In this document: positions 1 to 62,907 of the stretch, piece by piece
Layout: every line of letters starts with the position of its first letter
Position numbering within the stretch: position 1 is the stretch's first letter
Source: a virus
Length of the DNA: 62,907 bases
Reading direction: 5' to 3' (one strand)
Virus record (IMG/VR): IMGVR_UViG_3300017967_000020
Span: 1-62,907 of that record
Made by a program: the position numbers and the translations under genes
Notes under the pieces: generated by a model
Databases searched by the model: none
What the model was told of the DNA's origin: nothing
The model's input: the letters and a program-made list of their open reading frames with translations, nothing else

Positions 1-560
1 ATTACAGAGTTAATTCACCTGCTGGAGACTATGCTGTTCTTTATGCTGATTCAACTGCTGGAACTAACCTGACTACTGATGACGGAACTCAGAAAGCTGG
101 ATTGCTGTTTTATCAGGCAGGTATCGCAGTGGTTACAGCATCAGTATTCTTGGATGCCGCCGATGGTGGAATTCTTTCTAACTCTGCTGGAACTTGCGAG
201 ATGAACGCTGGTGCTGAAGCAATCACGGATTTGTTTGTGTCTGGTGCCATTTCTGCTTCTTGTGATGCTTTGAGACAACGCTTGTACAATGTACAGTTCA
301 ACAACACTACTGAGTTGAACAGTACTGTTTATTTCTGTCGTGCTCATCATAACGAATTCAATTATAGTACCAATCCTACTTACCTAAGTTCTTCAAAGTT
401 GGTTGTCAAGAACAATGCATCAGACACTCCTGTCTCTTATATTACAACAGTTGGGCTTTATTCTGCAGACAATGAATTGTTAGCTGTTGCAAAGATGTCA
501 GAACCTTTGAAGAAAGATCCTTCTAATGAATTAACTTTGAGAGTTAGACTAGATTACTAA
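1..560 (+). CDS. Virion structural / tail-fibre protein, 5'-truncated
   Basis: The reading frame is open from the window edge (first full codon at base 3) to a TAA at 558-560, so only the C-terminal 185 residues are visible. An internal TTG at 102 is not a credible start, because the frame continues upstream with similar composition. The protein is rich in Ala, Ser, Thr and Asn with no signal peptide or catalytic motif. Its last 40 residues (YITTVGLYSADNELLAVAKM, then a Leu/Arg-rich end) resemble the C-terminus of the next gene, including the NPTYL/NPTFL segment upstream. Such ends are common in marine T4-like phage structural proteins, but the exact role (fibre, baseplate appendage) is inferred. 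Confidence 0.55.
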   Translation, partial: YRVNSPAGDYAVLYADSTAGTNLTTDDGTQKAGLLFYQAGIAVVTASVFLDAADGGILSNSAGTCEMNAGAEAITDLFVSGAISASCDALRQRLYNVQFNNTTELNSTVYFCRAHHNEFNYSTNPTYLSSSKLVVKNNASDTPVSYITTVGLYSADNELLAVAKMSEPLKKDPSNELTLRVRLDY

Positions 561-565
561 GAAGA

Positions 566-576
566 TACTATTTATA
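566..576 (+). promoter_or_regulatory. Late-type promoter motif (ACTATTTAT)
   Basis: The sequence TACTATTTATA lies in the 59-bp gap upstream of the gene at 620. It is one of nine copies of ACTATTTA(T/C) found in gaps upstream of virion-type genes. Promoter activity is inferred from recurrence and position. Confidence 0.45.
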
Positions 577-584
577 CTAATAAA

Positions 585-614
585 TGAATTAATTTAATCA
601 TTCAAGCGTATAAT
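585..614 (+). promoter_or_regulatory. Early/middle-type promoter motif (TGAAT-N19-TATAAT)
   Basis: TGAAT at 585-589 and TATAAT at 609-614 are separated by 19 bp, with CAAGCG directly before the -10 box. This matches six other copies in the window. The -10 box ends only 5 bp before the ATG at 620, so a transcript from here would be leaderless or begin inside the gene. It may therefore be a decoy or an additional promoter to the late motif at 566. Confidence 0.4.
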
Positions 615-619
615 AAGAT

Positions 620-1792
620 ATGAGTATTTATAAATTTAAAAATGAAGAAGTGTTTGTTAATACATTGACTCTATATCCAAAATATGAATTCGTAGCATAT
701 TCTGGAACACTTTATATTAACAACAAACAGGCAGATGTGGGGGCATTTAACTCTCAAAGTCTAAGTGTGCCATCTGGCTATATTTCTCTATACGAAATGA
801 ACATCGACAGACTATCTGGATCTAATGATTATGTTTATCCGTTTATTACAAAGGATGGCTCTCTTCAATCTTTTAAAACTGTCAGTAATAGTCAGTTTGC
901 TCAGTCTTTTGCGCATGGGGATGTAATCACTGGATCTTATCCAATGTCTTCCTCTTTATATCGAAACTATTATTCTCAGTCTGCCAATCGTCCTCATTTA
1001 AATGCATTAAGAAATACAATGAATTTTTATAAGACTTTGTCTTCACATTATGAATTTAGTGGATCTCTTGGAGATAAAGGCGAACAAGAAGCAAATTTGA
1101 TCAGTGTACCTTCAATTTTTTATGGCAGCAGGATTAAAAAAGGATCGGTAGATTTGAGATTTTATATAACCGGTACTTTAGTCGGACAACTACAAGATAT
1201 AAAAAGAAATGGAGAATTGATTCAAGTTGCCCCATCTGGTTCAACTGGCTCTGGTTCATGTGCTGGCGTTGTGTTGTACAATGAAGGTTTTATGTTGCTT
1301 ACTGGTAGTTGGGAATTGGATACAACAAAGATGAATTATATCAACGATATTTCTCTCAAGAAGAGTACGAAATGGGTTTATTGGGGATCTGGTATAACAG
1401 GGTTCGATAATGATCCAATGACTGGATCGCACACTAGCATTTCTTTTCAGGGTGAAACCATGACTCCAACAATTTCTATGTATGCTCATGCGATGAAAGG
1501 AGAGTTGAATCACTCTAATAATCCCACATTCTTAAAGAATGATCAGCAATTGTATACCACTAGCAATATTCAGTCTGGTACGTTATATTTAGAAAATAAT
1601 AATGCTTTGATCAAAAATACTGTCTATAACATATATGACAACAATGAAGAAACATTTCAGAAGCACACATATATTTCCAAAGTAGTGATCTATGATGAGC
1701 ACATGAATGTACTTGGGGTTGCTAAGGTTGCAAAACCAGTTAAGAAAACTGAAGATAGGGAGTTCAGTTTTAAATTAAAATTAGATTTATAG
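620..1792 (+). CDS. Virion structural protein (tail-fibre-like)
   Basis: This is a 390-residue protein of mixed Ser, Asn, Tyr and Thr composition without signal peptide, membrane segment or enzymatic motif. The C-terminal part (NPTFL near residue 305, then ISKVVIYDEHMNVLGVAKV and a charged end) is a diverged copy of the end of the preceding gene, suggesting a common assembly or attachment domain. The start at 620 has only a weak ribosome site. The gap before it carries a late-type and an early-type promoter motif. A structural role is supported by the paralogous end and by similarity in style to marine myovirus structural proteins; the specific virion location is unknown. Confidence 0.55.
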   Translation: MSIYKFKNEEVFVNTLTLYPKYEFVAYSGTLYINNKQADVGAFNSQSLSVPSGYISLYEMNIDRLSGSNDYVYPFITKDGSLQSFKTVSNSQFAQSFAHGDVITGSYPMSSSLYRNYYSQSANRPHLNALRNTMNFYKTLSSHYEFSGSLGDKGEQEANLISVPSIFYGSRIKKGSVDLRFYITGTLVGQLQDIKRNGELIQVAPSGSTGSGSCAGVVLYNEGFMLLTGSWELDTTKMNYINDISLKKSTKWVYWGSGITGFDNDPMTGSHTSISFQGETMTPTISMYAHAMKGELNHSNNPTFLKNDQQLYTTSNIQSGTLYLENNNALIKNTVYNIYDNNEETFQKHTYISKVVIYDEHMNVLGVAKVAKPVKKTEDREFSFKLKLDL

Positions 1793-1799
1793 GAGAAGT

Positions 1800-2360
1800 A
1801 TGAACTGTATATTAGGGCTTGATATAAGCACGTCTGTTATAGGAATGGCTGTAATGGACTATGATCACAAATTAATCCATTATAGGAATTTAAAATTTAA
1901 TACAAAAGAAGATCTTGAAATTAGATGTTGGCAGTTCAAGCAAGAGTTGGCAGAGGTTTTTGATAATTATGGTTTCGATGCGGTTTATGTAGAACAGCCT
2001 GCAATGATGTTTGGCGGCGGAAAGACGACTGCCCAAACAATGTCAAAACTCCAAAGATTCAATGGAATGTGCTGCTACGCCGTATACACTCAGACATTCT
2101 TAGTGCCAGAATTGGTTCATCCTAACTCAGCAAGAAAAAAAATGAATATTTCGATACCACGAATCGTAAAGAATAAGAAGCACCACATTATCAATGAAGT
2201 TCAAAAGAGATATCCAAATTTCACTTTTGAAGTCACCAGACAAGGTAATCCAAAGCCCGGAACTGATGACATAGCCGATGCTATCGTAATTGCTTATTAT
2301 GGTGTTTCTGAATTCAAAGAGGGGCTAAATGATATCGGAGAAAATAAAATTAGTGAATAA
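1800..2360 (+). CDS. RuvC-like Holliday-junction resolvase
   Basis: This 186-residue protein has an RNase H-fold resolvase pattern. The N-terminal strand is GLDIS with D8, a second strand is VYVEQPA with E65, and a C-terminal helix TDDIADAIVIA supplies acidic residues D156, D157 and D160. These match the RuvC four-acid active site in order and spacing. It should resolve branched DNA formed in phage recombination and trim junctions before packaging, the job done in T4 by the unrelated endonuclease VII (gp49). Its last 32 bases overlap the primase gene, and the SbcCD-like gene follows, so it sits in a recombination/replication trio. Family is confident; substrate preference is inferred. Confidence 0.75.
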   Translation: MNCILGLDISTSVIGMAVMDYDHKLIHYRNLKFNTKEDLEIRCWQFKQELAEVFDNYGFDAVYVEQPAMMFGGGKTTAQTMSKLQRFNGMCCYAVYTQTFLVPELVHPNSARKKMNISIPRIVKNKKHHIINEVQKRYPNFTFEVTRQGNPKPGTDDIADAIVIAYYGVSEFKEGLNDIGENKISE

Positions 2361-3264
2361 TGTTTTAGGATATCCTAAAAGACAATCGTCTGAACACCTA
2401 TATACATGCCCATTTTGTAATCATCATAAGAAAAAGTTTTCTGTTAATTTTAGCATGAATGTTTTTAAATGTTGGGTATGTGACGCAAGAGGCAGAAATA
2501 TTAGACGGATTATTCGTCGATTTGGATCTTTTACTCAATTAAAAGAATGGGACAAACTATCAGGCATTGTAGATCACTCAAGATTAGAATTTGATTTGTT
2601 TGCAGAAGAAGAAGAACAGCAGGAGCAAATTATCTCTTTACCTAAAGAATTTAAGACTCTTACAGGAAAACCTAACATAGTTGACAAAAGAGCCTTGTGT
2701 TATCTACAAAAACGTAGAATTGAACCTTGTGATTTGTTGAAATACAAAATTGGCTATTGCAGCGAAGGAGAATTTGAAGGTAGAATTATTATTCCATCTT
2801 TCAATATTGATGGATATGTGAACTACTTTATTGCTCGCTCGTTCGACGGGCATTGGATGCGTTATAAGAATCCCGACGCATCTAGAGATATCATCTTCAA
2901 TGAGTTGATCATTGATTGGGATTCGGATGTAATATTGGTAGAAGGAGTATTTGATGCTATATTCGCAGGAAACGCTGTTGCTTTATTGGGCTCAACTCTA
3001 CGTGAAGAGTCAAAACTGTTCCAGCACATAATCAGAAATGATTCGAGTGTCTTCATTGCTTTAGATCCGGATGCAGAAGATAAGGCAATGAAGATTGCTC
3101 GTACACTTCTTAAATATGATATTGAGGTTTGGAAGATTGATTTACCAAAGGGAGAGGATGTTTCTTCTATAGGCAAAGAAGCCTTTGCAGAACTCAAAAA
3201 GAATGCTGTCTTGATGCGAGACGATCAAGACTGGATTCTCAAAAGAAAACTTATGTCTCTATAA
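2329..3264 (+). CDS. DNA primase (zinc finger plus Toprim)
   Basis: This 311-residue primase has a CHC2-type zinc-binding start (C27-x2-C30, then C48-x2-C51). A Toprim core follows: ILVEGVFDA at about 202-210 with E205 and D209, then ALDPDAE with D246 and D248. It corresponds to T4 gp61 and to compact DnaG proteins and would make RNA primers for lagging-strand synthesis with the DnaB-type helicase at 53914. The ATG at 2329 lies within the end of the resolvase gene, giving translational coupling. No C-terminal helicase domain is fused, so primase and helicase are separate polypeptides about 50 kb apart. Confidence 0.85.
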   Translation: MISEKIKLVNNVLGYPKRQSSEHLYTCPFCNHHKKKFSVNFSMNVFKCWVCDARGRNIRRIIRRFGSFTQLKEWDKLSGIVDHSRLEFDLFAEEEEQQEQIISLPKEFKTLTGKPNIVDKRALCYLQKRRIEPCDLLKYKIGYCSEGEFEGRIIIPSFNIDGYVNYFIARSFDGHWMRYKNPDASRDIIFNELIIDWDSDVILVEGVFDAIFAGNAVALLGSTLREESKLFQHIIRNDSSVFIALDPDAEDKAMKIARTLLKYDIEVWKIDLPKGEDVSSIGKEAFAELKKNAVLMRDDQDWILKRKLMSL

Positions 3265-3295
3265 TGATCAATATTCTAAACAAAAAGGAGGGAAA

Positions 3296-6200
3296 ATGAT
3301 TAAAATAGCACACATTGCAGACACTCATATTCGTAATTTAAAGTACCACTATGAGTATAAGGTTATCTTTTCGCAAATTTACGAAACCTTACGAAATGAG
3401 AAGGTTGACTATATCGTACACTGCGGAGACATAGCACACACCAAAACACAGATTTCTCCAGAGTTTGTAGAAATGGCTTCTGAGTTCTTTTATAACTTAG
3501 CAGAGATTGCACCGACATACATTATCTTAGGAAACCACGATGGTAATCTCAAGAACAGTTCTCGACAAGATGCGATTACTCCAATTATCAATGCATTGGA
3601 TCACAGCAATCTACACCTACTTAAGAACTCAGGCGAAACAGACATTGGAGATGATGTTGTGTTGAATGTGTTATCGGTATTTGACGAAGACAATTGGATA
3701 GATCCCACAGATGATAGTAAAATTAACATTGCTTTGTATCATGGTGCGGTGCAATATTCTAAGACAGATGCAGGCTACTCAATGACACACGGAGATCACG
3801 ACATTTCTATCTTCGATGAGTTTGATTATGCTATGCTCGGAGACATTCATCAGCGTCAGTATCTCAACGATAAACGCACTATCTGGTATGCAGGCTCAAC
3901 AGTTCAGCAGAATTTTGGAGAAACAGACGACAAGGGTATTCTTATTTGGAATATCAAAAGCAAGACGAAGCACACCATTAAGCCTGTGATATTCAGTAAC
4001 CCACGCCCATTTCTATCTTGGAATATTGAACTGGATGTGAATGGTAATCCAGACATCTCAAATTTTAACCCACCAGAAGGAGCAAGAATCCGTGTTATTG
4101 CTGATAATTCTTTATCGATTGATCAAATCAAGAAGGCAACTGAGGTTGTCAAACATAAATTCAATCCAGAATCCGTTACATTCCTCAATAGAGCAACAAG
4201 TAGGAACTCAGTAGAATTAGGAGAAGGAGAATCTGAAGTACTTGATCTTCGCAATATTGAGGTACAAGAAGATTTGATTGAAGAATATTTGGATCCATTT
4301 AATTTATCACAAGATGAATTAGAAAATGTTTATCGACTTAACAAGAAATATAATGACGCCATAGCACAACAAGATGATATCTCTAGGAATGTTAATTGGA
4401 ACTTAGACAGAATCAGATGGGACAATTTGTTCAACTATGGAGCAGGTAATGAAATTAATTTTCAGAATCTTAACGGCATTGTTGGCATCTTCGGTAAAAA
4501 TTTCTCAGGTAAGTCATCCATCATTGATTCAATCTTGTTCTCAATGTTTAACTCAACTTCTAAAAATGAAAAGAAGAACCTCAACGTAATCAACCAAAAC
4601 AAGGAAAAAGCATTAGCAAAACTTGATGTTACCGTTGGGGAACAGAAATTTGTTATTGAACGAGAAGCAGAGAAATATACAAAGAAGTTAAAGGGAGAGG
4701 AAACACTTGAAGCCAAGACAGGCGTAACCTTTTATTCGGAGTCATTAGTGACAGGCGATATAACGCCCTTAAATGGCACTACAAGGAACGATACAGATAA
4801 AGCTATACGAAACCACTTTGGATCATTGGGAGACTTTCTATTGACATCTATGAGCTCCCAAAACGGTGCTTTGAATTTCATCTCCGAAGGCGCTTCAAAA
4901 CGAAAAGAGATCTTCGCAAAATTTCTTGATTTGAATCAGTTTGAACAAAAGTATCGTCTTGCGAAAGAGGACTCGGCAGAGGTACGTGCGCTTCTTAAAC
5001 GCCTTGAAGGTAGGGATTTTCACCAAGAAAAGAAAGAACAAGTAATTGATTTAGCAAAAGTTACAAAGCGCTTGAATGGGCACGAAGAAGATTGCAGAGT
5101 GTTAACGGCTCAAATTGAAGAGCTTAATAATGAAATAGCCTTGCTAGAATCGTCAATCAATTCAGTCCCAACAGAATTAATTGATATAGCAAAAGTTAGA
5201 AACAATATTGTTTCGAAAAGGACACAAGTGTCTAGGTTATACGATCATATAGAAGAGCTTACCAACGAGAAAAGAGGTAAAGAAGAAAGATATAGAGCAC
5301 TATGTGATTTTGAAGAGACATTTGATATTGAAGGGCTAAATTCCAAAAAAGTTAAAATTGATGAATTGATACAATTAATTGATGATACCACTACAGATAT
5401 AAAAGCAAAAGAGCGAGAATACAATTCAAATGCCTCAAAGAAGAAACTATTGGACGGGATACCTTGTGGCTCAAGTTTCCCTAAATGTAAGTTTATCAAA
5501 GATGCAAATATTGCCGTTGCCCATCTTCCTGCTATTCGTATGGAGATTGAGTCAGCAAGTGATAAAGTTTCAACATTTGAGGCAAGCCTAAGAGATCTCA
5601 ACCCAGAAAAGGTATCAGAACACTTAGCCAAGTTTCAAAAGCTGCTTGATAAGAAAGTAGAAGTATCTTCACGAATCACGGAAATTGGGTTGCAACATGA
5701 TCGTGACGTCACGACAATTAAACTTCTCACTAAAGAAATAGAAGAATTAGAACTAGAACAAAAAAGCTATGAAGACAATAAAGAAGCTATTGAAAATTTG
5801 GAATCAATGTTATCTAAGAAAGCTTCTATAGAAGCCAAGTTGCAAACCACCAAGAGAACATTGGCGAAATGTGAAAAAGATCGGCTAGACTTCTATAAAC
5901 AAACCGGATCAATTGAAGAGAAGATTAAGAATCTTGAGGAGTTGTCGGAACAACTAGAACAATACCGTTCCGAATACTCAGCATATGATTTGTACATGCA
6001 ATGCATGCACTCTAATGGGATTGCGTTCGATGTGATTAAAAAGAAGCTTCCTGTCATTAATGAAGAAATTTCAAAGACAATTGCCAACATTGTAGATTTC
6101 AATATCTTTTTTGAGGTTGATGGGGGAAAATTTGAAATTTATATTAAGCACCCAAAGCATGATCCGCGCCCTCTAGAGATGGGCTCTGGAGCAGAGAAAA

Positions 6201-6454
6201 CCATCGCAGCTATGGCTATTCGAATGGCTTTGCTGACTGTCTCATCTATGCCAAAAGGAAATATATTTATTTTAGATGAACCTGGGACAGCATTAGATGA
6301 AGAAAATATGGAAGGCTTTATTCGTATTTTGGAACTAATTAAAGTAAACTTTAAAACAGTTTTACTAATTAGTCATCTAGATTCGTTAAAAGATTGCGTT
6401 GATATGCAGATCGTCATAGATAAAAAGGATGGCTATGCTCATGTTAAACAATAG
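3296..6454 (+). CDS. Single-chain SbcD-SbcC (Mre11-Rad50-like) nuclease/ATPase
   Basis: This 1052-residue protein joins what T4 encodes as two genes (47 and 46). The N-terminal third is a calcineurin-like phosphoesterase: D9-T-H11, G44-D45, G79-N-H81-D82, H149 and GDIHQRQ at 182-188. The rest is a Rad50/SbcC ATPase: Walker A GKNFSGKS at 400-407, two long charged coiled-coil arms, and a Cys-x6-Cys apex (C724, C731) in place of the usual CxxC hook. A signature EMGSGAEKT and Walker B NIFILDEPGTA follow. It should process DNA ends for recombination-dependent replication and degrade host DNA. A strong AGGAGG-like site precedes the ATG. The frame is uninterrupted, so the fusion is real in this sequence. 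Confidence 0.9.
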   Translation: MIKIAHIADTHIRNLKYHYEYKVIFSQIYETLRNEKVDYIVHCGDIAHTKTQISPEFVEMASEFFYNLAEIAPTYIILGNHDGNLKNSSRQDAITPIINALDHSNLHLLKNSGETDIGDDVVLNVLSVFDEDNWIDPTDDSKINIALYHGAVQYSKTDAGYSMTHGDHDISIFDEFDYAMLGDIHQRQYLNDKRTIWYAGSTVQQNFGETDDKGILIWNIKSKTKHTIKPVIFSNPRPFLSWNIELDVNGNPDISNFNPPEGARIRVIADNSLSIDQIKKATEVVKHKFNPESVTFLNRATSRNSVELGEGESEVLDLRNIEVQEDLIEEYLDPFNLSQDELENVYRLNKKYNDAIAQQDDISRNVNWNLDRIRWDNLFNYGAGNEINFQNLNGIVGIFGKNFSGKSSIIDSILFSMFNSTSKNEKKNLNVINQNKEKALAKLDVTVGEQKFVIEREAEKYTKKLKGEETLEAKTGVTFYSESLVTGDITPLNGTTRNDTDKAIRNHFGSLGDFLLTSMSSQNGALNFISEGASKRKEIFAKFLDLNQFEQKYRLAKEDSAEVRALLKRLEGRDFHQEKKEQVIDLAKVTKRLNGHEEDCRVLTAQIEELNNEIALLESSINSVPTELIDIAKVRNNIVSKRTQVSRLYDHIEELTNEKRGKEERYRALCDFEETFDIEGLNSKKVKIDELIQLIDDTTTDIKAKEREYNSNASKKKLLDGIPCGSSFPKCKFIKDANIAVAHLPAIRMEIESASDKVSTFEASLRDLNPEKVSEHLAKFQKLLDKKVEVSSRITEIGLQHDRDVTTIKLLTKEIEELELEQKSYEDNKEAIENLESMLSKKASIEAKLQTTKRTLAKCEKDRLDFYKQTGSIEEKIKNLEELSEQLEQYRSEYSAYDLYMQCMHSNGIAFDVIKKKLPVINEEISKTIANIVDFNIFFEVDGGKFEIYIKHPKHDPRPLEMGSGAEKTIAAMAIRMALLTVSSMPKGNIFILDEPGTALDEENMEGFIRILELIKVNFKTVLLISHLDSLKDCVDMQIVIDKKDGYAHVKQ

Positions 6455-6462
6455 GAGGACAC

Positions 6463-6672
6463 ATGACTATGGAAGAAATGAAAGAAAAACAAGAAGCAGT
6501 AGTAGATGCATGGTTGTCAAAAGTAACAAGTCGCAAACTTATGGTTTGGACAGCATCAACTATCTTAATGTATATGGGAATGATTGAATCCGCAGATTGG
6601 GTTATGATTTCTGCTATCTATATTGGTGGACAATCGATTATTGATGGTATCGCTAAAATGAAGGGAGTATGA
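6463..6672 (+). CDS. Small membrane protein, holin-like candidate
   Basis: This is a 69-residue protein with a charged N-terminus, a TSRKL junction and two hydrophobic stretches (about residues 28-42 and 46-63), ending in basic residues. The TSRK-hydrophobic layout recalls small phage holins. It is followed without a gap by a one-membrane-segment coiled-coil protein and a signal-peptide coiled-coil protein, the layout of a lysis cassette. No endolysin is seen next to it, so the holin role is an inference from topology and neighbours. Ribosome site AGGAGG at 6452-6457. Confidence 0.4.
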   Translation: MTMEEMKEKQEAVVDAWLSKVTSRKLMVWTASTILMYMGMIESADWVMISAIYIGGQSIIDGIAKMKGV

Positions 6673-7043
6673 TGGCTTTAGACTATGTGCTCAAGCATTG
6701 GAAAGAACTGCTTATTGCAGTTCTTTTCCTCGTTCTTTGGCTGAAATCTCGAATGGACTATGCTTCTTTGAAGGAGCTAGAGCAGCAAAGAATTGAGGCT
6801 CATGAAGAATCAATGCAGGAATTAAAAAATAATTATGAAGAAAGAATAAAAGATCAAAAGGAAGCATATGAAAAATATAAAGAAGAAGTTGACATTATCT
6901 TGGATCACTACGGCAACAGAGTTGCAGAGTTGGAATTTAAAACATCTGAAAAGAAGCAAGAATACCAGAACATCCTCAAAGAAAAACCAGAAACACTAAT
7001 TAAAGAAATAGAGCAAAAATTTGGATTTAAATATGTTGAGTAG
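6669..7043 (+). CDS. Membrane-anchored coiled-coil protein, i-spanin-like
   Basis: This 124-residue protein has one N-terminal membrane segment (about residues 13-27, ELLIAVLFLVLWL) and then a long Glu/Lys-rich coiled coil to the C-terminus. That is the topology of inner-membrane spanin subunits (Rz-like), which bridge to an outer-membrane partner at lysis. The ATG overlaps the preceding stop, and the next gene starts within its last 11 bases. Spanins are recognised by layout rather than sequence, so the assignment is tentative; a tail or cell-envelope accessory protein is also possible. Confidence 0.35.
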   Translation: MMALDYVLKHWKELLIAVLFLVLWLKSRMDYASLKELEQQRIEAHEESMQELKNNYEERIKDQKEAYEKYKEEVDIILDHYGNRVAELEFKTSEKKQEYQNILKEKPETLIKEIEQKFGFKYVE

Positions 7044-7452
7044 TTTATTGATTTTATTTATTGGAGTAGCTCAAGCGGACAACGGCAAGTTCACTTATCT
7101 AGAGCCAGAACAGCCTTGTCCATTTAAGGGCACTCTATTAGACGACGAAGCCATGTCGCATTTATTAACATTGCCAGATTATGAACAAGAAAAGTGTGAC
7201 ATACAGAAGCAAAAAGAGTTGGATTTATTACAAACAGAGTGTGATCTTAAACAAGATCAGATGCAATCAGATATCGATTTCCACAAAAGTGAAGTTGATA
7301 GAGTTACTAAAGAAAAAAATGATGTCATCAAAGCTCTTGAAGACGAAATTGAAGTCTTAGGAAAAGACAATAAAGGACTCATATTCTCATCAGGAGTTGT
7401 AGTAGGGGTTACTGTTACGTATTTATTTGTAAAAGCACTCGGAGGTACATGA
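7033..7452 (+). CDS. Secreted coiled-coil protein with C-terminal membrane anchor
   Basis: The ATG at 7033 gives 139 residues beginning with a clear signal peptide (LSSLLILFIGVAQA, cleavage before DNGK). A TTG at 7021 is less likely. After the signal comes a PFKGTLLDDEA segment, then a Lys/Glu/Asp coiled coil, then a membrane segment at about 116-136. Proteins with signal peptide, PFxGxLL segment, coiled coil and terminal hydrophobic helix recur in marine phages near holin-like genes. Function is not established; an envelope or lysis role is inferred from topology and from the two membrane genes directly upstream. Confidence 0.4.
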   Translation: MLSSLLILFIGVAQADNGKFTYLEPEQPCPFKGTLLDDEAMSHLLTLPDYEQEKCDIQKQKELDLLQTECDLKQDQMQSDIDFHKSEVDRVTKEKNDVIKALEDEIEVLGKDNKGLIFSSGVVVGVTVTYLFVKALGGT

Positions 7453-7838
7453 TGAAAATTGATGATCTTAATAAGGTTGCGGCATATGAAAAAGCAATAA
7501 AACAAAAATATGGGTATGATGCCGTTAAAAACCCAAATGCCGGTTGGGATGATGATAAAGAAAAAGAATATCTAGAGACAACAAAAAAATTTGAATCTAA
7601 GGTTTCTCGTTATAACGAAGACAATGATTTGGTTGAAGTTGATGGTTTTTTAATGCCTAAAAGACTACTTAATGTAGAGACGAAACGTATCTGTGATACA
7701 TGTTCTACCTATTCTTTCGATAAAGGTGATGACTTTTATATGCATAAATTTGATTGCTGTCAGAGATGCTTCATCCAATATGTCGAAGGGCGAGAAGAAA
7801 GATGGCAATCAGGATGGCGTCCAAACATAGAGGAATAA
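7449..7838 (+). CDS. Small Cys-rich (zinc-finger-like) protein, unknown
   Basis: This 129-residue acidic/basic mixed protein has a possible zinc knuckle (C82-x2-C85 and C103-C104-x2-C107) followed by an aromatic, Arg-rich tail (REERWQSGWRP). The pair of ATG codons at 7449 and 7452 overlaps the preceding TGA, so translation is coupled; GGAGG at 7440-7444 is the ribosome site. I do not recognise a family. The four spaced Cys residues suggest metal-stabilised folding, but no enzymatic motif is visible. Confidence 0.45.
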   Translation: MMKIDDLNKVAAYEKAIKQKYGYDAVKNPNAGWDDDKEKEYLETTKKFESKVSRYNEDNDLVEVDGFLMPKRLLNVETKRICDTCSTYSFDKGDDFYMHKFDCCQRCFIQYVEGREERWQSGWRPNIEE

Positions 7839-7841
7839 AAA

Positions 7842-8198
7842 ATGAAAGTAACAAAAAACTATATCAAGCAACTTGTAAAAGAAGAGCTTCAAGCTGTATT
7901 GGAAAATAATACGGAGTATATCGCTGGTGACGGCGGTGCTGATCGTATTGATGGGGTTAAAACAACCCTTTCTAAAGTTAATCTTGGCGTAAATCATCCA
8001 AAAATGAAAGATGTGAAAGAAAAGTTAAAAAGTATGCCGAATGGATCATTCACCAAAAATACAGCAATGGGCGATGATTTTCTTTATGTTAAGTCTGAGG
8101 AAGGTAATGCCTATTATGCTGCTAATCACCGTGGCAATAATAGGGCAGATTCTGCATATGAAGAATTGGAAGCATTGGGTTACAAAGAAGTTAAGTAA
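7842..8198 (+). CDS. Class A leader protein, predicted internal-head cargo
   Basis: This 118-residue protein opens with MKVTKNYIKQLVKEEL, the leader shared with genes at 14948, 15403, 59977 and 60440. The leader ends at VLE21 before Asn, close to a prohead-protease site (hydrophobic-x-Glu) though less canonical than in the other members. The remaining ~97 residues (Gly/Asp-rich, then charged) resemble nothing I recognise. It stands 3 bp downstream of the zinc-finger gene and two genes before the large terminase. I infer that the leader directs it into the prohead and is removed by gp21; the cargo function is unknown. Confidence 0.5.
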   Translation: MKVTKNYIKQLVKEELQAVLENNTEYIAGDGGADRIDGVKTTLSKVNLGVNHPKMKDVKEKLKSMPNGSFTKNTAMGDDFLYVKSEEGNAYYAANHRGNNRADSAYEELEALGYKEVK

Positions 8199-8226
8199 TT
8201 CACATTTAAGATAGGAGAAGGAATAA

Positions 8227-8781
8227 ATGGCTACAACATTAGAAATTGTAAAAGGAATTCATCAAGCAGCAGCAAATGCTTATGATGGCTCTCATGATGA
8301 GAGATTTACAGGCAAAGATCTTGCAAAAGAAATCGGATTGCGTAGAGAAGAAGGGTGTGCGATCAAGGACTCAAGAGTTATTGACGGCTTCAATGTAAAA
8401 GTATCTGGTAACGAATTGCATATTATCTATCATACAGAAGTTACAGCAAAAGAATCTCACAACGCTCAATTGGAATCCGACATTGAACAAAGCATTGCTG
8501 ACATTGTAAAGTTTCTTAAGAAGGAATACAGAAAGGTTGCTGAAGGTTCTTTATCGTTAGGTAAGCCAGAAGAGATTGAAATACGTATGGAGTACATCTC
8601 TAGACAAAGAGTGTCAATTATTGCTAAACAACGTTTTGTTATTAGTGGGATTGACGCAGAACAAAACAACTCTCCTGAGTCCCAAGAAGATCGTTTGGAT
8701 AAATCAATTAAAGATTTTCTTTCTATGGGAAGAGAGCAAGCCAAGAAGCCTTCAAACTACACAGCGAAAAATGAGCAATAA
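8227..8781 (+). CDS. Conserved protein upstream of large terminase, unknown
   Basis: This 184-residue soluble protein has an N-terminal helical part (EIVKGIHQAAANAYDG), a beta-rich centre and a helix-rich acidic C-terminus. It overlaps the terminase start by one base (TAATG). The position before the large terminase is where T4 has the small terminase gp16, and the length is comparable (T4 gp16 is about 164 residues). I see no helix-turn-helix or oligomerisation motif that proves this, however. Similar proteins occur at this site in marine myoviruses. It could be a small terminase or a head-associated protein. Confidence 0.45.
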   Translation: MATTLEIVKGIHQAAANAYDGSHDERFTGKDLAKEIGLRREEGCAIKDSRVIDGFNVKVSGNELHIIYHTEVTAKESHNAQLESDIEQSIADIVKFLKKEYRKVAEGSLSLGKPEEIEIRMEYISRQRVSIIAKQRFVISGIDAEQNNSPESQEDRLDKSIKDFLSMGREQAKKPSNYTAKNEQ

Positions 8782-10376
8782 TGATATCAAAACAGCAAGC
8801 CGTACAAGAAATTCTAAAGTGTGGCAAGTCTCAAGAGTACTTTGTCAATAACTTTTGCCGCATTCCACATGCGGTTCATGGTTTGGTGCGTTTCGATACA
8901 TACGACTTTCAAGACGAACTGCTAGATGATCTAGAGAAGTATCGCTTCAATGTTGTCCTTAAAGCAAGACAGATGGGTATTTCAACAATTGTTGCTGCTC
9001 ATATCTCTTGGCTAATGATGTTTCACAAGCATAAGAAGGTTCTTATCCTCTGTACCAAACTTGAGACAGCAAAGAACGTTGTTATCAAAGTGAAAGAGAT
9101 GGTAAAAAGTCTGCCTGATTGGATGCAAATTGCAAAGATCACAGTCGACAACAGAACCTCATTCGAACTATCAAATGGCTCTTGGATCAAGGCTTCTTCT
9201 ACATCAGGAGATGCAGGACGTTCGGAAGCACTTTCTTTGCTTGTTCTTGACGAGGCTGCTTTCATTCCTGACATGGAAGAGTTATGGACTGGTATATATC
9301 CTACAATCTCTACAGGGGGACGCTGTATTGCCCTCTCAACGCCTAATGGTGTTGGTAACTGGTTTCACACCACCTATGTCGATGCAGTATCTGGAGTGAA
9401 CGCTTTCAAGCCCACAGTACTACACTGGAGTAGGCATCCGGATAGAGATAAGGAGTGGTTCGAAAATGAAACTAAAAATCTATCTCCGAGACAAATCGCA
9501 CAAGAGTATGAGTGTAACTTCAATGCTTCTGGTGAGACTGTTATTGCTCCTGATGATATTGAAAGAATTGAGAAGATGGTTTGTGAGCCAAAGCACAAAG
9601 TAGGGTATGATAGGAATTATTGGATTTGGGAAGAGTGCCAAGATGGAAAGAAGTATGTATTGGTGGCTGACGTTGCAAGGGGTGATGGGGCTGACTATTC
9701 TGTATTCCACGTTGTCAATACGGATACAATGGAAATCGTTGCAGAATATAAAGGAAAGCCAAACATTGATGACTTTGCAAATATGCTTTACTCGGCAGGT
9801 AGAGAATATGGTGAATGCTTACTGGTGGTTGAGAACAATAATATCGGATATTCAGTTCTTGAGAAGCTAATCGAGATGGAATATCCAAATATTTATTTCA
9901 GTGTCAAAGGATCAGGCGAGTACATAGAGCAGGTTTCTGCGATAGGAAACCAAAGTGCTGTTCCGGGCTTTACAACATCTATGAAAACTCGTCCATTAAT
10001 TATTGCCAAATTAGAGGAGTTCGTCAGAAATAAACTAATTACTATAAAATCTTTACGTTTATTGAATGAATTAAAGACTTTTGTGTGGTATTTGGGAAAA
10101 CCTCAAGCCATGAAAGGATATAACGATGATTTGGTAATGGCACTGGCTATTGCTTGTTGGGTTAGAGACACAGCAATCATCGCTTCCAAAAGGGGAGAGG
10201 AGTTGCAAAAAGCTATGCTAAATTCAATGGTTTACACAAATACAGTTTTGAACACAAATATCAGAGGGCAACAAGGCTATAACAAAACTAATGCTACTTT
10301 CGATCCAGCACCACAAGGAAGTCTTGAAGAACATAGGCGTAATTTAGATAAATTTAGTTGGATATTCAAAGGATAA
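8781..10376 (+). CDS. Terminase large subunit (gp17-like)
   Basis: This is a 531-residue packaging motor. The ATPase half has a Walker A-like KARQMGIST at 61-69 and Walker B LLVLDEAAF with D157 and E158. The coupling segment ALSTPNGVGNWFH follows at about 184-196. The nuclease half has an RNase H-type active site: ADVARGDGADYS with D297, VVENNN with E351, and NDDLVMALA with D449/D450. It pumps DNA through the portal encoded next door and cuts headful genomes. Length and motif spacing match T4 gp17. The ATG overlaps the preceding stop by one base. Confidence 0.95.
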   Translation: MISKQQAVQEILKCGKSQEYFVNNFCRIPHAVHGLVRFDTYDFQDELLDDLEKYRFNVVLKARQMGISTIVAAHISWLMMFHKHKKVLILCTKLETAKNVVIKVKEMVKSLPDWMQIAKITVDNRTSFELSNGSWIKASSTSGDAGRSEALSLLVLDEAAFIPDMEELWTGIYPTISTGGRCIALSTPNGVGNWFHTTYVDAVSGVNAFKPTVLHWSRHPDRDKEWFENETKNLSPRQIAQEYECNFNASGETVIAPDDIERIEKMVCEPKHKVGYDRNYWIWEECQDGKKYVLVADVARGDGADYSVFHVVNTDTMEIVAEYKGKPNIDDFANMLYSAGREYGECLLVVENNNIGYSVLEKLIEMEYPNIYFSVKGSGEYIEQVSAIGNQSAVPGFTTSMKTRPLIIAKLEEFVRNKLITIKSLRLLNELKTFVWYLGKPQAMKGYNDDLVMALAIACWVRDTAIIASKRGEELQKAMLNSMVYTNTVLNTNIRGQQGYNKTNATFDPAPQGSLEEHRRNLDKFSWIFKG

Positions 10377-10381
10377 AGACA

Positions 10382-12322
10382 ATGGCTGACAAGAAAAAGA
10401 ACCCAAGAAACCCACAGAGTACTCTGTATAAAAGGTTGACAAAATTACTTTCATCTCCTATCGTCAATAGGCGAACACAGATGCAAAGACGTTATAAACG
10501 AGCAGATATGGACAAGTATAATTTCAATTCTGCTATGGGATTGGACTTTAAGAAGACTTCGTACAATCCATATGATAATATGACTGCAAATATCATGGCA
10601 AATCAAAATCGCTATGAAAGATATATGGACTTTGATCAAATGGAGTATACTCCTGAGATTGCTTCTGCTCTTGATATTTACGCAGATGAAATGACTACTT
10701 CTACAATGCTGTCTCCGATGTTGAACATAAAATGTCCAAATGACGAAATTAAAATGATTCTCAAAAATCTATATGAAGAGATTCTTAATGTAGATTTAAA
10801 TTTATTTGGCTGGAGTCGTTCATTGTGTAAGTTTGGCGATTTTATGTTATATCTAGACATTGATGCTACATTGGGGATTCGACATGCTATTTCTCTGCCT
10901 ATTGATGAGGTTGAAAGACTCGAGGGCGAAGACAAGACAAATCCTAATTATATTCAATATCAATGGAATTCTGGAGGTTTGACTTTTGAAAACTGGCAGA
11001 TCGCACATTTTAGAATTTTGGGCAATGACAAGTATGCTCCTTATGGAACATCAGTCCTTGAGCCTGCTAGAAGAATCTGGAGACAACTTACTTTATTGGA
11101 AGATGCCATGATGGCTTATCGTATTGTTCGTTCGCCAGAGAGAAGAGTGTTTTATATTGATGTTGGTAACATTGCCTCTCAAGATGTAGAACAATTTATG
11201 CAGCGTGTCACTACACAGATGAAAAGAAATCAATTAATTGATGCCAACACTGGACGTGTAGATCTACGCTACAACCCGTTATCCATCGATGAGGACTATT
11301 TCATTCCTGTTAGGGGTGGCAATAGCTCTAGGGTTGAATCATTGCCTGGTGGATCTTATACGGGCGATATTGATGATGTTAAATATTTGCGTGATAAATT
11401 ATTCTCCGCTCTCAAAGTTCCCATGTCTTACCTTTCCAGAGGAGATGGACAAACAGAAGATAAAGCAACACTTGCTCAGAAAGATATTCGTTTCGCAAGA
11501 ACCATTCAAAGACTACAAAGATCTGTAATCTCAGAATTAGAAAAGATTGGATTGGTTCATCTTTATACATTAGGTTATCGTGGTGATGATCTTATATCAT
11601 TTAAGTTGCTTTTAAACAATCCGTCAAAGATCGCAGAACTTCAGGAACTTGAACACTGGAAACAGAAATTTGATATTGCTGGTGCTGCTACTGAAGGCTT
11701 CTTCTCTAAGCGTTGGATCTCTGAAAATATTCTTGGAATGTCTGATGAAGAATTCTTAAGAAACCAGAGAGAAATGTTCTATGATAAGAAGATGGCTTCT
11801 ATGCTCGAGAAAGCTTCTGAGGAGGTTCCTGCCTCTGCTCCTGATACTGGAGCATCTGGTGGTGCCGGTGGCGGACTTGATCTCGGTGGCGGCGGCGGAG
11901 GCGCTGGTGGCGGACTTGATCTCGGCGGTGGTGATGCTGGAGGCGGAGAAGCACCTGCTGGTGACGCTGGTGGAGGTGCCGGCGGTGGAGACGAAGGTGG
12001 AGGAGCAGAATCCTCCTTACTCGCAGCACCGGGAAACAGAAGTCGTGATAAAGATGGCAAAGTATCCAGAGGTGACGGCAAAGGTAGAAGAAAGATTAAG
12101 CCTGTTAAAGATGCCGAAGCAGGTAGAGCAGCAAGAACAAATAGTACAAAAGCTGTCACTAATCCAATGAAAAGAATGTTCAGTGATCCTATCGCTAACA
12201 TCGTAAATACGGTATATGAATCGGAAGAAAAACAGATTTACGATAAAGAAGAGAAGCAACTATTTAATATTAGCCACGATTTGAAAGTGCTACTTGAAAG
12301 TATGGAGCCTAAAGAAAAATGA
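10382..12322 (+). CDS. Portal protein (gp20-like) with Gly-rich C-terminal insert
   Basis: The ATG at 10382 gives 646 residues; an in-frame TTG at 10358 lies inside the terminase gene and is unlikely. Residues up to about 480 read as a T4-type portal (EYTPEIASALDIYADE near the N-terminus, PERRVFYIDVGN, a Gly-rich crown loop, LRDKLFSALKVP). T4 gp20 is 524 residues; the extra length is a Gly/Ala/Asp low-complexity region (about 496-552) with two copies of GGGLDLGGG, then a basic stretch and a charged helix. It forms the dodecameric gate for packaging and nucleates prohead assembly. The next gene overlaps by four bases. Confidence 0.9.
   Translation: MADKKKNPRNPQSTLYKRLTKLLSSPIVNRRTQMQRRYKRADMDKYNFNSAMGLDFKKTSYNPYDNMTANIMANQNRYERYMDFDQMEYTPEIASALDIYADEMTTSTMLSPMLNIKCPNDEIKMILKNLYEEILNVDLNLFGWSRSLCKFGDFMLYLDIDATLGIRHAISLPIDEVERLEGEDKTNPNYIQYQWNSGGLTFENWQIAHFRILGNDKYAPYGTSVLEPARRIWRQLTLLEDAMMAYRIVRSPERRVFYIDVGNIASQDVEQFMQRVTTQMKRNQLIDANTGRVDLRYNPLSIDEDYFIPVRGGNSSRVESLPGGSYTGDIDDVKYLRDKLFSALKVPMSYLSRGDGQTEDKATLAQKDIRFARTIQRLQRSVISELEKIGLVHLYTLGYRGDDLISFKLLLNNPSKIAELQELEHWKQKFDIAGAATEGFFSKRWISENILGMSDEEFLRNQREMFYDKKMASMLEKASEEVPASAPDTGASGGAGGGLDLGGGGGGAGGGLDLGGGDAGGGEAPAGDAGGGAGGGDEGGGAESSLLAAPGNRSRDKDGKVSRGDGKGRRKIKPVKDAEAGRAARTNSTKAVTNPMKRMFSDPIANIVNTVYESEEKQIYDKEEKQLFNISHDLKVLLESMEPKEK
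11867..11925 (+). repeat. 20-bp direct repeat inside portal gene
   Basis: GGTGGCGGACTTGATCTCGG occurs exactly at 11867-11886 and again at 11906-11925, encoding the duplicated GGGLDLGG. The surrounding 150 bp are GC-rich in an otherwise AT-rich genome, which favours slippage or repeat expansion. Confidence 0.8.
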
Positions 12323-13107
12323 AATACAATAAAAAAAGAAACACAGCGTTTTTATACGAAACGTTGATCTTAGAAATGACTAAGGCAGCGTTAAACAAAG
12401 ATGAAAAACGAAAGAATATTGCTTTTGATATTATTAAAGAAAACTTTGCAAAAAATTCTATTCTCGATGAAGAGCTAGATGCCTATCGCTCTGTCTTGGA
12501 AACCAAAGGCGCAACAAAAGACTGGGCAAACATGATTCTCAGAGAAGCACAAAGAACCTATCTTTCTCTGCATCCCGGACATGTGTTTAGTCAACAGACA
12601 CATGTAATCAACAGAATAAATAAAGAACTGGGCAAAGATACTTTTAGTAACTTTACGCCAAACTATAAATCTTTGGCAACAATTGGGCAGTTATTTAGTG
12701 TCAAAACACCGGTAAAAACAAGAGTTATATTGGAAAGTAACTTGATCGAGGAAATGACTAGCCAAGAAGAAACTATGGCAGTAGAACCTGTAGATAATTT
12801 GGTTCTTAAAATGTTTGTTGAAAAATTCAATGAAAAATATGATGATCTATTAGAAGAACAAAAAGATCTTTTATTTAAATATATCTTTTCATTTGCAGAT
12901 GATGGTATGGGATTAAAGATTGCAATTAATGAAGAAATTTATAGAATGAAAAAAATTATCTCAAAAAATAAAACTTCTATACCTGAATTATCTGATAAGT
13001 TTGATTCGTTAGATGTTATGTTAGAATCTTTCTCAAAGCAATCAATTAATGACAATATGTTATTAAAGGTTATGAAGACTCAAGAATTTTGTAAGGAATT
13101 AATCTAA
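12319..13107 (+). CDS. Conserved hypothetical protein of the prohead module
   Basis: This is a 262-residue soluble, mostly helical protein with no signal peptide or membrane segment. The start MKYNKKRNTAFLYETLILEM is basic then helical. It overlaps the portal gene by four bases and the next gene by one base, so it is translated with the portal. Position between portal and prohead protease suggests a head-assembly role (T4 has the core proteins gp67/gp68 there), but it is far larger than those and lacks a clear leader. Function unknown. Confidence 0.45.
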   Translation: MKYNKKRNTAFLYETLILEMTKAALNKDEKRKNIAFDIIKENFAKNSILDEELDAYRSVLETKGATKDWANMILREAQRTYLSLHPGHVFSQQTHVINRINKELGKDTFSNFTPNYKSLATIGQLFSVKTPVKTRVILESNLIEEMTSQEETMAVEPVDNLVLKMFVEKFNEKYDDLLEEQKDLLFKYIFSFADDGMGLKIAINEEIYRMKKIISKNKTSIPELSDKFDSLDVMLESFSKQSINDNMLLKVMKTQEFCKELI

Positions 13108-13694
13108 TGTCAATTAAAGTATTTGTAGGCGAGAAATCTATCTCTAGGGAAGCCAATAAACTAAAAGACTACAAGTTTTCTCTTGATATGAGGCAGACAC
13201 TTGGTGGAGACTATGTCGTTTATGATCACCCAGATATTGATATTGTTATTATGCCAAAAATGAAGAAGGTTGTTGCATTCCCTAAAGATAAAATATCTGA
13301 TTTGACATATGACACAGAATCTAGATTATTTGATTTTATGTGTAAGAAAGGAGTTGTAGCAAGAGACTCGGTTCAAGGAGGGAATGTTTATGCCTCATTA
13401 CAAGGATTATTTGAAACTCCTCCAGAGCCAAAAGGAAAGCAAGGAGAAGAGCCACAAGATGCTTTGGATCCATTACAGCCAATATTATTTGTTGTTGGAA
13501 AATTTATTGAAATGGAAAAGCCAAGATACGAATATTTAAAAAGAATGGATGAGGAAGAAGAAGAATGGCTTACAGAGCCAACAGATGGAAACTCAACAGA
13601 GTTAGGTGAAGTTCCTCATGCCAGAGAGAAAGGTACAATTCGCCCTGGAATATATTACCAATCATATATGCATAACAGATTTTACAGGAGATAG
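13107..13694 (+). CDS. Hypothetical protein in prohead module
   Basis: This is a 195-residue protein. The first half appears beta-rich (IKVFVGEKSISREANKLKDY, DYVVYDHPDIDIVIMP). A Pro/Gly-rich linker (PPEPKGKQGEEP) and an acidic stretch ending in a basic aromatic tail follow. No recognised family. Tight coupling to the genes on both sides places it in the same late transcript as the portal, so a head-assembly or virion role is likely but unproven. Confidence 0.4.
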   Translation: MSIKVFVGEKSISREANKLKDYKFSLDMRQTLGGDYVVYDHPDIDIVIMPKMKKVVAFPKDKISDLTYDTESRLFDFMCKKGVVARDSVQGGNVYASLQGLFETPPEPKGKQGEEPQDALDPLQPILFVVGKFIEMEKPRYEYLKRMDEEEEEWLTEPTDGNSTELGEVPHAREKGTIRPGIYYQSYMHNRFYRR

Positions 13695-13697
13695 ACT

Positions 13698-14513
13698 GTG
13701 AAAGAGTTGTTAAAAGAATGGAAACAATATTCCGAATATCATGAATTATTTGAGCGCCAAGAGTACATTGAGCTTGCATTAGGGATCAAGCCATTATTGA
13801 ATGAGAATGGTGGATCATACTATACTTCAGAAATGAAGGATCAGATCATTGAAGAGCATCTACTGTTTGAAGGGTTCTTTGATAGATTTAATCCTATTGC
13901 TGCAATCAAAAAGTATGGCGAAGAAGTTGGATCTTTATTTACGACTTTGTACGATGTCATCAAGAATCCTAAATATATACCTGATTTTGTTTCTGCAATA
14001 ATTAAAGAAATCTTAAACGATTGGAAAAGAAAAATAAATTCTGTCGTAACTTGGCTAGAAGGAAAGAACATGCCAACGTTTGCTGCTGGATTAAAAAAGA
14101 TTGTAGGTGGAATAAACTCTATTATTAATATGCAAGTTAATTGGAAGAAAGCTGTTCTTATCACTGGTGTTGTTGTCGGGGTTTCTTATCTTTTTGAGAA
14201 ACTAAAAGATGTTGGACTAGATATTCTTGGTGGGATTGGAGACGTCAAAGATAAAGTATTGGAAGCTGCTGAAAATTTCATAACTACAGAATTTCCCAAG
14301 ATTGTGACTAGTCTATATGGAAAAGCTGCACTTGCGGCATCATTAGGATTTCTTGGATGGATTGCAGCCGCTATAGCAGTCATAAAGGTTGTGAACTTAG
14401 CAAAAGACGCTCTTAAGCCGATGTTCGCAAAGTTTAAGCTTTTGAGTCAAAGAAGAGATGACAGAGAGAAGACTGCACAAGATGGCATACTTAGACTAGA
14501 AAACAAGGATTAA
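13698..14513 (+). CDS. Membrane-active candidate internal head protein
   Basis: A GTG start at 13698 with GGAG at 13687-13690 gives 271 residues. The N-terminus (MKELLKEWKQYSEYHELFER) is an amphipathic helix reminiscent of the short leaders elsewhere in the window. A prohead-protease-type site LFE58/G59 follows. Two hydrophobic helices lie at about 155-173 (AVLITGVVVGVSYLF) and 212-235 (AALAASLGFLGWIAAAIAVI). A protein with a head-type cleavage site and hydrophobic helices would fit a packaged protein released into the host envelope at infection. This is inference; a plain membrane protein is the alternative. Confidence 0.4.
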   Translation: MKELLKEWKQYSEYHELFERQEYIELALGIKPLLNENGGSYYTSEMKDQIIEEHLLFEGFFDRFNPIAAIKKYGEEVGSLFTTLYDVIKNPKYIPDFVSAIIKEILNDWKRKINSVVTWLEGKNMPTFAAGLKKIVGGINSIINMQVNWKKAVLITGVVVGVSYLFEKLKDVGLDILGGIGDVKDKVLEAAENFITTEFPKIVTSLYGKAALAASLGFLGWIAAAIAVIKVVNLAKDALKPMFAKFKLLSQRRDDREKTAQDGILRLENKD

Positions 14514-14515
14514 AC

Positions 14516-14812
14516 GTGCAACTACTTTGGTTTATATTATCAGCCTATGGCTTGACGCAGATATTAGTCTATGGATCAATCTTTAAATCATTCAGGGACT
14601 ATGCCTTAAAATATACGAAACTTTTATCTTGTCCAATGTGTACAGGATTTTGGGTTGGAGTTATTTTATTCTTCCTTAATCCTTTTACAGAACTATTTAC
14701 ATTTGAAATAAATTTAGCAAATTTTTTAATTTGCGGCTGGTTATCGTCTGGGACTTCCTATATATTGTGTATGCTATTTGACGACGATGGCTTAAAAATT
14801 ATGAGGAAATAA
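14516..14812 (+). CDS. Small membrane protein with CPMCTGFWVG motif (DUF1360-like)
   Basis: A GTG start gives 98 residues with about three membrane segments and a central SCPMCTGFWVGV motif (residues ~38-49). The CPxCxxFWxG pattern is typical of small phage and bacterial membrane proteins of the DUF1360 type, whose function is unknown. It lies two bases after the preceding membrane gene and before the first short leader-like protein. The cysteine pair could bind metal or form a disulfide. Confidence 0.5.
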   Translation: MQLLWFILSAYGLTQILVYGSIFKSFRDYALKYTKLLSCPMCTGFWVGVILFFLNPFTELFTFEINLANFLICGWLSSGTSYILCMLFDDDGLKIMRK

Positions 14813-14813
14813 G

Positions 14814-14951
14814 ATGAATATTAAGATCCCCAAAAAAAGAGCAATGGAAATCATGAAAGAAGAGATCGAAAAGTTCTTGCAAGAAAACAAGAATGTCGAT
14901 AGAAAACTTTTGGAATCCTACATTTCAAAGACAACAGGAGAAAAGAAATGA
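14814..14951 (+). CDS. 45-residue prohead-core-like leader peptide gene
   Basis: This short gene starts at ATG 14814 and ends at TGA 14949-14951, overlapping the next ATG (ATGA). The product begins MNIKIPKKRAMEIMKEEIEK and continues FLQE24/N25, then a basic tail. The basic-amphipathic start with a hydrophobic-x-Glu site near residue 24 parallels the class A leaders. Small highly charged core proteins (T4 gp67, gp68) lie at the equivalent position before gp21. Coupling on both sides and the leader likeness support a real gene. Confidence 0.45.
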   Translation: MNIKIPKKRAMEIMKEEIEKFLQENKNVDRKLLESYISKTTGEKK

Positions 14952-15406
14952 GAGTTACAAAATCTTATATTAAACAACTTGTAAAAGAAGAACTTACTAA
15001 GGTTCTTAACGAGTCGGCTCCTACCGATTCTGCTAAAAAAATCATGAACTATCTTAAAGATGTTTATGTTTTGCCAGATGATGAAGAGCATTTTAATGAT
15101 TTGTCATCTCATATGGGAGGTTTTCCACCAACTTTCGAAGAATTAAAAGCAAAAATCGAAAGAGAAACAGGGGAACCATATGCTAAAGTGTTATCCTTCC
15201 TTAAAACAATGCGCTCTGACACATACGATAGAATTGATTCAGAATATTTAGGAAAGCATGATCAGTACGATACTGCAAAACCATTCTCATATGGCGACAA
15301 GTCAGATCCCGGCGACTGGAAGAAAAAGAAACGTGCTGCTGCAGGAAGAAGGTATGGTGTCGGCGATGCTATCAAACGAGGTACTCTCAAGGAGACTGAA
15401 AAATGA
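14948..15406 (+). CDS. Class A leader protein, predicted internal-head cargo
   Basis: This is a 152-residue protein opening with MRVTKSYIKQLVKEEL and a good gp21-type site LNE22/S23. The mature part is acidic and helical (NYLKDVYVLPDDEEHF), ending in a Lys/Arg-rich tail (KKKKRAAAGRRYG) that could contact DNA. It is followed immediately by a second leader gene (ATG overlap at 15403) and then by the prohead protease, which suits substrates of that protease. Cargo identity is unknown; a scaffold-core role cannot be excluded. Confidence 0.5.
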   Translation: MRVTKSYIKQLVKEELTKVLNESAPTDSAKKIMNYLKDVYVLPDDEEHFNDLSSHMGGFPPTFEELKAKIERETGEPYAKVLSFLKTMRSDTYDRIDSEYLGKHDQYDTAKPFSYGDKSDPGDWKKKKRAAAGRRYGVGDAIKRGTLKETEK

Positions 15407-16101
15407 AAGTAACAAAATCTTATATTAAAAGAATTATCAAAGAAGAGTTAACTCAGGTTATCAAAGAATTCGATCTAGATGCCTTTGACTCAGATACAGG
15501 CGCAGGAGAGTCTGATGAAGAAAGATGGATAAGAGAAAGAGAAGAAGACTTTGCTGACTTTATGAAGGAGGTGTTTGGTGCGTTTCACAATATCGCAACT
15601 AACGAAAAGGCAGCCGTCATCGCAGCAATGAATCTTCAGAGACAACCAGAATTGTTCAAGTCTTTTAATATTTTATACAAACTATTGTCTCAAATCGTAC
15701 AAGGAAACACAAACGTTGCGCTTCAAAAAGTAGATGAAGGATCTATCAAATGTCCTACGGGTGATGCTTTTGAGGAGTGCGCTGAAACAAAGATAAAAGA
15801 GTTCTACTCAGTCGATCCACTATTCAGTAAACTGGGTAGAGCAATAGAAAAGTTAGATTATGATTTTAGTAGTAGTTTTAGAGACTCATCTAAGGGCCCT
15901 TATTATGGTAGTGGCTTCTTGGCTGTTTCTAAGATTGCCCCAGATGATGATGCTAAGCAACGAAAAATTTATGAATACTTTAATAAGAATATTAAAAATA
16001 TTTATGAATTTATGTCTAGATATGGATTTAATCCTAGCAATTATGCAGGCGGCGATGTCAGATATCTAGAGGGCGGAATGTCAAAGAGAGGTGAAATATG
16101 A
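15403..16101 (+). CDS. Class A leader protein, predicted internal-head cargo
   Basis: This is a 232-residue protein starting MKVTKSYIKRIIKEEL with candidate cleavage IKE22/F23. The body is acidic (DSDTGAGESDEERW) then mainly helical, with a Cys pair (C120 and C128 by rough count) and an aromatic Gly-rich end. Nothing recognisable as an enzyme. It overlaps the 14948 gene at its start and the tiny ORF at 16098 at its end, upstream of the prohead protease. Leader likeness is directly visible; packaging into the head is inferred. Confidence 0.5.
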   Translation: MKVTKSYIKRIIKEELTQVIKEFDLDAFDSDTGAGESDEERWIREREEDFADFMKEVFGAFHNIATNEKAAVIAAMNLQRQPELFKSFNILYKLLSQIVQGNTNVALQKVDEGSIKCPTGDAFEECAETKIKEFYSVDPLFSKLGRAIEKLDYDFSSSFRDSSKGPYYGSGFLAVSKIAPDDDAKQRKIYEYFNKNIKNIYEFMSRYGFNPSNYAGGDVRYLEGGMSKRGEI

Positions 16102-16151
16102 TGATTAGATGGATGCTACAACCAGTAAGAAGATGTAAGAACGGGTGTTGA
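16098..16151 (+). CDS. Possible 17-residue peptide before prohead protease
   Basis: An ATG overlapping the previous TGA opens a 17-codon frame, MMIRWMLQPVRRCKNGC, ending 3 bp before the gp21 start. It fills a gap that has no other gene and would couple translation of the protease to upstream genes. Its short length and lack of a dedicated ribosome site make it weak as a functional peptide. Confidence 0.2.
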   Translation: MMIRWMLQPVRRCKNGC

Positions 16152-16154
16152 CGT

Positions 16155-16766
16155 ATGAGTAAAGTTTTATTAAGAGAATATTATGAATTATGTGAAGGCG
16201 GTGTTTGCCAAGACATGCTTACCGAAGCAGAAAAGAAATATGTTGCTAACGGTGGAATGATCTTGACAGGTAAACTGCAAGAAGCAGAAGTTCAGAATGG
16301 AAACGGAAGAGTGTATCCTAGAAAGATCCTCGAAAGAGAAATGAAGAACTATATGATGCTTGTTAAGGATAGGAGAGCATTGGGAGAGTTAGATCACCCA
16401 GATGATTCTGTTATCAATTTAAAGAATGCTTCACATATGGTTACAGACGCATGGTGGGATGGTAATAATGTTATGGGTAAAGTTAAAATCCTTAACACAC
16501 CGTCTGGCAAGATTTTACAACAACTTGTCAATGACGGTGTTAAGTTGGGTATTAGTAGTCGGGCTCTTGGTTCTGTCAATGAATCAGGAGGAAAAACGAT
16601 GGTACAAGAAGATCTTCAGCTTATTTGCTTTGATTTCGTTAGCGAGCCTTCTACTCCTAATGCATTTATGGCACTACAAGAAGCAAAAAATATCAGAATT
16701 GAAACAGATATTTTCGACAAGAAATATAAACTAAACAGAATGCTAAACGAAATTTTAGAGGATTAA
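16155..16766 (+). CDS. Prohead core protein protease (gp21-like)
   Basis: This 203-residue serine protease is of the T4 gp21 / herpesvirus-assemblin type. GELDHPDDS at 77-85 provides the His (H81) and LGISSRALGS at 131-140 provides the Ser (S134/S135). In T4 it sits in the prohead core, cuts after hydrophobic-x-Glu sites in the capsid protein, scaffold and internal proteins, then digests itself. Possible substrates here include gp23 (LRE59/A60), gp22 (LLE43/A44) and the leader proteins around it. Ends directly before the next ATG (TAA-ATG). Confidence 0.9.
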   Translation: MSKVLLREYYELCEGGVCQDMLTEAEKKYVANGGMILTGKLQEAEVQNGNGRVYPRKILEREMKNYMMLVKDRRALGELDHPDDSVINLKNASHMVTDAWWDGNNVMGKVKILNTPSGKILQQLVNDGVKLGISSRALGSVNESGGKTMVQEDLQLICFDFVSEPSTPNAFMALQEAKNIRIETDIFDKKYKLNRMLNEILED

Positions 16767-17207
16767 ATGAATAAGAAAGAACTAAAACAACTTATCAAGC
16801 CACTTGTAAAAGAGTGCATTAAGGAAGCGTTGCTTGAAGAAGGAATGCTTTCAACTGTTATTGCTGAAGTTGTTAAAGGCACTTCTGGGCTTGTAGAGCA
16901 AAGAAGTCATAAAATTCAAGAGACTACAGAGAGAGTCTTGGATACAAATGAAGATGCAATGCGTAGACTTCAAGAAAGAAAGGTACAACAACAAACTCAA
17001 AAAAGAAAACTACTTGATGCTATTGGCGCAGGTGCTTATGGCGGCGTAGATCTTTTTGAAGGAACAGAGCCTTTAACAAAGGCTGGTAAAGTAGGGGATG
17101 GTGCATCTGCTCAAGGCGCATTGTCAAGTTACGCTCCAGATGATTCAGGAGTTGATATTTCAGGATTGCTAAATTTAGCAGGCGGTTCTTGGAAAAAAAT
17201 CAAATAA
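16767..17207 (+). CDS. Prohead core / leader-type protein after gp21
   Basis: This 146-residue protein begins MNKKELKQLIKPLVKECIKE, a longer relative of the amphipathic leader, and carries two strong gp21-type sites, LEE25/G26 and LFE98/G99. The middle is a Gln/Arg/Lys-rich helix and the C-terminus is Gly/Ser/Asp-rich. In T4 the scaffold gp22 follows gp21; here the long scaffold is 9.4 kb downstream and this small protein takes its place. A prohead-core role is likely from the sites and position. Confidence 0.5.
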   Translation: MNKKELKQLIKPLVKECIKEALLEEGMLSTVIAEVVKGTSGLVEQRSHKIQETTERVLDTNEDAMRRLQERKVQQQTQKRKLLDAIGAGAYGGVDLFEGTEPLTKAGKVGDGASAQGALSSYAPDDSGVDISGLLNLAGGSWKKIK

Positions 17208-17238
17208 AAGATATTTATAAAGAAAAGAGGAATAAATT

Positions 17239-17658
17239 ATGCCAGTACATCAATACGGAGTAGGACTACACAATGTAGGATCATATCAGGTTTCAGGAAT
17301 GCCTTTCTGCTCAGGTTCAATCTCAGCAAGAGGTGCTAATGCCGTTGTGGTTCAGTTCCCATATGTCACTCAATGGATTCAAATCACAAACCACGATACA
17401 ACTAATGAGTTATCTTGTTCTTTCACTCCAGAAGGAATGTCTGGATCTAATTTTTTCAAAATACATTCTGCTGACAACAGCGATAAAGGAAATACATATG
17501 GATTGGTTCTTCCTGTGAAATGCACAAGATTGTATTTCACAGGCTCGGCAGACTTTGATATCGTGGCAGGCTTGACTGGAATTTCGATTAATAGAATCAA
17601 CGAAGTCTCCCCATCTGGAAGTGGCGTTAACTTCTATGGTTTATATACTGGCGTATAA
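17239..17658 (+). CDS. Predicted virion surface / decoration protein
   Basis: This is a 139-residue beta-rich protein (MPVHQYGVGLHNVGSYQVSG start, many Ser, Gly, Val and Phe) without signal peptide. It stands first in a block of structural genes inserted between gp21 and gp22. The composition and GSYxxSG-type start resemble small marine-phage structural proteins that precede fibre genes. Capsid decoration or fibre component are both possible. An AGAGG site precedes the ATG, and an ATATTTATAAAG sequence at 17211-17222 is a weak variant of the late motif. Confidence 0.45.
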   Translation: MPVHQYGVGLHNVGSYQVSGMPFCSGSISARGANAVVVQFPYVTQWIQITNHDTTNELSCSFTPEGMSGSNFFKIHSADNSDKGNTYGLVLPVKCTRLYFTGSADFDIVAGLTGISINRINEVSPSGSGVNFYGLYTGV

Positions 17659-17671
17659 TATAGGAAATTAA

Positions 17672-17890
17672 ATGAGTAAAAAAAGTATAATGACTGTGAC
17701 TCCGAGAAGAAACGAGTCGCAAGAAAGAATGATTAAAAGATTCATCCGAAAATGTAAAAAGAAGGGCATCATTGATGAAGTAAAAGAAAGAAGATACTTC
17801 AAAACAAATTCCGAAAAGAAGAATGAAAGGAATAGAAAAAGAAAAAGAGCCATCGAGAAAGCAAAAGCGAAAGAAAAAGGCAGGAGATGA
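17672..17890 (+). CDS. rpsU: Ribosomal protein bS21 homologue
   Basis: This is a 72-residue very basic protein. The N-terminal strand, then ERMIKRFIRKCKKKGIIDEV, then RRYFKTNSEKKNERNRKR, reproduces the bS21 pattern (RFKRxCEKxGVLxEVRxRxxYEKPxxxRKRK) over nearly its whole length. Host bS21 binds late to the 30S subunit near the anti-Shine-Dalgarno and affects initiation. Phage-encoded bS21 is known in some marine phages and is thought to enter host ribosomes. Here it is embedded between virion genes rather than in an early operon. A late-type promoter lies immediately after it. Confidence 0.8.
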   Translation: MSKKSIMTVTPRRNESQERMIKRFIRKCKKKGIIDEVKERRYFKTNSEKKNERNRKRKRAIEKAKAKEKGRR

Positions 17891-17891
17891 A

Positions 17892-17899
17892 CTATTTAT
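17892..17899 (+). promoter_or_regulatory. Late-type promoter motif (ACTATTTAT)
   Basis: ACTATTTATTTCTGAAAA begins at 17891, 40 bp upstream of the ATG at 17931. It matches the extended consensus ACTATTTA-N4/5-TGAAAA also seen at 34060, 37077 and 59937. GAACTATT at 17889-17896 is inversely repeated as AATAGTTC at 17923-17930. Confidence 0.5.
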
Positions 17900-17930
17900 T
17901 TCTGAAAAATGTTTTATAGAGGAATAGTTC

Positions 17931-18746
17931 ATGGCAAATGTAGTAAATTATGGCTGGGCTTATGTTCACCCTACGGCATCACAAGCACAAGCAAGAGGCG
18001 TAGACAAATCAATTCAGTTCCTAACTGGGGCTATTGATTCAAATGGTATTGGAGTAGGATCTGGATCTGCAAATTTTACTTTCGATTATGCAAACAACGC
18101 TGTTGAATTGACTGGAAACATGACAGCAAGTGGGCATGTGTCTGCTTCTTTCTTTTATGGTGATGGTTCGAACTTGACAAATGTTGGATCTGGAGCAGGA
18201 TTTCCATTTACTGGAAATGCGGTTATCACTGGCACACTATATGTTACCAATGCGATTACTGCTTCAAACTATCTTATTGAGAACACTTTTGAAATCAACA
18301 GTAGTGGCTCTTCTACATTTGGCAACACAGACGATGATACGCACCAGTTCACTGGATCTGTCTCTTTTGGCGCTTCTGGTTCTACAGCAGATGTAGAATA
18401 TTCTGCTACGACTAGTCAATTAAAGATTCCCGGATTAAAAGTTGCATACAGAGCAACTGGATCAACAGCATTCTCAGCTTCTGTATCAGACTATATCATT
18501 GGGGTTACGGCTAACTTATCTACTGCTGTATTAATTGAATTGCCTGATGCATCAACGGCTGGATCTGGTTCTTTAATTGTTATCAAAGATGAAGCAACAG
18601 GAGGCTCTAGAGGATCCCCCTATTTAATAACAGTTTCTGCTTCTAGTGGAAATACTGTTGAGGGATCTAGTTTTACTACATTGGCAGGAACTATGGTATC
18701 GAAAACTTTTTACTCTAATGGCGCCACCAAATGGTTTGTGATATAG
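17931..18746 (+). CDS. Tail-fibre-like structural protein
   Basis: This 271-residue Ser/Thr/Gly-rich beta protein contains the fibre motif SASFFYGDGSNLTNV (about 75-89), also present in the 23582 gene (SASAFYGDGSNLSNI). The C-terminal ~60 residues (SLIVIKDEATGGS, then TVSASSGNTVEG, ending FYSNGATKWFVI) belong to a terminal module shared with the proteins at 22486 and 23582. This suggests trimeric fibres with a common tip or attachment domain. No chaperone is seen. Function in adsorption or as a head/tail appendage is inferred. Confidence 0.6.
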   Translation: MANVVNYGWAYVHPTASQAQARGVDKSIQFLTGAIDSNGIGVGSGSANFTFDYANNAVELTGNMTASGHVSASFFYGDGSNLTNVGSGAGFPFTGNAVITGTLYVTNAITASNYLIENTFEINSSGSSTFGNTDDDTHQFTGSVSFGASGSTADVEYSATTSQLKIPGLKVAYRATGSTAFSASVSDYIIGVTANLSTAVLIELPDASTAGSGSLIVIKDEATGGSRGSPYLITVSASSGNTVEGSSFTTLAGTMVSKTFYSNGATKWFVI

Positions 18747-18755
18747 GATAATATA

Positions 18756-21700
18756 ATGGCTTACAACTCTTTAAGTGGGACAGTAATCGGCCCGGATAAA
18801 ATCGTAGCAAAGTTAGATGGAACTTTAACTCAAATAACTGGTACTATCTCAGGCTCTTATATTGACTCTGAGGGTAATGCTGTTTCCTTTTCTACAATTG
18901 GCACACAAGATGGTGGAACAATTGGCGAAGCAGAAGACGGAGCATATACAGACGGATTGTTTACCGACTTTCATACTGGAACTTTGATTGGAGTACCAGT
19001 AGATCGTTTTAATGAATTGTTCAAGTCTTTGGTACCTTCGCCTGCTCCTAATGTCTCTAGGGCAAATGCTTCTCAAGACGGAACCGACGTTTATCTATCA
19101 TTTGGATCTTCAAACAATATGGAATCAGATCCAACTCCTTATTATTCTGTTGGAACTACAGCAGGATTCTCTGCAGTAGATAAAGGAGAGATCTATCAAA
19201 CTGAGACATCTGGTAATAATTTTAGACAGTCTGTGTTTCAACTAGGCACAAATATTACTGGTTTTATTAACTTTGATGTCACAGCATCTGTTTTAGGCTC
19301 AAATACAAACTATACTGCTGATGCATTTGGAAATGCAGAAACAGGATCGCTCAAATTATACATCAATAGTACTTCAAGTGCAGCACATACTTTAGATTTA
19401 TCTAATGCTGTTGGAGCCGGAAATCCCGGTGTTGGAACTAGTTCGTCCTTAAATGGCGACGGATCTGGGTTTACAAATATATCCGTCACAGCATCTGCAA
19501 CAGATGCAAATTCAAATACATTCGATATCTTCCAGCATAGAACAGCCAAATACATTGTACATTCAGCTTCTCAAAGAAGAGGATGGAACTATGCTTTTGT
19601 TAGGCATACAGTTGGTGCTGCCGATTATGACTCAAATTATATTGAATGGGTTAACGATGATGAATCTACTAATGTGACGATTACTGGAGATACACTAGCA
19701 AATATCACTCTAAGCGGATCTAGACACATCTCAGGGGTTCAATATAATACTAGTGCGACTGCTGAGTATCAATTTTTGATTTCAAATTTCTATAAAAATG
19801 TATACACTTTAGCAACAGTTAGCTGTACAGACTCAACTTCAAATGCTACGATTACAAACGCTACAATGCCTCATATTGGCGCTGACGATGAAAATAAGAC
19901 TGTTGCCCTTACGCAATCATTAAGCACTACAGATTCTATCATTTTAAACGAATCTATAGGTGCTTCTTCATCAGTTACCCATCCATTTAAGGGAACAGTA
20001 AATTCCAGTACTAACATGTCTGGATTTTTAATTTTTACACCTTCTGTTAGTGATCCGACAAATACACAAGAATATTTCAAGAATGAAGGTACATGGAGAC
20101 TTCCATCTTCTTCTTATCCTTCTCAGGTATCTGTAACAACAGGATCTTGGAATAGTGAAACTCATATGACAGGATCTGGCAATCATGCTGATGGCTTACA
20201 GATATATAATCAAAAATTAGTCTCACCTTTAAACACAACAAATGGAGGAGACTTTTCGTCTATTTCGAATACAGAATCTGGTAATCCAGACTATTCTTCT
20301 GTGACAGGATTGAGAACCTTTTATAGAGCTTTTAAGAACACAGGATCAGATGAGAGAGATATTTCAATCACGATCAAAGGATCGGCAACCATTGTATCTG
20401 CTGGAGCTTCTTTGGGAGCAAATGCAAACGTTAGAGTTCTTGTCAAGACTCCGGGAAAAACAGATTGGATGAATCTTGCTGACAACTTCTCGTTTAATGA
20501 TGTCTCAGAGGGAGCAGGAGCAAATGAGCTTGGATTAGATGCCACAATCGACGCAATTGGTGCGGTGAATGTTGCGACACTAGGTACAAAAGTTGTAGCT
20601 ACAAATGAATACTTCTTGATCAAGATTGAGGCTGATGCCGACTGGACTGGTAACATCACAGAAATTTCTGTATCATTCGGAGCAGGTACTGGTTCTCCAA
20701 CTTATGGTGTCAGTTTAGATGAGATTAACGAGAACACATCAAATAATGGCTCAACTGCTAATCTTTCTTTTGGGGCTAGTAAGTCAGTCGCAGGATATAC
20801 AGATGTGACATCAAGCCCTAACATTAATGGTGATGTAGACGTTAATCAGTTGTGGAGTCCAAACACTGGACTTACAAATCAAAGATTGGGTATTTATAAT
20901 AAAACAATTGATATCACAGCAAGACTAAATGATTCTGCGGAATCTTATAGAATTGATTCTGGATCTAGTGGGATTTTAAAACTTTATATCAATGGGGTTG
21001 AGCGTCATTCTGTAGACTTTTCATCTTTTGGTAGCGGAAACAGTTTGAATGCTTCTGGAAGTGGATTTACTAGTATTTCTGCAGTGGACTATCCTCAATA
21101 TTCAAACAATGTGCACGATTACACACGTCCATTTAGAACTGGATCTTTAATTGTCGATACCAATGATCAAAGAAACGGCTGGAATTTTGTTAGAGTAATT
21201 CATAGTGGAACTTGGGGAGAGTTGTCGTCAAGCTATATTGAATGGGTTAATGATGATGATTCGTCATCAATTGCTGTTACTGGTGGAGACATAACTAACT
21301 TTGACAACGATGGAACTTACTACTATAGTTCAGGTATCAAGCATTTTGCAACAGCACCCTCAGCTTCTTTTACTTTGACATCGAGTAACAATTATTTATA
21401 CGTATATGACAACGATACATCTGATGCAGTTGACTTTAATGATACACTGACTAATGTAACTATCACTGCAATGACAGCATCAGGAAATGGAATCAATACT
21501 TTAACAGATGCAAACGGCGTGTCAGCATATCCATCACTGTTAACATCATCAGGAGCAGAAGCAGAAGATGTTAATTATAATCTGACTTTAAGGTTTTCTC
21601 AAGCCACTTCGTTGCAGGGGGAATTTGTAGATGCTTCAGATAAGCACACAGCATCAATTGGAGAAGCTAGATTTTTGCAGCCTCCATTTAATGGAAATGA

Positions 21701-22481
21701 TAATTCATATTCTTCCTTTACTACTTCTGACTTCAATACATTCTCTAAATCTGGCTTCCTAAGGTTTAGTGGATCTGAGGTGAATACAAACTCTTCCTCT
21801 CAAGAACATTTTGAAGGAGAAGGGTACAGGCTGCAAAATAGAAATATTACATACAGTGCTCAAACTGATGTGACGAGTGTATCTAATGCTTGGGATTGGG
21901 AAAATCCTGTCAACAATACTGCTAGTTATGACAACTATGCTGATGGATTAGTTGTGTTTGATGGAAAACTTATTTCTCCAACCAAAGCAGGAGTTAGTGG
22001 AGATTGTAGAAATGTATCTGACGGAGGTACATTACAAGCCCCAACTGGTAACGTAAATTATTCATCTGCAAATTTAGATATCGGAACAAGAACATATGTT
22101 AGATTCTTTAAGAATACTAGCGATGGAAGTAAATCAAACGCTTCGATCACTCTGTACGGTTCAGGTACTATGGAAGATGTGTCTGATGCTTTAGGAGCAG
22201 GAAAGTTTACAGTTGAAGTTAAATTTCCTTCAACTTCATCAGCAGTATCTACAGCTTGGCTTGATGCAGGATCTCCATACGTATCAAATAATAAAGACAC
22301 GGATGGAGCTGGTGCTTTTGTTGGCGCTGGCGATGCTCTACCTTTAACCATCTCAGATGGTGGATCATCTTTTACTGTAACATTTAACGGTGGCTCGTGG
22401 TTAACTAGTCAGTATCTTTTGGTTAGGATAAAGGCAAGTGCAAGTTGGGATGGGTACATAGACAGGATAGATATAGGATAA
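18756..22481 (+). CDS. Giant virion protein with internal tandem duplication
   Basis: This 1241-residue beta-rich protein is the second-largest product in the window. After a ~100-residue head (ending VPVDRFNELFKSLVPSPAPN) there are two diverged copies of a ~550-residue unit. Anchors are SNYIEWVNDDE (I296) and SSYIEWVNDDD (I828), HADGLQIYNQKLVSP (477) and YADGLVVFDGKLISP (~1061), and FKNTGSDERDISITI and FKNTSDGSKSNASITL. No enzymatic or membrane motif. Large repetitive proteins of this type are long-fibre or whisker candidates. Flanked by fibre-like genes with 9-bp and 4-bp gaps. Confidence 0.6.
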   Translation: MAYNSLSGTVIGPDKIVAKLDGTLTQITGTISGSYIDSEGNAVSFSTIGTQDGGTIGEAEDGAYTDGLFTDFHTGTLIGVPVDRFNELFKSLVPSPAPNVSRANASQDGTDVYLSFGSSNNMESDPTPYYSVGTTAGFSAVDKGEIYQTETSGNNFRQSVFQLGTNITGFINFDVTASVLGSNTNYTADAFGNAETGSLKLYINSTSSAAHTLDLSNAVGAGNPGVGTSSSLNGDGSGFTNISVTASATDANSNTFDIFQHRTAKYIVHSASQRRGWNYAFVRHTVGAADYDSNYIEWVNDDESTNVTITGDTLANITLSGSRHISGVQYNTSATAEYQFLISNFYKNVYTLATVSCTDSTSNATITNATMPHIGADDENKTVALTQSLSTTDSIILNESIGASSSVTHPFKGTVNSSTNMSGFLIFTPSVSDPTNTQEYFKNEGTWRLPSSSYPSQVSVTTGSWNSETHMTGSGNHADGLQIYNQKLVSPLNTTNGGDFSSISNTESGNPDYSSVTGLRTFYRAFKNTGSDERDISITIKGSATIVSAGASLGANANVRVLVKTPGKTDWMNLADNFSFNDVSEGAGANELGLDATIDAIGAVNVATLGTKVVATNEYFLIKIEADADWTGNITEISVSFGAGTGSPTYGVSLDEINENTSNNGSTANLSFGASKSVAGYTDVTSSPNINGDVDVNQLWSPNTGLTNQRLGIYNKTIDITARLNDSAESYRIDSGSSGILKLYINGVERHSVDFSSFGSGNSLNASGSGFTSISAVDYPQYSNNVHDYTRPFRTGSLIVDTNDQRNGWNFVRVIHSGTWGELSSSYIEWVNDDDSSSIAVTGGDITNFDNDGTYYYSSGIKHFATAPSASFTLTSSNNYLYVYDNDTSDAVDFNDTLTNVTITAMTASGNGINTLTDANGVSAYPSLLTSSGAEAEDVNYNLTLRFSQATSLQGEFVDASDKHTASIGEARFLQPPFNGNDNSYSSFTTSDFNTFSKSGFLRFSGSEVNTNSSSQEHFEGEGYRLQNRNITYSAQTDVTSVSNAWDWENPVNNTASYDNYADGLVVFDGKLISPTKAGVSGDCRNVSDGGTLQAPTGNVNYSSANLDIGTRTYVRFFKNTSDGSKSNASITLYGSGTMEDVSDALGAGKFTVEVKFPSTSSAVSTAWLDAGSPYVSNNKDTDGAGAFVGAGDALPLTISDGGSSFTVTFNGGSWLTSQYLLVRIKASASWDGYIDRIDIG

Positions 22482-22485
22482 TAAT

Positions 22486-23490
22486 ATGGCTTTACCGGGA
22501 ACAGGATCAACAAATCAGGCACAAACCATATCTGCTTTCAAAAAGTTAGCAGGTAAGGCAAACACGTCTGCGCTTAGAGAATTTTATGAAGAAACAATAC
22601 CTTCGAATATTCAAGTCAAGACAGATACTATTTTCGCAGAAGAGATACCTCAAACTGTATCAGCAAACACATCAGATTTATATACTAGGTACTCTGCTTC
22701 TTCTGGAGCACCTGCTACTGTAGAGTTTGTCGAATTTACAATTGAATCAATCTTAGGTACTGATTATGATGCAAACACAGGATCATTCGGAGATGTTGGG
22801 TTTGGTGCTGGAGATGAGGCGCAAAGTTCAGGATTTCACGGATTTCAATTAAAACTACATGCTGATTATAATGTCTCTTCTTCCAATCCATTATCCGGAA
22901 CTGCTCCTTTTTCTAGTTCTCAAGTCGTGCATGAGACAAATGGTGAACTGCAATTAGTTTCTCCTTCTTTCGGCCCACAATCTGGGAACAATTATACAAT
23001 TCAACTCTACACCAGTAAAGGTGGTTCTAGAATTTACCCAACTGATCCTATTGATTGGGTAATGGATTACTTTAATGGCGTCTTGTTTATTCAAGACTAT
23101 AATGCTTCTAAAACCCCAACATATGCAGTTGGCTATATCTATACTGGTAAAATGGCTTCCACTGCAATCACAGATGCATCAGGTTCCGGAGGAAGCGGAG
23201 GAATTTCTTATAGCAGAAGAGCCATATCTACAAACGCAACAGCTTCCGTTGGCGATACATTAATTGGAGTAACTTCAACTGGATCTATAGAACTTAGGCT
23301 TGCCCCTGCACAAGATTTAGAAGCAGGACAATACATGACAATTAAAAAAGAAGTTAACTCAAATAATCAAGTAACAATCTCAACTTCTGGATCACAAACA
23401 ATTGATGGCGTGAGTTCGGTAATATTAGAATCACCGTTTGCTGCCTTGAATCTATATTCCGATGGTGTCGGATCCTATTATATTTACTAA
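22486..23490 (+). CDS. Tail-fibre-like structural protein
   Basis: This 334-residue protein contains DPIDWVMDYFNGVLFIQDYN (about 185-204), a segment typical of marine-phage fibre or base-of-fibre proteins. A Gly/Ser hinge (SGSGGSGG) and a C-terminal ~70-residue module (QYMTIKKEVNSNNQVTIS, QTIDG, YSDGVGSYYIY) follow. The module recurs at the ends of the 17931 and 23582 proteins. The hinge separates the body from the module cleanly, supporting a modular origin. Role in host recognition is inferred. Confidence 0.55.
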   Translation: MALPGTGSTNQAQTISAFKKLAGKANTSALREFYEETIPSNIQVKTDTIFAEEIPQTVSANTSDLYTRYSASSGAPATVEFVEFTIESILGTDYDANTGSFGDVGFGAGDEAQSSGFHGFQLKLHADYNVSSSNPLSGTAPFSSSQVVHETNGELQLVSPSFGPQSGNNYTIQLYTSKGGSRIYPTDPIDWVMDYFNGVLFIQDYNASKTPTYAVGYIYTGKMASTAITDASGSGGSGGISYSRRAISTNATASVGDTLIGVTSTGSIELRLAPAQDLEAGQYMTIKKEVNSNNQVTISTSGSQTIDGVSSVILESPFAALNLYSDGVGSYYIY

Positions 23491-23517
23491 CCTTTTCATA
23501 CCCAAGTATACTATATA

Positions 23518-23550
23518 ATAATGATGAGAGTCGTGTGTTCTCATCATTAT
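23518..23550 (+). promoter_or_regulatory. 12-bp hairpin in leader of abundant fibre gene
   Basis: ATAATGATGAGA (23518-23529) pairs perfectly with TCTCATCATTAT (23539-23550) around a 9-base loop. No U-tract follows, so it is more likely a 5' leader hairpin or operator than a terminator. ACTATATAATA at 23510-23520, a variant of the late motif, lies at its left edge. Confidence 0.5.
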
Positions 23551-23581
23551 GCTTGATTAATATATAATGGAGGGTTTAATT

Positions 23582-25060
23582 ATGGCTTATAAATTTCAAT
23601 TAGGGACTGCTCGTTTGAGTGGCTCTGTGATTGCCGAAGGTGCTCTTAGTGGTACCTCTGGCGTGTTTGATGGTGGAAACATTACCAATGTTGGTACTGC
23701 TTCTATCCAATATGTTTCCGCATCTGTTCAGTTAGTTGGTGCTGCAATTGGATTGTCTGATGCTTCTGGGCTTCTTAAGTCTGGTGGTGGTTTAGAAGAC
23801 GATGCTGGTGAGGTTGCTATCTCTACTGGCGGTGTTACAAACCTCATGTTGAGCGGTGGCATTGCAGGCTCAAAGCTTGCTGATGGTGCTGTTGGCAATA
23901 CTCAATTGTCTGGAAATATTTCTGCAGATAAATTGAATTTTGCTGCTGGAGTACTTTCTAGTTCTGCTGGGCAATTGACTATTGATGCTGGCGGTGTTAC
24001 AAACAATATGTTGAGCGGTGCTGTTGCATTCAGCAAGTTGGCATCTTTAACTGATGGCAACATTCTTGTTGGTAATGGCTCTAACGTAGCTGCTTCTGTT
24101 GCTGTATCTGGTGATATCACCATCAGTAATGCCGGTGTTACTGCAATTGGTTCTGGTAAAGTTACCAATACTATGTTGTCTGGTGCGATTGCTGCAGGTA
24201 ATTTGCAATTAGGCGACGGTTTGGCTGATAGTTCAGATATCTTGGTTGTAGATTTGAACACTAGCTCTGGTTTGGAGTTTTCTGGTGGTAAATTGCAAGT
24301 TGATCTTTCTTCTTCCAATGCTCTTGCTTTGGATGCAGGTGGCTTGGATCTTAAATCAACAATTGCTGGTTCTAGAACGTTCTCTAACGATGTTACTGTT
24401 AACGGTAACTTCACTGTTCTTGGATCTACTTTCTCAGCTTCTGTTGGTACATTGCTAATTGAAGATGCTGAAATCGTTATTGCTGACGGTGCTTCTGCAC
24501 TTTCTGCCTCTCAAGGTATCTACATCGGTGAAGATACTTCTGGAACACCTTTGGCTTCTTTCAAAGTTGGTGATGCTCTTGGCACTAATGATGCATTTGT
24601 TTCTTCATTGAACTTGTCTGCTCCAAATATCTATTCCGCTGGAACATTTGCCACTGATGATTGGACTATCGATTCTACTCACATTTCTGGTAACTTGCCT
24701 GTAAGTGCTTCTGCGTTCTACGGTGATGGCTCTAATTTGTCAAATATTTCTGCTGATTCTCTTGCTCTTGGAGCTGGAGTTTTGACTGGTACTGGTAATA
24801 TTACTAGTAAGTTGACTAGATTGGACTCTGCTGGTGGCGCATTTACTGCTACTTTGCCTGGAATTTCTTCTGCTGATGAAGGTACGATGTATGTTCTTAA
24901 AGCATTAGGATCTGCTGCATCCAACAATGTAACAATTTCTCCTAGTGGATCTCAAAAGATTGACGGTGCTGCACAGTCAATTGTTCTTGAGTCTGACTTT
25001 GCTGCTGTTACTTTGTTTGTCATTGACAACGGCGGTACGGCTGAATGGATCATCGTCTAA
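23582..25060 (+). CDS. Abundant tail-fibre / collar-type repeat protein
   Basis: The ATG at 23582 is preferred because the ATG at 23567 is part of the ribosome site (TGGAGGG). The protein has 492 residues with fibre repeats of the form GGVTNxMLSGxxAxSKLA and ADGAVGNTQLSG in the first half, a YGDGSNLSNI motif, and the shared C-terminal module (MYVLKALGSAASNNVTIS, QKIDG, WIIV). Codons are strongly biased to GGT, GCT, TCT and TTG, like the capsid gene and unlike neighbouring fibres, suggesting very high expression. A hairpin leader precedes it and a terminator follows. Probably a many-copy appendage protein. Confidence 0.65.
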   Translation: MAYKFQLGTARLSGSVIAEGALSGTSGVFDGGNITNVGTASIQYVSASVQLVGAAIGLSDASGLLKSGGGLEDDAGEVAISTGGVTNLMLSGGIAGSKLADGAVGNTQLSGNISADKLNFAAGVLSSSAGQLTIDAGGVTNNMLSGAVAFSKLASLTDGNILVGNGSNVAASVAVSGDITISNAGVTAIGSGKVTNTMLSGAIAAGNLQLGDGLADSSDILVVDLNTSSGLEFSGGKLQVDLSSSNALALDAGGLDLKSTIAGSRTFSNDVTVNGNFTVLGSTFSASVGTLLIEDAEIVIADGASALSASQGIYIGEDTSGTPLASFKVGDALGTNDAFVSSLNLSAPNIYSAGTFATDDWTIDSTHISGNLPVSASAFYGDGSNLSNISADSLALGAGVLTGTGNITSKLTRLDSAGGAFTATLPGISSADEGTMYVLKALGSAASNNVTISPSGSQKIDGAAQSIVLESDFAAVTLFVIDNGGTAEWIIV

Positions 25061-25090
25061 TTTATTAGACTTCAAGAATTATTCTTGGAA

Positions 25091-25117
25091 GGGTTGGGCG
25101 AAAGTCCAGCCCTTTTT
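25091..25117 (+). terminator. Intrinsic terminator after 23582 gene
   Basis: GGGTTGG (25091-25097) pairs with CCAGCCC (25106-25112), with one G-U pair and loop GCGAAAGT, followed by TTTTT. It separates the highly expressed 23582 gene from the next unit, which has its own late-type motif one base later. Confidence 0.75.
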
Positions 25118-25126
25118 CTATTTATA
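25118..25126 (+). promoter_or_regulatory. Late-type promoter motif (CTATTTATA)
   Basis: CTATTTATA follows directly on the U-tract of the terminator and lies 27 bp before the ATG at 25145. The base before CTATTTAT is T rather than the usual A. Confidence 0.45.
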
Positions 25127-25144
25127 AAAAATGGAGGATTGAAT

Positions 25145-25969
25145 ATGTCATACAAGTATTCTAAAGGAGCAACAGTTCAAGGAGACATCAAAGCAGCAGA
25201 TGATGCTCAAAGAGATACACTAATTGATTTTGGAGAAGATCAGATCGATTTCCAAACAAGTGGATCGGTAAGAATGAAGATTCATAACGAAGGAGCAGAT
25301 CTTACAGGCTCTTTACATATAAAACAAAATGGCGATCAAGAAATGCTTAGGTTTGCTAAAGAAGATGCAGAGACATCAGAAATGGTTTTTGAAATGGGGG
25401 GCAACGATAAGTTCCAAATGTTTCTCAACTCTTACGAAAACATGGTTTTTGCAACTGTAAATTCTTCTGATGATTTCTTGCTAAAGCTAGCTGGTGTTAC
25501 GGCAATCTATGGACAGGGAAGCCCTAAAGAATTGAGACTATGGGATTCTTATAATGTCAACTATGATACAATTGTTAATTCGCCACTGAGAGTCTCAGGA
25601 ACAGCACAATTTGACTCCGCTATTTCTTTTGAAGATGTCATCATGGCTGAATTGTCTGTTCCGGGAGTCGATCTACAGACAGATACAAACGCCTATCGCT
25701 TTACAAGCCCATACAATCTTGAACTTCTCTCTTTGGGGCTAACGCTAGATACTGCTGCATCATCTGGAGACACCACAATTAACGTAACAAACCCTGATGA
25801 CGGCACATTAATCACAGCGACAATTTCAGCAACAAATGATTTTGTCACGCAAAACACCGTCACTTCAGGTTCGAGATCTCAAGGAAACAACATTACATTT
25901 GAAATTACAGCAGCAGGAACTGGTGCACAAGGACTTAGAGCGAACCTCTATTTCAGGAGAACAATCTAA
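25145..25969 (+). CDS. Structural protein, fibre-associated
   Basis: The start at ATG 25145 has GGAGG at 25133-25137; an upstream in-frame ATG at 25085 lies before the terminator and is rejected. The product has 274 residues. The start YKYSKGATVQGDIKAADDAQ and the phrase TLIDFGEDQIDFQTSGSVRMKI resemble marine-phage fibre-scaffold proteins that position repeats, followed by a beta-rich C-terminus ending LRANLYFRRTI. No enzymatic motif. Overlaps the next ATG by one base (TAATG). A virion role is supported by position and promoter type; the exact site is unknown. Confidence 0.5.
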   Translation: MSYKYSKGATVQGDIKAADDAQRDTLIDFGEDQIDFQTSGSVRMKIHNEGADLTGSLHIKQNGDQEMLRFAKEDAETSEMVFEMGGNDKFQMFLNSYENMVFATVNSSDDFLLKLAGVTAIYGQGSPKELRLWDSYNVNYDTIVNSPLRVSGTAQFDSAISFEDVIMAELSVPGVDLQTDTNAYRFTSPYNLELLSLGLTLDTAASSGDTTINVTNPDDGTLITATISATNDFVTQNTVTSGSRSQGNNITFEITAAGTGAQGLRANLYFRRTI

Positions 25970-26487
25970 TGCCAATCGTTCATAGGAAAGAAAGGTTAAG
26001 AAGCGGATTATTCGGAAGATACTTTAACACTTATTTTAGCGATAACATGGGAAATTTAACTTCTCCTACAAACTCTGATGTTAGAACTCAATTATCTTCA
26101 TATACTGTGGACACGACTGATACTTGGTTATTTCGTGGCTACTTTCTGGCTAACACCACAGCAACAAATTGGCAGTTCAGAACCAATTCTGATGATGCAT
26201 CGTGGTTGTGGATTGGATCTAACTCTACAGCAACGGACACAAATCTGGTTACTGGGAGTGCCGTCGTCAATAATGGAGGACTGCATGGTACCCAGACTAG
26301 AACAAGTTCAAACATTTCTTTGACAGATGGAGTTTTTTATCCCTTTACTGTTGTGATTGGAAACAATTCAGGGCCGGGAACCTTAACCGTTGAGTTCTCA
26401 AGCAACGGAGGAACAAATTGGCAGTCGGATGGAAATGGATTCTATTTTCACAATCCATATGCACCCAATGGTTATAATATTGAATAA
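25969..26487 (+). CDS. PA14-like carbohydrate-binding virion protein
   Basis: This 172-residue single-domain protein reads as a PA14/GLEYA-type beta-sandwich. GYFLANTTATNWQFRTNSDD (about 57-76) and SWLWIG give the Asp-Asp calcium-ligand pair. GLHGTQTRTSSNISLTDGVF and YPFTVVIGNNSGPGTLTVEF follow in the canonical order. PA14 domains bind glycans in toxins, glycosidases and adhesins, so this is a good candidate for a receptor- or mucus-binding decoration. It ends the inserted fibre block just before the scaffold gene. Confidence 0.6.
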   Translation: MPIVHRKERLRSGLFGRYFNTYFSDNMGNLTSPTNSDVRTQLSSYTVDTTDTWLFRGYFLANTTATNWQFRTNSDDASWLWIGSNSTATDTNLVTGSAVVNNGGLHGTQTRTSSNISLTDGVFYPFTVVIGNNSGPGTLTVEFSSNGGTNWQSDGNGFYFHNPYAPNGYNIE

Positions 26488-26553
26488 ACATTCTTTTTAT
26501 TAACATTACTACAATTTAATGTTGATAAACTAATATATTAGGAGTTTTACGTA

Positions 26554-27675
26554 ATGTCATTATTGAAACAAGCAATAGTTGATGCTGCCAACTTAAAAGA
26601 AGCAGCTCTTAAGAACGCAGAGCAGATGATTCTTGAGAAATATTCAAATGAAATTAAATCTGCTGTTGATACTTTGCTTGAAGCAGAAGAAGAAGGTGGT
26701 TTAGATCTTGGTGGCGATCCTGCAGGAGAAGGTGATCTTGCAGATGATACTACAGAAGATATGGATCCTAGCACTTTTGAAGAAGAAAATTTAATCCCAC
26801 CCTCATATATGGAAGGAGAACAAATTGCTTCTAAAAATGGAGAAATGTCTTTTTCAACTCCAGATGAAGGTGAAACTATTGATATCAACATCAGCCCAGA
26901 AGAATTGGCTCAATTTTTGAGAGACGCTGATCAAAATGAATCAGGACAATATATCGATTCAAAATTAGACAATTTTCAATCACAGATGGATGATGATCAA
27001 GTTGAGATTGACTTGTCTCAGCTTGCAGATCTTTCTGACGAAGAAGAATTGGGTTTTGATGACGATGAAATCATGGAATTACCAGATGATTTAGAAGGCA
27101 TGGAAAGAATGGTAGCAGAAGTCTTGGATGTAGATCACAAACCACAGCCACATGGAATGAATGGGCAACTTGGTGGTGGACTTAATTCTGTTGAGTTAGA
27201 AAATGCTATCGATATGGCTCTGGCAAAAGCAATGTCAGATGACATGCAAGAAGAAAATGAAGAATTAAAAGATACTCTTGCGGAACTTGAAGAGCAAGTT
27301 CAACATTTGCAAGAGCAAAATAAAAAGTTTAAATCCGTAACAATTCAATTGAAAGATAAACTGGAAGAATCAGTTATTACCAATGCCAAATTGTTATACT
27401 CAAATCGTGTACTTATTAGTGCCTCCCTGAATGAGCGACAAAAATCTAAAATTGTCGAAGCCTTAAATAATGCACACACCGTAGATGAAGCAAAGACTAT
27501 CTATGAAACACTTCAGAGCACAGTGGGAGATAATACAAACTCTCCTCAAACACTGAGCGAAGCGATTAATAGAAACGCTGGGCGATCTTCTACACTTCCG
27601 AGACGTGCTCCTGAGAAGGAGACTCTCAATGAAAATGCCACATCGAGAATGTTGAAACTCGCTGGCATTAAATAA
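26554..27675 (+). CDS. Prohead scaffold protein (gp22-like)
   Basis: This 373-residue protein is strongly acidic, with a helical N-terminus (LKQAIVDAANLKEAALKNAE), a long Asp/Glu-rich middle, and a coiled coil at about 228-275. Candidate gp21 sites are LLE43/A44, LSE336/A337 and LNE360/N361. These features and the position just upstream of the capsid gene match T4 gp22, which forms the prohead core and is cut to small peptides. The segment GGLDLGGDPAG echoes the GGGLDLGGG repeats of the portal C-terminus. An imperfect 9-bp hairpin (26499-26507 with 26518-26526) lies in its leader. Confidence 0.8.
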   Translation: MSLLKQAIVDAANLKEAALKNAEQMILEKYSNEIKSAVDTLLEAEEEGGLDLGGDPAGEGDLADDTTEDMDPSTFEEENLIPPSYMEGEQIASKNGEMSFSTPDEGETIDINISPEELAQFLRDADQNESGQYIDSKLDNFQSQMDDDQVEIDLSQLADLSDEEELGFDDDEIMELPDDLEGMERMVAEVLDVDHKPQPHGMNGQLGGGLNSVELENAIDMALAKAMSDDMQEENEELKDTLAELEEQVQHLQEQNKKFKSVTIQLKDKLEESVITNAKLLYSNRVLISASLNERQKSKIVEALNNAHTVDEAKTIYETLQSTVGDNTNSPQTLSEAINRNAGRSSTLPRRAPEKETLNENATSRMLKLAGIK

Positions 27676-27706
27676 GACAATATTAATTAATTTGGAGGAA
27701 AATATT

Positions 27707-29467
27707 ATGTCTATCGTTGAAAAATTAACTGAAGGTATTGTCAGACGTGATCTTGCTAAAGAAGGTGCTGCTCTGTTGAACAAATGGGAACGCACTGGTT
27801 TGTTGGAAGGTTTGGATTCTGATTATGCTAAAAACAATATGGCTTCTCTTCTTGAGAACCAAGCTAAGGAATTGCTTCGTGAGGCTTCTTTGATGTCTCA
27901 AGGTGATGTTGAAGGTTTCGCTGCTGTTGCTTTTCCTATCGTACGTCGTGTATTCGGCTCTTTGATCGCTAACGATCTTGTATCTGTTCAGCCTATGTCT
28001 TTGCCATCTGGTTTGATCTTCTTCTTGGACTTTAAATTTGGTTCTGAAGGTGGCGGTATGCCAAGAACTGGTTTTTATGAAGATGAATCAATCTACGGAC
28101 AAGGTGTCATTGGTTCACAATTGACTGGTGGTGTTGACATGAACAACCTTACTGAAGACAAGCAGCCGTTTGGACTTCAAGCAGGTTTCGCTCATGCTTC
28201 TGGTAATGTTGCATCAAATGCATCTGCAGTCGTACACGGACTTGAGTTTGTTGATTCTGGAACTGTTGGTTCTGATGCTGACATTGATAAGTTGGTTCAG
28301 TTCGATCCAGATCTTGCTGCAGGAACATTGATTACTGTTGCTCGTCTTACTCTTTCTGAATTGGATCAAATTGATTCTACAGAAAAAGGACTTAAGCATC
28401 TTGTTGTTCAATCTGCCTCTGCTCGTCCTGGGCTTATTGATGGTGCTAGCATTCTTTCTTGTTCTGCTGATCTTAGTCAAGTTCGTCGTTTGACTAAACT
28501 TTCCGGAACTGCTACTGATCATGCATTGCTTTTCTTCACTGGCTCAAACGTATGTTCTGCATCTGCTGGCGATGAATTGTTTTCTACTGCTAATATCAAA
28601 TTCCGATATCGTGCCACTGATGATATCGTAACTGGTTCTGGCTTGGGCTCTGTTGTTGGGCAATCCCAATGGCAATTGGAAGCACAAGAAAGCATTCCAG
28701 AAATCGAAATCAAAGTTGACAGTATTTCCGTAACTGCTCAAACCAAAAAGTTGAAAGCAAAGTGGAGTCCTGAGTTGGGGCAAGACTTGAATGCTTACCA
28801 CAACTTGGATGCTGAAGTTGAGTTGACTTCTATCTTGTCTGAACAAATCGCTTTGGAAATCGATCGTGAAATCTTGGCTGATTTGATTAGTGGTGCTAAA
28901 GCTGCTACTTATTACTGGAGTCGCTCTCCTGGTTTGTTCGTGAACAAGACTACTGGTGCTGCTATCGTTACTTCTAGTACTGTTGCTCCTGATTTCACTG
29001 GAAACGTTTCTGAATGGTATGAGACTTTGATCGAAACCATCAATGATGTTTCTGCTCAAATCCATAGAAAGACATTGCGTGGTGGCGCTAACTTCTTGGT
29101 TTGCGGCCCTGAAGTTGCTAACATCTTGGAATTCACCTCTGGTTTCCGTGCTAACGTTTCTCATGCTGATGAGAAAGGTACTGTTGGCGCTGTTAACGTA
29201 GGTTCTATCTCTAAGAAGTTCGATGTTATGGTTGATCCATACTTCCCACGAAATGTTATTTTGGTTGGACGTAAAGGTAACTCTTTCTTGGAAAGCGGTT
29301 ATGTATACGCTCCTTATGTCCCATTGCAAGTGACTCCTACTATCTTCGGTACTGAAGACTTCGTTCCTCGTAAAGGTGTTATGACACGCTATGCGAAGAA
29401 GATGGTTCGTCCAGATATGTACGGTTTGGTTATCGTTCGTGGATTGTTGGGAGGCGATAACGCCTAA
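27707..29467 (+). CDS. Major capsid protein (gp23-like)
   Basis: The ATG at 27707 is preceded by GGAGG; the in-frame TTG at 27692 is within the ribosome-site region. The precursor has 586 residues with an N-terminal propeptide ending LLRE59/A60, equivalent to the T4 gp23 cleavage after residue 65. HK97-fold signatures follow: GFAAVAFPIVRRVFGSLIAND, QPMSLPSG, and near the end PYVPLQVTPTIFGTEDFVPR and a Gly-Leu-Val-Ile end. Codon choice is heavily biased to T-ending codons and TTG, matching its expected abundance. A terminator follows, ending the gp22-gp23 unit. Confidence 0.93.
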   Translation: MSIVEKLTEGIVRRDLAKEGAALLNKWERTGLLEGLDSDYAKNNMASLLENQAKELLREASLMSQGDVEGFAAVAFPIVRRVFGSLIANDLVSVQPMSLPSGLIFFLDFKFGSEGGGMPRTGFYEDESIYGQGVIGSQLTGGVDMNNLTEDKQPFGLQAGFAHASGNVASNASAVVHGLEFVDSGTVGSDADIDKLVQFDPDLAAGTLITVARLTLSELDQIDSTEKGLKHLVVQSASARPGLIDGASILSCSADLSQVRRLTKLSGTATDHALLFFTGSNVCSASAGDELFSTANIKFRYRATDDIVTGSGLGSVVGQSQWQLEAQESIPEIEIKVDSISVTAQTKKLKAKWSPELGQDLNAYHNLDAEVELTSILSEQIALEIDREILADLISGAKAATYYWSRSPGLFVNKTTGAAIVTSSTVAPDFTGNVSEWYETLIETINDVSAQIHRKTLRGGANFLVCGPEVANILEFTSGFRANVSHADEKGTVGAVNVGSISKKFDVMVDPYFPRNVILVGRKGNSFLESGYVYAPYVPLQVTPTIFGTEDFVPRKGVMTRYAKKMVRPDMYGLVIVRGLLGGDNA

Positions 29468-29499
29468 TCATCTCTGATTGTCTAAGATAATCACATTAC

Positions 29500-29532
29500 A
29501 AGCCTCCTTCTCTTTGAGTTGGGGGCTTTTTT
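29500..29532 (+). terminator. Intrinsic terminator after capsid gene
   Basis: AAGCCTCC (29500-29507) pairs with GGGGGCTT (29521-29528) with one G-U pair and a 13-base loop, followed by a T-rich run. It is followed 12 bp later by a late-type motif. Confidence 0.8.
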
Positions 29533-29543
29533 GTTATATTCCA

Positions 29544-29551
29544 CTATTTAT
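29544..29551 (+). promoter_or_regulatory. Late-type promoter motif (CACTATTTAT)
   Basis: CCACTATTTATTGTTGATAA starts at 29541, 40 bp before the ATG at 29584 and just behind the capsid terminator. One of nine copies. Confidence 0.5.
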
Positions 29552-29583
29552 TGTTGATAATTTCATTTTGAGGAGAATTGACA

Positions 29584-29811
29584 ATGAAACGTAAAAAGAA
29601 ACTTAGATTGCTTAAATTAGCAGAAGAGAAAGCAATGGCTGCTGAAAAAGCTAAACAAGAAGCTTTGGCTGCTGAAGCAGCAAAAAAAGCTGCTAAAGAA
29701 AAAGCTGCCAAAGAAGCTGCAGAAGCAAAAAGAAAATCAGAAGCAGAAGCAAAAAAGAAAGCTGCCGCTAAGAAGAAGGCATCTACAAAGAAGACTGCTG
29801 ATAAAGAATAA
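29584..29811 (+). CDS. Lys/Ala-rich histone H1-like small protein
   Basis: The ATG at 29584 (GGAG at 29572-29575) gives 75 residues; the upstream TTG at 29578 is within the spacer. Almost the whole protein is Ala, Lys and Glu in KAAKEKAAKEAAEAKRK-type repeats, with a purely basic start (MKRKKKLRLLKLAEEK) and a KKAAAKKKASTKKTADKE tail. This is like the C-terminal arm of histone H1/Hc proteins and TolA-type helices. It has its own late promoter directly after the capsid gene, so a DNA-contacting internal head protein is plausible. Low complexity prevents a family call. Confidence 0.5.
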   Translation: MKRKKKLRLLKLAEEKAMAAEKAKQEALAAEAAKKAAKEKAAKEAAEAKRKSEAEAKKKAAAKKKASTKKTADKE

Positions 29812-29830
29812 TCTTTTCTACTTCATCTTA

Positions 29831-29838
29831 CTATTTAT
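29831..29838 (+). promoter_or_regulatory. Late-type promoter motif (ACTATTTAT)
   Basis: TACTATTTATAGTTGAA (29829-29845) lies about 22 bp before the neck-protein ATG at 29860. The spacing is the shortest of the set, with GGAGGG at 29847-29852 as ribosome site. Confidence 0.5.
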
Positions 29839-29859
29839 AGTTGAATGGAGGGACGCTAA

Positions 29860-31149
29860 ATGTCAAGGCCTACACTAACGCCAGTGCAGCAAACATCTGT
29901 AATAGTATTACCAGCAACTGGTACTGCTGGTAATGTTGCTGCTACTTTGCCTTTGGGTATGTATGCAACAGAAGGTGATTTTTTATCAGGAGCTGCAGAT
30001 CAAGTGGCTTACACTTACAAGAAATTGGGTGGAGATATTCTAGATATTGAAATCACAGAAGGAAACGTATATGCAAATTATGAAGAAGCGGTATTAGAAT
30101 ATTCTTATATCGTTAACACCCATCAGGCTAAGAATGTTTTATCGGATTTGCTTGGTACCACTACTGGATCATTTGATGCAGATGGGAGCCTTAAGAGTGG
30201 ATCTTTAAAAAATTCTCTTTCTGGAACAGGTGTTTCGCTTCGATTTCCTCGTTTTGAATTTGCATATGCTAGAAGGATTGCCGATGGTGTTGGGGTTGAT
30301 GCTGGGGTTGGCGGAAATGTTCCAATTTATTCTGCTTCATTTTCTGTAACTTCAGGGCAGCAAGATTATGATCTTCAAACTATATTAGAAGCTGCGTCCA
30401 CCGCAGGATTAGATAACGGTACAGGAAACGCAATTGATTGGGCTGGATTAGTTGGGAACAAGAAGATAGAGGTAAGAAAAGTATATTATAAGACTCCAAA
30501 CTCTATGTGGAGATTCTATGGATACTATGGTGGATTAAATGCCGTAGGAAACCTATCAAATTACGGACAGTGGAGTGATGACTCTACTTTTGAGATAATA
30601 CCTACTTGGCAAAATAAAATGCAAGCAATGGCATTTGAGGACGCTATATATACACGCAATTCTCACTTCTCATATGAGTTGAGAAATAATAAGATAAGAT
30701 TGTTTCCACCTCCGAACAGCGTTTCGGCAACAAAATATTGGATTGAATTTACGATTCCGCAAGAACCTTATCTTGGCAATGATCCAGATATTGGTATCTT
30801 GGGTGTTAATAATATGAACACTTTGCCATTTGAAAATGTTCCATTTGCCAAAATAAATGCAATTGGAAAACAGTGGATCAGGAGATATGCTTTGGCATTA
30901 TCTAAAGAAACATTAGGACAAGTTCGCTCGAAGTTTGGAAACTCAATTCCAATTCCGGGAGAACAAGTTTCTCTTAATGGTGATTCTCTTTTGTCACAAG
31001 CAAAGGAAGAGCAGAACGCTCTTAGAGAAGAATTAATTAAAGTCTTAGATGAATTGACTTACACCAAATTGTCTGAAGACGATAAAAACTTTATGGAAAA
31101 TGCTGCTGGACTTCAGAAAGCAATTCCTTTAACGATATTCATAGGATAA
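29860..31149 (+). CDS. Neck / portal-adaptor protein (gp13-like)
   Basis: This is a 429-residue structural protein. The helical segment NYEEAVLEYSYIVNTHQ (about 69-85) and the C-terminal block KQWIRRYALALSKETLGQVR, then PIPGEQVSLNGDSLLSQA and a coiled tail, match the pattern of T4 gp13 and its marine relatives. It would bind the portal after packaging and start the neck. It lies first in the neck series gp13-gp14-gp15, interrupted by two leader proteins. It is longer than T4 gp13 (309 residues), mainly through a beta-rich N-terminal region. Confidence 0.65.
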   Translation: MSRPTLTPVQQTSVIVLPATGTAGNVAATLPLGMYATEGDFLSGAADQVAYTYKKLGGDILDIEITEGNVYANYEEAVLEYSYIVNTHQAKNVLSDLLGTTTGSFDADGSLKSGSLKNSLSGTGVSLRFPRFEFAYARRIADGVGVDAGVGGNVPIYSASFSVTSGQQDYDLQTILEAASTAGLDNGTGNAIDWAGLVGNKKIEVRKVYYKTPNSMWRFYGYYGGLNAVGNLSNYGQWSDDSTFEIIPTWQNKMQAMAFEDAIYTRNSHFSYELRNNKIRLFPPPNSVSATKYWIEFTIPQEPYLGNDPDIGILGVNNMNTLPFENVPFAKINAIGKQWIRRYALALSKETLGQVRSKFGNSIPIPGEQVSLNGDSLLSQAKEEQNALREELIKVLDELTYTKLSEDDKNFMENAAGLQKAIPLTIFIG

Positions 31150-31154
31150 TAAAA

Positions 31155-31913
31155 ATGAAACATAAATTAATAATGGAAAACTGGAGACGGTTTGTAAACG
31201 AAGAAGTTCAAGATGATTCTTGGAAGTATTATGGTGATGAAGGTAGAAGTGATGCCCAATTAAGAGCAGATCGAGATTGGAAAAGGGAATGGAATTCTAA
31301 GGCTGATCAAGATTTTTTCAAAAATGAAGTCAAGAAAGTTCATTGGGTAGGCGGAGTTCATAAGGTTGCTGACTCTAGCGCTCAAGAGCCTCAACTCATT
31401 GGTGACTTAAAGTCGTGGGGAAATATTACTTCTACACATAAAGATGAATTATCTTGTATTGGGTACTTAGGTTTGCCTATGGAAGATAGTTTGGGCATGG
31501 CTTTAGGGCTTTTGGTTGATGGCTACACATCTTATGCTGCTGCAGGTGACATACAAACTGAATGGACTTCTACCGCAGAAGAGGAAGATATTGAAAAACA
31601 TGCTTCATCCGGATTAGCAAAAAGAGCGAATATAAAAGATAATGCTATGTACGATAAAGAAACATTTGTAGAACCATCGCAATCTCCGGGCGGATATAAT
31701 GAATTAATTGTCGATAATTGGAAGGCTGTAGGTGTGGTACTCAAAGTTAATCACAGGTATTTTAAATGGATGTATAAAAATATGAAATCTGAAAAATTTC
31801 GAAATATCAAAGCAATTAGACAAAAAGAAATAAAAGATATCATGGAACATTGTAGATCTATGGGAATTCCTTTGCTAGATGCTAGCCTAGATCCAATTGA
31901 GGAGCAGGCGTAA
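31155..31913 (+). CDS. Class B leader protein, predicted internal-head cargo
   Basis: This 252-residue protein opens with MKHKLIMENWRRFVNE, followed at once by E17. It shares this 16-residue start with the next gene (one residue different; 4 mismatches in the first 51 bases). VNE16 is a hydrophobic-x-Glu site of the gp21 type. The rest (acidic N-terminal part, a Gly-rich LGLPMEDSLGMALGLLVDGY helix, then a basic C-terminus) is not recognisable. It interrupts the neck operon between gp13 and gp14, so it is a late gene. Confidence 0.5.
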   Translation: MKHKLIMENWRRFVNEEVQDDSWKYYGDEGRSDAQLRADRDWKREWNSKADQDFFKNEVKKVHWVGGVHKVADSSAQEPQLIGDLKSWGNITSTHKDELSCIGYLGLPMEDSLGMALGLLVDGYTSYAAAGDIQTEWTSTAEEEDIEKHASSGLAKRANIKDNAMYDKETFVEPSQSPGGYNELIVDNWKAVGVVLKVNHRYFKWMYKNMKSEKFRNIKAIRQKEIKDIMEHCRSMGIPLLDASLDPIEEQA

Positions 31914-31967
31914 ATAATGAAACATAGATTAATAATGGAAAACTGGAGACGTTTTGTGAACGAAGCA
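31155..31967 (+). repeat. Duplicated class B leader coding segment
   Basis: The first 51 bases of the gene at 31155 recur at 31917-31967 with 4 mismatches, encoding the MKHKLIMENWRRFVNE/MKHRLIMENWRRFVNE leaders. Homology stops there; the downstream sequences differ entirely. Confidence 0.8.
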
Positions 31968-32627
31968 GCATTGGGTTTTGGTTCTGAAGGTTTATCTGAA
32001 CTTGGAGATATGACTTTTAGGATTGAAAATGATGGTGGATACTATACCATAAGGGCATTAGATGGTTCCGGATCTGAATTAGGGTTCGTAGATCTTGACG
32101 ATTCATATGCTTCTGATTGTGGAATCTTTGTTACTCATTCTGAAATTACAAATCCAGAAAAAGCATCTTTCGGCCCATTTCTTTATGATTTGGCGATAGA
32201 GTTAGGTACTTTGGTGGGATCGGGCGTAACGTCATCATCAAATCCAAGCGGACTTACCGCTACAGATTCGGAAAAAAGCAAATCTATGGCAATTAATGTT
32301 TGGACTTATTATTACGAGAGAAGAGCTGATATCACAAAATTTCCTTTAACTTGTGTTGCAATGCTAGATGGTAGATATATTTTGCACAAAGGAATGTACA
32401 TTTTCCCAGATCACAAGCATTCGCACATGATAATTAATACTGTAAAACAAGGAGATAAATATTCTCACAAAGATCCTCCCAGTAATCTATTAACTAGGGT
32501 TAATGCGATTAACCACTTCTATTCAAAAGATCCAATTTTCTTAGATCAACTTAAGGCTATGGGCAAATTAGAAGACACTGCAAATGTACTAGAAGAAGGA
32601 GCAAGACAGTATGTCAAAAAAGGATAA
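31917..32627 (+). CDS. Class B leader protein with GPFLYD-type domain
   Basis: This is a 236-residue protein beginning MKHRLIMENWRRFVNE16/A17, the best class B site because Ala follows Glu. The domain after it contains FGPFLYDLAIELGTLVG, a segment spaced before VWTYYYERRADI. Marine-phage proteins with a GPLLYD...VWxYYxxRxD pattern are common, of unknown function, and loosely acetyltransferase-like in layout. I cannot assign catalysis. Its end overlaps the gp14-like gene by 17 bases, tying it to the neck operon. Confidence 0.5.
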   Translation: MKHRLIMENWRRFVNEAALGFGSEGLSELGDMTFRIENDGGYYTIRALDGSGSELGFVDLDDSYASDCGIFVTHSEITNPEKASFGPFLYDLAIELGTLVGSGVTSSSNPSGLTATDSEKSKSMAINVWTYYYERRADITKFPLTCVAMLDGRYILHKGMYIFPDHKHSHMIINTVKQGDKYSHKDPPSNLLTRVNAINHFYSKDPIFLDQLKAMGKLEDTANVLEEGARQYVKKG

Positions 32628-33108
32628 CAAATGGAGCCAGCCAACAGCACCACCTCCTCCCTTATTCACAGGGAAGAAGGAACGTGATCTTGTTAAGCAA
32701 GTCAATGACGAAATCATCGAAAGAGTCATTGGGCAAACCATTGCATATTATCCTATTGATTATAACACAACTGACTTCCATCCAATCTATGGAGAAGCAA
32801 TTGAGAAGAACTTTCTTCCTCCAATCAGAGTCCAAGCGCTTATTGAATGGGAAGGAATTCAATCAGCATATACAGAGAAGATTGGAATCGATAAGCAATC
32901 AAGCATCACAATTCATTTCCACAAGAGAAGATTAACAGAAGATCAAGATCTATTTGTCAGAGAAGGAGACTTTGTTCTTTACGGAGACTTATTCTATCAG
33001 ATTGTGACTCTTATGGAACCAAAAAGACTATATGGACAGATTGAGCATAGATTAGAGATCAGTGCTAAATGTGTAAGAGCAAGACAAGGGGTATTCAATG
33101 GCGAATAA
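32611..33108 (+). CDS. Neck / head-closure protein (gp14-like)
   Basis: This is a 165-residue protein. The core YYPIDYNTTDFHPIYGEAIE, FLPPIRVQALIEWEG, then SITIHFHKRRL, REGDFVLYGDLFYQIV and EISAKCVRAR, follows the order of T4 gp14 (YYVPREY...FGEDL...AYLNSFEG...GDLIYFP...LFEL). gp14 closes the filled head and provides the tail-docking surface. It is shorter than T4 gp14 (256 residues) by lacking the N-terminal part. It overlaps the preceding leader gene and the following tail-completion gene (11 bp). Confidence 0.65.
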   Translation: MSKKDNKWSQPTAPPPPLFTGKKERDLVKQVNDEIIERVIGQTIAYYPIDYNTTDFHPIYGEAIEKNFLPPIRVQALIEWEGIQSAYTEKIGIDKQSSITIHFHKRRLTEDQDLFVREGDFVLYGDLFYQIVTLMEPKRLYGQIEHRLEISAKCVRARQGVFNGE

Positions 33109-34021
33109 ATATGAAAATGGATTGAGCTTTCAGCCTTCAACAATTGAAACTATTGATATGGCAATGTACAAGTATATCACTGGACTAAACTTGCACACTA
33201 GCACCAATCAAGGATTCAAGCCGGTTCCAATTATATGGGTAGGCGCAGAAAGAACGTTTCAGATTAAAAATGATCTAACCTTAAGAGACAAAGAAGGGCT
33301 ATTGTCGATTCCAATTATCACAATCGAAAGAAAAGAGATGACTAGAGATCCTACAAAAGCACCAATTCCAGCCAATATTCCTGATTATAAAGATGGTGGC
33401 TGGATTCCTGTAAGAAGAAGAATTGTCCAAGACAAAACAAACAATTTCAAGTCTGCACAAAATATTCAAAAATATGGTGGAAATGATGATGTGGGTATTG
33501 ACGAAAAGTTTTTTAAACAAGAAAGAAAGTTTCCATCAAAAATTTCTCCAATGTTTGATACTCGCCCATTAAATGCTAAAGAAAAAGTTGTATATGAGAC
33601 GATATATATTCCTATACCGGTATATGTCATGGTTAAGTATGAAGTACACATAAGAACAGAATACATGCAACAAATGAACCAATTAATTACTCCTTTTATC
33701 TCTGGGCAATCTAGGCTTGGTAGAAATAGTAAATACTTTACACTATCTCATGATAATCATTTATTTGAGGGTTTTATTGATAACACTTTTGCCAATGAAA
33801 ATAATACTGCCAAATTAGATGAAGAAGAAAGAATATTTAATTCAACTTTAAACGTCGAAGTTTTAGGATATTTAATCGGCGCAAATGATAACGAAAACTC
33901 TAATATGGCAAAATCGTATGAAAGTATCGTAGATGTAAAAGTTTCGAGAGAAAGAGTAGCACTTTCTGATAAACACGATAGAACTAACAAGACTGGTACT
34001 GATCCTTTTTACAAAGAATAA
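33098..34021 (+). CDS. Tail terminator / sheath stabilisation protein (gp15-like)
   Basis: This is a 307-residue protein. The central motif YIPIPVYVMVKYEVHIRTEY followed by MQQMNQLITPFISG resembles T4 gp15 (IKMIYELSIFTRYEDDMFQIVEQILPYF). A later FNSTLNVEVLGYLIG strand matches the gp15 end. gp15 caps the tail tube and sheath at the head-proximal end. Position directly before sheath and tube genes agrees. T4 gp15 has 272 residues, so length is comparable. Confidence 0.65.
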   Translation: MANKYENGLSFQPSTIETIDMAMYKYITGLNLHTSTNQGFKPVPIIWVGAERTFQIKNDLTLRDKEGLLSIPIITIERKEMTRDPTKAPIPANIPDYKDGGWIPVRRRIVQDKTNNFKSAQNIQKYGGNDDVGIDEKFFKQERKFPSKISPMFDTRPLNAKEKVVYETIYIPIPVYVMVKYEVHIRTEYMQQMNQLITPFISGQSRLGRNSKYFTLSHDNHLFEGFIDNTFANENNTAKLDEEERIFNSTLNVEVLGYLIGANDNENSNMAKSYESIVDVKVSRERVALSDKHDRTNKTGTDPFYKE

Positions 34022-34059
34022 AAATGATTTTGTATAAATTCCTTTGCATAAAATAATCA

Positions 34060-34067
34060 CTATTTAC
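34060..34067 (+). promoter_or_regulatory. Late-type promoter motif (CACTATTTAC)
   Basis: CACTATTTACTATGAAAG begins at 34058, in the 99-bp gap before the sheath gene. It is identical over 17 bases to the copy before the tail-tube gene (37075), indicating a strong shared element. Confidence 0.55.
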
Positions 34068-34120
34068 TATGAAAGTTTTATAATAAAAACTATGACTGTT
34101 TTAACAAAGGAGAAAATGAC

Positions 34121-37030
34121 ATGTCAATTGATAAATTTAGATTTGTATCTCCCGGTGTTCAGATTGCCGAAATCGATCAATCTCGCAGAACTCGTCCTGC
34201 TGCAGAACCCGGCCCATTAATTATTGGACGATTCCAACGAGGCCCTACAATGCGCCCCGTAAAAGTAGACTCTTTGTTGGAGTTGTCAGAAATCTTTGGT
34301 GACGCAATTACTGGTAGAGAATCAGGAGATATTTCTCGTAATGGTAATTTCTCTGCACCTTCTTACGCAGCTTTTGCCGCTAATGCTTGGTTGGCTAATC
34401 AAGGTGGAGCCACTATTCTTCGTTTGGTTGGTAAACAATCGTCAACTGCTGAAGCTGGTTCAGGAGAAGCAGGCTGGAATGTGCCAACAAGTGGTACTGC
34501 TGGCGCTGGAAAAGGTGGAGCTTGGGGACTTTGGATTGTTCCTTCAGGCTCTGATGTTGCAACATTGACAGGCACTCTTGGTGCTGTTTTCTATTGTGAG
34601 GAAAATGTTGGTGTTGTTTTGTCTGGTACTCTAGGAAGTAGTGCAGATACAGGGCAAGCTGCCGGAACATTGGTTAAGTTTACAGATGGAAATTACAAAG
34701 CATTGGTAGTTAGCGGATCTGATGCGTCTTCTTCTGTTGAAAGTGCCCTAGAAACGTTTGCATTTAATTTCGATCCATCTTCTAGATTATTTGTAAGAAA
34801 AGTATTCAATACTACTCCCCACAATACAAATACTAGTGTTGTTGCCGCATCTGCAAATAATTCAGCGAAATATTGGCTTGGTGAAACTTTTGAAGATAAT
34901 GTTCAAAAATTAATTGCCGATCAATTGACTGGTAGTACAATTTGGGCATTCACTGCGCCATTGGTTTCTGGTTCTAAATATTATGGAGATCACACCTATG
35001 ATGCCCAACCTTCAAAAACTGGATGGATTATCGGACAAGATACTTCTGCCCTTACAGCATCATACAACCCAGAAAATATGCAAAAGCTTTTCCGCTTTGT
35101 TTCTTTAGAAGAAGCCGAATGGACACAAAGAAATTTGAAAATCTCTATTAGAAACATTCGTTTACCAAATGCTTCTTCTGATGCTAATCGATATGGGACT
35201 TTTGATGTTCAAATTCGCAATATGTCAGATACTGATGCTGCAATTCAGCCAGTTGAGTCTTATACTGGATTGAGCCTAAACCCTGCATCTCCAAATTATA
35301 TTGCTGCTCGTATTGGTGATCAATATGCAGAGTGGAGCGATACAGAAAAACGATATCGTTATTTTGGAGCTCATCCAAACATGTCCAAATATATTCGTGT
35401 TGAGATGGCATCAGAAGTTGATGAAGGATCTGTAACAGAAGAATTGGTACCATTTGGCTTTTTTGGAGCACCTAAGCCTGGATCTGTGACAATTACCAAT
35501 AAAGGCTCCGATGGCGATGGAGATACCGCTTGGCTGCAGTCTTGCAGTGCATCCGCTTTTGTGGTTGATGGTAACAATCTTGCTGCAAGAACAGCAGACT
35601 GTATTTTTATTAGTGGTGCCATTTCTTCTAGTATGACTGTCAAATATGAATGGCCTTCTTTAAAGTTGGTTGGATCATCTTCATTATCTAGCTTGTCAGA
35701 TCCTACAGATCGTTATTTTGGAATTGATTTCACAAGACAAGGTAGTTCTGTTGTTTTCGATAGCAGCTTTTATGATGTAAGCAAAGCAATGGCTAAAGAT
35801 ATTTCAAGCGATAATTGGGATAAATCAGGAGATATGGAACATTCTTTTGTTTTCTCTTTGGATGATGTTTCTGGTGCAATCGATGCCACACGTCCTGAAA
35901 CTGGATATATCTATGTATCTGGCTCTAGAGCACTAGGTACTTCTTGGACTGCCGTATCAGGTACTGAAGCAATTATCAATGCTGGGTATGATAAATTTAC
36001 AATGAATTTATATGGCGGCTTTGATGGACTTGATGTAACTGAAATGGAACCATTGATTAATAATCGTTCTGGAGTTATTGGCTCTACTGCTGCTACTTCT
36101 TATGAGAAATATACTCTAATGAGAGCAGTTGATACCGTAGCTGATCCTGAATTGGTTGATATGAATCTTTTGGCTATTCCCGGTGTAACTGATGCTGGAA
36201 TTACAGATCATATGATTTATACTTGTGAAAGACGTAGAGATGCTATGGCTGTCATCGATATTCCTAAAGCGTATACCCCACGCCACGAATCAAGCACAGC
36301 GTCAGAATCTTCCAGAAATGGAGTATCTAGTGGAAATACAGTAGCGGAAGCAGTTAACGCCATCAAACAAAAAGGCTATAATTCTTCCTATGCAGCCACT
36401 TATTATCCTTGGGTACAAGTTCGTGCTCCTATCACTGGATTGCCTACTTGGTGTCCACCTTCTGTAGTTGCTCTTGGTGCTATGGCATATGGACAAGCAA
36501 CACAAGCAGTATGGTTTGCTCCTGCAGGCTTCACTAGAGGTGGATTGTCTGAAGGGCGTGGTGGCTTGCCAGTTGTAGCAGTGTCTCAAAGATTGTCTTC
36601 GAAGAATCGTGACTCTCTTTATGAAAATAACATCAATCCTATCGCTCAATTTCCAGCAGAAGGTATTGTAATTTTCGGACAAAAAACACTTCAAGCAACT
36701 CCATCTGCTTTGGATCGCATCAATGTTCGAAGAATGATGATTTATATCAAGAAGAGAATTTCTAATATTGCTGCTAGATTGGTATTCCAGCCAAACATCA
36801 CTCAAACTTGGGGTAGATTTAACTCACAAGTTGTTCCTTTCTTGGAATCAGTGAAGGCTGGTTATGGCTTGGAAGACTTTAAAGTCGTTCTTGACACAAC
36901 TACTACTACTGCCGATCTTATTGATAGAAACACTATGTATGCTAAAATCTATGTAAAACCAACTAAAGCAGTTGAGTTTATTGCAATCGATTTTGTCGTA
37001 ACAAGCCAAGGTGCATCATTCGATGACTAA
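34121..37030 (+). CDS. Tail sheath protein (gp18-like)
   Basis: This is a 969-residue protein. The start FVSPGVQIAEIDQSRR with PGPLIIGRFQRGP and the C-terminal domain (ALDRINVRRMMIYIKKRISN, RLVFQPNITQTWGRF, then TSQGASFDD) are typical of contractile phage sheaths. T4 gp18 has 659 residues; the extra ~300 residues lie in the middle (Gly/Ser-rich, about 120-600) and probably form surface-exposed domains. It polymerises around the tube and contracts on infection. A late motif and GGAG site precede it; a long hairpin follows. Confidence 0.93.
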   Translation: MSIDKFRFVSPGVQIAEIDQSRRTRPAAEPGPLIIGRFQRGPTMRPVKVDSLLELSEIFGDAITGRESGDISRNGNFSAPSYAAFAANAWLANQGGATILRLVGKQSSTAEAGSGEAGWNVPTSGTAGAGKGGAWGLWIVPSGSDVATLTGTLGAVFYCEENVGVVLSGTLGSSADTGQAAGTLVKFTDGNYKALVVSGSDASSSVESALETFAFNFDPSSRLFVRKVFNTTPHNTNTSVVAASANNSAKYWLGETFEDNVQKLIADQLTGSTIWAFTAPLVSGSKYYGDHTYDAQPSKTGWIIGQDTSALTASYNPENMQKLFRFVSLEEAEWTQRNLKISIRNIRLPNASSDANRYGTFDVQIRNMSDTDAAIQPVESYTGLSLNPASPNYIAARIGDQYAEWSDTEKRYRYFGAHPNMSKYIRVEMASEVDEGSVTEELVPFGFFGAPKPGSVTITNKGSDGDGDTAWLQSCSASAFVVDGNNLAARTADCIFISGAISSSMTVKYEWPSLKLVGSSSLSSLSDPTDRYFGIDFTRQGSSVVFDSSFYDVSKAMAKDISSDNWDKSGDMEHSFVFSLDDVSGAIDATRPETGYIYVSGSRALGTSWTAVSGTEAIINAGYDKFTMNLYGGFDGLDVTEMEPLINNRSGVIGSTAATSYEKYTLMRAVDTVADPELVDMNLLAIPGVTDAGITDHMIYTCERRRDAMAVIDIPKAYTPRHESSTASESSRNGVSSGNTVAEAVNAIKQKGYNSSYAATYYPWVQVRAPITGLPTWCPPSVVALGAMAYGQATQAVWFAPAGFTRGGLSEGRGGLPVVAVSQRLSSKNRDSLYENNINPIAQFPAEGIVIFGQKTLQATPSALDRINVRRMMIYIKKRISNIAARLVFQPNITQTWGRFNSQVVPFLESVKAGYGLEDFKVVLDTTTTTADLIDRNTMYAKIYVKPTKAVEFIAIDFVVTSQGASFDD

Positions 37031-37039
37031 TGGATAAAA

Positions 37040-37082
37040 AAATAGTGAGGGCAAGTGTTGTTTAAATTTGCCCTCACTATTT
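37040..37082 (+). terminator. 15-bp perfect hairpin between sheath and tube genes
   Basis: AAATAGTGAGGGCAA (37040-37054) pairs perfectly with TTGCCCTCACTATTT (37068-37082) around 13 bases. The 3' arm contains the first six bases (CTATTT) of the late promoter motif at 37077. It likely terminates or attenuates the sheath transcript; there is no long U-tract. Confidence 0.65.
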
Positions 37083-37084
37083 AC
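37077..37084 (+). promoter_or_regulatory. Late-type promoter motif (CACTATTTAC) overlapping hairpin
   Basis: CACTATTTACTATGAAAC begins at 37075, within the 3' arm of the preceding hairpin. A transcript from it would start after the hairpin and express the tail tube separately from the sheath. Confidence 0.55.
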
Positions 37085-37115
37085 TATGAAACGAATTTAT
37101 TTGGAGGATTTATAA

Positions 37116-37817
37116 ATGGCTTTTTGGAATGAAAAAATAGTAGAACCTAAACGTAAGTTTAGATGGGAACTGCTAATTGATGGTATACCAGCTTGGACTA
37201 TCAAGAAAGTTAACCGCCCCAGTTATGAGGTGGCTGAAGCTGAACACAAATTTATTAATCATACGTTTTATTTTCCGGGACGTGTTACATATAACACCGT
37301 TTCTTTCACAATTGTAGATGTTGCAAATCCAGACGCAGCAGAAACTTTGAAGCAAATGCTTTATGCTTCAGGTTATGCCTTGCCTAAAGACGTACAACAA
37401 GCGACACAAACTATTACCAAACAAGCAGGAATCACAGCTCTTGGGGATGTTGTTATTTGTATGTTTGGCGGTGGTGGTATTGCTGATCCATCACAACCTA
37501 ATACTCGCCCAGGTACAGACTCATTCGGTGCTGGTGGTGGCGTGGTAGCTGATAGTGGTGCCAATGGCTATAATGACGAAGGAACAATTTTGGAATCTTG
37601 GAAATTATATAATGCTTGGATTAAAAAGATCGAGTTTAGTGAATTAGATTATGATGGAGATGATTTAGCAGAAATTACTATTGAACTTCGTTATGATTTT
37701 GCTGAATTGAACGGCACAGATGCAGTTGTACCGGGCACACTTAATGTTGATCCTGCTAGAAAACCAACTATGGGATATGGACAGCCTGTAGGTGATGTAC
37801 CGGCAAGACAAGACTAA
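37116..37817 (+). CDS. Tail tube protein (gp19-like)
   Basis: This is a 233-residue tube subunit. The start KRKFRWELLIDGIPAWTIKK and the strand VTYNTVSFTIVDVANPDAAE, with C-terminal WIKKIEFSELDYDGDDLAEI and IELRYDFAEL, give the beta-sandwich pattern of gp19/Hcp-like tubes. T4 gp19 is 163 residues; the extra length is a Gly-rich loop (GGGGIADPSQPNTRPGTD, about 116-133). Own promoter, strong GGAGG, and proximity to the sheath support the call. Confidence 0.9.
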   Translation: MAFWNEKIVEPKRKFRWELLIDGIPAWTIKKVNRPSYEVAEAEHKFINHTFYFPGRVTYNTVSFTIVDVANPDAAETLKQMLYASGYALPKDVQQATQTITKQAGITALGDVVICMFGGGGIADPSQPNTRPGTDSFGAGGGVVADSGANGYNDEGTILESWKLYNAWIKKIEFSELDYDGDDLAEITIELRYDFAELNGTDAVVPGTLNVDPARKPTMGYGQPVGDVPARQD

Positions 37818-37842
37818 TAATTACATTCTCTTTGGAGGTTAA

Positions 37843-38700
37843 ATGAGAAATAACGACGAGAGAACAGGGGCTGTTGAACAACCTAACAGCCCTGCCCCTT
37901 CTCTACCACAAATGGGGCAAACGGGATTGAACTTTGTTTCACCAACAGAATTTGTTGAGATTCCGTCAAAAGGTAAGTTCTATCCATCTGGACATCCGCT
38001 ACATGGAGTGGAAGCAGTTGAGATTAGACACATGACAGCGAAAGAAGAAGATATTCTTTCATCGAAAACTCTGCTGAAACAAGGAGTTGCAATTGATCGC
38101 TTCTTGGAATCTGTATTAGTAGACAAGAGAATTACATCTGATCAACTTTTAGTTGGAGATAAAAATGCTCTTATTATCGCTGCAAGAATTTCTGGATATG
38201 GAAATGAATATAGTACTGCCGTGACTTGTCCGAACTGTACATCCCAGAACAAATGTGATATTGATTTGCTTGAAGCTAAGGATTCATATGACGGATCATA
38301 TGAAGAATCTGATGGAATTACTGGGCCGAATGAATTTGGATATTATTATATTACCCTTCCAGTGACAAAGGCTGTATTTGAAGTCAGACTTATGACTGGT
38401 AGAGAAGAAAAAGCATTTGCAAAAAGATTAGAACAACGTAGAAAAAGAAGGCAAGCAGAAGCAATGCTGACAGATCAATTTAAAACGTTTACTAATTCAA
38501 TCAATGGTGTAGGAGATCTAAAGCAAGTTTTTAGATTTATCGACAATCTTCCTGTTAGAGATTCTAAGTTTCTTCGTGATTCTTATATGAAAATCTCCCC
38601 TGCTCTTAATTTAAAGCATGATTTTGAATGCAGAGAGTGTGGATATGAACAGGAGGTTGAAGTGCCTATATCGGCACAGTTTTTTTGGCCTGACATCTGA
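37843..38700 (+). CDS. Baseplate hub / tail-assembly chaperone-like protein (gp26/gp28 type)
   Basis: This is a 285-residue protein of the T4 baseplate family (Pfam T4_baseplate type). FVEIPSKGKFYPSGHPLHGV at about 38-57, EIRHMTAKEEDILSSKTLLK, and VGDKNALIIAARISGYG. It has two Cys pairs, C129-x2-C132 (with C138) and C263-x2-C266, typical of zinc binding in this family. The reading frame ends FFWPDI just after a run of seven T residues, and the rest of the usual family C-terminus is found in the +1 frame in the next entry. Confidence 0.75.
   Translation: MRNNDERTGAVEQPNSPAPSLPQMGQTGLNFVSPTEFVEIPSKGKFYPSGHPLHGVEAVEIRHMTAKEEDILSSKTLLKQGVAIDRFLESVLVDKRITSDQLLVGDKNALIIAARISGYGNEYSTAVTCPNCTSQNKCDIDLLEAKDSYDGSYEESDGITGPNEFGYYYITLPVTKAVFEVRLMTGREEKAFAKRLEQRRKRRQAEAMLTDQFKTFTNSINGVGDLKQVFRFIDNLPVRDSKFLRDSYMKISPALNLKHDFECRECGYEQEVEVPISAQFFWPDI
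38680..38686 (+). other. T7 homopolymer at end of chaperone gene, possible frameshift site
   Basis: CAG-TTT-TTT-TGG at 38677-38688 ends the zero frame 12 bases later. Skipping one base (+1) or slipping back two continues into the frame of the 38705 gene (FFGLTSEYMEQVYEQFF), which needs no new start codon. Slippage itself is not demonstrated. Confidence 0.35.
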
Positions 38701-38704
38701 GTAC

Positions 38705-38881
38705 ATGGAACAAGTCTATGAGCAGTTTTTTCTTCTGAAATATTATGGAGGATGGAGTTTCATAGAGGCATATAGCCTTCCAGTTTCTTTGAGGACTTGG
38801 TTTCTAGAAAGATTGACTAAACAAATCAAAGATGAAGCAGAAGCCAATAAAAAAGCTATGCAAAAAGCCAAAAGGAAGTAA
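38705..38881 (+). CDS. Tail chaperone-like C-terminal frame (58 residues)
   Basis: If started at ATG 38705 the product is 58 residues: MEQVYEQFFLLKYYGGWSFI, then EAYSLPVSLRTWFLERLTKQ, then a charged Lys-rich tail. The same frame is open upstream through the end of the preceding gene. The sequence looks like the continuation normally fused to gp26/28-type proteins. The ATG has almost no Shine-Dalgarno (TGAG), so it is made either by reinitiation or by frameshifting at the T7 run. Lambda-like phages express tail chaperones by frameshift in the same position before the tape measure. Confidence 0.6.
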   Translation: MEQVYEQFFLLKYYGGWSFIEAYSLPVSLRTWFLERLTKQIKDEAEANKKAMQKAKRK

Positions 38882-38909
38882 AGCGGAGATGAAAGTCTCT
38901 GCTTTCTTT
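38880..38909 (+). terminator. Intrinsic terminator after chaperone pair
   Basis: AAAGCGGAGA (38880-38889) pairs with TCTCTGCTTT (38896-38905), one G-U, loop TGAAAG, followed by CTTTG. A late motif follows after 10 bp. Confidence 0.65.
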
Positions 38910-38918
38910 GTATATACA

Positions 38919-38926
38919 CTATTTAT
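38919..38926 (+). promoter_or_regulatory. Late-type promoter motif (CACTATTTAT)
   Basis: ACACTATTTATGATAAGG lies in the gap before the gene at 38950, right behind a terminator. The ATG is 24 bp downstream; this copy drives the tape-measure and baseplate series. Confidence 0.5.
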
Positions 38927-38949
38927 GATAAGGAATTTTGGGCTAATAT

Positions 38950-39258
38950 ATGGATAAATTTGAATTTGATTTTGCTAATAAGCTTAATGAAGGCTTTATA
39001 GGTACTTTTGGGATTACTCTCAAAAAACTTATGACAAAAATGTTTGGTGGAGAAAAGGTTCCAATTATCGTTAAAGGAACCACTCCAGAAATCAGAGCAT
39101 TTGCTAAGGCTCTAGTGCACGAAAAAGATTATTATAAAGTATATACAAAATATGGACTCAATGATCCTAAAACATATCGTTCAAAGTATCGCCTCAAGCG
39201 AGCAATACACGATTTCGAGAGAAAGACGGGCATGAAGTGGCCGCTTAAGTTTAGATAA
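38950..39258 (+). CDS. Conserved small protein before tape measure, unknown
   Basis: This is a 102-residue basic helical protein. The pattern VKGTTPEIRAFAKALVHEKD followed by YTKYGLNDPKTYRSKYRLKR and a WPLKFR end recurs in marine myoviruses at comparable positions, without known function. It has its own late promoter and no strong Shine-Dalgarno. A tail-assembly factor is a reasonable guess from position only. Confidence 0.45.
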   Translation: MDKFEFDFANKLNEGFIGTFGITLKKLMTKMFGGEKVPIIVKGTTPEIRAFAKALVHEKDYYKVYTKYGLNDPKTYRSKYRLKRAIHDFERKTGMKWPLKFR

Positions 39259-39272
39259 GGGGATATTAAGAC

Positions 39273-42200
39273 ATGAATGACGCATTATTAAAAGCATTAA
39301 AAAGGGTAATTGATAATTCTTCTATGGGTGATGACGAAAAAGAAGCACTTAAGACAGAATTAGAAAACTCTTCATCAAAATCTAAAGAAGAGCAAGAAAA
39401 AGCCGCGAATAATGCAAAAAAGAATGCTGGCGAACTAATGAATGCCATCACTGCCTATAATAAAGTTATTGAAGAATCTATCTATAAGGTTGATAAAGCC
39501 AGGCAAGCAGAGATTAGTACTCTTAAAGAAGAAATGAAAGCTAAAATAGAAGCTGGAACGATATCTGAACAAGAATTATTAATACAAAAAGAGAGAATCG
39601 CAAGATTACAGGTTGAAGCAGAGGCAGCAAAAAGAGCAGGAAATGCATTTAAAAGATTTTTGGATAATCAAGGATTTGGAAAAAATCTAGAAGACTCTTT
39701 TACAGGAAAAATGCTTCTTTCTGGAGGTAAAGGATTTGCGAATCTTGCAGAAGAAATGAAAAGAGCATTACAGCCTCAAGCTTTATTTGCTTCTGGACTT
39801 CTCCAGATGGAAAAAGCGACAATGCAGTTGTTTACTGCTTTCGATTCTGCTCAGGCTAATTTATCAAAAGTTACTGCAACAACTGGGCAGTATAATGATA
39901 TGCTTTATGACATGCAAGAGTCAAATAAAACTTTTGGTGTAGATGCAAATACTGCTAGCGAAGCAATTGGAAGTATGCATAAAAATCTTTCTAGCTTTAA
40001 TCAAATGAGCGCCCAAACTCAACAAGCACTGGCTACAACTACAGCCAGAATGAAAGTACTAGGAGTTGATACAGAAACTGGGGCAAAACAATTCGATAAT
40101 ATGATCCAAGGCATGGGAATGACAACAGTAATGGCTAATAATGCAAGTCTTGAATTGGTTAATTTAGGAGATGCAATTGGAGTTTCTGCTGACATTATAT
40201 CAAACCAATTCAATCAAGCCTCTGCAGAGCTAGCTAAATACGGCACAGACGCCATTAAGGTATTCAAGGGTATGTCAGCAGCAGCAAAAGCCACAGGTGT
40301 CGAAATGAACACCCTAATGTCTATAACAAAGCAATACGATACATTTGAAGGTGCTGCAACAGCAGCAGGTAAGCTAAATGCTATACTTGGTGGTGGTGTT
40401 GTCAATTCTATGGATCTTCTCAATGCCACAGAAGACGAGAGAATAAGGCTGCTTATTAAATCAATCGAACTTTCTGGAAAGAATTATGAGAATTTGAATC
40501 GATTTGAAAAGCAGGCGATTGCTTCTGCAGCAGGTATTTCTGATATGGCTGAGGCAAACAAGATCTTGAGTATGTCCACTAATGCTTATGATGATATGCA
40601 AGCAAAAGCAAGCGGAGCAAATGCAGAGGCAGCTAAGTTGGAAGAAAGGGCGCAAGCAGCTCAAACATTTCAACAAAAAATGACACAAATTGGACAAGCT
40701 TTTGCTGTTGCGTTTATGCCAGTTTTGGACTTTATGCATGGGTTTGCAAACTTAATTTTAGAACTTAATGATTTAACAGGAGGATATTTCATTCCTGTAA
40801 TGGTTGGGCTCGCTGGTGTTCTTGCACTTGTTTGGAAAGCCGGATCAGTAAACAATGCCATTCTTAAAGCACAAAGTGCAATAATGGCGACACAAACTTT
40901 TGTTGTAAATACATTAGCAGCAGCAAAAACTATGTATGCTGGGCGTGAGCAGTTTTTAACTTCGGTTAAGGCTGCAGGTAGTCTTCAAGATAAAATGAAC
41001 ATTGCTTTGGATTATATGGGAGTAACCTCGACTGTTGCAAAAACAGTGGCGACAGAAGGAGAAGCAGTTGCTGCGTCAACAGCAACAGTAGCAAATGCTG
41101 GTTTGGCAACTTCTTTGACTGCATTGATCGGCCCATTGATACCTTTGACTCCGCTCATCGCAGGATTAGGAATGGCAATGTTAGGATTAGGCTTGGCAAT
41201 TGCAGCACCTTTTATTGCATTGGCAGTAATCACATTAGCTTTAAGGGATGTATTCATCGCAATGCTTGAAGCTCCAAAAGCAATTGATGCAGCAATAGTT
41301 GGAATAATGAAATTTGCTGTTGCCGGAACTGCAGCAATAATAATATTGTCAACTGGAATTCTTATTGCTGCAGCGATGCTTTCTGGCGCTGCTCCTATGA
41401 TGCTAATGATCGCACCAGCGTTGGCAGCATTTGCAGGAGCGATGCTTATTGCTGCAATTGCATTTTATGTTGGTGGTATGGCTCTAGGAGTATTTGCAGA
41501 AGGCTTGGCAGCATTTGGGGATGTTAGTTGGGAAGCATTGGCTATAGCTACAGTGTCATTGGTTCTTTTTGCATTAGGTATGATACAGTTTGCCCCTATG
41601 TTATCTCTTGCAATGGCGTTGGTTGGGGTTCCTTTGTTGATATTCGGTATTGCGTTGAAACTTTTTGCAGAAGGCTTAGTTGAGTTCAACAATGTTGGAT
41701 GGGAAGCTATGGCAAAAGCCACTCTTTCTTTGGCAGTTTTTGCCATAGCGTTGATTCTGTTGGCGCCCGTATTAGGAATAGCTGCAGCAGTAGTTGGAAT
41801 TCCACTAATGGCATTGGGGCTGGGATTGTTGCTTTTTGCTAAAGGCTTAGCTGAATTCAACAAAGTTGGATGGACAGAAATCGGCTTTGCTCTTTTAAGT
41901 TTAACTTTATTAGGTTTAGGTATAACGGCACTTACAGTACCATTAGGAATCGGAGCATCAATCGTTGGATTGTCTTTGTTGGCTTTTGGACTTGGGCTTA
42001 TTGTTTTTGCCAAAGCTCTTCAACAGTTCAATAAGATTGGATTTGCAGAGATATTTAAAGCAGTACTTGCTCTTGGGTTATTGGCTGTGGCTTTAATTCC
42101 AATCACTGCTACACTAGGAACAATTGGCTTTGTTTTGCCTTTATCTTTGGCTGCAATTGCTTTTGGGCTTGGAGCCTTGGGCATAGGTTTAAGGCAATTC

Positions 42201-42839
42201 AATGAAGTTGGAATAGATGCGATATTCAAATCTATAACTGCATTAGTACTTTTATCCGTAGCCTTATCATTCCTAGTGGGCGCTGGATGGCTTCAGGTAG
42301 CTGCTGCAGGATTTTTATTACTTGGAATGAGTTTGATTGTATTCGGTGCAGGAATAATGTCCGTAGGAGCAGGGCTAGATGTCCTTGCAGGAGCTTTTAA
42401 TAAGTTCCAAGGGGTAACACACCTTTTTGAAATCTTAATGGAATCTGGGGTAGAATCCATTAGCGTATTATACCAAATGGCAGAAGCCCTTCAAAGTATT
42501 GCTCTGGCTTTGTTCTTTTTGCCAGAATCTAAAGTAATAGGAGTCGGATATATGTTTGAAGGATTAGCGGACGCTTCAAATGCAATTAGTGCTTTGAGTC
42601 CGGCAGCAATTAATCTAGGAAAAGACGTTGTTACTGTTGCTGGAGAATATGCCGAAGTTCAGTCAAAAATGAAATCAGCAGATCAGGACTCTTTTGTACA
42701 GGCACTAAAGAGTGCTTTAGGAATCGGAGCGCAAAATCAAGGAAAAGGAAAAGATATTGTCATACAATTGAATGGCAGAGAGCTTGGTAGAGCTGTTGAT
42801 GCAGAATTAAATAAAAGGCATAGTTTAAGAACTGACTAA
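39273..42839 (+). CDS. Tape measure protein with membrane-helix repeats
   Basis: This 1188-residue protein sits in the tape-measure position after the chaperone pair. The N-terminal third is charged coiled coil. The middle (QANLSKVTATTGQYNDMLYD, then a series of MGMTTVMANN/GVSADIISNQF segments) is the conserved phage tail tape-measure region. From about residue 735 to 1010 there are five hydrophobic repeats of ~57 residues, each starting FAxGLxxF(N)xVGW (starts near 741, 798, 855, 912, 970). These could be ejected to form a membrane channel. Length is about twice T4 gp29 (590). Confidence 0.8.
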   Translation: MNDALLKALKRVIDNSSMGDDEKEALKTELENSSSKSKEEQEKAANNAKKNAGELMNAITAYNKVIEESIYKVDKARQAEISTLKEEMKAKIEAGTISEQELLIQKERIARLQVEAEAAKRAGNAFKRFLDNQGFGKNLEDSFTGKMLLSGGKGFANLAEEMKRALQPQALFASGLLQMEKATMQLFTAFDSAQANLSKVTATTGQYNDMLYDMQESNKTFGVDANTASEAIGSMHKNLSSFNQMSAQTQQALATTTARMKVLGVDTETGAKQFDNMIQGMGMTTVMANNASLELVNLGDAIGVSADIISNQFNQASAELAKYGTDAIKVFKGMSAAAKATGVEMNTLMSITKQYDTFEGAATAAGKLNAILGGGVVNSMDLLNATEDERIRLLIKSIELSGKNYENLNRFEKQAIASAAGISDMAEANKILSMSTNAYDDMQAKASGANAEAAKLEERAQAAQTFQQKMTQIGQAFAVAFMPVLDFMHGFANLILELNDLTGGYFIPVMVGLAGVLALVWKAGSVNNAILKAQSAIMATQTFVVNTLAAAKTMYAGREQFLTSVKAAGSLQDKMNIALDYMGVTSTVAKTVATEGEAVAASTATVANAGLATSLTALIGPLIPLTPLIAGLGMAMLGLGLAIAAPFIALAVITLALRDVFIAMLEAPKAIDAAIVGIMKFAVAGTAAIIILSTGILIAAAMLSGAAPMMLMIAPALAAFAGAMLIAAIAFYVGGMALGVFAEGLAAFGDVSWEALAIATVSLVLFALGMIQFAPMLSLAMALVGVPLLIFGIALKLFAEGLVEFNNVGWEAMAKATLSLAVFAIALILLAPVLGIAAAVVGIPLMALGLGLLLFAKGLAEFNKVGWTEIGFALLSLTLLGLGITALTVPLGIGASIVGLSLLAFGLGLIVFAKALQQFNKIGFAEIFKAVLALGLLAVALIPITATLGTIGFVLPLSLAAIAFGLGALGIGLRQFNEVGIDAIFKSITALVLLSVALSFLVGAGWLQVAAAGFLLLGMSLIVFGAGIMSVGAGLDVLAGAFNKFQGVTHLFEILMESGVESISVLYQMAEALQSIALALFFLPESKVIGVGYMFEGLADASNAISALSPAAINLGKDVVTVAGEYAEVQSKMKSADQDSFVQALKSALGIGAQNQGKGKDIVIQLNGRELGRAVDAELNKRHSLRTD

Positions 42840-42862
42840 TTATAATATAGGAGATTTGTACA

Positions 42863-43657
42863 ATGGGTAAAAACCAAACACCAGATCATATAGGGCTAGA
42901 CGGCTGGGTTACGCCAGAAATGTCGCAATTAGGAAGAGAATTCATCCAAAATGATCCTGCGACGAAACTTGCTCAGAATAAAGGGCAAAAAATTGAAATA
43001 TTGCATATACCCTCAGGACAGTCTGTGGTATTTAAGGCTTATATTACGGACTATCAAGACAAATACGATTCTGAATGGAATTCGACTGATGTTTATGGTA
43101 GAATGGATCCAATTCATCAATTCCAAGGTACAAAAAGAGTAATTTCTTTAGATTGGGAGGTTCCTTCGCTATCTAGAGATGAAGCAAAATTGCACCATGA
43201 TAAGTGTTCTTTATTGTTTTCTATGCTTTACCCAAGTTACAATAGTGCAAATCCATCAAGTGCGACGCAAATATCTACAGCGCCAATATTTAAAGTTAAA
43301 TTTGGTAATTTAATCAAAGATCCTAATATCAGTACAGATGGTGGAACTGTCGAAGATTCAGGACTTGTTGGATCAATTTCTGGATTTACTTATTCTCCTG
43401 ATGTTGATTCGGGATTTATCGATGAAGGGTATTTAGGAACTTTATATCCAAAATTGATAAAATTGTCAATGGAATATACTGTTTTTCACACAAATGGATT
43501 AGGATGGAATGGTACTAAGAAAAGAACATTAGGCTTTCCATATGGATTAAGCGAAGCAGCAAGACAAGCTTTAGAAACTGAGTCACGATCAGGAATTCAA
43601 TCTTCATCAGGCATTGCTGAAGAAGATGCGGCGAATCAAGAGGAGATCTTAAAATAA
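42863..43657 (+). CDS. Baseplate / tail-tube initiator-like protein
   Basis: This is a 264-residue protein. The segments FKAYITDYQDKYDSEWNS, VYGRMDPIHQFQGTKRVISL and LSMEYTVFHTNGLGWNG form a tail-tube-like beta fold found in baseplate proteins at the tube base. The family is common in marine T4-like phages and is often unassigned; gp54/gp48-type function is inferred from fold pattern and position between tape measure and gp53. Overlaps the next gene by one base. Confidence 0.5.
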   Translation: MGKNQTPDHIGLDGWVTPEMSQLGREFIQNDPATKLAQNKGQKIEILHIPSGQSVVFKAYITDYQDKYDSEWNSTDVYGRMDPIHQFQGTKRVISLDWEVPSLSRDEAKLHHDKCSLLFSMLYPSYNSANPSSATQISTAPIFKVKFGNLIKDPNISTDGGTVEDSGLVGSISGFTYSPDVDSGFIDEGYLGTLYPKLIKLSMEYTVFHTNGLGWNGTKKRTLGFPYGLSEAARQALETESRSGIQSSSGIAEEDAANQEEILK

Positions 43658-43995
43658 TGAGCAGATTTGGTACAAGAGGGATAAAAGTCAATAGGGATGA
43701 ACTTTATAATGAGATAAGAGAAGAGAGAGACGTAAATTATATAAGACATTATGTTACTCCAAATTTTCAATATCCTACGCCTGAAAACATAAAGGAATTT
43801 ATAGTAGAAAAACATTTTTGGAAAGCAGGAGATAAATTTTATAAGTTAGCTCATGAATATTATGGAGACTCTAAGCTTTGGTGGGTGATTGCGTGGTATA
43901 ATAAAACGCCAACAGAATCTCATGTTGAATTAGGAAAAGTTTTGTCTATACCAAAACCAATTCAAAAAGTATTAAGATATTTGGGGAACACGTAA
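43657..43995 (+). CDS. Baseplate wedge protein (gp53-like, LysM)
   Basis: This 112-residue protein is mostly one LysM-like domain: FWKAGDKFYKLAHEYYGDSK, then LWWVIAWYNKTPTES and a LSIP end. T4 gp53 (196 residues) carries the same domain and links baseplate wedges; LysM in gpX-type baseplate proteins may contact the tube hub. The ATG overlaps the previous stop and the stop overlaps the next ATG. Confidence 0.7.
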   Translation: MSRFGTRGIKVNRDELYNEIREERDVNYIRHYVTPNFQYPTPENIKEFIVEKHFWKAGDKFYKLAHEYYGDSKLWWVIAWYNKTPTESHVELGKVLSIPKPIQKVLRYLGNT

Positions 43996-46718
43996 TGGCA
44001 GATTCCAGATTCTCAGAACAGTGCATTCTGATAGACTATATCGATCTTATAGCCCTCACAGGCTTTATGACTAATTTACAAGGCTATAGCAACTTTAAAA
44101 TCATAGACTGCGATTCAAATAAGGGTGGCGGAGCATATAATATCATTTCTAAATTAACTTCGAATGACGGAGTAGACGATTTTCTCAATTTGCCTCCTTC
44201 TGCTTTGGCTACTTTGATACCAAAAATTAAGTTATTTAAGGAAGTCTATAAGGGAAATAGAATAACTGGTAAGCCATCAGATTTGGTTGAGTTCGTTTTT
44301 GAAGATTTTTATAGTAAAAGAAATATAGATGATATATTTGGGACGACTAGTTTCAAAAGAGTTGGTGGTGCTGGACTTTCTGAAGTAAGCTGGGTTTTAA
44401 ACGGTAAGAACCCTGCTGAGGCAGGAAAAGTGCTTGAAGCTACTTTGAAATTTGAATTCCAAACTGTTGCAGATTTGCTCGGAGACAGATTTGATCCAGC
44501 AACTGGTGGTATCGTTGGAGCTGGATCACTTGAAGGCGGTATTGATTATAATTATACAGCAAATTTTGTTGATCTAATCTTACATCCTCCAGGCAGAACA
44601 GATAATTTTAATAAAAGAGCAGAACAAGCCAAGGAAAGAGGAGAATATGTACCTCTTTTTTATAGAATTCGAATGGATGTTGGATGGGCAATTCCTGATT
44701 TGGTTGATGGCACACTTCCCGGACTGACATTAGCTGAGACACAAAGAATAAAATCAGAACTTAGTAGACAAAACATGTCTATGATATTAAACTTGGTTAG
44801 CCATGAATTTGATATATCAGAAAATGGAAAAATATCTTTAACAGTAAATTATAATGGAGCTTTAGAAGCATCAATGAACTCAAATCATGCTAATGTTTTA
44901 AATCAATTTTTGAGATATAACTTAGGCGATGAAGCAGACAAGAAAGAAGAAATAGAAGATTTGAGAGGAAAAATTAATGAATTAGACGAATACATCAAAT
45001 GCTTAAATATTAGTAATCCAAGAGAGGAAGATGTCGAACTTTATGAACAGTGGAAAACTGAAATTCAGACTGAATTTGATTCAAAGACTGATAATTTTGA
45101 CGAGAGACAGGACAGAAAGAGAGCAGGATCGTATAAAGAGTTTTTATCAATGATCAATAAAGAAGTCAATACTTTAGTTGTGTCTGAAGAAGAAATAGAA
45201 GAATGGCAAAATTCAATTGATAAAGGGCTGCCGCGTCCAAAACTTAGTGGATATAGTGACTTGATGAATCAAGACTATCTTAGAGAACAAGCAAAGCAAC
45301 AAAGCGGAGGCTTCAGTGCTTTTGCTATGGCAGTGTTGGATTGGGCAACAGGAGCTCCTCCAAAGCCCGGACAAGGAGAAAACGCAGATTTAGCAAATGA
45401 GACAATTAGCGAAGCAGTAGAAAATCCAGATCAAGTAGAGTCAACCATTGAAGAATTTAAAGACGGTGCTCAGGATCCAGAAAAAGGATACATACAATTT
45501 TTCTATTTAGGTGATATTATTGCTGCAGCCGCAGAAACAATGAAGCCAATTAATAATCCAATGGCTGGTGATGATACTTTTATTCTAGGCCCGGTAGTCA
45601 TTACGCACCCAAGAACTGGCGATAAGATACACTGTAATTTAGCAGATTTGCCAATTTCTTATAACGAATTTCAAACTTTCTTTTTTGAAACTATAGTTAG
45701 AAAACAACTTACATCATATTCTATTAGTCAGTTTCTCAGAGATATAATGGAGAGATTTGTTAAGAGAATATTACAGCCTTCAAATTGTTTTCCTAATAAT
45801 AGACAATCTAGATCAATTGATGTGGCATTGACAAACTTTGCAATATCAAAAAAATTATCAGTTGCAAAAGGAATTAGAAATTATTCAATGTTGCCAAGCG
45901 ATTTACCTCCAAAGCCTGCCGATAATCCAGAAAATATTAAGAAATTATCTGAATGGTATTCTAATAAATGGAATGCAGAAAAACCCGGTAGACTTTATAT
46001 AGAGTCAATCACAGAACAAGAGCTTCAAGAGTTGACTATTGTTGAGTCAGGTGATCCGGTTGTCAACTGTCTTATGTTTTATATGAATTCTTATCTTGCT
46101 TCTGAGCTGGTTGGGGATATTGCATTTGACAGAAAAAATGGCATATATCATTTTTGGCTTGGTGCCGATACGGGCATTGTAAAATCGATTGAATACTCTA
46201 GGACAGATACAGAAGGACTGAGAGAAGCGAGACAATCAGAAGCAGGTAATTTGGGACAAATTAGAGATGTATATGATGCGAATGTGAAATTGGTTGGCAA
46301 CTCTTTATTTCTGCCGGGAATGAAGATATTTTTACATCCCCCAATGGCATTTGGAGATCCAACTGCAGATGGCTACGATCCAAATGGCGAAAGACTTCCT
46401 GACTCTATTCCCAGCGGATATCCTTCTATGGCTAACCTTTTGGGAATTGGTGGGTATTATGATATTATTACTGTAGAGTCTGGTATTTCTAGGAGTGGAC
46501 AGTACGAAACAACTTTGACTTGTAAATTTGCACAATCTGGAGGAAAGCAAATATCAGAAACTGCAAAATGCGATAAGACAATTAGTCTACCAGATGGATA
46601 TGGATCTATTGGTTACCAATTTGATAAATTTGTCAAAGGTGTCAGCGATACTTTTGATATGGATAATCCTGATAACCCTTTAACTCAGTTTATGAGAAAT
46701 ACACCGGACTGGGATTAA
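43995..46718 (+). CDS. Large baseplate structural protein, unassigned
   Basis: This is a 907-residue protein without signal peptide or membrane helix. It has a beta-rich N-terminus (ILIDYIDLIALTGFMTNLQG), a Gly-rich LGDRFDPATGGIVGAGSLEG segment, a charged coiled linker (about 315-400), and a C-terminal part with LFLPGMKIFLHPPMAFGDPT and GIGGYYDIITVESGISRSGQ. The LFLPGMxIFxxP plus late strand pattern occurs in hub- or spike-like baseplate proteins. It lies directly after gp53 in one operon. A hub (gp27/gp5-like) role is possible but not proven. Confidence 0.5.
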   Translation: MADSRFSEQCILIDYIDLIALTGFMTNLQGYSNFKIIDCDSNKGGGAYNIISKLTSNDGVDDFLNLPPSALATLIPKIKLFKEVYKGNRITGKPSDLVEFVFEDFYSKRNIDDIFGTTSFKRVGGAGLSEVSWVLNGKNPAEAGKVLEATLKFEFQTVADLLGDRFDPATGGIVGAGSLEGGIDYNYTANFVDLILHPPGRTDNFNKRAEQAKERGEYVPLFYRIRMDVGWAIPDLVDGTLPGLTLAETQRIKSELSRQNMSMILNLVSHEFDISENGKISLTVNYNGALEASMNSNHANVLNQFLRYNLGDEADKKEEIEDLRGKINELDEYIKCLNISNPREEDVELYEQWKTEIQTEFDSKTDNFDERQDRKRAGSYKEFLSMINKEVNTLVVSEEEIEEWQNSIDKGLPRPKLSGYSDLMNQDYLREQAKQQSGGFSAFAMAVLDWATGAPPKPGQGENADLANETISEAVENPDQVESTIEEFKDGAQDPEKGYIQFFYLGDIIAAAAETMKPINNPMAGDDTFILGPVVITHPRTGDKIHCNLADLPISYNEFQTFFFETIVRKQLTSYSISQFLRDIMERFVKRILQPSNCFPNNRQSRSIDVALTNFAISKKLSVAKGIRNYSMLPSDLPPKPADNPENIKKLSEWYSNKWNAEKPGRLYIESITEQELQELTIVESGDPVVNCLMFYMNSYLASELVGDIAFDRKNGIYHFWLGADTGIVKSIEYSRTDTEGLREARQSEAGNLGQIRDVYDANVKLVGNSLFLPGMKIFLHPPMAFGDPTADGYDPNGERLPDSIPSGYPSMANLLGIGGYYDIITVESGISRSGQYETTLTCKFAQSGGKQISETAKCDKTISLPDGYGSIGYQFDKFVKGVSDTFDMDNPDNPLTQFMRNTPDWD

Positions 46719-46732
46719 ATTAGGAGAATATT

Positions 46733-48211
46733 ATGCTACCAAACAGAGGACAATATAAATTAAAAGGTGCAATTGCTGCAAAACTAGATAAAAGATTTCG
46801 TGATGCACTAGATAATCCGGAAAAATTGACTGATGATCAGATTAACAGTATTATCGAAAATGCAGTCAAAAACTATAATAAAGACGATGAAAATTTAGAA
46901 CCATTTAATACATTGGTGATACCATCTGGAAATAACCAAAAATCAACAAAAGATCTTTATTATCACAAAAAATACTATTATAATTTAGCATGGCCGCAAC
47001 CTGCGGCTAGTGATCGAGATCCAATTTATGGAGAAGAGGTGGATATCAATGAACAATATCAAGGCGAGTCTCGATATGTTTTTGGTAGATTTCAGTACAT
47101 CGATATGTATCATGATAAAACCTTTTATGGCAGAATAGATACTCATAATCGCCCAATTTACCCATCAGAAAAGTTTTTAAAATTAGTTTCAGGCACAAAC
47201 GATGTGTTTCTTTTGGATTTTGTTTGTGACGCTTTAAATGACATGATAGATAAAATCGAAAAGTTGAAAGATATAGGTAAGTTAACAGAAAAAAGCATAT
47301 ATTATGATTTTAAAATCTCGAAAGGTTGGGAAGATATGATCGCTGATCATCATAAGACTATGGAAGCGATATTTCAAGCTTTTGTTAGTAACTTTGCAAA
47401 TTACGGCTCAAAGGCAATAAAAGACTTTAATGACTTTAAGAGGCTGTTTGTTTCTTTTTTGGGCGGATATCTTAAAAGGTATCCTATTAGTAGAAGTAAC
47501 TTACAACTAACATATGCAACTAGTCCAAGAATTAGTGGCACAATATTTGAAATTGATAGTCAAAGCTTTGATGCCGATGAGATTAAGTATAAAAAATATA
47601 TATTAGATGAAAATTTTATTCATATACAAAGAATTGCTAATCTTTATGGGTTTATGGTAGATAAAAATGCTCCTTGGAGATTTATCGCAGATCTTGAATC
47701 TCCGCAAATGAAAGCAAGAATGCAGGAAAAAGGCTTTAGAACACTTCAAGAAATGTTTGACAATAGATTTTATCAAACTCATTTATTTGAAGCGAATTCA
47801 TTGAGAAAATATTTTGTTTCTTATTATGATTCTTATGTAAATTCTTTCCCGTACTACACAGATACTAAAAAGTGTGGAACTGGCTCTAAGTCAAAACTAA
47901 AATATAGAAAAAAAAGAAATAATGCTGAATTTTCTGATGAAAAATTACTAGAACTGTATCTTTTCATTAGAGCCAAAGAAGCCAGAAAAGAATGGACACA
48001 AGAAGAGTTTGATCATGCCACCGAAGAGGCGATCAGAGTCTATGAACATTATAGCTTGAAAGATAGCCTTAATCATATTCTAGATAAAACAACGGTAATA
48101 TATGGTGATGGCGCTAATCCCGGAGTAAGAACCAAAAAAGAAGAAAATTATAGAATATATTCAAATCATCAATCGTATATGTATAGAGGAACATTCACAA
48201 TCAAACTATAG
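46733..48211 (+). CDS. Predicted baseplate-associated structural protein
   Basis: This is a 492-residue protein rich in Tyr, Lys and Asp. The start is MLPNRGQYKLKGAIAAKLDK; the middle contains RYVFGRFQYIDMYHDKTFYG; the C-terminus ends YRIYSNHQSYMYRGTFTIKL. No enzyme motif, signal or membrane segment. It ends the tail operon and precedes the Pol A-like gene by 8 bp. A virion role rests on operon position only. Confidence 0.45.
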   Translation: MLPNRGQYKLKGAIAAKLDKRFRDALDNPEKLTDDQINSIIENAVKNYNKDDENLEPFNTLVIPSGNNQKSTKDLYYHKKYYYNLAWPQPAASDRDPIYGEEVDINEQYQGESRYVFGRFQYIDMYHDKTFYGRIDTHNRPIYPSEKFLKLVSGTNDVFLLDFVCDALNDMIDKIEKLKDIGKLTEKSIYYDFKISKGWEDMIADHHKTMEAIFQAFVSNFANYGSKAIKDFNDFKRLFVSFLGGYLKRYPISRSNLQLTYATSPRISGTIFEIDSQSFDADEIKYKKYILDENFIHIQRIANLYGFMVDKNAPWRFIADLESPQMKARMQEKGFRTLQEMFDNRFYQTHLFEANSLRKYFVSYYDSYVNSFPYYTDTKKCGTGSKSKLKYRKKRNNAEFSDEKLLELYLFIRAKEARKEWTQEEFDHATEEAIRVYEHYSLKDSLNHILDKTTVIYGDGANPGVRTKKEENYRIYSNHQSYMYRGTFTIKL

Positions 48212-48219
48212 GAGGTAAT

Positions 48220-49401
48220 ATGCTCTTTCAAACTCTAGACGACAAGTCGGAGTGTGTCGGTGTATATTTCGATGGAGAATTATGCTTTAATGACATTCCA
48301 AGTACTCTCACAAAGACTTGGAATTATTCTAATTTTCTATATGATATGCAAATCGAATACGCTCAACTCTATGTCAACGGAAAAAGCCTTAACGAAGTTT
48401 GTCCTTCCCACTTGTTAGAAGAATGGGAAAGAGTAACTAACAGACTTAAGGCTTTTATTCGTTCAAATCAATTAGCAAAAGTTAATCTAGTTGAGAATTG
48501 CTTTTTTGACTTAACACCAGAAAGATTTCTCAAAGAGTATTGCAACATTAAAAATCAAATATGCGATTGGGTATTTCAAAAATATTCACGCCCAGAAAAC
48601 TATGATCACTTGCTTCAAGTACAGCAGGTGCTATCAGATATAAAGTATCGAAAAGTCAATTTTGATCCAAAACCTTTACAAGATTATTGGACAGACACAA
48701 AAGCAAAACTTCTTTACACAAAATTTATAAGCACAGATGCCTATTGCGACTATAATTTATTCGGCTCAAAAACCGGTAGATTAAGTCTTTCAGGCAATTC
48801 CCTACCTTTGATGAATATGAAAAAGGAATATAGGGCTTGTATCAATCCTAATAACGATTTCTTTATTGAGTTAGATTATAATGCAGCAGAAGCAAGAGTC
48901 GTACTTGCTCTACTCGGATTAGATCAGCCTAATGAGGATATACACGACTATAACGCAAAAAATCTCTATCACAGCACACGGGCAGAGGCTAAGAAAAGAT
49001 TCTTCGCATGGTTGTATAATCCTAATTCAGACGATACAGTCTCTAGTGGGCAATATGATAGAGATTTAATCTTGGGCAGATACTATTCTTACGATTCAGT
49101 AACGAATTTATTCAAAAGAAAAATTCAATGTGATGATTTTCATGCTTTTAATTATCTTATTCAAAGTACTTGTGCTGATATGGTGCTTGATAGAATGGTG
49201 GCAATCTACAAACTCTTAAAGGGCAGAAAGAGTTATGTAGCATTCACACTTCATGATAGTGTTATTTTGGACTTCGCTTCAGAAGATAAGGAACTTATAA
49301 AGCCGATCATCGAAGAATACAGAAATACTAAATTGGGCAGATTTATGACTACTGTTTCAGCAGGAAAGGATTTATATAATTTAAAGAATATTAATATATA
49401 A
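48220..49401 (+). CDS. Minimal family A DNA polymerase
   Basis: This 393-residue protein contains the Pol I palm/fingers core: GSKTGRLSLSG followed by MNMKKEYR (template contact), motif A FFIELDYNAAEARVVLALL with D219, a motif B-like RAEAKKRFFAWLYN with R254 and K258, FNYLIQSTCADMVLDRM, and motif C TLHDSVILDF with H345-D346. There is no 3'-5' exonuclease and no 5' nuclease; a separate FEN is at 52902. Usual Pol A proteins are 550-930 residues. It may do gap filling or repair beside the DnaE-type polymerase. Motif C has Ser instead of the usual Glu after HD, which could lower activity. Confidence 0.75.
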   Translation: MLFQTLDDKSECVGVYFDGELCFNDIPSTLTKTWNYSNFLYDMQIEYAQLYVNGKSLNEVCPSHLLEEWERVTNRLKAFIRSNQLAKVNLVENCFFDLTPERFLKEYCNIKNQICDWVFQKYSRPENYDHLLQVQQVLSDIKYRKVNFDPKPLQDYWTDTKAKLLYTKFISTDAYCDYNLFGSKTGRLSLSGNSLPLMNMKKEYRACINPNNDFFIELDYNAAEARVVLALLGLDQPNEDIHDYNAKNLYHSTRAEAKKRFFAWLYNPNSDDTVSSGQYDRDLILGRYYSYDSVTNLFKRKIQCDDFHAFNYLIQSTCADMVLDRMVAIYKLLKGRKSYVAFTLHDSVILDFASEDKELIKPIIEEYRNTKLGRFMTTVSAGKDLYNLKNINI

Positions 49402-49484
49402 AAAATATAATATATTATATAAAATAATTAAAAAATAAGTAAAATATAACTAAAATTATTAGAAACAAGGAGATAAGAACTAAA
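49402..49484 (+). other. Extremely AT-rich gap before tubulin-like gene
   Basis: These 83 bases are almost only A and T, with TATAAT at 49406-49411 but no CG-TATAAT promoter motif. It may simply be a strong AT promoter; it also could act as a protein-binding site. GGAG at 49470-49473 is the ribosome site for the next gene. Confidence 0.4.
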
Positions 49485-50321
49485 ATGAATATAATAGGAT
49501 TAGGAAAAGCAGGATGTAAGATAGCAGATCTATTCAAAGAATATCCTCAGTATAATGTCTTTTTACTTGACTCAGATGATAAGTATAAGAGAAAGAAGAA
49601 TTGTTTTTACATACCTCCTCAGCAAACAGCAGAACTTTATGATGCAAATGCAATAAATTTAGCAAAACTTGTAGAGTCGCTTGATGAAGATGAGGAGGTG
49701 TATTTTATTGTCTGCGGTTCAGGAAAGATATCAGCATGTTCTCTTTGGATATTGGAGCAGATATCTCACAGAAAGGTGACAATTGTATATGTAAAGCCAG
49801 ATATCTCTTCTTTAGATAACAAATCTGTGCTTAGGAATAGAGCACATTTTCACATCCTTCAGGAATATACCAGATCTGGTGTTTTTGAGAAGATGTTGAT
49901 ATTCGATAATAGCAAGATGTCAGATATCATTGGGAAGACGTCAATATTAAATTTCTACCCTAAGATTAATAGATTAGTAGCCACTTCTATCCATTGGTAC
50001 AACATCTACATGAACACAGAACCAGTGTTTGACACATTCAGAGAGAAATATGTCAGTTCAAGAATAGGAACTTTCAGCATCGTAAATATCGATAATGAGC
50101 AAGTCATAGATTGTCAGGAGATAAATAATTCAAATCAAATTGAATATTTCTTTGGCGTCAATCGTATAAGAATAGAGAACGATGAAGAGTTGTTTGACAA
50201 ATTGACAAGCATCTCATCTTCCGACTCAGAAGAGTCTATTTCTTTTGGAGTCTATCCGACTGATCTAGAAGAAGGCTTTTCATTCGCTTTGAAAACATCA
50301 TCTGAAATTCAATCTGAATAA
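49485..50321 (+). CDS. Tubulin/FtsZ-like protein with degenerate GTP-binding loops
   Basis: This is a 278-residue protein. IIGLGKAGCKIADLF at the N-terminus mirrors the first FtsZ loop, and VFLLDSDD the second strand. VYFIVCGSGKISACSLWILE stands where FtsZ has GGGTGTG, followed by KVTIVYVKPD (FtsZ VVTKPF), then LRNRAHFHILQEYTRSGVFE (FtsZ helix 6 region) and NRLVATSIHWYNIYMN (helix 7). The order and spacing fit the tubulin fold, but the signature loop is CGSGKIS, so GTP hydrolysis is doubtful. Phage tubulins (PhuZ, TubZ) position or segregate DNA. Function here unknown. Confidence 0.55.
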   Translation: MNIIGLGKAGCKIADLFKEYPQYNVFLLDSDDKYKRKKNCFYIPPQQTAELYDANAINLAKLVESLDEDEEVYFIVCGSGKISACSLWILEQISHRKVTIVYVKPDISSLDNKSVLRNRAHFHILQEYTRSGVFEKMLIFDNSKMSDIIGKTSILNFYPKINRLVATSIHWYNIYMNTEPVFDTFREKYVSSRIGTFSIVNIDNEQVIDCQEINNSNQIEYFFGVNRIRIENDEELFDKLTSISSSDSEESISFGVYPTDLEEGFSFALKTSSEIQSE

Positions 50322-50344
50322 AATGCTGCTCTCAAGCGTATAGA
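50314..50344 (+). promoter_or_regulatory. Early/middle-type promoter (CTGAAT-N19-TATAGA)
   Basis: CTGAAT at 50314-50319 and TATAGA at 50339-50344, with CAAGCG before the -10 box. The predicted start near 50351 lies after the in-frame ATG at 50347, supporting ATG 50368 as the real start of the next gene. Confidence 0.6.
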
Positions 50345-50367
50345 ATATGTCAACGCAAGGAGATAAA

Positions 50368-50649
50368 ATGACAAACATCAAATATTATCGTGGAACATTC
50401 TCAAAATCAAATGGAGAGATCCGCACTATGTTCTTTGTTCGTACAGAGGACTTGCCATCTACATTCGTAGAGAACAATACTAAAGGAACAGGTAAAGCAC
50501 GTAATCTTAAAGAAGGCTTAGAAACCGTATGGGATCTTCAGGCTCAGGGATGGCGTACTTTTAATTGGCGTACTGCCAATACTGAAGAAATTGTTTCTTT
50601 TGAAGCAAATGAAGAAATTTTGAATAATTTCAACAACACAATCGTATAA
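50368..50649 (+). CDS. Small conserved protein between tubulin-like and gp32 genes
   Basis: The ATG at 50368 has AAGGAGAT at 50357-50364; an ATG at 50347 would precede the mRNA start. The product has 93 residues: TNIKYYRGTFSKSNGEIRTM, FVRTEDLPS, then KEGLETVWDLQAQGWRTFNW. It appears beta-rich and compact (SH3-like size). No family function known to me. Its last codons contain the -10 box of the gp32 promoter, a compact overlap. Confidence 0.5.
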   Translation: MTNIKYYRGTFSKSNGEIRTMFFVRTEDLPSTFVENNTKGTGKARNLKEGLETVWDLQAQGWRTFNWRTANTEEIVSFEANEEILNNFNNTIV

Positions 50650-50650
50650 T
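50620..50650 (+). promoter_or_regulatory. Early/middle-type promoter for gp32 (TTGAAT-N19-TATAAT)
   Basis: TTGAAT at 50620-50625 and TATAAT at 50645-50650 with AATCG in front. It lies inside the 3' end of the preceding gene; the stop codon is part of the -10 box. Confidence 0.65.
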
Positions 50651-50657
50651 ACAATAG

Positions 50658-50681
50658 AGGGATGAAAGATCATTCATCTCT
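50658..50681 (+). promoter_or_regulatory. Hairpin in gp32 mRNA leader
   Basis: AGGGATGAA (50658-50666) pairs with TTCATCTCT (50673-50681) around AGATCA. It is at the predicted 5' end of the gp32 transcript. T4 gp32 represses its own translation through a leader pseudoknot plus unstructured run; an A-rich single-stranded run follows here too. Autoregulation is inferred. Confidence 0.5.
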
Positions 50682-50722
50682 ACTTTAGACAAAAAGTCAA
50701 AATTAAACAAAGGAGAAATATT

Positions 50723-51490
50723 ATGGCTATTGATTTTAACAAAATGAAGCAAAAACTAAACGCATTGCAAGGAAATGACAATGGAAACTCAACTCAAAAC
50801 ACATTTTGGAAACCACAAGACGGCGATCAAACAATTCGCATTGTTTGTCCCGAAGATGGCGATCCGTTCAAGCAATATTACTTTCATTATAATGTAGGTA
50901 AGAATCCCGGATTTTTGTGTCCTAAGAAGATGCACGGTAAAGACTGCCCTGTTTGCAACTTTGCTTGGAGCACTTATAATGATGCAAAAGCAGCAGGTGA
51001 TACTGAAACTCTCAAGTTCTGTAAAACTCTGTTTGCCAAGGAACGCTTTTTCTCACCTGTTGTAGTTCGAGGTGAAGAGGATCAAGGTATTAAATTGTGG
51101 GGCTATGGAAAAACGGCTTATGGCGAAATGATTGGGCTGGTAACTAATCCCGACTATGGTGATATTACTGATGTTGATGGCGGAACTGATCTGACTATTA
51201 ACTACGGTAAGCCACCCGGAGCACAGTTCCCAGTAACTAAAATCACTCCACGCCGTCGTCCTAGTGCTTTGGCTGAAACCTCTGAAGATATTGTCCGTAT
51301 TATGGATTCAATGCCTTCATTCACAGAGAATTTCAATTCAAAAACTACAGAAGAAATCGAAACAATGCTTTCTGACTTCTTGAATGCCGAAGCAGGCTCA
51401 TCAACTACTGATAACTCAACTGGAACAGTTCAATATTCCAACACAGAGACATCAGACGTAGATGCAGCATTTAAAGAGTTGTTATCGTAA
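50723..51490 (+). CDS. Single-stranded DNA-binding protein (gp32-like)
   Basis: This is a 255-residue protein. A basic N-terminus (FNKMKQKLNALQG) for cooperativity is followed by the zinc site C66-x4-H71-x3-C75-x2-C78 (FLCPKKMHGKDCPVCNF), an OB-fold core, and an acidic Ser/Thr/Asp tail ending DVDAAFKELLS for partner binding. This is the T4 gp32 layout with the zinc ligands in the normal order. It coats ssDNA during replication and recombination with UvsX next door. A dedicated promoter and leader hairpin precede it. Confidence 0.92.
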   Translation: MAIDFNKMKQKLNALQGNDNGNSTQNTFWKPQDGDQTIRIVCPEDGDPFKQYYFHYNVGKNPGFLCPKKMHGKDCPVCNFAWSTYNDAKAAGDTETLKFCKTLFAKERFFSPVVVRGEEDQGIKLWGYGKTAYGEMIGLVTNPDYGDITDVDGGTDLTINYGKPPGAQFPVTKITPRRRPSALAETSEDIVRIMDSMPSFTENFNSKTTEEIETMLSDFLNAEAGSSTTDNSTGTVQYSNTETSDVDAAFKELLS

Positions 51491-51515
51491 TTATCTCCTA
51501 TAGATAATGGGAGTT

Positions 51516-51540
51516 TGACAGTTCTCTCCAAAAACTGTCA
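51516..51540 (+). promoter_or_regulatory. Hairpin in gp32-uvsX gap (8 bp)
   Basis: TGACAGTT (51516-51523) pairs with AACTGTCA (51533-51540) around CTCTCCAAA. No U-tract follows. It may partly terminate or stabilise gp32 mRNA. Confidence 0.45.
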
Positions 51541-51602
51541 CCTTATAGAAGTATTATTTATTATCCTTATATTATCTGATATCTTCTTTTTCGTTCCGCA
51601 GG

Positions 51603-51630
51603 GAGGCATGGGATTACAGATGCCTCATTT
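51603..51630 (+). promoter_or_regulatory. Hairpin in uvsX leader, terminator-like
   Basis: GAGGCAT (51603-51609) pairs with ATGCCTC (51620-51626), followed by ATTTT. It lies 20 bp before the uvsX start and could attenuate transcription from gp32 into uvsX. Confidence 0.45.
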
Positions 51631-51649
51631 TACAAACAATGGAGAAACG

Positions 51650-52786
51650 ATGGCTCGCAAAGCAAAGATTAAGTCCGGAAACGGCAAACTGTCTTTTAAA
51701 GACAAACTAAAGATGATTAATAAATTGGCAGGTGGTGATGTAGCACACGATCTGACAGAAGAAAACCCAACAGATGTATATGATTGGATCCCAACCTCTT
51801 CAACTTGGTTGGACTCTATTATCTGCAGAGGACAGAAAGCAGGTATTCCTGTTGGTAGAATTACAGAATTAGCAGGACTGAGTGGAACAGGAAAGTCTTA
51901 TATGGCTGCTCAGATCTCTGGTAATGCACAGAAAAAAGGCTACAACGTTTATTATTTCGATTCCGAGTCGGCAATTAGTTCTGATTTCCTTGAAAAGTGT
52001 GGTTGTGTTTTAGAAGAGTCAGAAGATTATGGAGACTTTGTATATATTCAGGCTCAGAATGTCGAGTTTGTTCTTGAGACTATTGAAACAATCTTGGCAT
52101 CAGGAGAAGAGAATAATCTGTTTGTGTGGGATTCCTTGGCTCTTACTCCTGCTATTGCTGACTTAGAATCGGATTTTAATCCTCAGAGTACGATGGCAGT
52201 AAAGCCTCGTATCCTGTCGAAAGGTTTGGCTAAACTACTGCAGCCAATCTCTAATTCCAACTCCGCTTTGCTGGTATTGAATCAGTTGAAAGATAACATC
52301 ACTCGATCACCTGCTGAAGCACTTACTACGCCTTATTTCACTCCCGGTGGAAAAGCACTAATCTATTCATATTCCCTCCGTATTTGGCTTACAGGGAGAA
52401 AAGCAAAGGCATCCTTTGTTACAGATGATAAGGGCTATAGGATTGGTTCCGAAGTAAAATGTAAATTAGAAAAGTCACGCTTTGGAACGCACGGACGTAT
52501 GTGTAACTTCAAGATCCTATGGGGTGACGAAGTAGGTATTCAAGATGAAGAATCTTGGTTTGATGCTATTGCTCCTTCTGAATATATCAGCAATAGTGGG
52601 GCTTGGTTTAATCTTAAGAAAGATGATTTCGAGAGAAAGTTTCAGAAAGGAAAGTTTGCTGATATGGCTAGAGAAGATCAAGAATTTAGAAAAGTTATTT
52701 TGGACATCATTGATGAAGAAGTCATCATGAAGTTTGATAAAAGATTGGGTGAGGCATCCCAGTATTACGAAGAAAATGATGAATAG
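51650..52786 (+). CDS. uvsX: RecA-type recombinase (UvsX-like)
   Basis: The ATG at 51650 has GGAG at 51641-51644; the in-frame upstream extension to 51515 crosses two hairpins and is hydrophobic, so it is rejected. The product has 378 residues. Walker A GLSGTGKS at 76-83, VYYFDSESAIS, NLFVWDSLALTP (Walker B) and LLVLNQLKDN with loop 2 follow the RecA/UvsX order. It forms filaments on ssDNA for strand exchange and recombination-dependent replication, working with gp32 and the SbcCD-like protein. Length near T4 UvsX (391). Confidence 0.9.
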   Translation: MARKAKIKSGNGKLSFKDKLKMINKLAGGDVAHDLTEENPTDVYDWIPTSSTWLDSIICRGQKAGIPVGRITELAGLSGTGKSYMAAQISGNAQKKGYNVYYFDSESAISSDFLEKCGCVLEESEDYGDFVYIQAQNVEFVLETIETILASGEENNLFVWDSLALTPAIADLESDFNPQSTMAVKPRILSKGLAKLLQPISNSNSALLVLNQLKDNITRSPAEALTTPYFTPGGKALIYSYSLRIWLTGRKAKASFVTDDKGYRIGSEVKCKLEKSRFGTHGRMCNFKILWGDEVGIQDEESWFDAIAPSEYISNSGAWFNLKKDDFERKFQKGKFADMAREDQEFRKVILDIIDEEVIMKFDKRLGEASQYYEENDE

Positions 52787-52824
52787 AAACGTAATATAAA
52801 ATGACTCCTTTGTTTGTGTTGTGG

Positions 52825-52858
52825 CTCCCTATCATTAATTTGGTAGGGAGTTTTTTTT
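52825..52858 (+). terminator. Intrinsic terminator after uvsX
   Basis: CTCCCTATC (52825-52833) pairs with GGTAGGGAG (52842-52850), one T-G, followed by eight T. The last T residues double as the -35 box of the next promoter. Confidence 0.9.
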
Positions 52859-52886
52859 GAATATACTTTAATTTTAATCGTATAAT
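52857..52886 (+). promoter_or_regulatory. Early/middle-type promoter (TTGAAT-N18-TATAAT)
   Basis: TTGAAT at 52857-52862 and TATAAT at 52881-52886 with AATCG in front, directly behind the uvsX terminator. It drives the FEN gene at 52902. Confidence 0.65.
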
Positions 52887-52901
52887 ATATGTGGAGGGAT
52901 T

Positions 52902-53870
52902 ATGAAAAAAATTTTAATTATTGATGCACTTAATATGTTTTTTAGGTGCTATGCAAGGGATCCAAGTATTAGCATTCAAGGAAACCCTGCAGGCGGCTGT
53001 GTAGGCTTTCTAAAGAGTTTGCAGAAGTCTATAAGGCTAACTAACCCTGACGATGTTGTAATCGTTTGGGATGGCGGTGGAGGCTCTAGAAAGCGTCGCC
53101 AAATCAATGCTAATTATAAAGCAGGAAGAAAGGTTGTACATCTTCCAAAAGATATGGGACTTGACTTTTCAAAACAAGAAGAGCAAGACAATAAAATATG
53201 GCAACAGTCTAGGTTATTAGAATATCTAGATCATTTACCTATTTGTCAATTTATGTTTGAAGATGTTGAAGCAGATGATATCATCTCAGCAATTGTTCAA
53301 TCAAAAGCAGCGGCAAATGATCAAAAAATCATTTTGTCAAATGATAAAGACTTTATGCAGCTATGTGATGACAAGACGATATTGATGCGCCCTGCCAAAA
53401 AGCCTTGGGAAATATTGAATGTAAAAAGAATTCTAGAAGAATATGGCATTCATCCAAATAATATGGCATTAGCAAGGGCTATAGTTGGCGATCCATCAGA
53501 TAATCTTCCGGGAGTACCGGGGCTTGGATTTGGGCGAGTAGTCAAATTCTTTCCTTTCCTCTCTGAAGAAAGAGAATTCAATATCCAAGATCTATTTAAT
53601 GCAAGTAGAAATCTTCTCTTAGAAAAGAAGAGTAAATACCTATCAGATTTCTTGGAGCACGAAGAGGTAATACGTGAAAATTATAAAATTATGCAACTCT
53701 ATCAACCATCTGTCTCTTATCAAAGAAAACAAATTGTAGAAAATTGTCTTACAAATAGAGACAAACACTTCAATTTAACAGGGCTGAAATTGATGCTATC
53801 AGAAGACGGATTTATGTCTTTAAACTGGGATGTACTTGAACAAACAATGAGAAGAATTATTTCTGAATAA
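52902..53870 (+). CDS. 5'-3' exonuclease / RNase H (FEN family)
   Basis: This is a 322-residue protein with FEN/T4 RNase H motifs: ILIIDALNMFFRCY (D8 region), VVIVWDGGGGSRKRRQINAN, VEADDIISAI, ILSNDKDFMQL and GDPSDNLPGVPGLG (helix-hairpin-helix). These give the conserved acidic metal ligands. It removes RNA primers and 5' flaps; T4 Rnh (305 residues) does the same next to gp32. With the separate minimal Pol A at 48220 it recreates, in two chains, parts of cellular Pol I. Confidence 0.85.
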   Translation: MKKILIIDALNMFFRCYARDPSISIQGNPAGGCVGFLKSLQKSIRLTNPDDVVIVWDGGGGSRKRRQINANYKAGRKVVHLPKDMGLDFSKQEEQDNKIWQQSRLLEYLDHLPICQFMFEDVEADDIISAIVQSKAAANDQKIILSNDKDFMQLCDDKTILMRPAKKPWEILNVKRILEEYGIHPNNMALARAIVGDPSDNLPGVPGLGFGRVVKFFPFLSEEREFNIQDLFNASRNLLLEKKSKYLSDFLEHEEVIRENYKIMQLYQPSVSYQRKQIVENCLTNRDKHFNLTGLKLMLSEDGFMSLNWDVLEQTMRRIISE

Positions 53871-53892
53871 AAACACAACATAATCGTATAAT
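53863..53892 (+). promoter_or_regulatory. Early/middle-type promoter (CTGAAT-N18-TATAAT)
   Basis: CTGAAT at 53863-53868 overlaps the FEN stop codon; TATAAT at 53887-53892 with AATCG in front. It precedes the helicase-RNR operon. Confidence 0.6.
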
Positions 53893-53913
53893 AAAAACAA
53901 ACAAGGAGGGTTA

Positions 53914-55275
53914 ATGAATATGAGAAAATCACCAGAAGATTTTTCCAGATTTGGAAAACATTTTCAAGAATCAATGGTTCAGTTAATGTTGGAGGATAGA
54001 AACTACTGTGATCAAATCACGGAAGTGCTTGATATCAATTTCTTTGAATTATCTTATCTACAGACATTCGTGTCTAAAATCATCAAATATCGTGAGAAAT
54101 ACAAGGTTCATCCGACATACAAGACGATGATTACAATCTTACGAACAGAACTGGAAAATGAAAATGAAGCATTACAGCGTCAAATAAAGGAGTATTTTGC
54201 TCGTATTCACGGATCTGAAGTTGAAGACTCAGAGTATATTATGGGAGTTAGTCTTGACTTCTGTCGAAAACAGAAACTAAAAGGTGCTCTAATGGAGACT
54301 GTAGAGCTTATGCAGTCGTCCTCATTTGATGAAATTAGCAAAATTATTAATGATGCACTTTCATTGGGTTTGGGCAATGAGGCAGGCTATGAATATCTTA
54401 CAGACTTTGAAGAAAGATATCAATTAAAGGCTCGTAATCCTCAATCTACAGGATGGGATGAGATAGACGACATCACACAAGGTGGGTTGGGTATGGGCGA
54501 ATTAGGAGTGGTTGTTGCTCCTACTGGAGCAGGTAAATCAATGGTTCTAACTTATTTGGGAGCCGAAGCGATTAAGACAGGTAAAACAGTTGTGCACTAT
54601 ACTTTTGAACTTTCTGATAAAGTTATTGGCAGACGCTATGATTCATGTATAACCAATGTCCCACTTCAAGATTTGAATAAATTTAAAGAACAAGTTTACG
54701 ATGAGATTAGTCAATTAAAAGGAACGCTTATAATTAAAGAATACCCAACAAAATCAGCTTCAACTCAGACTTTAAGAAATCATTTGGAGAAGTTGAAAAA
54801 ACGGGGAATTGATATTGGTATGATTATTGTTGATTATGCCGATTTATTGAAGCCTGTTAGTATGACGAGGGAGAAAAGGCATGATTTGGAGAACATTTAT
54901 GAGGAATTGCGAGGTATCGCTCAAACATTTCAATGTCCGTTGTGGACTGCTTCTCAGACAAATCGTTCCGGACTCAATGCCGAAGTTGTCACGATGGAAG
55001 CAATCTCAGAAGCATTCAATAAATGCTTTGTTGCTGACTTTATTTGCTCTGTATCAAGAACGGCTCAAGATAAAGTCAATAATACTGGTAGAATGTTCGT
55101 AGCTAAGAATAGAAATGGAGTAGACGGTATCGTATATCCTATCATGGCTGATTGGAGCACTGTATCAATGGAAGTTCTGGCTGAGTCTACAGAAACAATG
55201 CAGGAAATAGAGGAAAGATCTCTCTCTGAGCACAAAGCAGATCTATACCAAAGATACAAAAATAAGGAGAAATAA
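53914..55275 (+). CDS. Replicative DNA helicase (gp41 / DnaB-like)
   Basis: This is a 453-residue hexameric helicase. The N-terminal helical domain (about 1-150) is followed by the RecA-like core: VVVAPTGAGKS at 199-209 (Walker A), VVHYTFELSD, MIIVDYADLLKP (Walker B), LWTASQTNRS and a late Arg. It unwinds the fork 5'-3' and recruits the primase encoded at 2329. The ATG at 53914 follows GGAGGG; a second ATG at 53920 is possible. Ends one base before the RNR ATG. Confidence 0.92.
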   Translation: MNMRKSPEDFSRFGKHFQESMVQLMLEDRNYCDQITEVLDINFFELSYLQTFVSKIIKYREKYKVHPTYKTMITILRTELENENEALQRQIKEYFARIHGSEVEDSEYIMGVSLDFCRKQKLKGALMETVELMQSSSFDEISKIINDALSLGLGNEAGYEYLTDFEERYQLKARNPQSTGWDEIDDITQGGLGMGELGVVVAPTGAGKSMVLTYLGAEAIKTGKTVVHYTFELSDKVIGRRYDSCITNVPLQDLNKFKEQVYDEISQLKGTLIIKEYPTKSASTQTLRNHLEKLKKRGIDIGMIIVDYADLLKPVSMTREKRHDLENIYEELRGIAQTFQCPLWTASQTNRSGLNAEVVTMEAISEAFNKCFVADFICSVSRTAQDKVNNTGRMFVAKNRNGVDGIVYPIMADWSTVSMEVLAESTETMQEIEERSLSEHKADLYQRYKNKEK

Positions 55276-55276
55276 G

Positions 55277-57133
55277 ATGGAAGTATCAAATCAAATACTA
55301 TCGGACATCACAGTCCACATGAAATACGCTCGTTATCTGGAAGACAAGCAGAGACGAGAAAACTGGAATGAACTTGTCACTCGTAATATGGAGATGCATA
55401 TTAAAAAATATCCTCAACTGAGGGATGAGATCATTGAAACTTATAAGATGGTATTTGACAAGAAAGTACTTCCATCAATGCGCTCAATGCAATTTGGAGG
55501 AAAGCCAATTGAACTTTCTCCTAACCGTATCTTCAATTGTGCTTTTATGCCGGTTGACGATCTGCGTTCTTTCTCAGAAGCAATGTTCTTGCTTTTGGGT
55601 GGAACTGGAGTAGGATTCTCAGTTCAAAAGCACCACATTGAGAAGTTGCCTGAGATCCGCAAGCCAAATGAGAACAGAACTCGACGATATCTTGTTGCCG
55701 ACTCTATTGAAGGATGGGCAGATGCCATTAAAGTACTTCTTAATTCTTATTTTAATGGTACATCGAAAATTCGTTTTGATTTTTCTGATATTCGCCCAAA
55801 AGGAGCAAAACTGATTACTTCCGGTGGTAAAGCACCCGGCCCACAGCCTCTTCGTGAATGCATCGTGAAGGTAAAGGGAATCCTGCGTGAAAAGCAAGAT
55901 GGAGACAAATTGACTACTCTTGAAGCACATGATATTATGTGTCATATTGCTGACGCTGTCCTTGCAGGTGGTATTCGACGTGCCGCTTTGATCTCTTTGT
56001 TCTCTGCAGATGACGTGGAAATGCTGACTTGTAAATCGGGTAATTGGTGGGAATTGAACCCTCAGCGTGGTAGAGCAAATAACTCAGTAGTTCTTCTTCG
56101 TCACCGAGTCACAAAAGACTTCTTTATGGACATCTGGGAACGTGTGAAAGCGTCAGGTGCTGGAGAGCCCGGATTCTACTTCTCTAACGATAAAGATTGG
56201 GGTACAAATCCTTGCTGCGAGATCGCTCTTCGCTCCTATCAGTTCTGTAACTTGACTGAGATCAATGTATCAGATATTCAGAGTCAAGAGGAATTAGAAA
56301 AGCGCTCAAGAGCAGCAGCGTTTATTGGGACACTTCAGGCTGGTTATACAGACTTTCATTATCTTCGTCCTGTGTGGCAACGTACAACTGAGAAAGATGC
56401 TCTTGTAGGAGTATCTATGACTGGTATTGCATCAGGTGGGGTTCTAGGATTGGATATGAATCAAGCAGCCCTTGAAGTCAAGAAAGAGAACCGTAGAATT
56501 GCAATGCAAATTGGCATTAAGCCAGCGGCTCGAACAACTTGTGTGAAGCCTGCCGGAACCACTTCATTGACTCTTGGAACTTCCTCCGGAATTCATGCGT
56601 GGCATAACGACTTTTATATACGCAGAATCCGCGTAGGAAAGAATGAGGCAATTTATCAATATCTGGCAATCAACCATCCAGAGTTGGTTGAAGACGAATA
56701 TTTCTCACCTCATGACACAGCAGTTATTTCTGCACCACAGAAGGCTCCTGAAGGCGCCATAACACGTTCTGAGAGTGCTATGGATATGTTGAGTAGGGTA
56801 AAAGACGTAACCTCTTCTTGGGTGCGTGGTGGACACCAGAAAGGACAGAATACACACAATGTTTCTGCTACTGTTACCATCAAAGATGATGAATGGGATA
56901 TGGTTGGTGAATGGATGTGGGAAAATCGTGAATTCTATAATGGATTATCTGTTCTTCCTTTCTCTGATCATACTTATAAACAAGCTCCCTTTGAGGACTG
57001 TTCAGAGGAAGAGTATCAAGAAATGCTCAAACATTTGAAAGAAATTAATCTAGATAATGTTATAGAGATCGATGACAATACAGAACTCACAGGGCAAGTA
57101 GCCTGTGGTGGAGGATCTTGCGAAATCTTTTAA
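55277..57133 (+). CDS. nrdJ: Class II (B12-dependent) ribonucleotide reductase
   Basis: This is a 618-residue single-subunit reductase. IFNCAFMPVDDLRSF carries the first redox Cys. LLLGGTGVGFSVQ, GGIRRAAL and NPCCEIALRSYQFCNLTEIN give the radical Cys and paired Cys with the N-x-C-x-E layout. PAGTTSLTLGTSSGIH and the terminal C610-x4-C615 (ACGGGSCEIF) re-reduction pair follow. This is the monomeric adenosylcobalamin-type (RTPR) family, and no small subunit gene is seen. It makes dNTPs without oxygen or an R2 protein but needs host or environmental B12. T4 uses class I NrdAB instead. Confidence 0.85.
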   Translation: MEVSNQILSDITVHMKYARYLEDKQRRENWNELVTRNMEMHIKKYPQLRDEIIETYKMVFDKKVLPSMRSMQFGGKPIELSPNRIFNCAFMPVDDLRSFSEAMFLLLGGTGVGFSVQKHHIEKLPEIRKPNENRTRRYLVADSIEGWADAIKVLLNSYFNGTSKIRFDFSDIRPKGAKLITSGGKAPGPQPLRECIVKVKGILREKQDGDKLTTLEAHDIMCHIADAVLAGGIRRAALISLFSADDVEMLTCKSGNWWELNPQRGRANNSVVLLRHRVTKDFFMDIWERVKASGAGEPGFYFSNDKDWGTNPCCEIALRSYQFCNLTEINVSDIQSQEELEKRSRAAAFIGTLQAGYTDFHYLRPVWQRTTEKDALVGVSMTGIASGGVLGLDMNQAALEVKKENRRIAMQIGIKPAARTTCVKPAGTTSLTLGTSSGIHAWHNDFYIRRIRVGKNEAIYQYLAINHPELVEDEYFSPHDTAVISAPQKAPEGAITRSESAMDMLSRVKDVTSSWVRGGHQKGQNTHNVSATVTIKDDEWDMVGEWMWENREFYNGLSVLPFSDHTYKQAPFEDCSEEEYQEMLKHLKEINLDNVIEIDDNTELTGQVACGGGSCEIF

Positions 57134-57160
57134 CCCCCTAAATAAAAAACAAAATTTGTT

Positions 57161-57207
57161 CCCCAATGAAGTATACACTGATAAGGTTGCCTCTCTTGGG
57201 GTTTTTT
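57161..57207 (+). terminator. Intrinsic terminator after RNR
   Basis: CCCCAA (57161-57166) pairs with TTGGGG (57196-57201) with a 29-base loop, followed by six T. The short stem and long loop make it weaker than the uvsX terminator. Confidence 0.55.
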
Positions 57208-57208
57208 A

Positions 57209-57239
57209 TTGAATAAAAACGACTGTTCAAACGTATAAT
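57209..57239 (+). promoter_or_regulatory. Early/middle-type promoter (TTGAAT-N19-TATAAT)
   Basis: TTGAAT at 57209-57214 and TATAAT at 57234-57239 with AAACG in front, behind the RNR terminator. It drives the co-chaperonin-ThyX operon. Confidence 0.65.
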
Positions 57240-57254
57240 ATAAGAGGAGGAATT

Positions 57255-57524
57255 ATGAAACCAGTTAATAGACATTTATTGGTAGAAATACCAGTTGTAG
57301 AAGAAGAGGAAGTATCATCAACTTTTCTCTTGCCTGAGTCTTATAAGACAAAGGAAGTGCAGCGATATACGAGAGTTCGTATTATTGCTTGCGCAGATGA
57401 TTGCAAAGCCAACTATAGTGGCGAGGCATATGTAGAAACATCAATGATCGAGGATATCTCTATCAACGGTGAATTATATCATATTGTCCCTGAAAACTAT
57501 TTAGTACTGTTATTGGAGGCATAA
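57255..57524 (+). CDS. GroES-like co-chaperonin (gp31-type)
   Basis: This 89-residue protein has the Cpn10 pattern: MKPVNRHLLVEIPVVEEEEV (first strands), a mobile-loop-like STFLLPESYKTKEV, VRIIACADDC, and a closing YHIVPENYLVLLLEA strand. T4 gp31 replaces GroES to let GroEL fold the capsid protein; a capsid of 586 residues here could need the same. It lacks a clear IVL-type tripeptide in the loop but has TFLL at that place. Its stop overlaps the ThyX ATG by one base. Confidence 0.65.
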   Translation: MKPVNRHLLVEIPVVEEEEVSSTFLLPESYKTKEVQRYTRVRIIACADDCKANYSGEAYVETSMIEDISINGELYHIVPENYLVLLLEA

Positions 57525-58246
57525 TGGATGAAAAGACAATTTACTTATATGGAGATGATATCGGCAGCGTTTCTCTCGTTAATCACATGGGTGACGACAT
57601 CACTGTTGTTAATTCTGCAAGGGTTTCTTTTGGTGTCGAGAAACACGAACTCGATAGAAGAGACAAGCGCCTTATCAATTACCTTATTAAACATCGCCAC
57701 ACATCAACTCTTGAGCATAATCTTATTACTTTCAAATTCGTTGTCCCTTTGTTTGTGCGTTCTCAGCACCACAGGCATCGTACTTGGAGTTATAATGAGA
57801 TTAGTCGCAGATATACGGACAAAGATCTCAGGTTCTACGAACCACTGATGTTCAGAACTCAGCATGAGAGCAACCGTCAGGCATCAAATCAGGATGATGT
57901 AGCAAATCCTACAATTGCACCACAGTTCATCGATTCTTACATATCTGCAGCAGATGCAGTAAAATCATGGCATAACCAGTCGTTAGACTTTTTTAATAAG
58001 TTGATCGATGCGGGTGTCTGCCGAGAACAAGCAAGAGGTGTGCTGCCTCAGAATCTCTACACTGAGTATTATGGAACAGTGAACCTCAACAACCTTTTGA
58101 AGTTCATTGACTTGAGAACTCATGAAGGAGCGCAATGGGAGATCCAGAAAGTAGCAGAAGCCTGCTTGGATATCGCAACAGAACTGTTCCCAGTTACTGT
58201 GAACGCATATAGGAAGATTAGAAATGAAACCCAATCCTCATCGTGA
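57524..58246 (+). CDS. thyX: Flavin-dependent thymidylate synthase
   Basis: This 240-residue protein carries the ThyX signature RHRTWSYNEIS (R84-H-R86, seven residues, S94), FAD/dUMP-binding segments FKFVVPLFVRSQHHRHR, and C-terminal QARGVLPQNLYTEYYGTVNL plus LRTHEGAQWEIQKVA. It converts dUMP to dTMP with FADH2 and methylene-tetrahydrofolate and would pair with the class II RNR to feed AT-rich DNA synthesis. T4 encodes the unrelated ThyA (td). Overlaps the next gene by 23 bases. Confidence 0.95.
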   Translation: MDEKTIYLYGDDIGSVSLVNHMGDDITVVNSARVSFGVEKHELDRRDKRLINYLIKHRHTSTLEHNLITFKFVVPLFVRSQHHRHRTWSYNEISRRYTDKDLRFYEPLMFRTQHESNRQASNQDDVANPTIAPQFIDSYISAADAVKSWHNQSLDFFNKLIDAGVCREQARGVLPQNLYTEYYGTVNLNNLLKFIDLRTHEGAQWEIQKVAEACLDIATELFPVTVNAYRKIRNETQSSS

Positions 58247-59036
58247 AACAGATCTTTACTTTGATAAGGTAATAATCGGAAGCTCAGTCCAGGCAATGGT
58301 TACAGCATACAAATATGAAATTCCGATCTTTATAGATCAGACTCATAAACCATTGCCATTCTATCACATTCCTCCAGAATTGGATCTGTCTCAGATTGAT
58401 GTCAATAACCAAACTATGGAATATACTCTTCTCTCTGGTAAAAAAGAATTAAGAGGCATGCAGAAATTAGAACTATGGAATATTATGGCTTATAGATTGG
58501 GCATTATGGGACTACTTCCGATGTATGGAAAATATGAAAATAGATTTACTGAGAAGATTCCAATGAATAATAATATTCGAATGTTCACGATTAAAGCAGA
58601 CAATAAAGTAACGCATGTACATTCGAAAAAAACTATACTTTTTGATTATCAAAAATATATTGGAGGGAGTAGAACCTATATGGTTAATGATTATATCGAT
58701 TTGGATAGGACACATGACTTTAAGGCTGACTTGTTTGTGTCAAAAGATTGTGATTTCAAAGATACTTTATGCTTTGAAACAGTCTTTTTCAAAACAAAAA
58801 GAAGAAAGCATAGAATATGCGCTAAATCTATAATTTCGGAGTCCGCACTCCAATCTTGGAAATATAGTCAGACTTCTGTAAGACTAAAAACAGAAAGTTC
58901 CATATTCTGGAATCTGGAAAAAGACTTCGGACTAATATTAGGTGAAAGAGAGATTTGCCCAATAATGAACAGGATGGAAGATTCACTAGAAAACATTGTT
59001 AATTTTGATATTATGGATATGGAGATTTATAAGTGA
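58224..59036 (+). CDS. Rossmann-like unknown protein, pair with 59033
   Basis: This is a 270-residue protein. The start DLYFDKVIIGSSVQAMVTAY with IPIFIDQ looks like a first beta-alpha-beta unit of a nucleotide-binding fold, but the GSSVQA turn lacks the GxGxxG of FAD/NAD enzymes. The rest is beta/charged without motif. It is coupled to ThyX (overlap) and to the next gene (GTG overlaps its stop). Marine phages carry similar pairs; function not known. Confidence 0.4.
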   Translation: MKPNPHRETDLYFDKVIIGSSVQAMVTAYKYEIPIFIDQTHKPLPFYHIPPELDLSQIDVNNQTMEYTLLSGKKELRGMQKLELWNIMAYRLGIMGLLPMYGKYENRFTEKIPMNNNIRMFTIKADNKVTHVHSKKTILFDYQKYIGGSRTYMVNDYIDLDRTHDFKADLFVSKDCDFKDTLCFETVFFKTKRRKHRICAKSIISESALQSWKYSQTSVRLKTESSIFWNLEKDFGLILGEREICPIMNRMEDSLENIVNFDIMDMEIYK

Positions 59037-59920
59037 GTAATTTAAATTTCCACTTAGCAGGCATAATACCTCTATCGTCTATTCCATTGAACTACAATAT
59101 ACCTTACCACCCTTGCTTGCTTCCATTGGATGATAACTATCTGATGATTCATAGGGCTATTATGGAATGTGCTTGGGCAGGGTGTGAAACAATATGGATT
59201 GTTGCAGATCCAGACATTCAGCCAATGTTCAAGAAGGTGATAGGAGATTATGTTTATGATCCTGTAAACTATCACCGCCCAATGGATCCAGATAGATTTG
59301 CTAAAAGAAGCATGATTCCAATCTACTTTACTTCGATTGACATTAAAAATAGAAACAAGCGAGATTCATATGGATGGAGCATCATAGAAGGCGCATATAT
59401 GGCTTATAGGGTATCTAATCAACTTTCCAAGTGGGTAGTGCCAAGTATGTATTATGTGGCTTTTCCTTGGAGTTTATATCCTCCTGAGATAGTAAGAGAA
59501 TTCAGAAAGCCAATATCTACACATAAAAGATTCAGAATCACTTCTCAAGGCGAGGGGATCAAACAGGGCAAGATGATGGGCTTTACTTTTAATGAAGAAG
59601 ATTTCATCAACTGTCGTGCTTGGGTTAGGAAAGAAGGGACAGGTAGATATGTTCCCGGAGGCAAGAAGAATGAACAAGGTTTACCTAGAGAGTTATTGCC
59701 TGCAGAAGAAAGATGGAGTGGTAGACATTTTCAACTTGAAGATGTTTTCTGTAAGCTAGGAGAAGAAGCGACAAGTCTTGATCTTCCTTATTACTTTGAT
59801 GCCACTTCTTTCAAAGGTTATCGTGATTGGGCGGCATCTCAAATTGAGATATCTAAGCCTCCTGTAGAGAAGTGGATAGAGCCTTCAAGATATAAAAAAT
59901 CTTTATTGGAATTTGAGTGA
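59033..59920 (+). CDS. Nucleotidyltransferase-like protein (GT-A-type fold), unknown
   Basis: The GTG start at 59033 overlaps the preceding stop. The product has 295 residues. LAGIIPLSSIPLNYNIPYHP, then LMIHRAIMECAWAGCETIWI with VADPDIQPMFKKVIGDYVYD, resembles the start of sugar-nucleotide transferases (template P-L-P, helix, C-x-T-I-W-I-V strand). The usual G-x-G-T-R loop is missing, so sugar activation is unproven. The C-terminal half is Trp/Arg/Glu-rich. Could modify DNA bases or a sugar; I do not claim a substrate. Confidence 0.4.
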   Translation: MSNLNFHLAGIIPLSSIPLNYNIPYHPCLLPLDDNYLMIHRAIMECAWAGCETIWIVADPDIQPMFKKVIGDYVYDPVNYHRPMDPDRFAKRSMIPIYFTSIDIKNRNKRDSYGWSIIEGAYMAYRVSNQLSKWVVPSMYYVAFPWSLYPPEIVREFRKPISTHKRFRITSQGEGIKQGKMMGFTFNEEDFINCRAWVRKEGTGRYVPGGKKNEQGLPRELLPAEERWSGRHFQLEDVFCKLGEEATSLDLPYYFDATSFKGYRDWAASQIEISKPPVEKWIEPSRYKKSLLEFE

Positions 59921-59936
59921 TTAACAAATTAATTCA

Positions 59937-59944
59937 CTATTTAT
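59937..59944 (+). promoter_or_regulatory. Late-type promoter motif among early genes (CACTATTTAT)
   Basis: CACTATTTATTCTGAAAATC begins at 59935, 40 bp before the leader gene at 59977. It is the only clear late-type copy between 39 kb and the right edge and serves precisely the two leader proteins. This supports late, virion-type expression of those genes. Confidence 0.6.
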
Positions 59945-59948
59945 TCTG

Positions 59949-60491
59949 AAAATCATTCATTTAAGGAGAATTTAAAATGAAAGTAACAAAATCCTATATC
60001 AAACAACTCGTAAAAGAAGAGTTAAACAGAGTCCTAGAAGAAGAGATGGCTCCATATGGAATGGATCCATATAAACTTCCACGTAAAGGTACTGTTGGCG
60101 AATATACTTGGGAAGCCCTCTTGGGCAAAAAACAAGGTGGCGCTCAAGATATAACAATTAGAGTTACCGGTGGTGGAAAAACCGTTGCTTGGGATTTTCA
60201 CAGTCACCCAACATCCCTTGCAACAATGTTGGGAAAACTCAACAATGAACCAGATGAGGCAGAACAATACATTCAGATGGCATTAAAAAATGGCAAAGAT
60301 GTAACCCCGATGAAAGGTGGGAATGAGTGGTATGGTGGCAAGTCATCAAATTCAGGCGTATCTTCAGCACAAGATAAATACTGGAACAGATAACAAATGG
60401 CAATACTAAAAAAAATCATTCATTCAAGGAGAATTTAAAATGAAAGTAACAAAATCTTATATCAAACAACTCGTAAAAGAAGAGCTAAACA
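59949..60491 (+). repeat. Duplicated leader plus ribosome-site cassette (80 bp)
   Basis: Bases 59949-60028 (leader mRNA, AAGGAGAATTTAAA ribosome site and first 17 codons) recur at 60412-60491 with 3 mismatches. The genes downstream of each copy are unrelated. This is a duplicated 5' cassette feeding different cargo. Confidence 0.9.
59977..60393 (+). CDS. Class A leader protein, predicted internal-head cargo
   Basis: This is a 138-residue protein starting MKVTKSYIKQLVKEEL, then LEE22/E23. The mature part (about 116 residues) is Gly/Lys-rich with ITIRVTGGGKTVAWDF and a HSHPTS sequence, and no established family. It has its own late promoter although its neighbours are metabolic and replication genes. 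I infer head packaging via the leader. A JAMM peptidase is not supported (see rejected items). Confidence 0.5.
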   Translation: MKVTKSYIKQLVKEELNRVLEEEMAPYGMDPYKLPRKGTVGEYTWEALLGKKQGGAQDITIRVTGGGKTVAWDFHSHPTSLATMLGKLNNEPDEAEQYIQMALKNGKDVTPMKGGNEWYGGKSSNSGVSSAQDKYWNR

Positions 60492-60781
60492 ACATGCTGA
60501 GAGAAGCTAATGCTTGCTATGAATGGAGCAAATCGGCAAAATCACCCGCAGGACAAGACTTGACAGTACATCAACGATGCTCCAACTCTGGGGAACCCCG
60601 TTATTTCTTGGAGATTTTTGGAGATAAATCACCGGGCAAATACTCCATTGGAGAAGAATTTGCTAATCAAATTATGCATAATAATTATGATGCTCAGAAC
60701 GCAAAAAAGATCGACAATGCATTTTTGATGAAATCTGATCTGGCAGTTAAAGCTTTTGATGTCTATGTTCACAATCGTTAA
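60440..60781 (+). CDS. Class A leader protein with capsid-identical cleavage site
   Basis: This is a 113-residue protein starting MKVTKSYIKQLVKEEL, then NNMLRE22/A23. The P4-P1' residues LRE/A repeat the predicted capsid-protein site LLRE/A. The mature part has two Cys (one in NACYEW, one in QRCSNS), an AGQDLTVHQR strand and a C-terminal helix KAFDVYVHNR. Unknown fold. Shares the 80-bp 5' cassette with the preceding gene. The strongest single case for prohead-protease processing of a leader protein. Confidence 0.55.
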   Translation: MKVTKSYIKQLVKEELNNMLREANACYEWSKSAKSPAGQDLTVHQRCSNSGEPRYFLEIFGDKSPGKYSIGEEFANQIMHNNYDAQNAKKIDNAFLMKSDLAVKAFDVYVHNR

Positions 60782-60803
60782 GACAGACTATCTTAACAAT
60801 TGT

Positions 60804-60834
60804 TTGAATAAAATAACCTCTCTAATCGTATAGT
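60804..60834 (+). promoter_or_regulatory. Early/middle-type promoter of DNA polymerase (TTGAAT-N19-TATAGT)
   Basis: TTGAAT at 60804-60809 and TATAGT at 60829-60834 with AATCG in front. The -10 box is inside the left arm of the hairpin described next. Confidence 0.65.
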
Positions 60835-60866
60835 GTATACACAACATACGACTAGGGAGGTTTTTT
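60815..60866 (+). terminator. Terminator-like hairpin overlapping the polymerase promoter
   Basis: Bases 60815-60831 pair with 60846-60862 (17 positions, one G-T and one A-C), with an inner GTGTA/TACAC; T residues follow to 60866, just before the ATG at 60867. The 3' arm is the ribosome site GGGAGG. Only read-through RNA would contain both arms; RNA from the promoter at 60804 starts after the left arm. Confidence 0.6.
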
Positions 60867-62907
60867 ATGGATATTAGTAATATTGATTTCGTCAATTTGC
60901 ACGCACATTCTGGAGTTGGTTCTCCATTTGATGGCTTCGGCTATCCACAAGATCATATGGATTATGCTTACTCCAACGGATCAAAAGCACTTGCCTTGAC
61001 AGATCACGGCAACATGAATGGTTTCGCTTACCAAGTTCTTCATGCAAAGAAGATGAAAGAAGCAGGAAAAGACTTCAAGCCAATCTTTGGAGTTGAAGCT
61101 TATTTTATTGAGGATGTAGTAGAATGGAGAGAGAAGTATGAACAAGCAAAAGCAGACAAGAAAAGAAAGAAAGAACTCAAAGACGATTCATCTGGAATAT
61201 CGATTGAAACGGAAGGAGAATCCAAGTCTAAGGGACGTTCTGATATTAATCGCTCTCGTCATCTCATTCTTGTTGCTATGAACCAGCAGGGACTGAACAA
61301 CATCTTCAAGATGGTTTCAGAGTCCCATAAAGGTGATTATTTCTATCGCAAGCCTCGTATTGACTTCCGACTACTAGAGCAGTATGGAGAAGGTGTTATC
61401 GCTGCCTCTGCTTGTCTTGGTGGTGTCTATGCTGGTGCTTATTGGAGTATGCACGACGAAGGCGAAGAAGCAGTTATGAATGAGATGCGACGCCTTACAG
61501 ATCGCTTTCAATCAATCTTGGGAGACAGATGGTATGGAGAGTTGCAATGGAACCGTGTCCCTCAGCAGCACGAACTTAATCGTTTTGTAATTCAGATGCA
61601 CAAAGAACGAGGGCTCAAACTTATCTCCACTGCAGACTCTCACTATCCAACACCAGAGGCTTGGCAAGACAGAGAGTTATACAAGCGACTTGGGTGGCTA
61701 GGACGATCTAAGCCAGAGTGGTTGGATATGTCTCTTCCATCTGAGATTCAAGAGCTAGAGTGTGAACTCTATCCCAAGAATGCAGAACAAATGTGGGAAT
61801 CTTACAAACGATACTCAGAGGAGTGTGGTGTGGAATATGATGATCAGATCGTATACGACTCTATCAAAGAGACAGAGAACATTGCATTTCGACGCATTGA
61901 GTCTTTCATGCCAGACAACACTGTTCGTCTTCCCAACTTCGTTGTCCCTGCAGGATACTCAGAAGATGAATATCTCAAACGACTTACAACAGAGGGAATG
62001 TTCAATATCCTCAAGGATCAAGGTAGAGCCAACAAGCAGACTGCCAAGAAATACAAAGAGCGTATTGATGAAGAACTGTCCGTCATTTCAGAACGTGGTT
62101 TCTCGAAATACTTCTTGACTATGAAGGCTGTGGCTGACAAGGCATCTGATATGATGCTTACTGGCACTGGACGTGGTTCTGCAGCAGGATCTCTAGTCGC
62201 ATATGCTCTTGGGATTACACAGGTTGATCCTCTCAAGTATGATCTACTATTCTCACGTTTTTTGCGTAAGGATGCTAAGGACTACCCAGATATCGACTAT
62301 GATGTAGCAGAGCCTATGGAACTCAAAGATCATCTTATCGAAGAGTGGGGAACTGATTGTGTTGCTCCTATCTCTAACTGGAATACACTGCAACTCAAGT
62401 CTCTTATCAAAGATATCTCAAAGATGTATGATATCGAGTTCAAAGAGGTAAATATTGTTACAGGTAAGATGATTGCAGAAGCAACACCACTTGCTAAGAA
62501 AGCACACGGTATCAAGGCAGGACTTTATATTCCTACTTGGGAAGAGGTTCTAGAATATTCTGGCACTCTCAAAGCATTCCTCAAAAACTATCCACAGGTA
62601 GAGAAGCACGTCAAGTCTATGGTAGGACAGTATCGCTCTTGTTCTCGACACGCAGGTGGTGTTGTGATTGCAGAGGACTTGGACAAGCATATGCCTTTGA
62701 TCCAGTCAGGTGGCGTTATCCAGACTCCTTGGAGTGAGGGACAGAATGTTCGACAACTTGAGCCTATGGGCTTCATTAAATTCGATCTACTTGGGCTTAC
62801 GACGCTTCGTATGATTCAAGGTTGTATTGAACGAGTTCTTAAAAAGCAAGGCAACCACAATCCATCTTTCCAAGAAGTGAAAGACTTCTACAACAAGCAT
62901 CTCCATC
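60867..62907 (+). CDS. dnaE: DNA polymerase III alpha-type (C-family, DnaE) subunit, 3'-truncated
   Basis: The ATG at 60867 (GGGAGG then six T) opens a frame that runs off the window edge; 680 residues are visible. The PHP domain is present: NLHAHSGVGSP with H12 and H14, LTDHGNMNG, GVEAYF, then ASACLGG and TADSHYPTPE. The polymerase palm follows: GTGRGSAAGSLVAYALGI at ~433-450, YPDIDYDVAEP with D475 and D477, RHAGGVVIA and KFDLLGLTTL. This is the family of bacterial replicases, not the family B gp43 expected in a T4-like phage. The intact PHP His/Asp residues could support proofreading or structure. Confidence 0.93.
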   Translation, partial: MDISNIDFVNLHAHSGVGSPFDGFGYPQDHMDYAYSNGSKALALTDHGNMNGFAYQVLHAKKMKEAGKDFKPIFGVEAYFIEDVVEWREKYEQAKADKKRKKELKDDSSGISIETEGESKSKGRSDINRSRHLILVAMNQQGLNNIFKMVSESHKGDYFYRKPRIDFRLLEQYGEGVIAASACLGGVYAGAYWSMHDEGEEAVMNEMRRLTDRFQSILGDRWYGELQWNRVPQQHELNRFVIQMHKERGLKLISTADSHYPTPEAWQDRELYKRLGWLGRSKPEWLDMSLPSEIQELECELYPKNAEQMWESYKRYSEECGVEYDDQIVYDSIKETENIAFRRIESFMPDNTVRLPNFVVPAGYSEDEYLKRLTTEGMFNILKDQGRANKQTAKKYKERIDEELSVISERGFSKYFLTMKAVADKASDMMLTGTGRGSAAGSLVAYALGITQVDPLKYDLLFSRFLRKDAKDYPDIDYDVAEPMELKDHLIEEWGTDCVAPISNWNTLQLKSLIKDISKMYDIEFKEVNIVTGKMIAEATPLAKKAHGIKAGLYIPTWEEVLEYSGTLKAFLKNYPQVEKHVKSMVGQYRSCSRHAGGVVIAEDLDKHMPLIQSGGVIQTPWSEGQNVRQLEPMGFIKFDLLGLTTLRMIQGCIERVLKKQGNHNPSFQEVKDFYNKHLH

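Follow-up and report, generated by a model that had tools for sequence, protein, structure and literature searches.

A short N-terminal peptide shared by mostly unrelated proteins of an uncultivated T4-like phage probably (at a probability of roughly 0.8) acts as a capsid-targeting propeptide, in a loading system that resembles that of the T4 internal proteins and carries swappable cargo. The window, i.e., the entire stretch of 62,907 nucleotides analyzed here (IMG/VR record IMGVR_UViG_3300017967_000020), is a linear virus record and may be a fragment. The initial annotation, made from the nucleotide sequence, described two neighboring genes with a duplicated 5′ leader and read them as a plug-in cassette for virion cargo, in which the promoter, ribosome site and an address tag are kept and the cargo changes; it was right in its observation and very probably right in its interpretation. 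The address-tag reading gains support from at least about 170 mostly unrelated proteins that bear the tag, from a protease-type site at the end of conservation, from co-occurrence with a gp21-type protease and from the identical anatomy of T4 ipII/ipIII.

The tagged pair lies on the plus strand among ThyX (57524; Thy1, E = 3.6e-48), two unknown ORFs and DnaE (60867; DNA_pol3_alpha, E = 3e-54), domain matches that confirm its placement between ThyX-region genes and DnaE; the wider neighborhood consists of replication genes, encoding RecA, a 5′-3′ exonuclease, DnaB helicase, class II ribonucleotide reductase, ThyX and DnaE. ORF A (59977–60393; 138 aa, with no PHROG or Pfam family) and ORF B (60440–60781; 113 aa) are each preceded and entered by one copy of a repeat, at 59949–60028 and 60412–60491, respectively. 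Direct comparison of the two copies reproduces the reported 3 mismatches in 80 positions, and their alignment extends over 110 nt at 85% identity. Each copy spans the leader, an AAGGAG ribosome site, the ATG and the first 17 codons, in line with the initial annotation, which also called the downstream genes unrelated; the two proteins show no relatedness beyond about residue 22. Tag 1 of ORF A (MKVTKSYIKQLVKEELNRVLEE; 59977–60042) has a predicted cut after E22 (L-E-E), and that of ORF B (60440–60505) ends in MLRE|A. The predicted structure of ORF A has low confidence (pLDDT 60) and comprises a helix at residues 5–27 followed by a beta/alpha part, for which a fold search gave no significant match; the model of ORF B is poor. 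The late motif that had been assigned to the pair is present, as the putative late-promoter element ACTATTTAT (59936–59944, plus strand, 41 nt before the ORF A ATG), but it precedes only the first gene and is not part of what was duplicated: because the repeat begins 5 nt downstream of ACTATTTAT, the duplicated unit is the leader, ribosome site and tag, without the promoter.

Tag 1 is not confined to the pair. The peptide MKVTKSYIKQLVKEELxxxLxE forms the N-terminus of five window ORFs: with ORF A as the query, it recurs on ORF B and on three further plus-strand ORFs, one upstream of the terminase gene (7842–8198) and two upstream of the prohead protease gene (14948–15406 and, directly upstream, 15403–16101). 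The earlier count of two tagged genes thus holds for the pair, but the window total is five, plus a second tag family. An ORF that follows the protease gene, 16767–17207, begins with MNKKELKQLIKPLVKECIKEALLEEG, perhaps a degenerate tag, with no significant HMM match.

Beyond the window, a degenerate pattern of residues 1–15 matched at least 120 viral-contig stretches; the pattern matches yielded at least 183 tagged ORFs, the window's own included, and tag 1 is found on at least about 170 distinct ORFs in viral contigs. Conservation at residues 1–15 is partly set by this pattern, whereas residues 16–22 and the HMM matches are free of it. Cargo is diverse: among the matches listed, 167 tagged ORFs fall into 144 clusters, 132 of them singletons. 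By HMM count, the 24 records examined carry from 1 to 11 tags each. Tag matches occur near the head region, between 151 and 243 kb, in the uncultured 484-kb phage LR756508, which has its capsid gene at 172 kb, and bacterial and archaeal genomes totalling 257 Gb contain the pattern in two contigs only. In one of the two genomes concerned, fourteen tagged ORFs are packed within 8.4 kb (G057:C25:54937-63326, in the genome of locus L274) on a contig that seems to come from a phage and was binned with a Halobacteriovorax MAG; another contig of this genome encodes a phrog_207 protease. The binning of this dense array may possibly hint at a host. Searches of cultured phages gave no significant match to tag 1, short queries limiting their sensitivity, and Pfam and PHROG searches gave no family with a meaningful score for either the tag or the tagged proteins of the window; a known domain was accordingly ruled out.

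The distribution of tag 1 bears on a rival explanation of the locus, namely that the 80-bp repeat reflects only a recent local duplication or a translation-enhancing leader that acts at the nucleotide level and has no address function. The two copies are indeed 96% identical, leader included, yet the same peptide on distant genes and in distant phages shows many synonymous changes, and this codon variation indicates selection on the peptide. Duplication also predicts homologous cargo behind all copies, whereas the downstream parts are not paralogous and cargo is replaced while tags persist. We regard this explanation as highly improbable.

The end of the tag supports the capsid-targeting reading. 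T4 gp21 cuts after L/I-X-E, a specificity described together with CTS function (PMC9026906). Residues 17–22 of tag 1, which lie outside the search pattern, still carry information, and from residue 23 onward the information falls to almost none. The motif [LI]xE is found within residues 17–26 in 86 of 172 tags as compared to 4 of 172 within residues 30–39 (its rate elsewhere is 8.5% per ten residues), and the relaxed [LIVMF]xE in 120 of 172. The exact cut position is uncertain because 47 of 165 tags lack [LIVMF]xE at residues 17–28, yet nearly all have I/V-x-E, as I/V-K-E, at residues 12–14. The window encodes a T4 gp21-type prohead protease (16155–16766, plus strand; phrog_207, E = 2e-53) and a major capsid protein of the Gp23 family (27707–29467, plus strand), in which E59|A60 aligns to the T4 gp23 maturation site E65|A66; the capsid sequence LRE|A falls exactly at the T4 cut, with E and A invariant in that alignment, and the same LRE|A ends the tag of ORF B.

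The protease and the tag also travel together. Among tag-bearing records of at least 40 kb, 15 of 21 encode phrog_207, as opposed to none of 23 arbitrary contigs of at least 40 kb (Fisher 2e-7), which were drawn with an arbitrary 15-mer and bear no tags; the protease was not seen in the remaining six records, which may be fragments. This co-occurrence is partly due to the tags belonging to T4-like phages. The position of tags relative to the protease is stricter evidence: in 8 of 18 records the protease follows a tag at a distance of at most 2.5 kb, with 1.9 records expected by rotation (p = 3.5e-4).

The same proximity could be read differently, with the tagged proteins as parts of the prohead core or scaffold (as are T4 gp67, gp68 and gp22) that are degraded in head maturation, and the tag as a core-assembly helix. 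Two tagged ORFs occupy the position of T4 gp67/gp68 directly upstream of the protease, and in other records, too, tags are concentrated in the region before the protease; structural core proteins, however, would not be expected to be as diverse as this cargo or to be swapped between close relatives, the tagged pair and a tagged gene at a recA junction (see below) lie far from the head genes, and occasional LRR and FliG_C-like domains appear in the cargo. A role as core or scaffold is therefore judged unlikely. Alternatively, the N-terminus could direct proteins to a place or partner in the infected cell, e.g., host RNA polymerase or the membrane, and have nothing to do with the virion. Many host-takeover proteins are small and variable, and this cargo has no assigned function; against such an in-cell role stand the prohead-protease-type site that ends the tag, the link to the protease and head module, the late-type motif and the identical anatomy of T4 ipII/ipIII, which together make it very unlikely.

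The putative promoter motif of the pair is one that also stands before virion genes. ACTATTTAT occurs six times in the window, always on the plus strand, with 1.0 expected on both strands; the broader ACTATTTAY occurs nine times on the plus strand and never on the minus strand, and eight occurrences fall within the 1,720 nt of intergenic gaps, as compared to 0.06 in shuffles. ACTATTTAY precedes the genes for the tail sheath, the tail tube and the head-tail adaptor, the gene after the capsid gene, and others; it is called late because of the virion genes that it serves. For the 171 tagged ORFs that lie outside the window, the top upstream 8-mer, obtained unprompted, was ACTATTTA (8 occurrences vs 0.17 expected). 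An early-type motif, CGTATA[AG]T (CGTATAAT), precedes the genes for the exonuclease and helicase, the gene at 57255 and dnaE. Only in the gap at 561–619, before gene 620, do the late-type ACTATTTAT and early-type CGTATAAT occur together. The standard T4 late promoter TATAAATA was rejected as the element in use, being found on the minus strand only and at chance level; the phage's own motif is ACTATTTAY.

Downstream, the pair is followed by a hairpin with a T-run (60815–60866, plus strand; z = −4.9), its likely terminator, which is conserved and covarying, with three pairs changed on both sides across four relatives. The hairpin overlaps the start of the next unit: its 3′ arm contains the dnaE ribosome site, and its 5′ arm and loop contain TATAGT (60829–60834, plus strand) of the early-type motif CGTATAGT. 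Judging from this layout, transcripts that run on from the tagged pair would either end at the hairpin or have the dnaE ribosome site folded into it, whereas dnaE transcripts made early would begin within the hairpin and avoid both effects.

A second tag family is present in the same phage. Two plus-strand ORFs after the head-tail adaptor gene, 31155–31913 (MKHKLIMENWRRFVNE) and 31917–32627 (MKHRLIMENWRRFVNEA), share a different N-terminus, MKH(K/R)LIMENWRRFVNE, and the cargo in this slot differs among the window, L258 and L261.

Comparison of the locus in related phages, suggested alongside the original cassette reading, supports that reading: four relatives with neighbors about 90% identical carry other cargo or a different tag in the same slot. 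The gene to the left of the pair is found in six contigs at 89–98% identity, four of which extend into or across the slot before dnaE, and in these four (L126–L129), as in the window, ACTATTTA[CT] (ACTATTTAY) stands at the same place before the slot. The window slot holds two tag-1 genes; that of L127 also holds two, with cargo other than the window's; L128 has a single tag-1 gene, a homolog of ORF B; L129 has an ORF B homolog and a gene whose N-terminus is like a tag-2/tag-1 join; and in L126 a tag-2-like gene takes the place of tag 1. The ORF B cargo occurs behind tag 1 only, in two relatives; no case of one cargo under a different tag was found.

Several details of these slots are recorded here as observations. 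The L129 gene at 5381–5770 begins with MKMKILMENFKKYTKEESNKVLNE, which reads like tag 2 fused to the last part of tag 1, and in the same contig (4940–5030) a 19-residue Cys-rich micro-ORF (MSKNCNCCECCACECEKCC) lies between two leader/ribosome-site copies, before the tagged gene. The L126 gene at 4907–5643 starts with GTG only some 14 nt downstream of ACTATTTAT, lacks a clear ribosome site and is perhaps leaderless; its cargo, judged by eye, resembles a GNAT acetyltransferase.

A second insertion site is occupied in two related genomes (G002 and G003) and empty in the window. There, ACTATTTAT and a tag-1 gene sit at the recA/exonuclease junction, between the shared terminator and the CGTATAAT motif of the exonuclease gene; at the window's junction (52787–52901, plus strand) the terminator and the early motif follow one another with no gene between. 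Genome G004 has a tag with the upstream motif in the recA/exonuclease area. As to what is carried, a Pfam search of 93 tagged proteins found only single members matching LRR, FliG_C and a RelB-like antitoxin family, and a PADLOC scan of tagged proteins gave no match. A role in disturbing host motility might suit a FliG-like cargo.

The closest known design is that of T4, in which diverse internal proteins have only the CTS in common (PMC3012670). That these proteins are packaged and cut is established (PMC9026906), and two of them, IPI and IPIII, act against host defences (PMC9391042). Like IPI, IPII, IPIII and Alt, the proteins described here combine a short conserved N-terminal peptide that ends in I/L-x-E, unrelated cargo and a gp21-type protease. 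The tagged pair is also like T4 ipII and ipIII, which served as a control: these genes are adjacent, lie away from the head genes and share about 46 identical nt that comprise the ribosome site and CTS, followed by unrelated cargo. The differences are that tag 1 has about 22 residues as compared to about 10 and no detectable relation to the T4 CTS, that two tag families can occupy the same slot, and that as many as 11–14 tagged ORFs occur per record or contig. Since HMMs of neither tag match the N-termini of the T4 internal proteins, the likeness is treated here as one of analogous design rather than of descent.

Other systems share parts of this arrangement. PeSL (promoter early stem-loop) cassettes, as presented in a citing paper (PMC4503421), undergo modular shuffling in T4-like phages and place cargo genes between a terminator stem-loop and an early promoter; the window shows a hairpin with an embedded early motif before dnaE and a terminator/early-motif junction at recA/exonuclease, and the mobile unit here adds its own late-type promoter and a protein tag. 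In SPN3US-type giant phages, a different phage group, head-internal and ejection proteins are likewise described as bearing propeptides that are cleaved by the prohead protease (PMC7411985, PMC10052503). Gp23, gp21, terminase, portal and a T4-type module order are shared with Far-T4 phages (Rhodothermus phage RM378 and uncultivated marine and freshwater contigs), and RM378 and Flavobacterium phage immuto are among the best cultured matches to the capsid protein; tag 1, by contrast, is absent from the examined head regions of RM378, immuto and Mel-JY01, and a text search of the paper on the Far-T4 genomes (PMC4360716) found such tags nowhere mentioned. The tag motif was not found printed in the literature searched, where sequences rarely stand in running text. 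CTS-directed internal proteins are known, but that literature does not appear to describe these tags, how far they extend or the polymorphism of their slots in these uncultivated phages.

Taken together, these observations suggest the following scheme. The pair would be transcribed late from the ACTATTTAT promoter, with transcripts ending at the 60815–60866 terminator; the helical N-terminal tag of about 22 residues would bind the scaffold core of the forming prohead; and the gp21-type protease would then cut after [LI]-x-E near residue 22, or else after I/V-K-E14 within the tag, and release the cargo into the head; the cargo would then reach the next host along with the DNA. Recombination at the constant unit and at terminator/early-promoter junctions may swap, duplicate, add or lose cargo, a flexibility proposed to arise because nothing beyond the tag, leader and ribosome site would be required. 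The DNA and its predicted products show an invariant tag in front of unrelated cargo, the exchange of genes in slots, an empty insertion site, a site of the protease type and the distribution of the motifs; we infer that the pair is expressed late, that the tag binds the core, that the proteins are cut, packaged and injected, and that the cargo acts against host defences or in takeover. The chances are about even that the arrangement extends further, to a large uncultivated T4-like group that shares a mobile cassette of promoter, leader and tag and two capsid-address tags that can replace each other, i.e., modular, clade-wide loading of rapidly changing effectors with up to more than ten effectors per phage and drop-in sites behind a terminator and before an early promoter.

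T4 proteins that bear such a tag are injected along with the DNA, and some, IPI and IPIII, defeat host defences. If the capsid-targeting reading is true, this phage and dozens of its relatives fill their heads with many small, unrelated proteins by means of one cleavable label, and sequence alone would suffice to recognize the virion-delivered proteins of uncultivated phages by a 22-residue tag. The proteins thus recognized, hundreds in number, unrelated and for the most part without annotation, would be probable counter-defence or takeover factors, and the tags would provide new capsid-targeting peptides, unrelated to those of T4, for protein-packaging tests.
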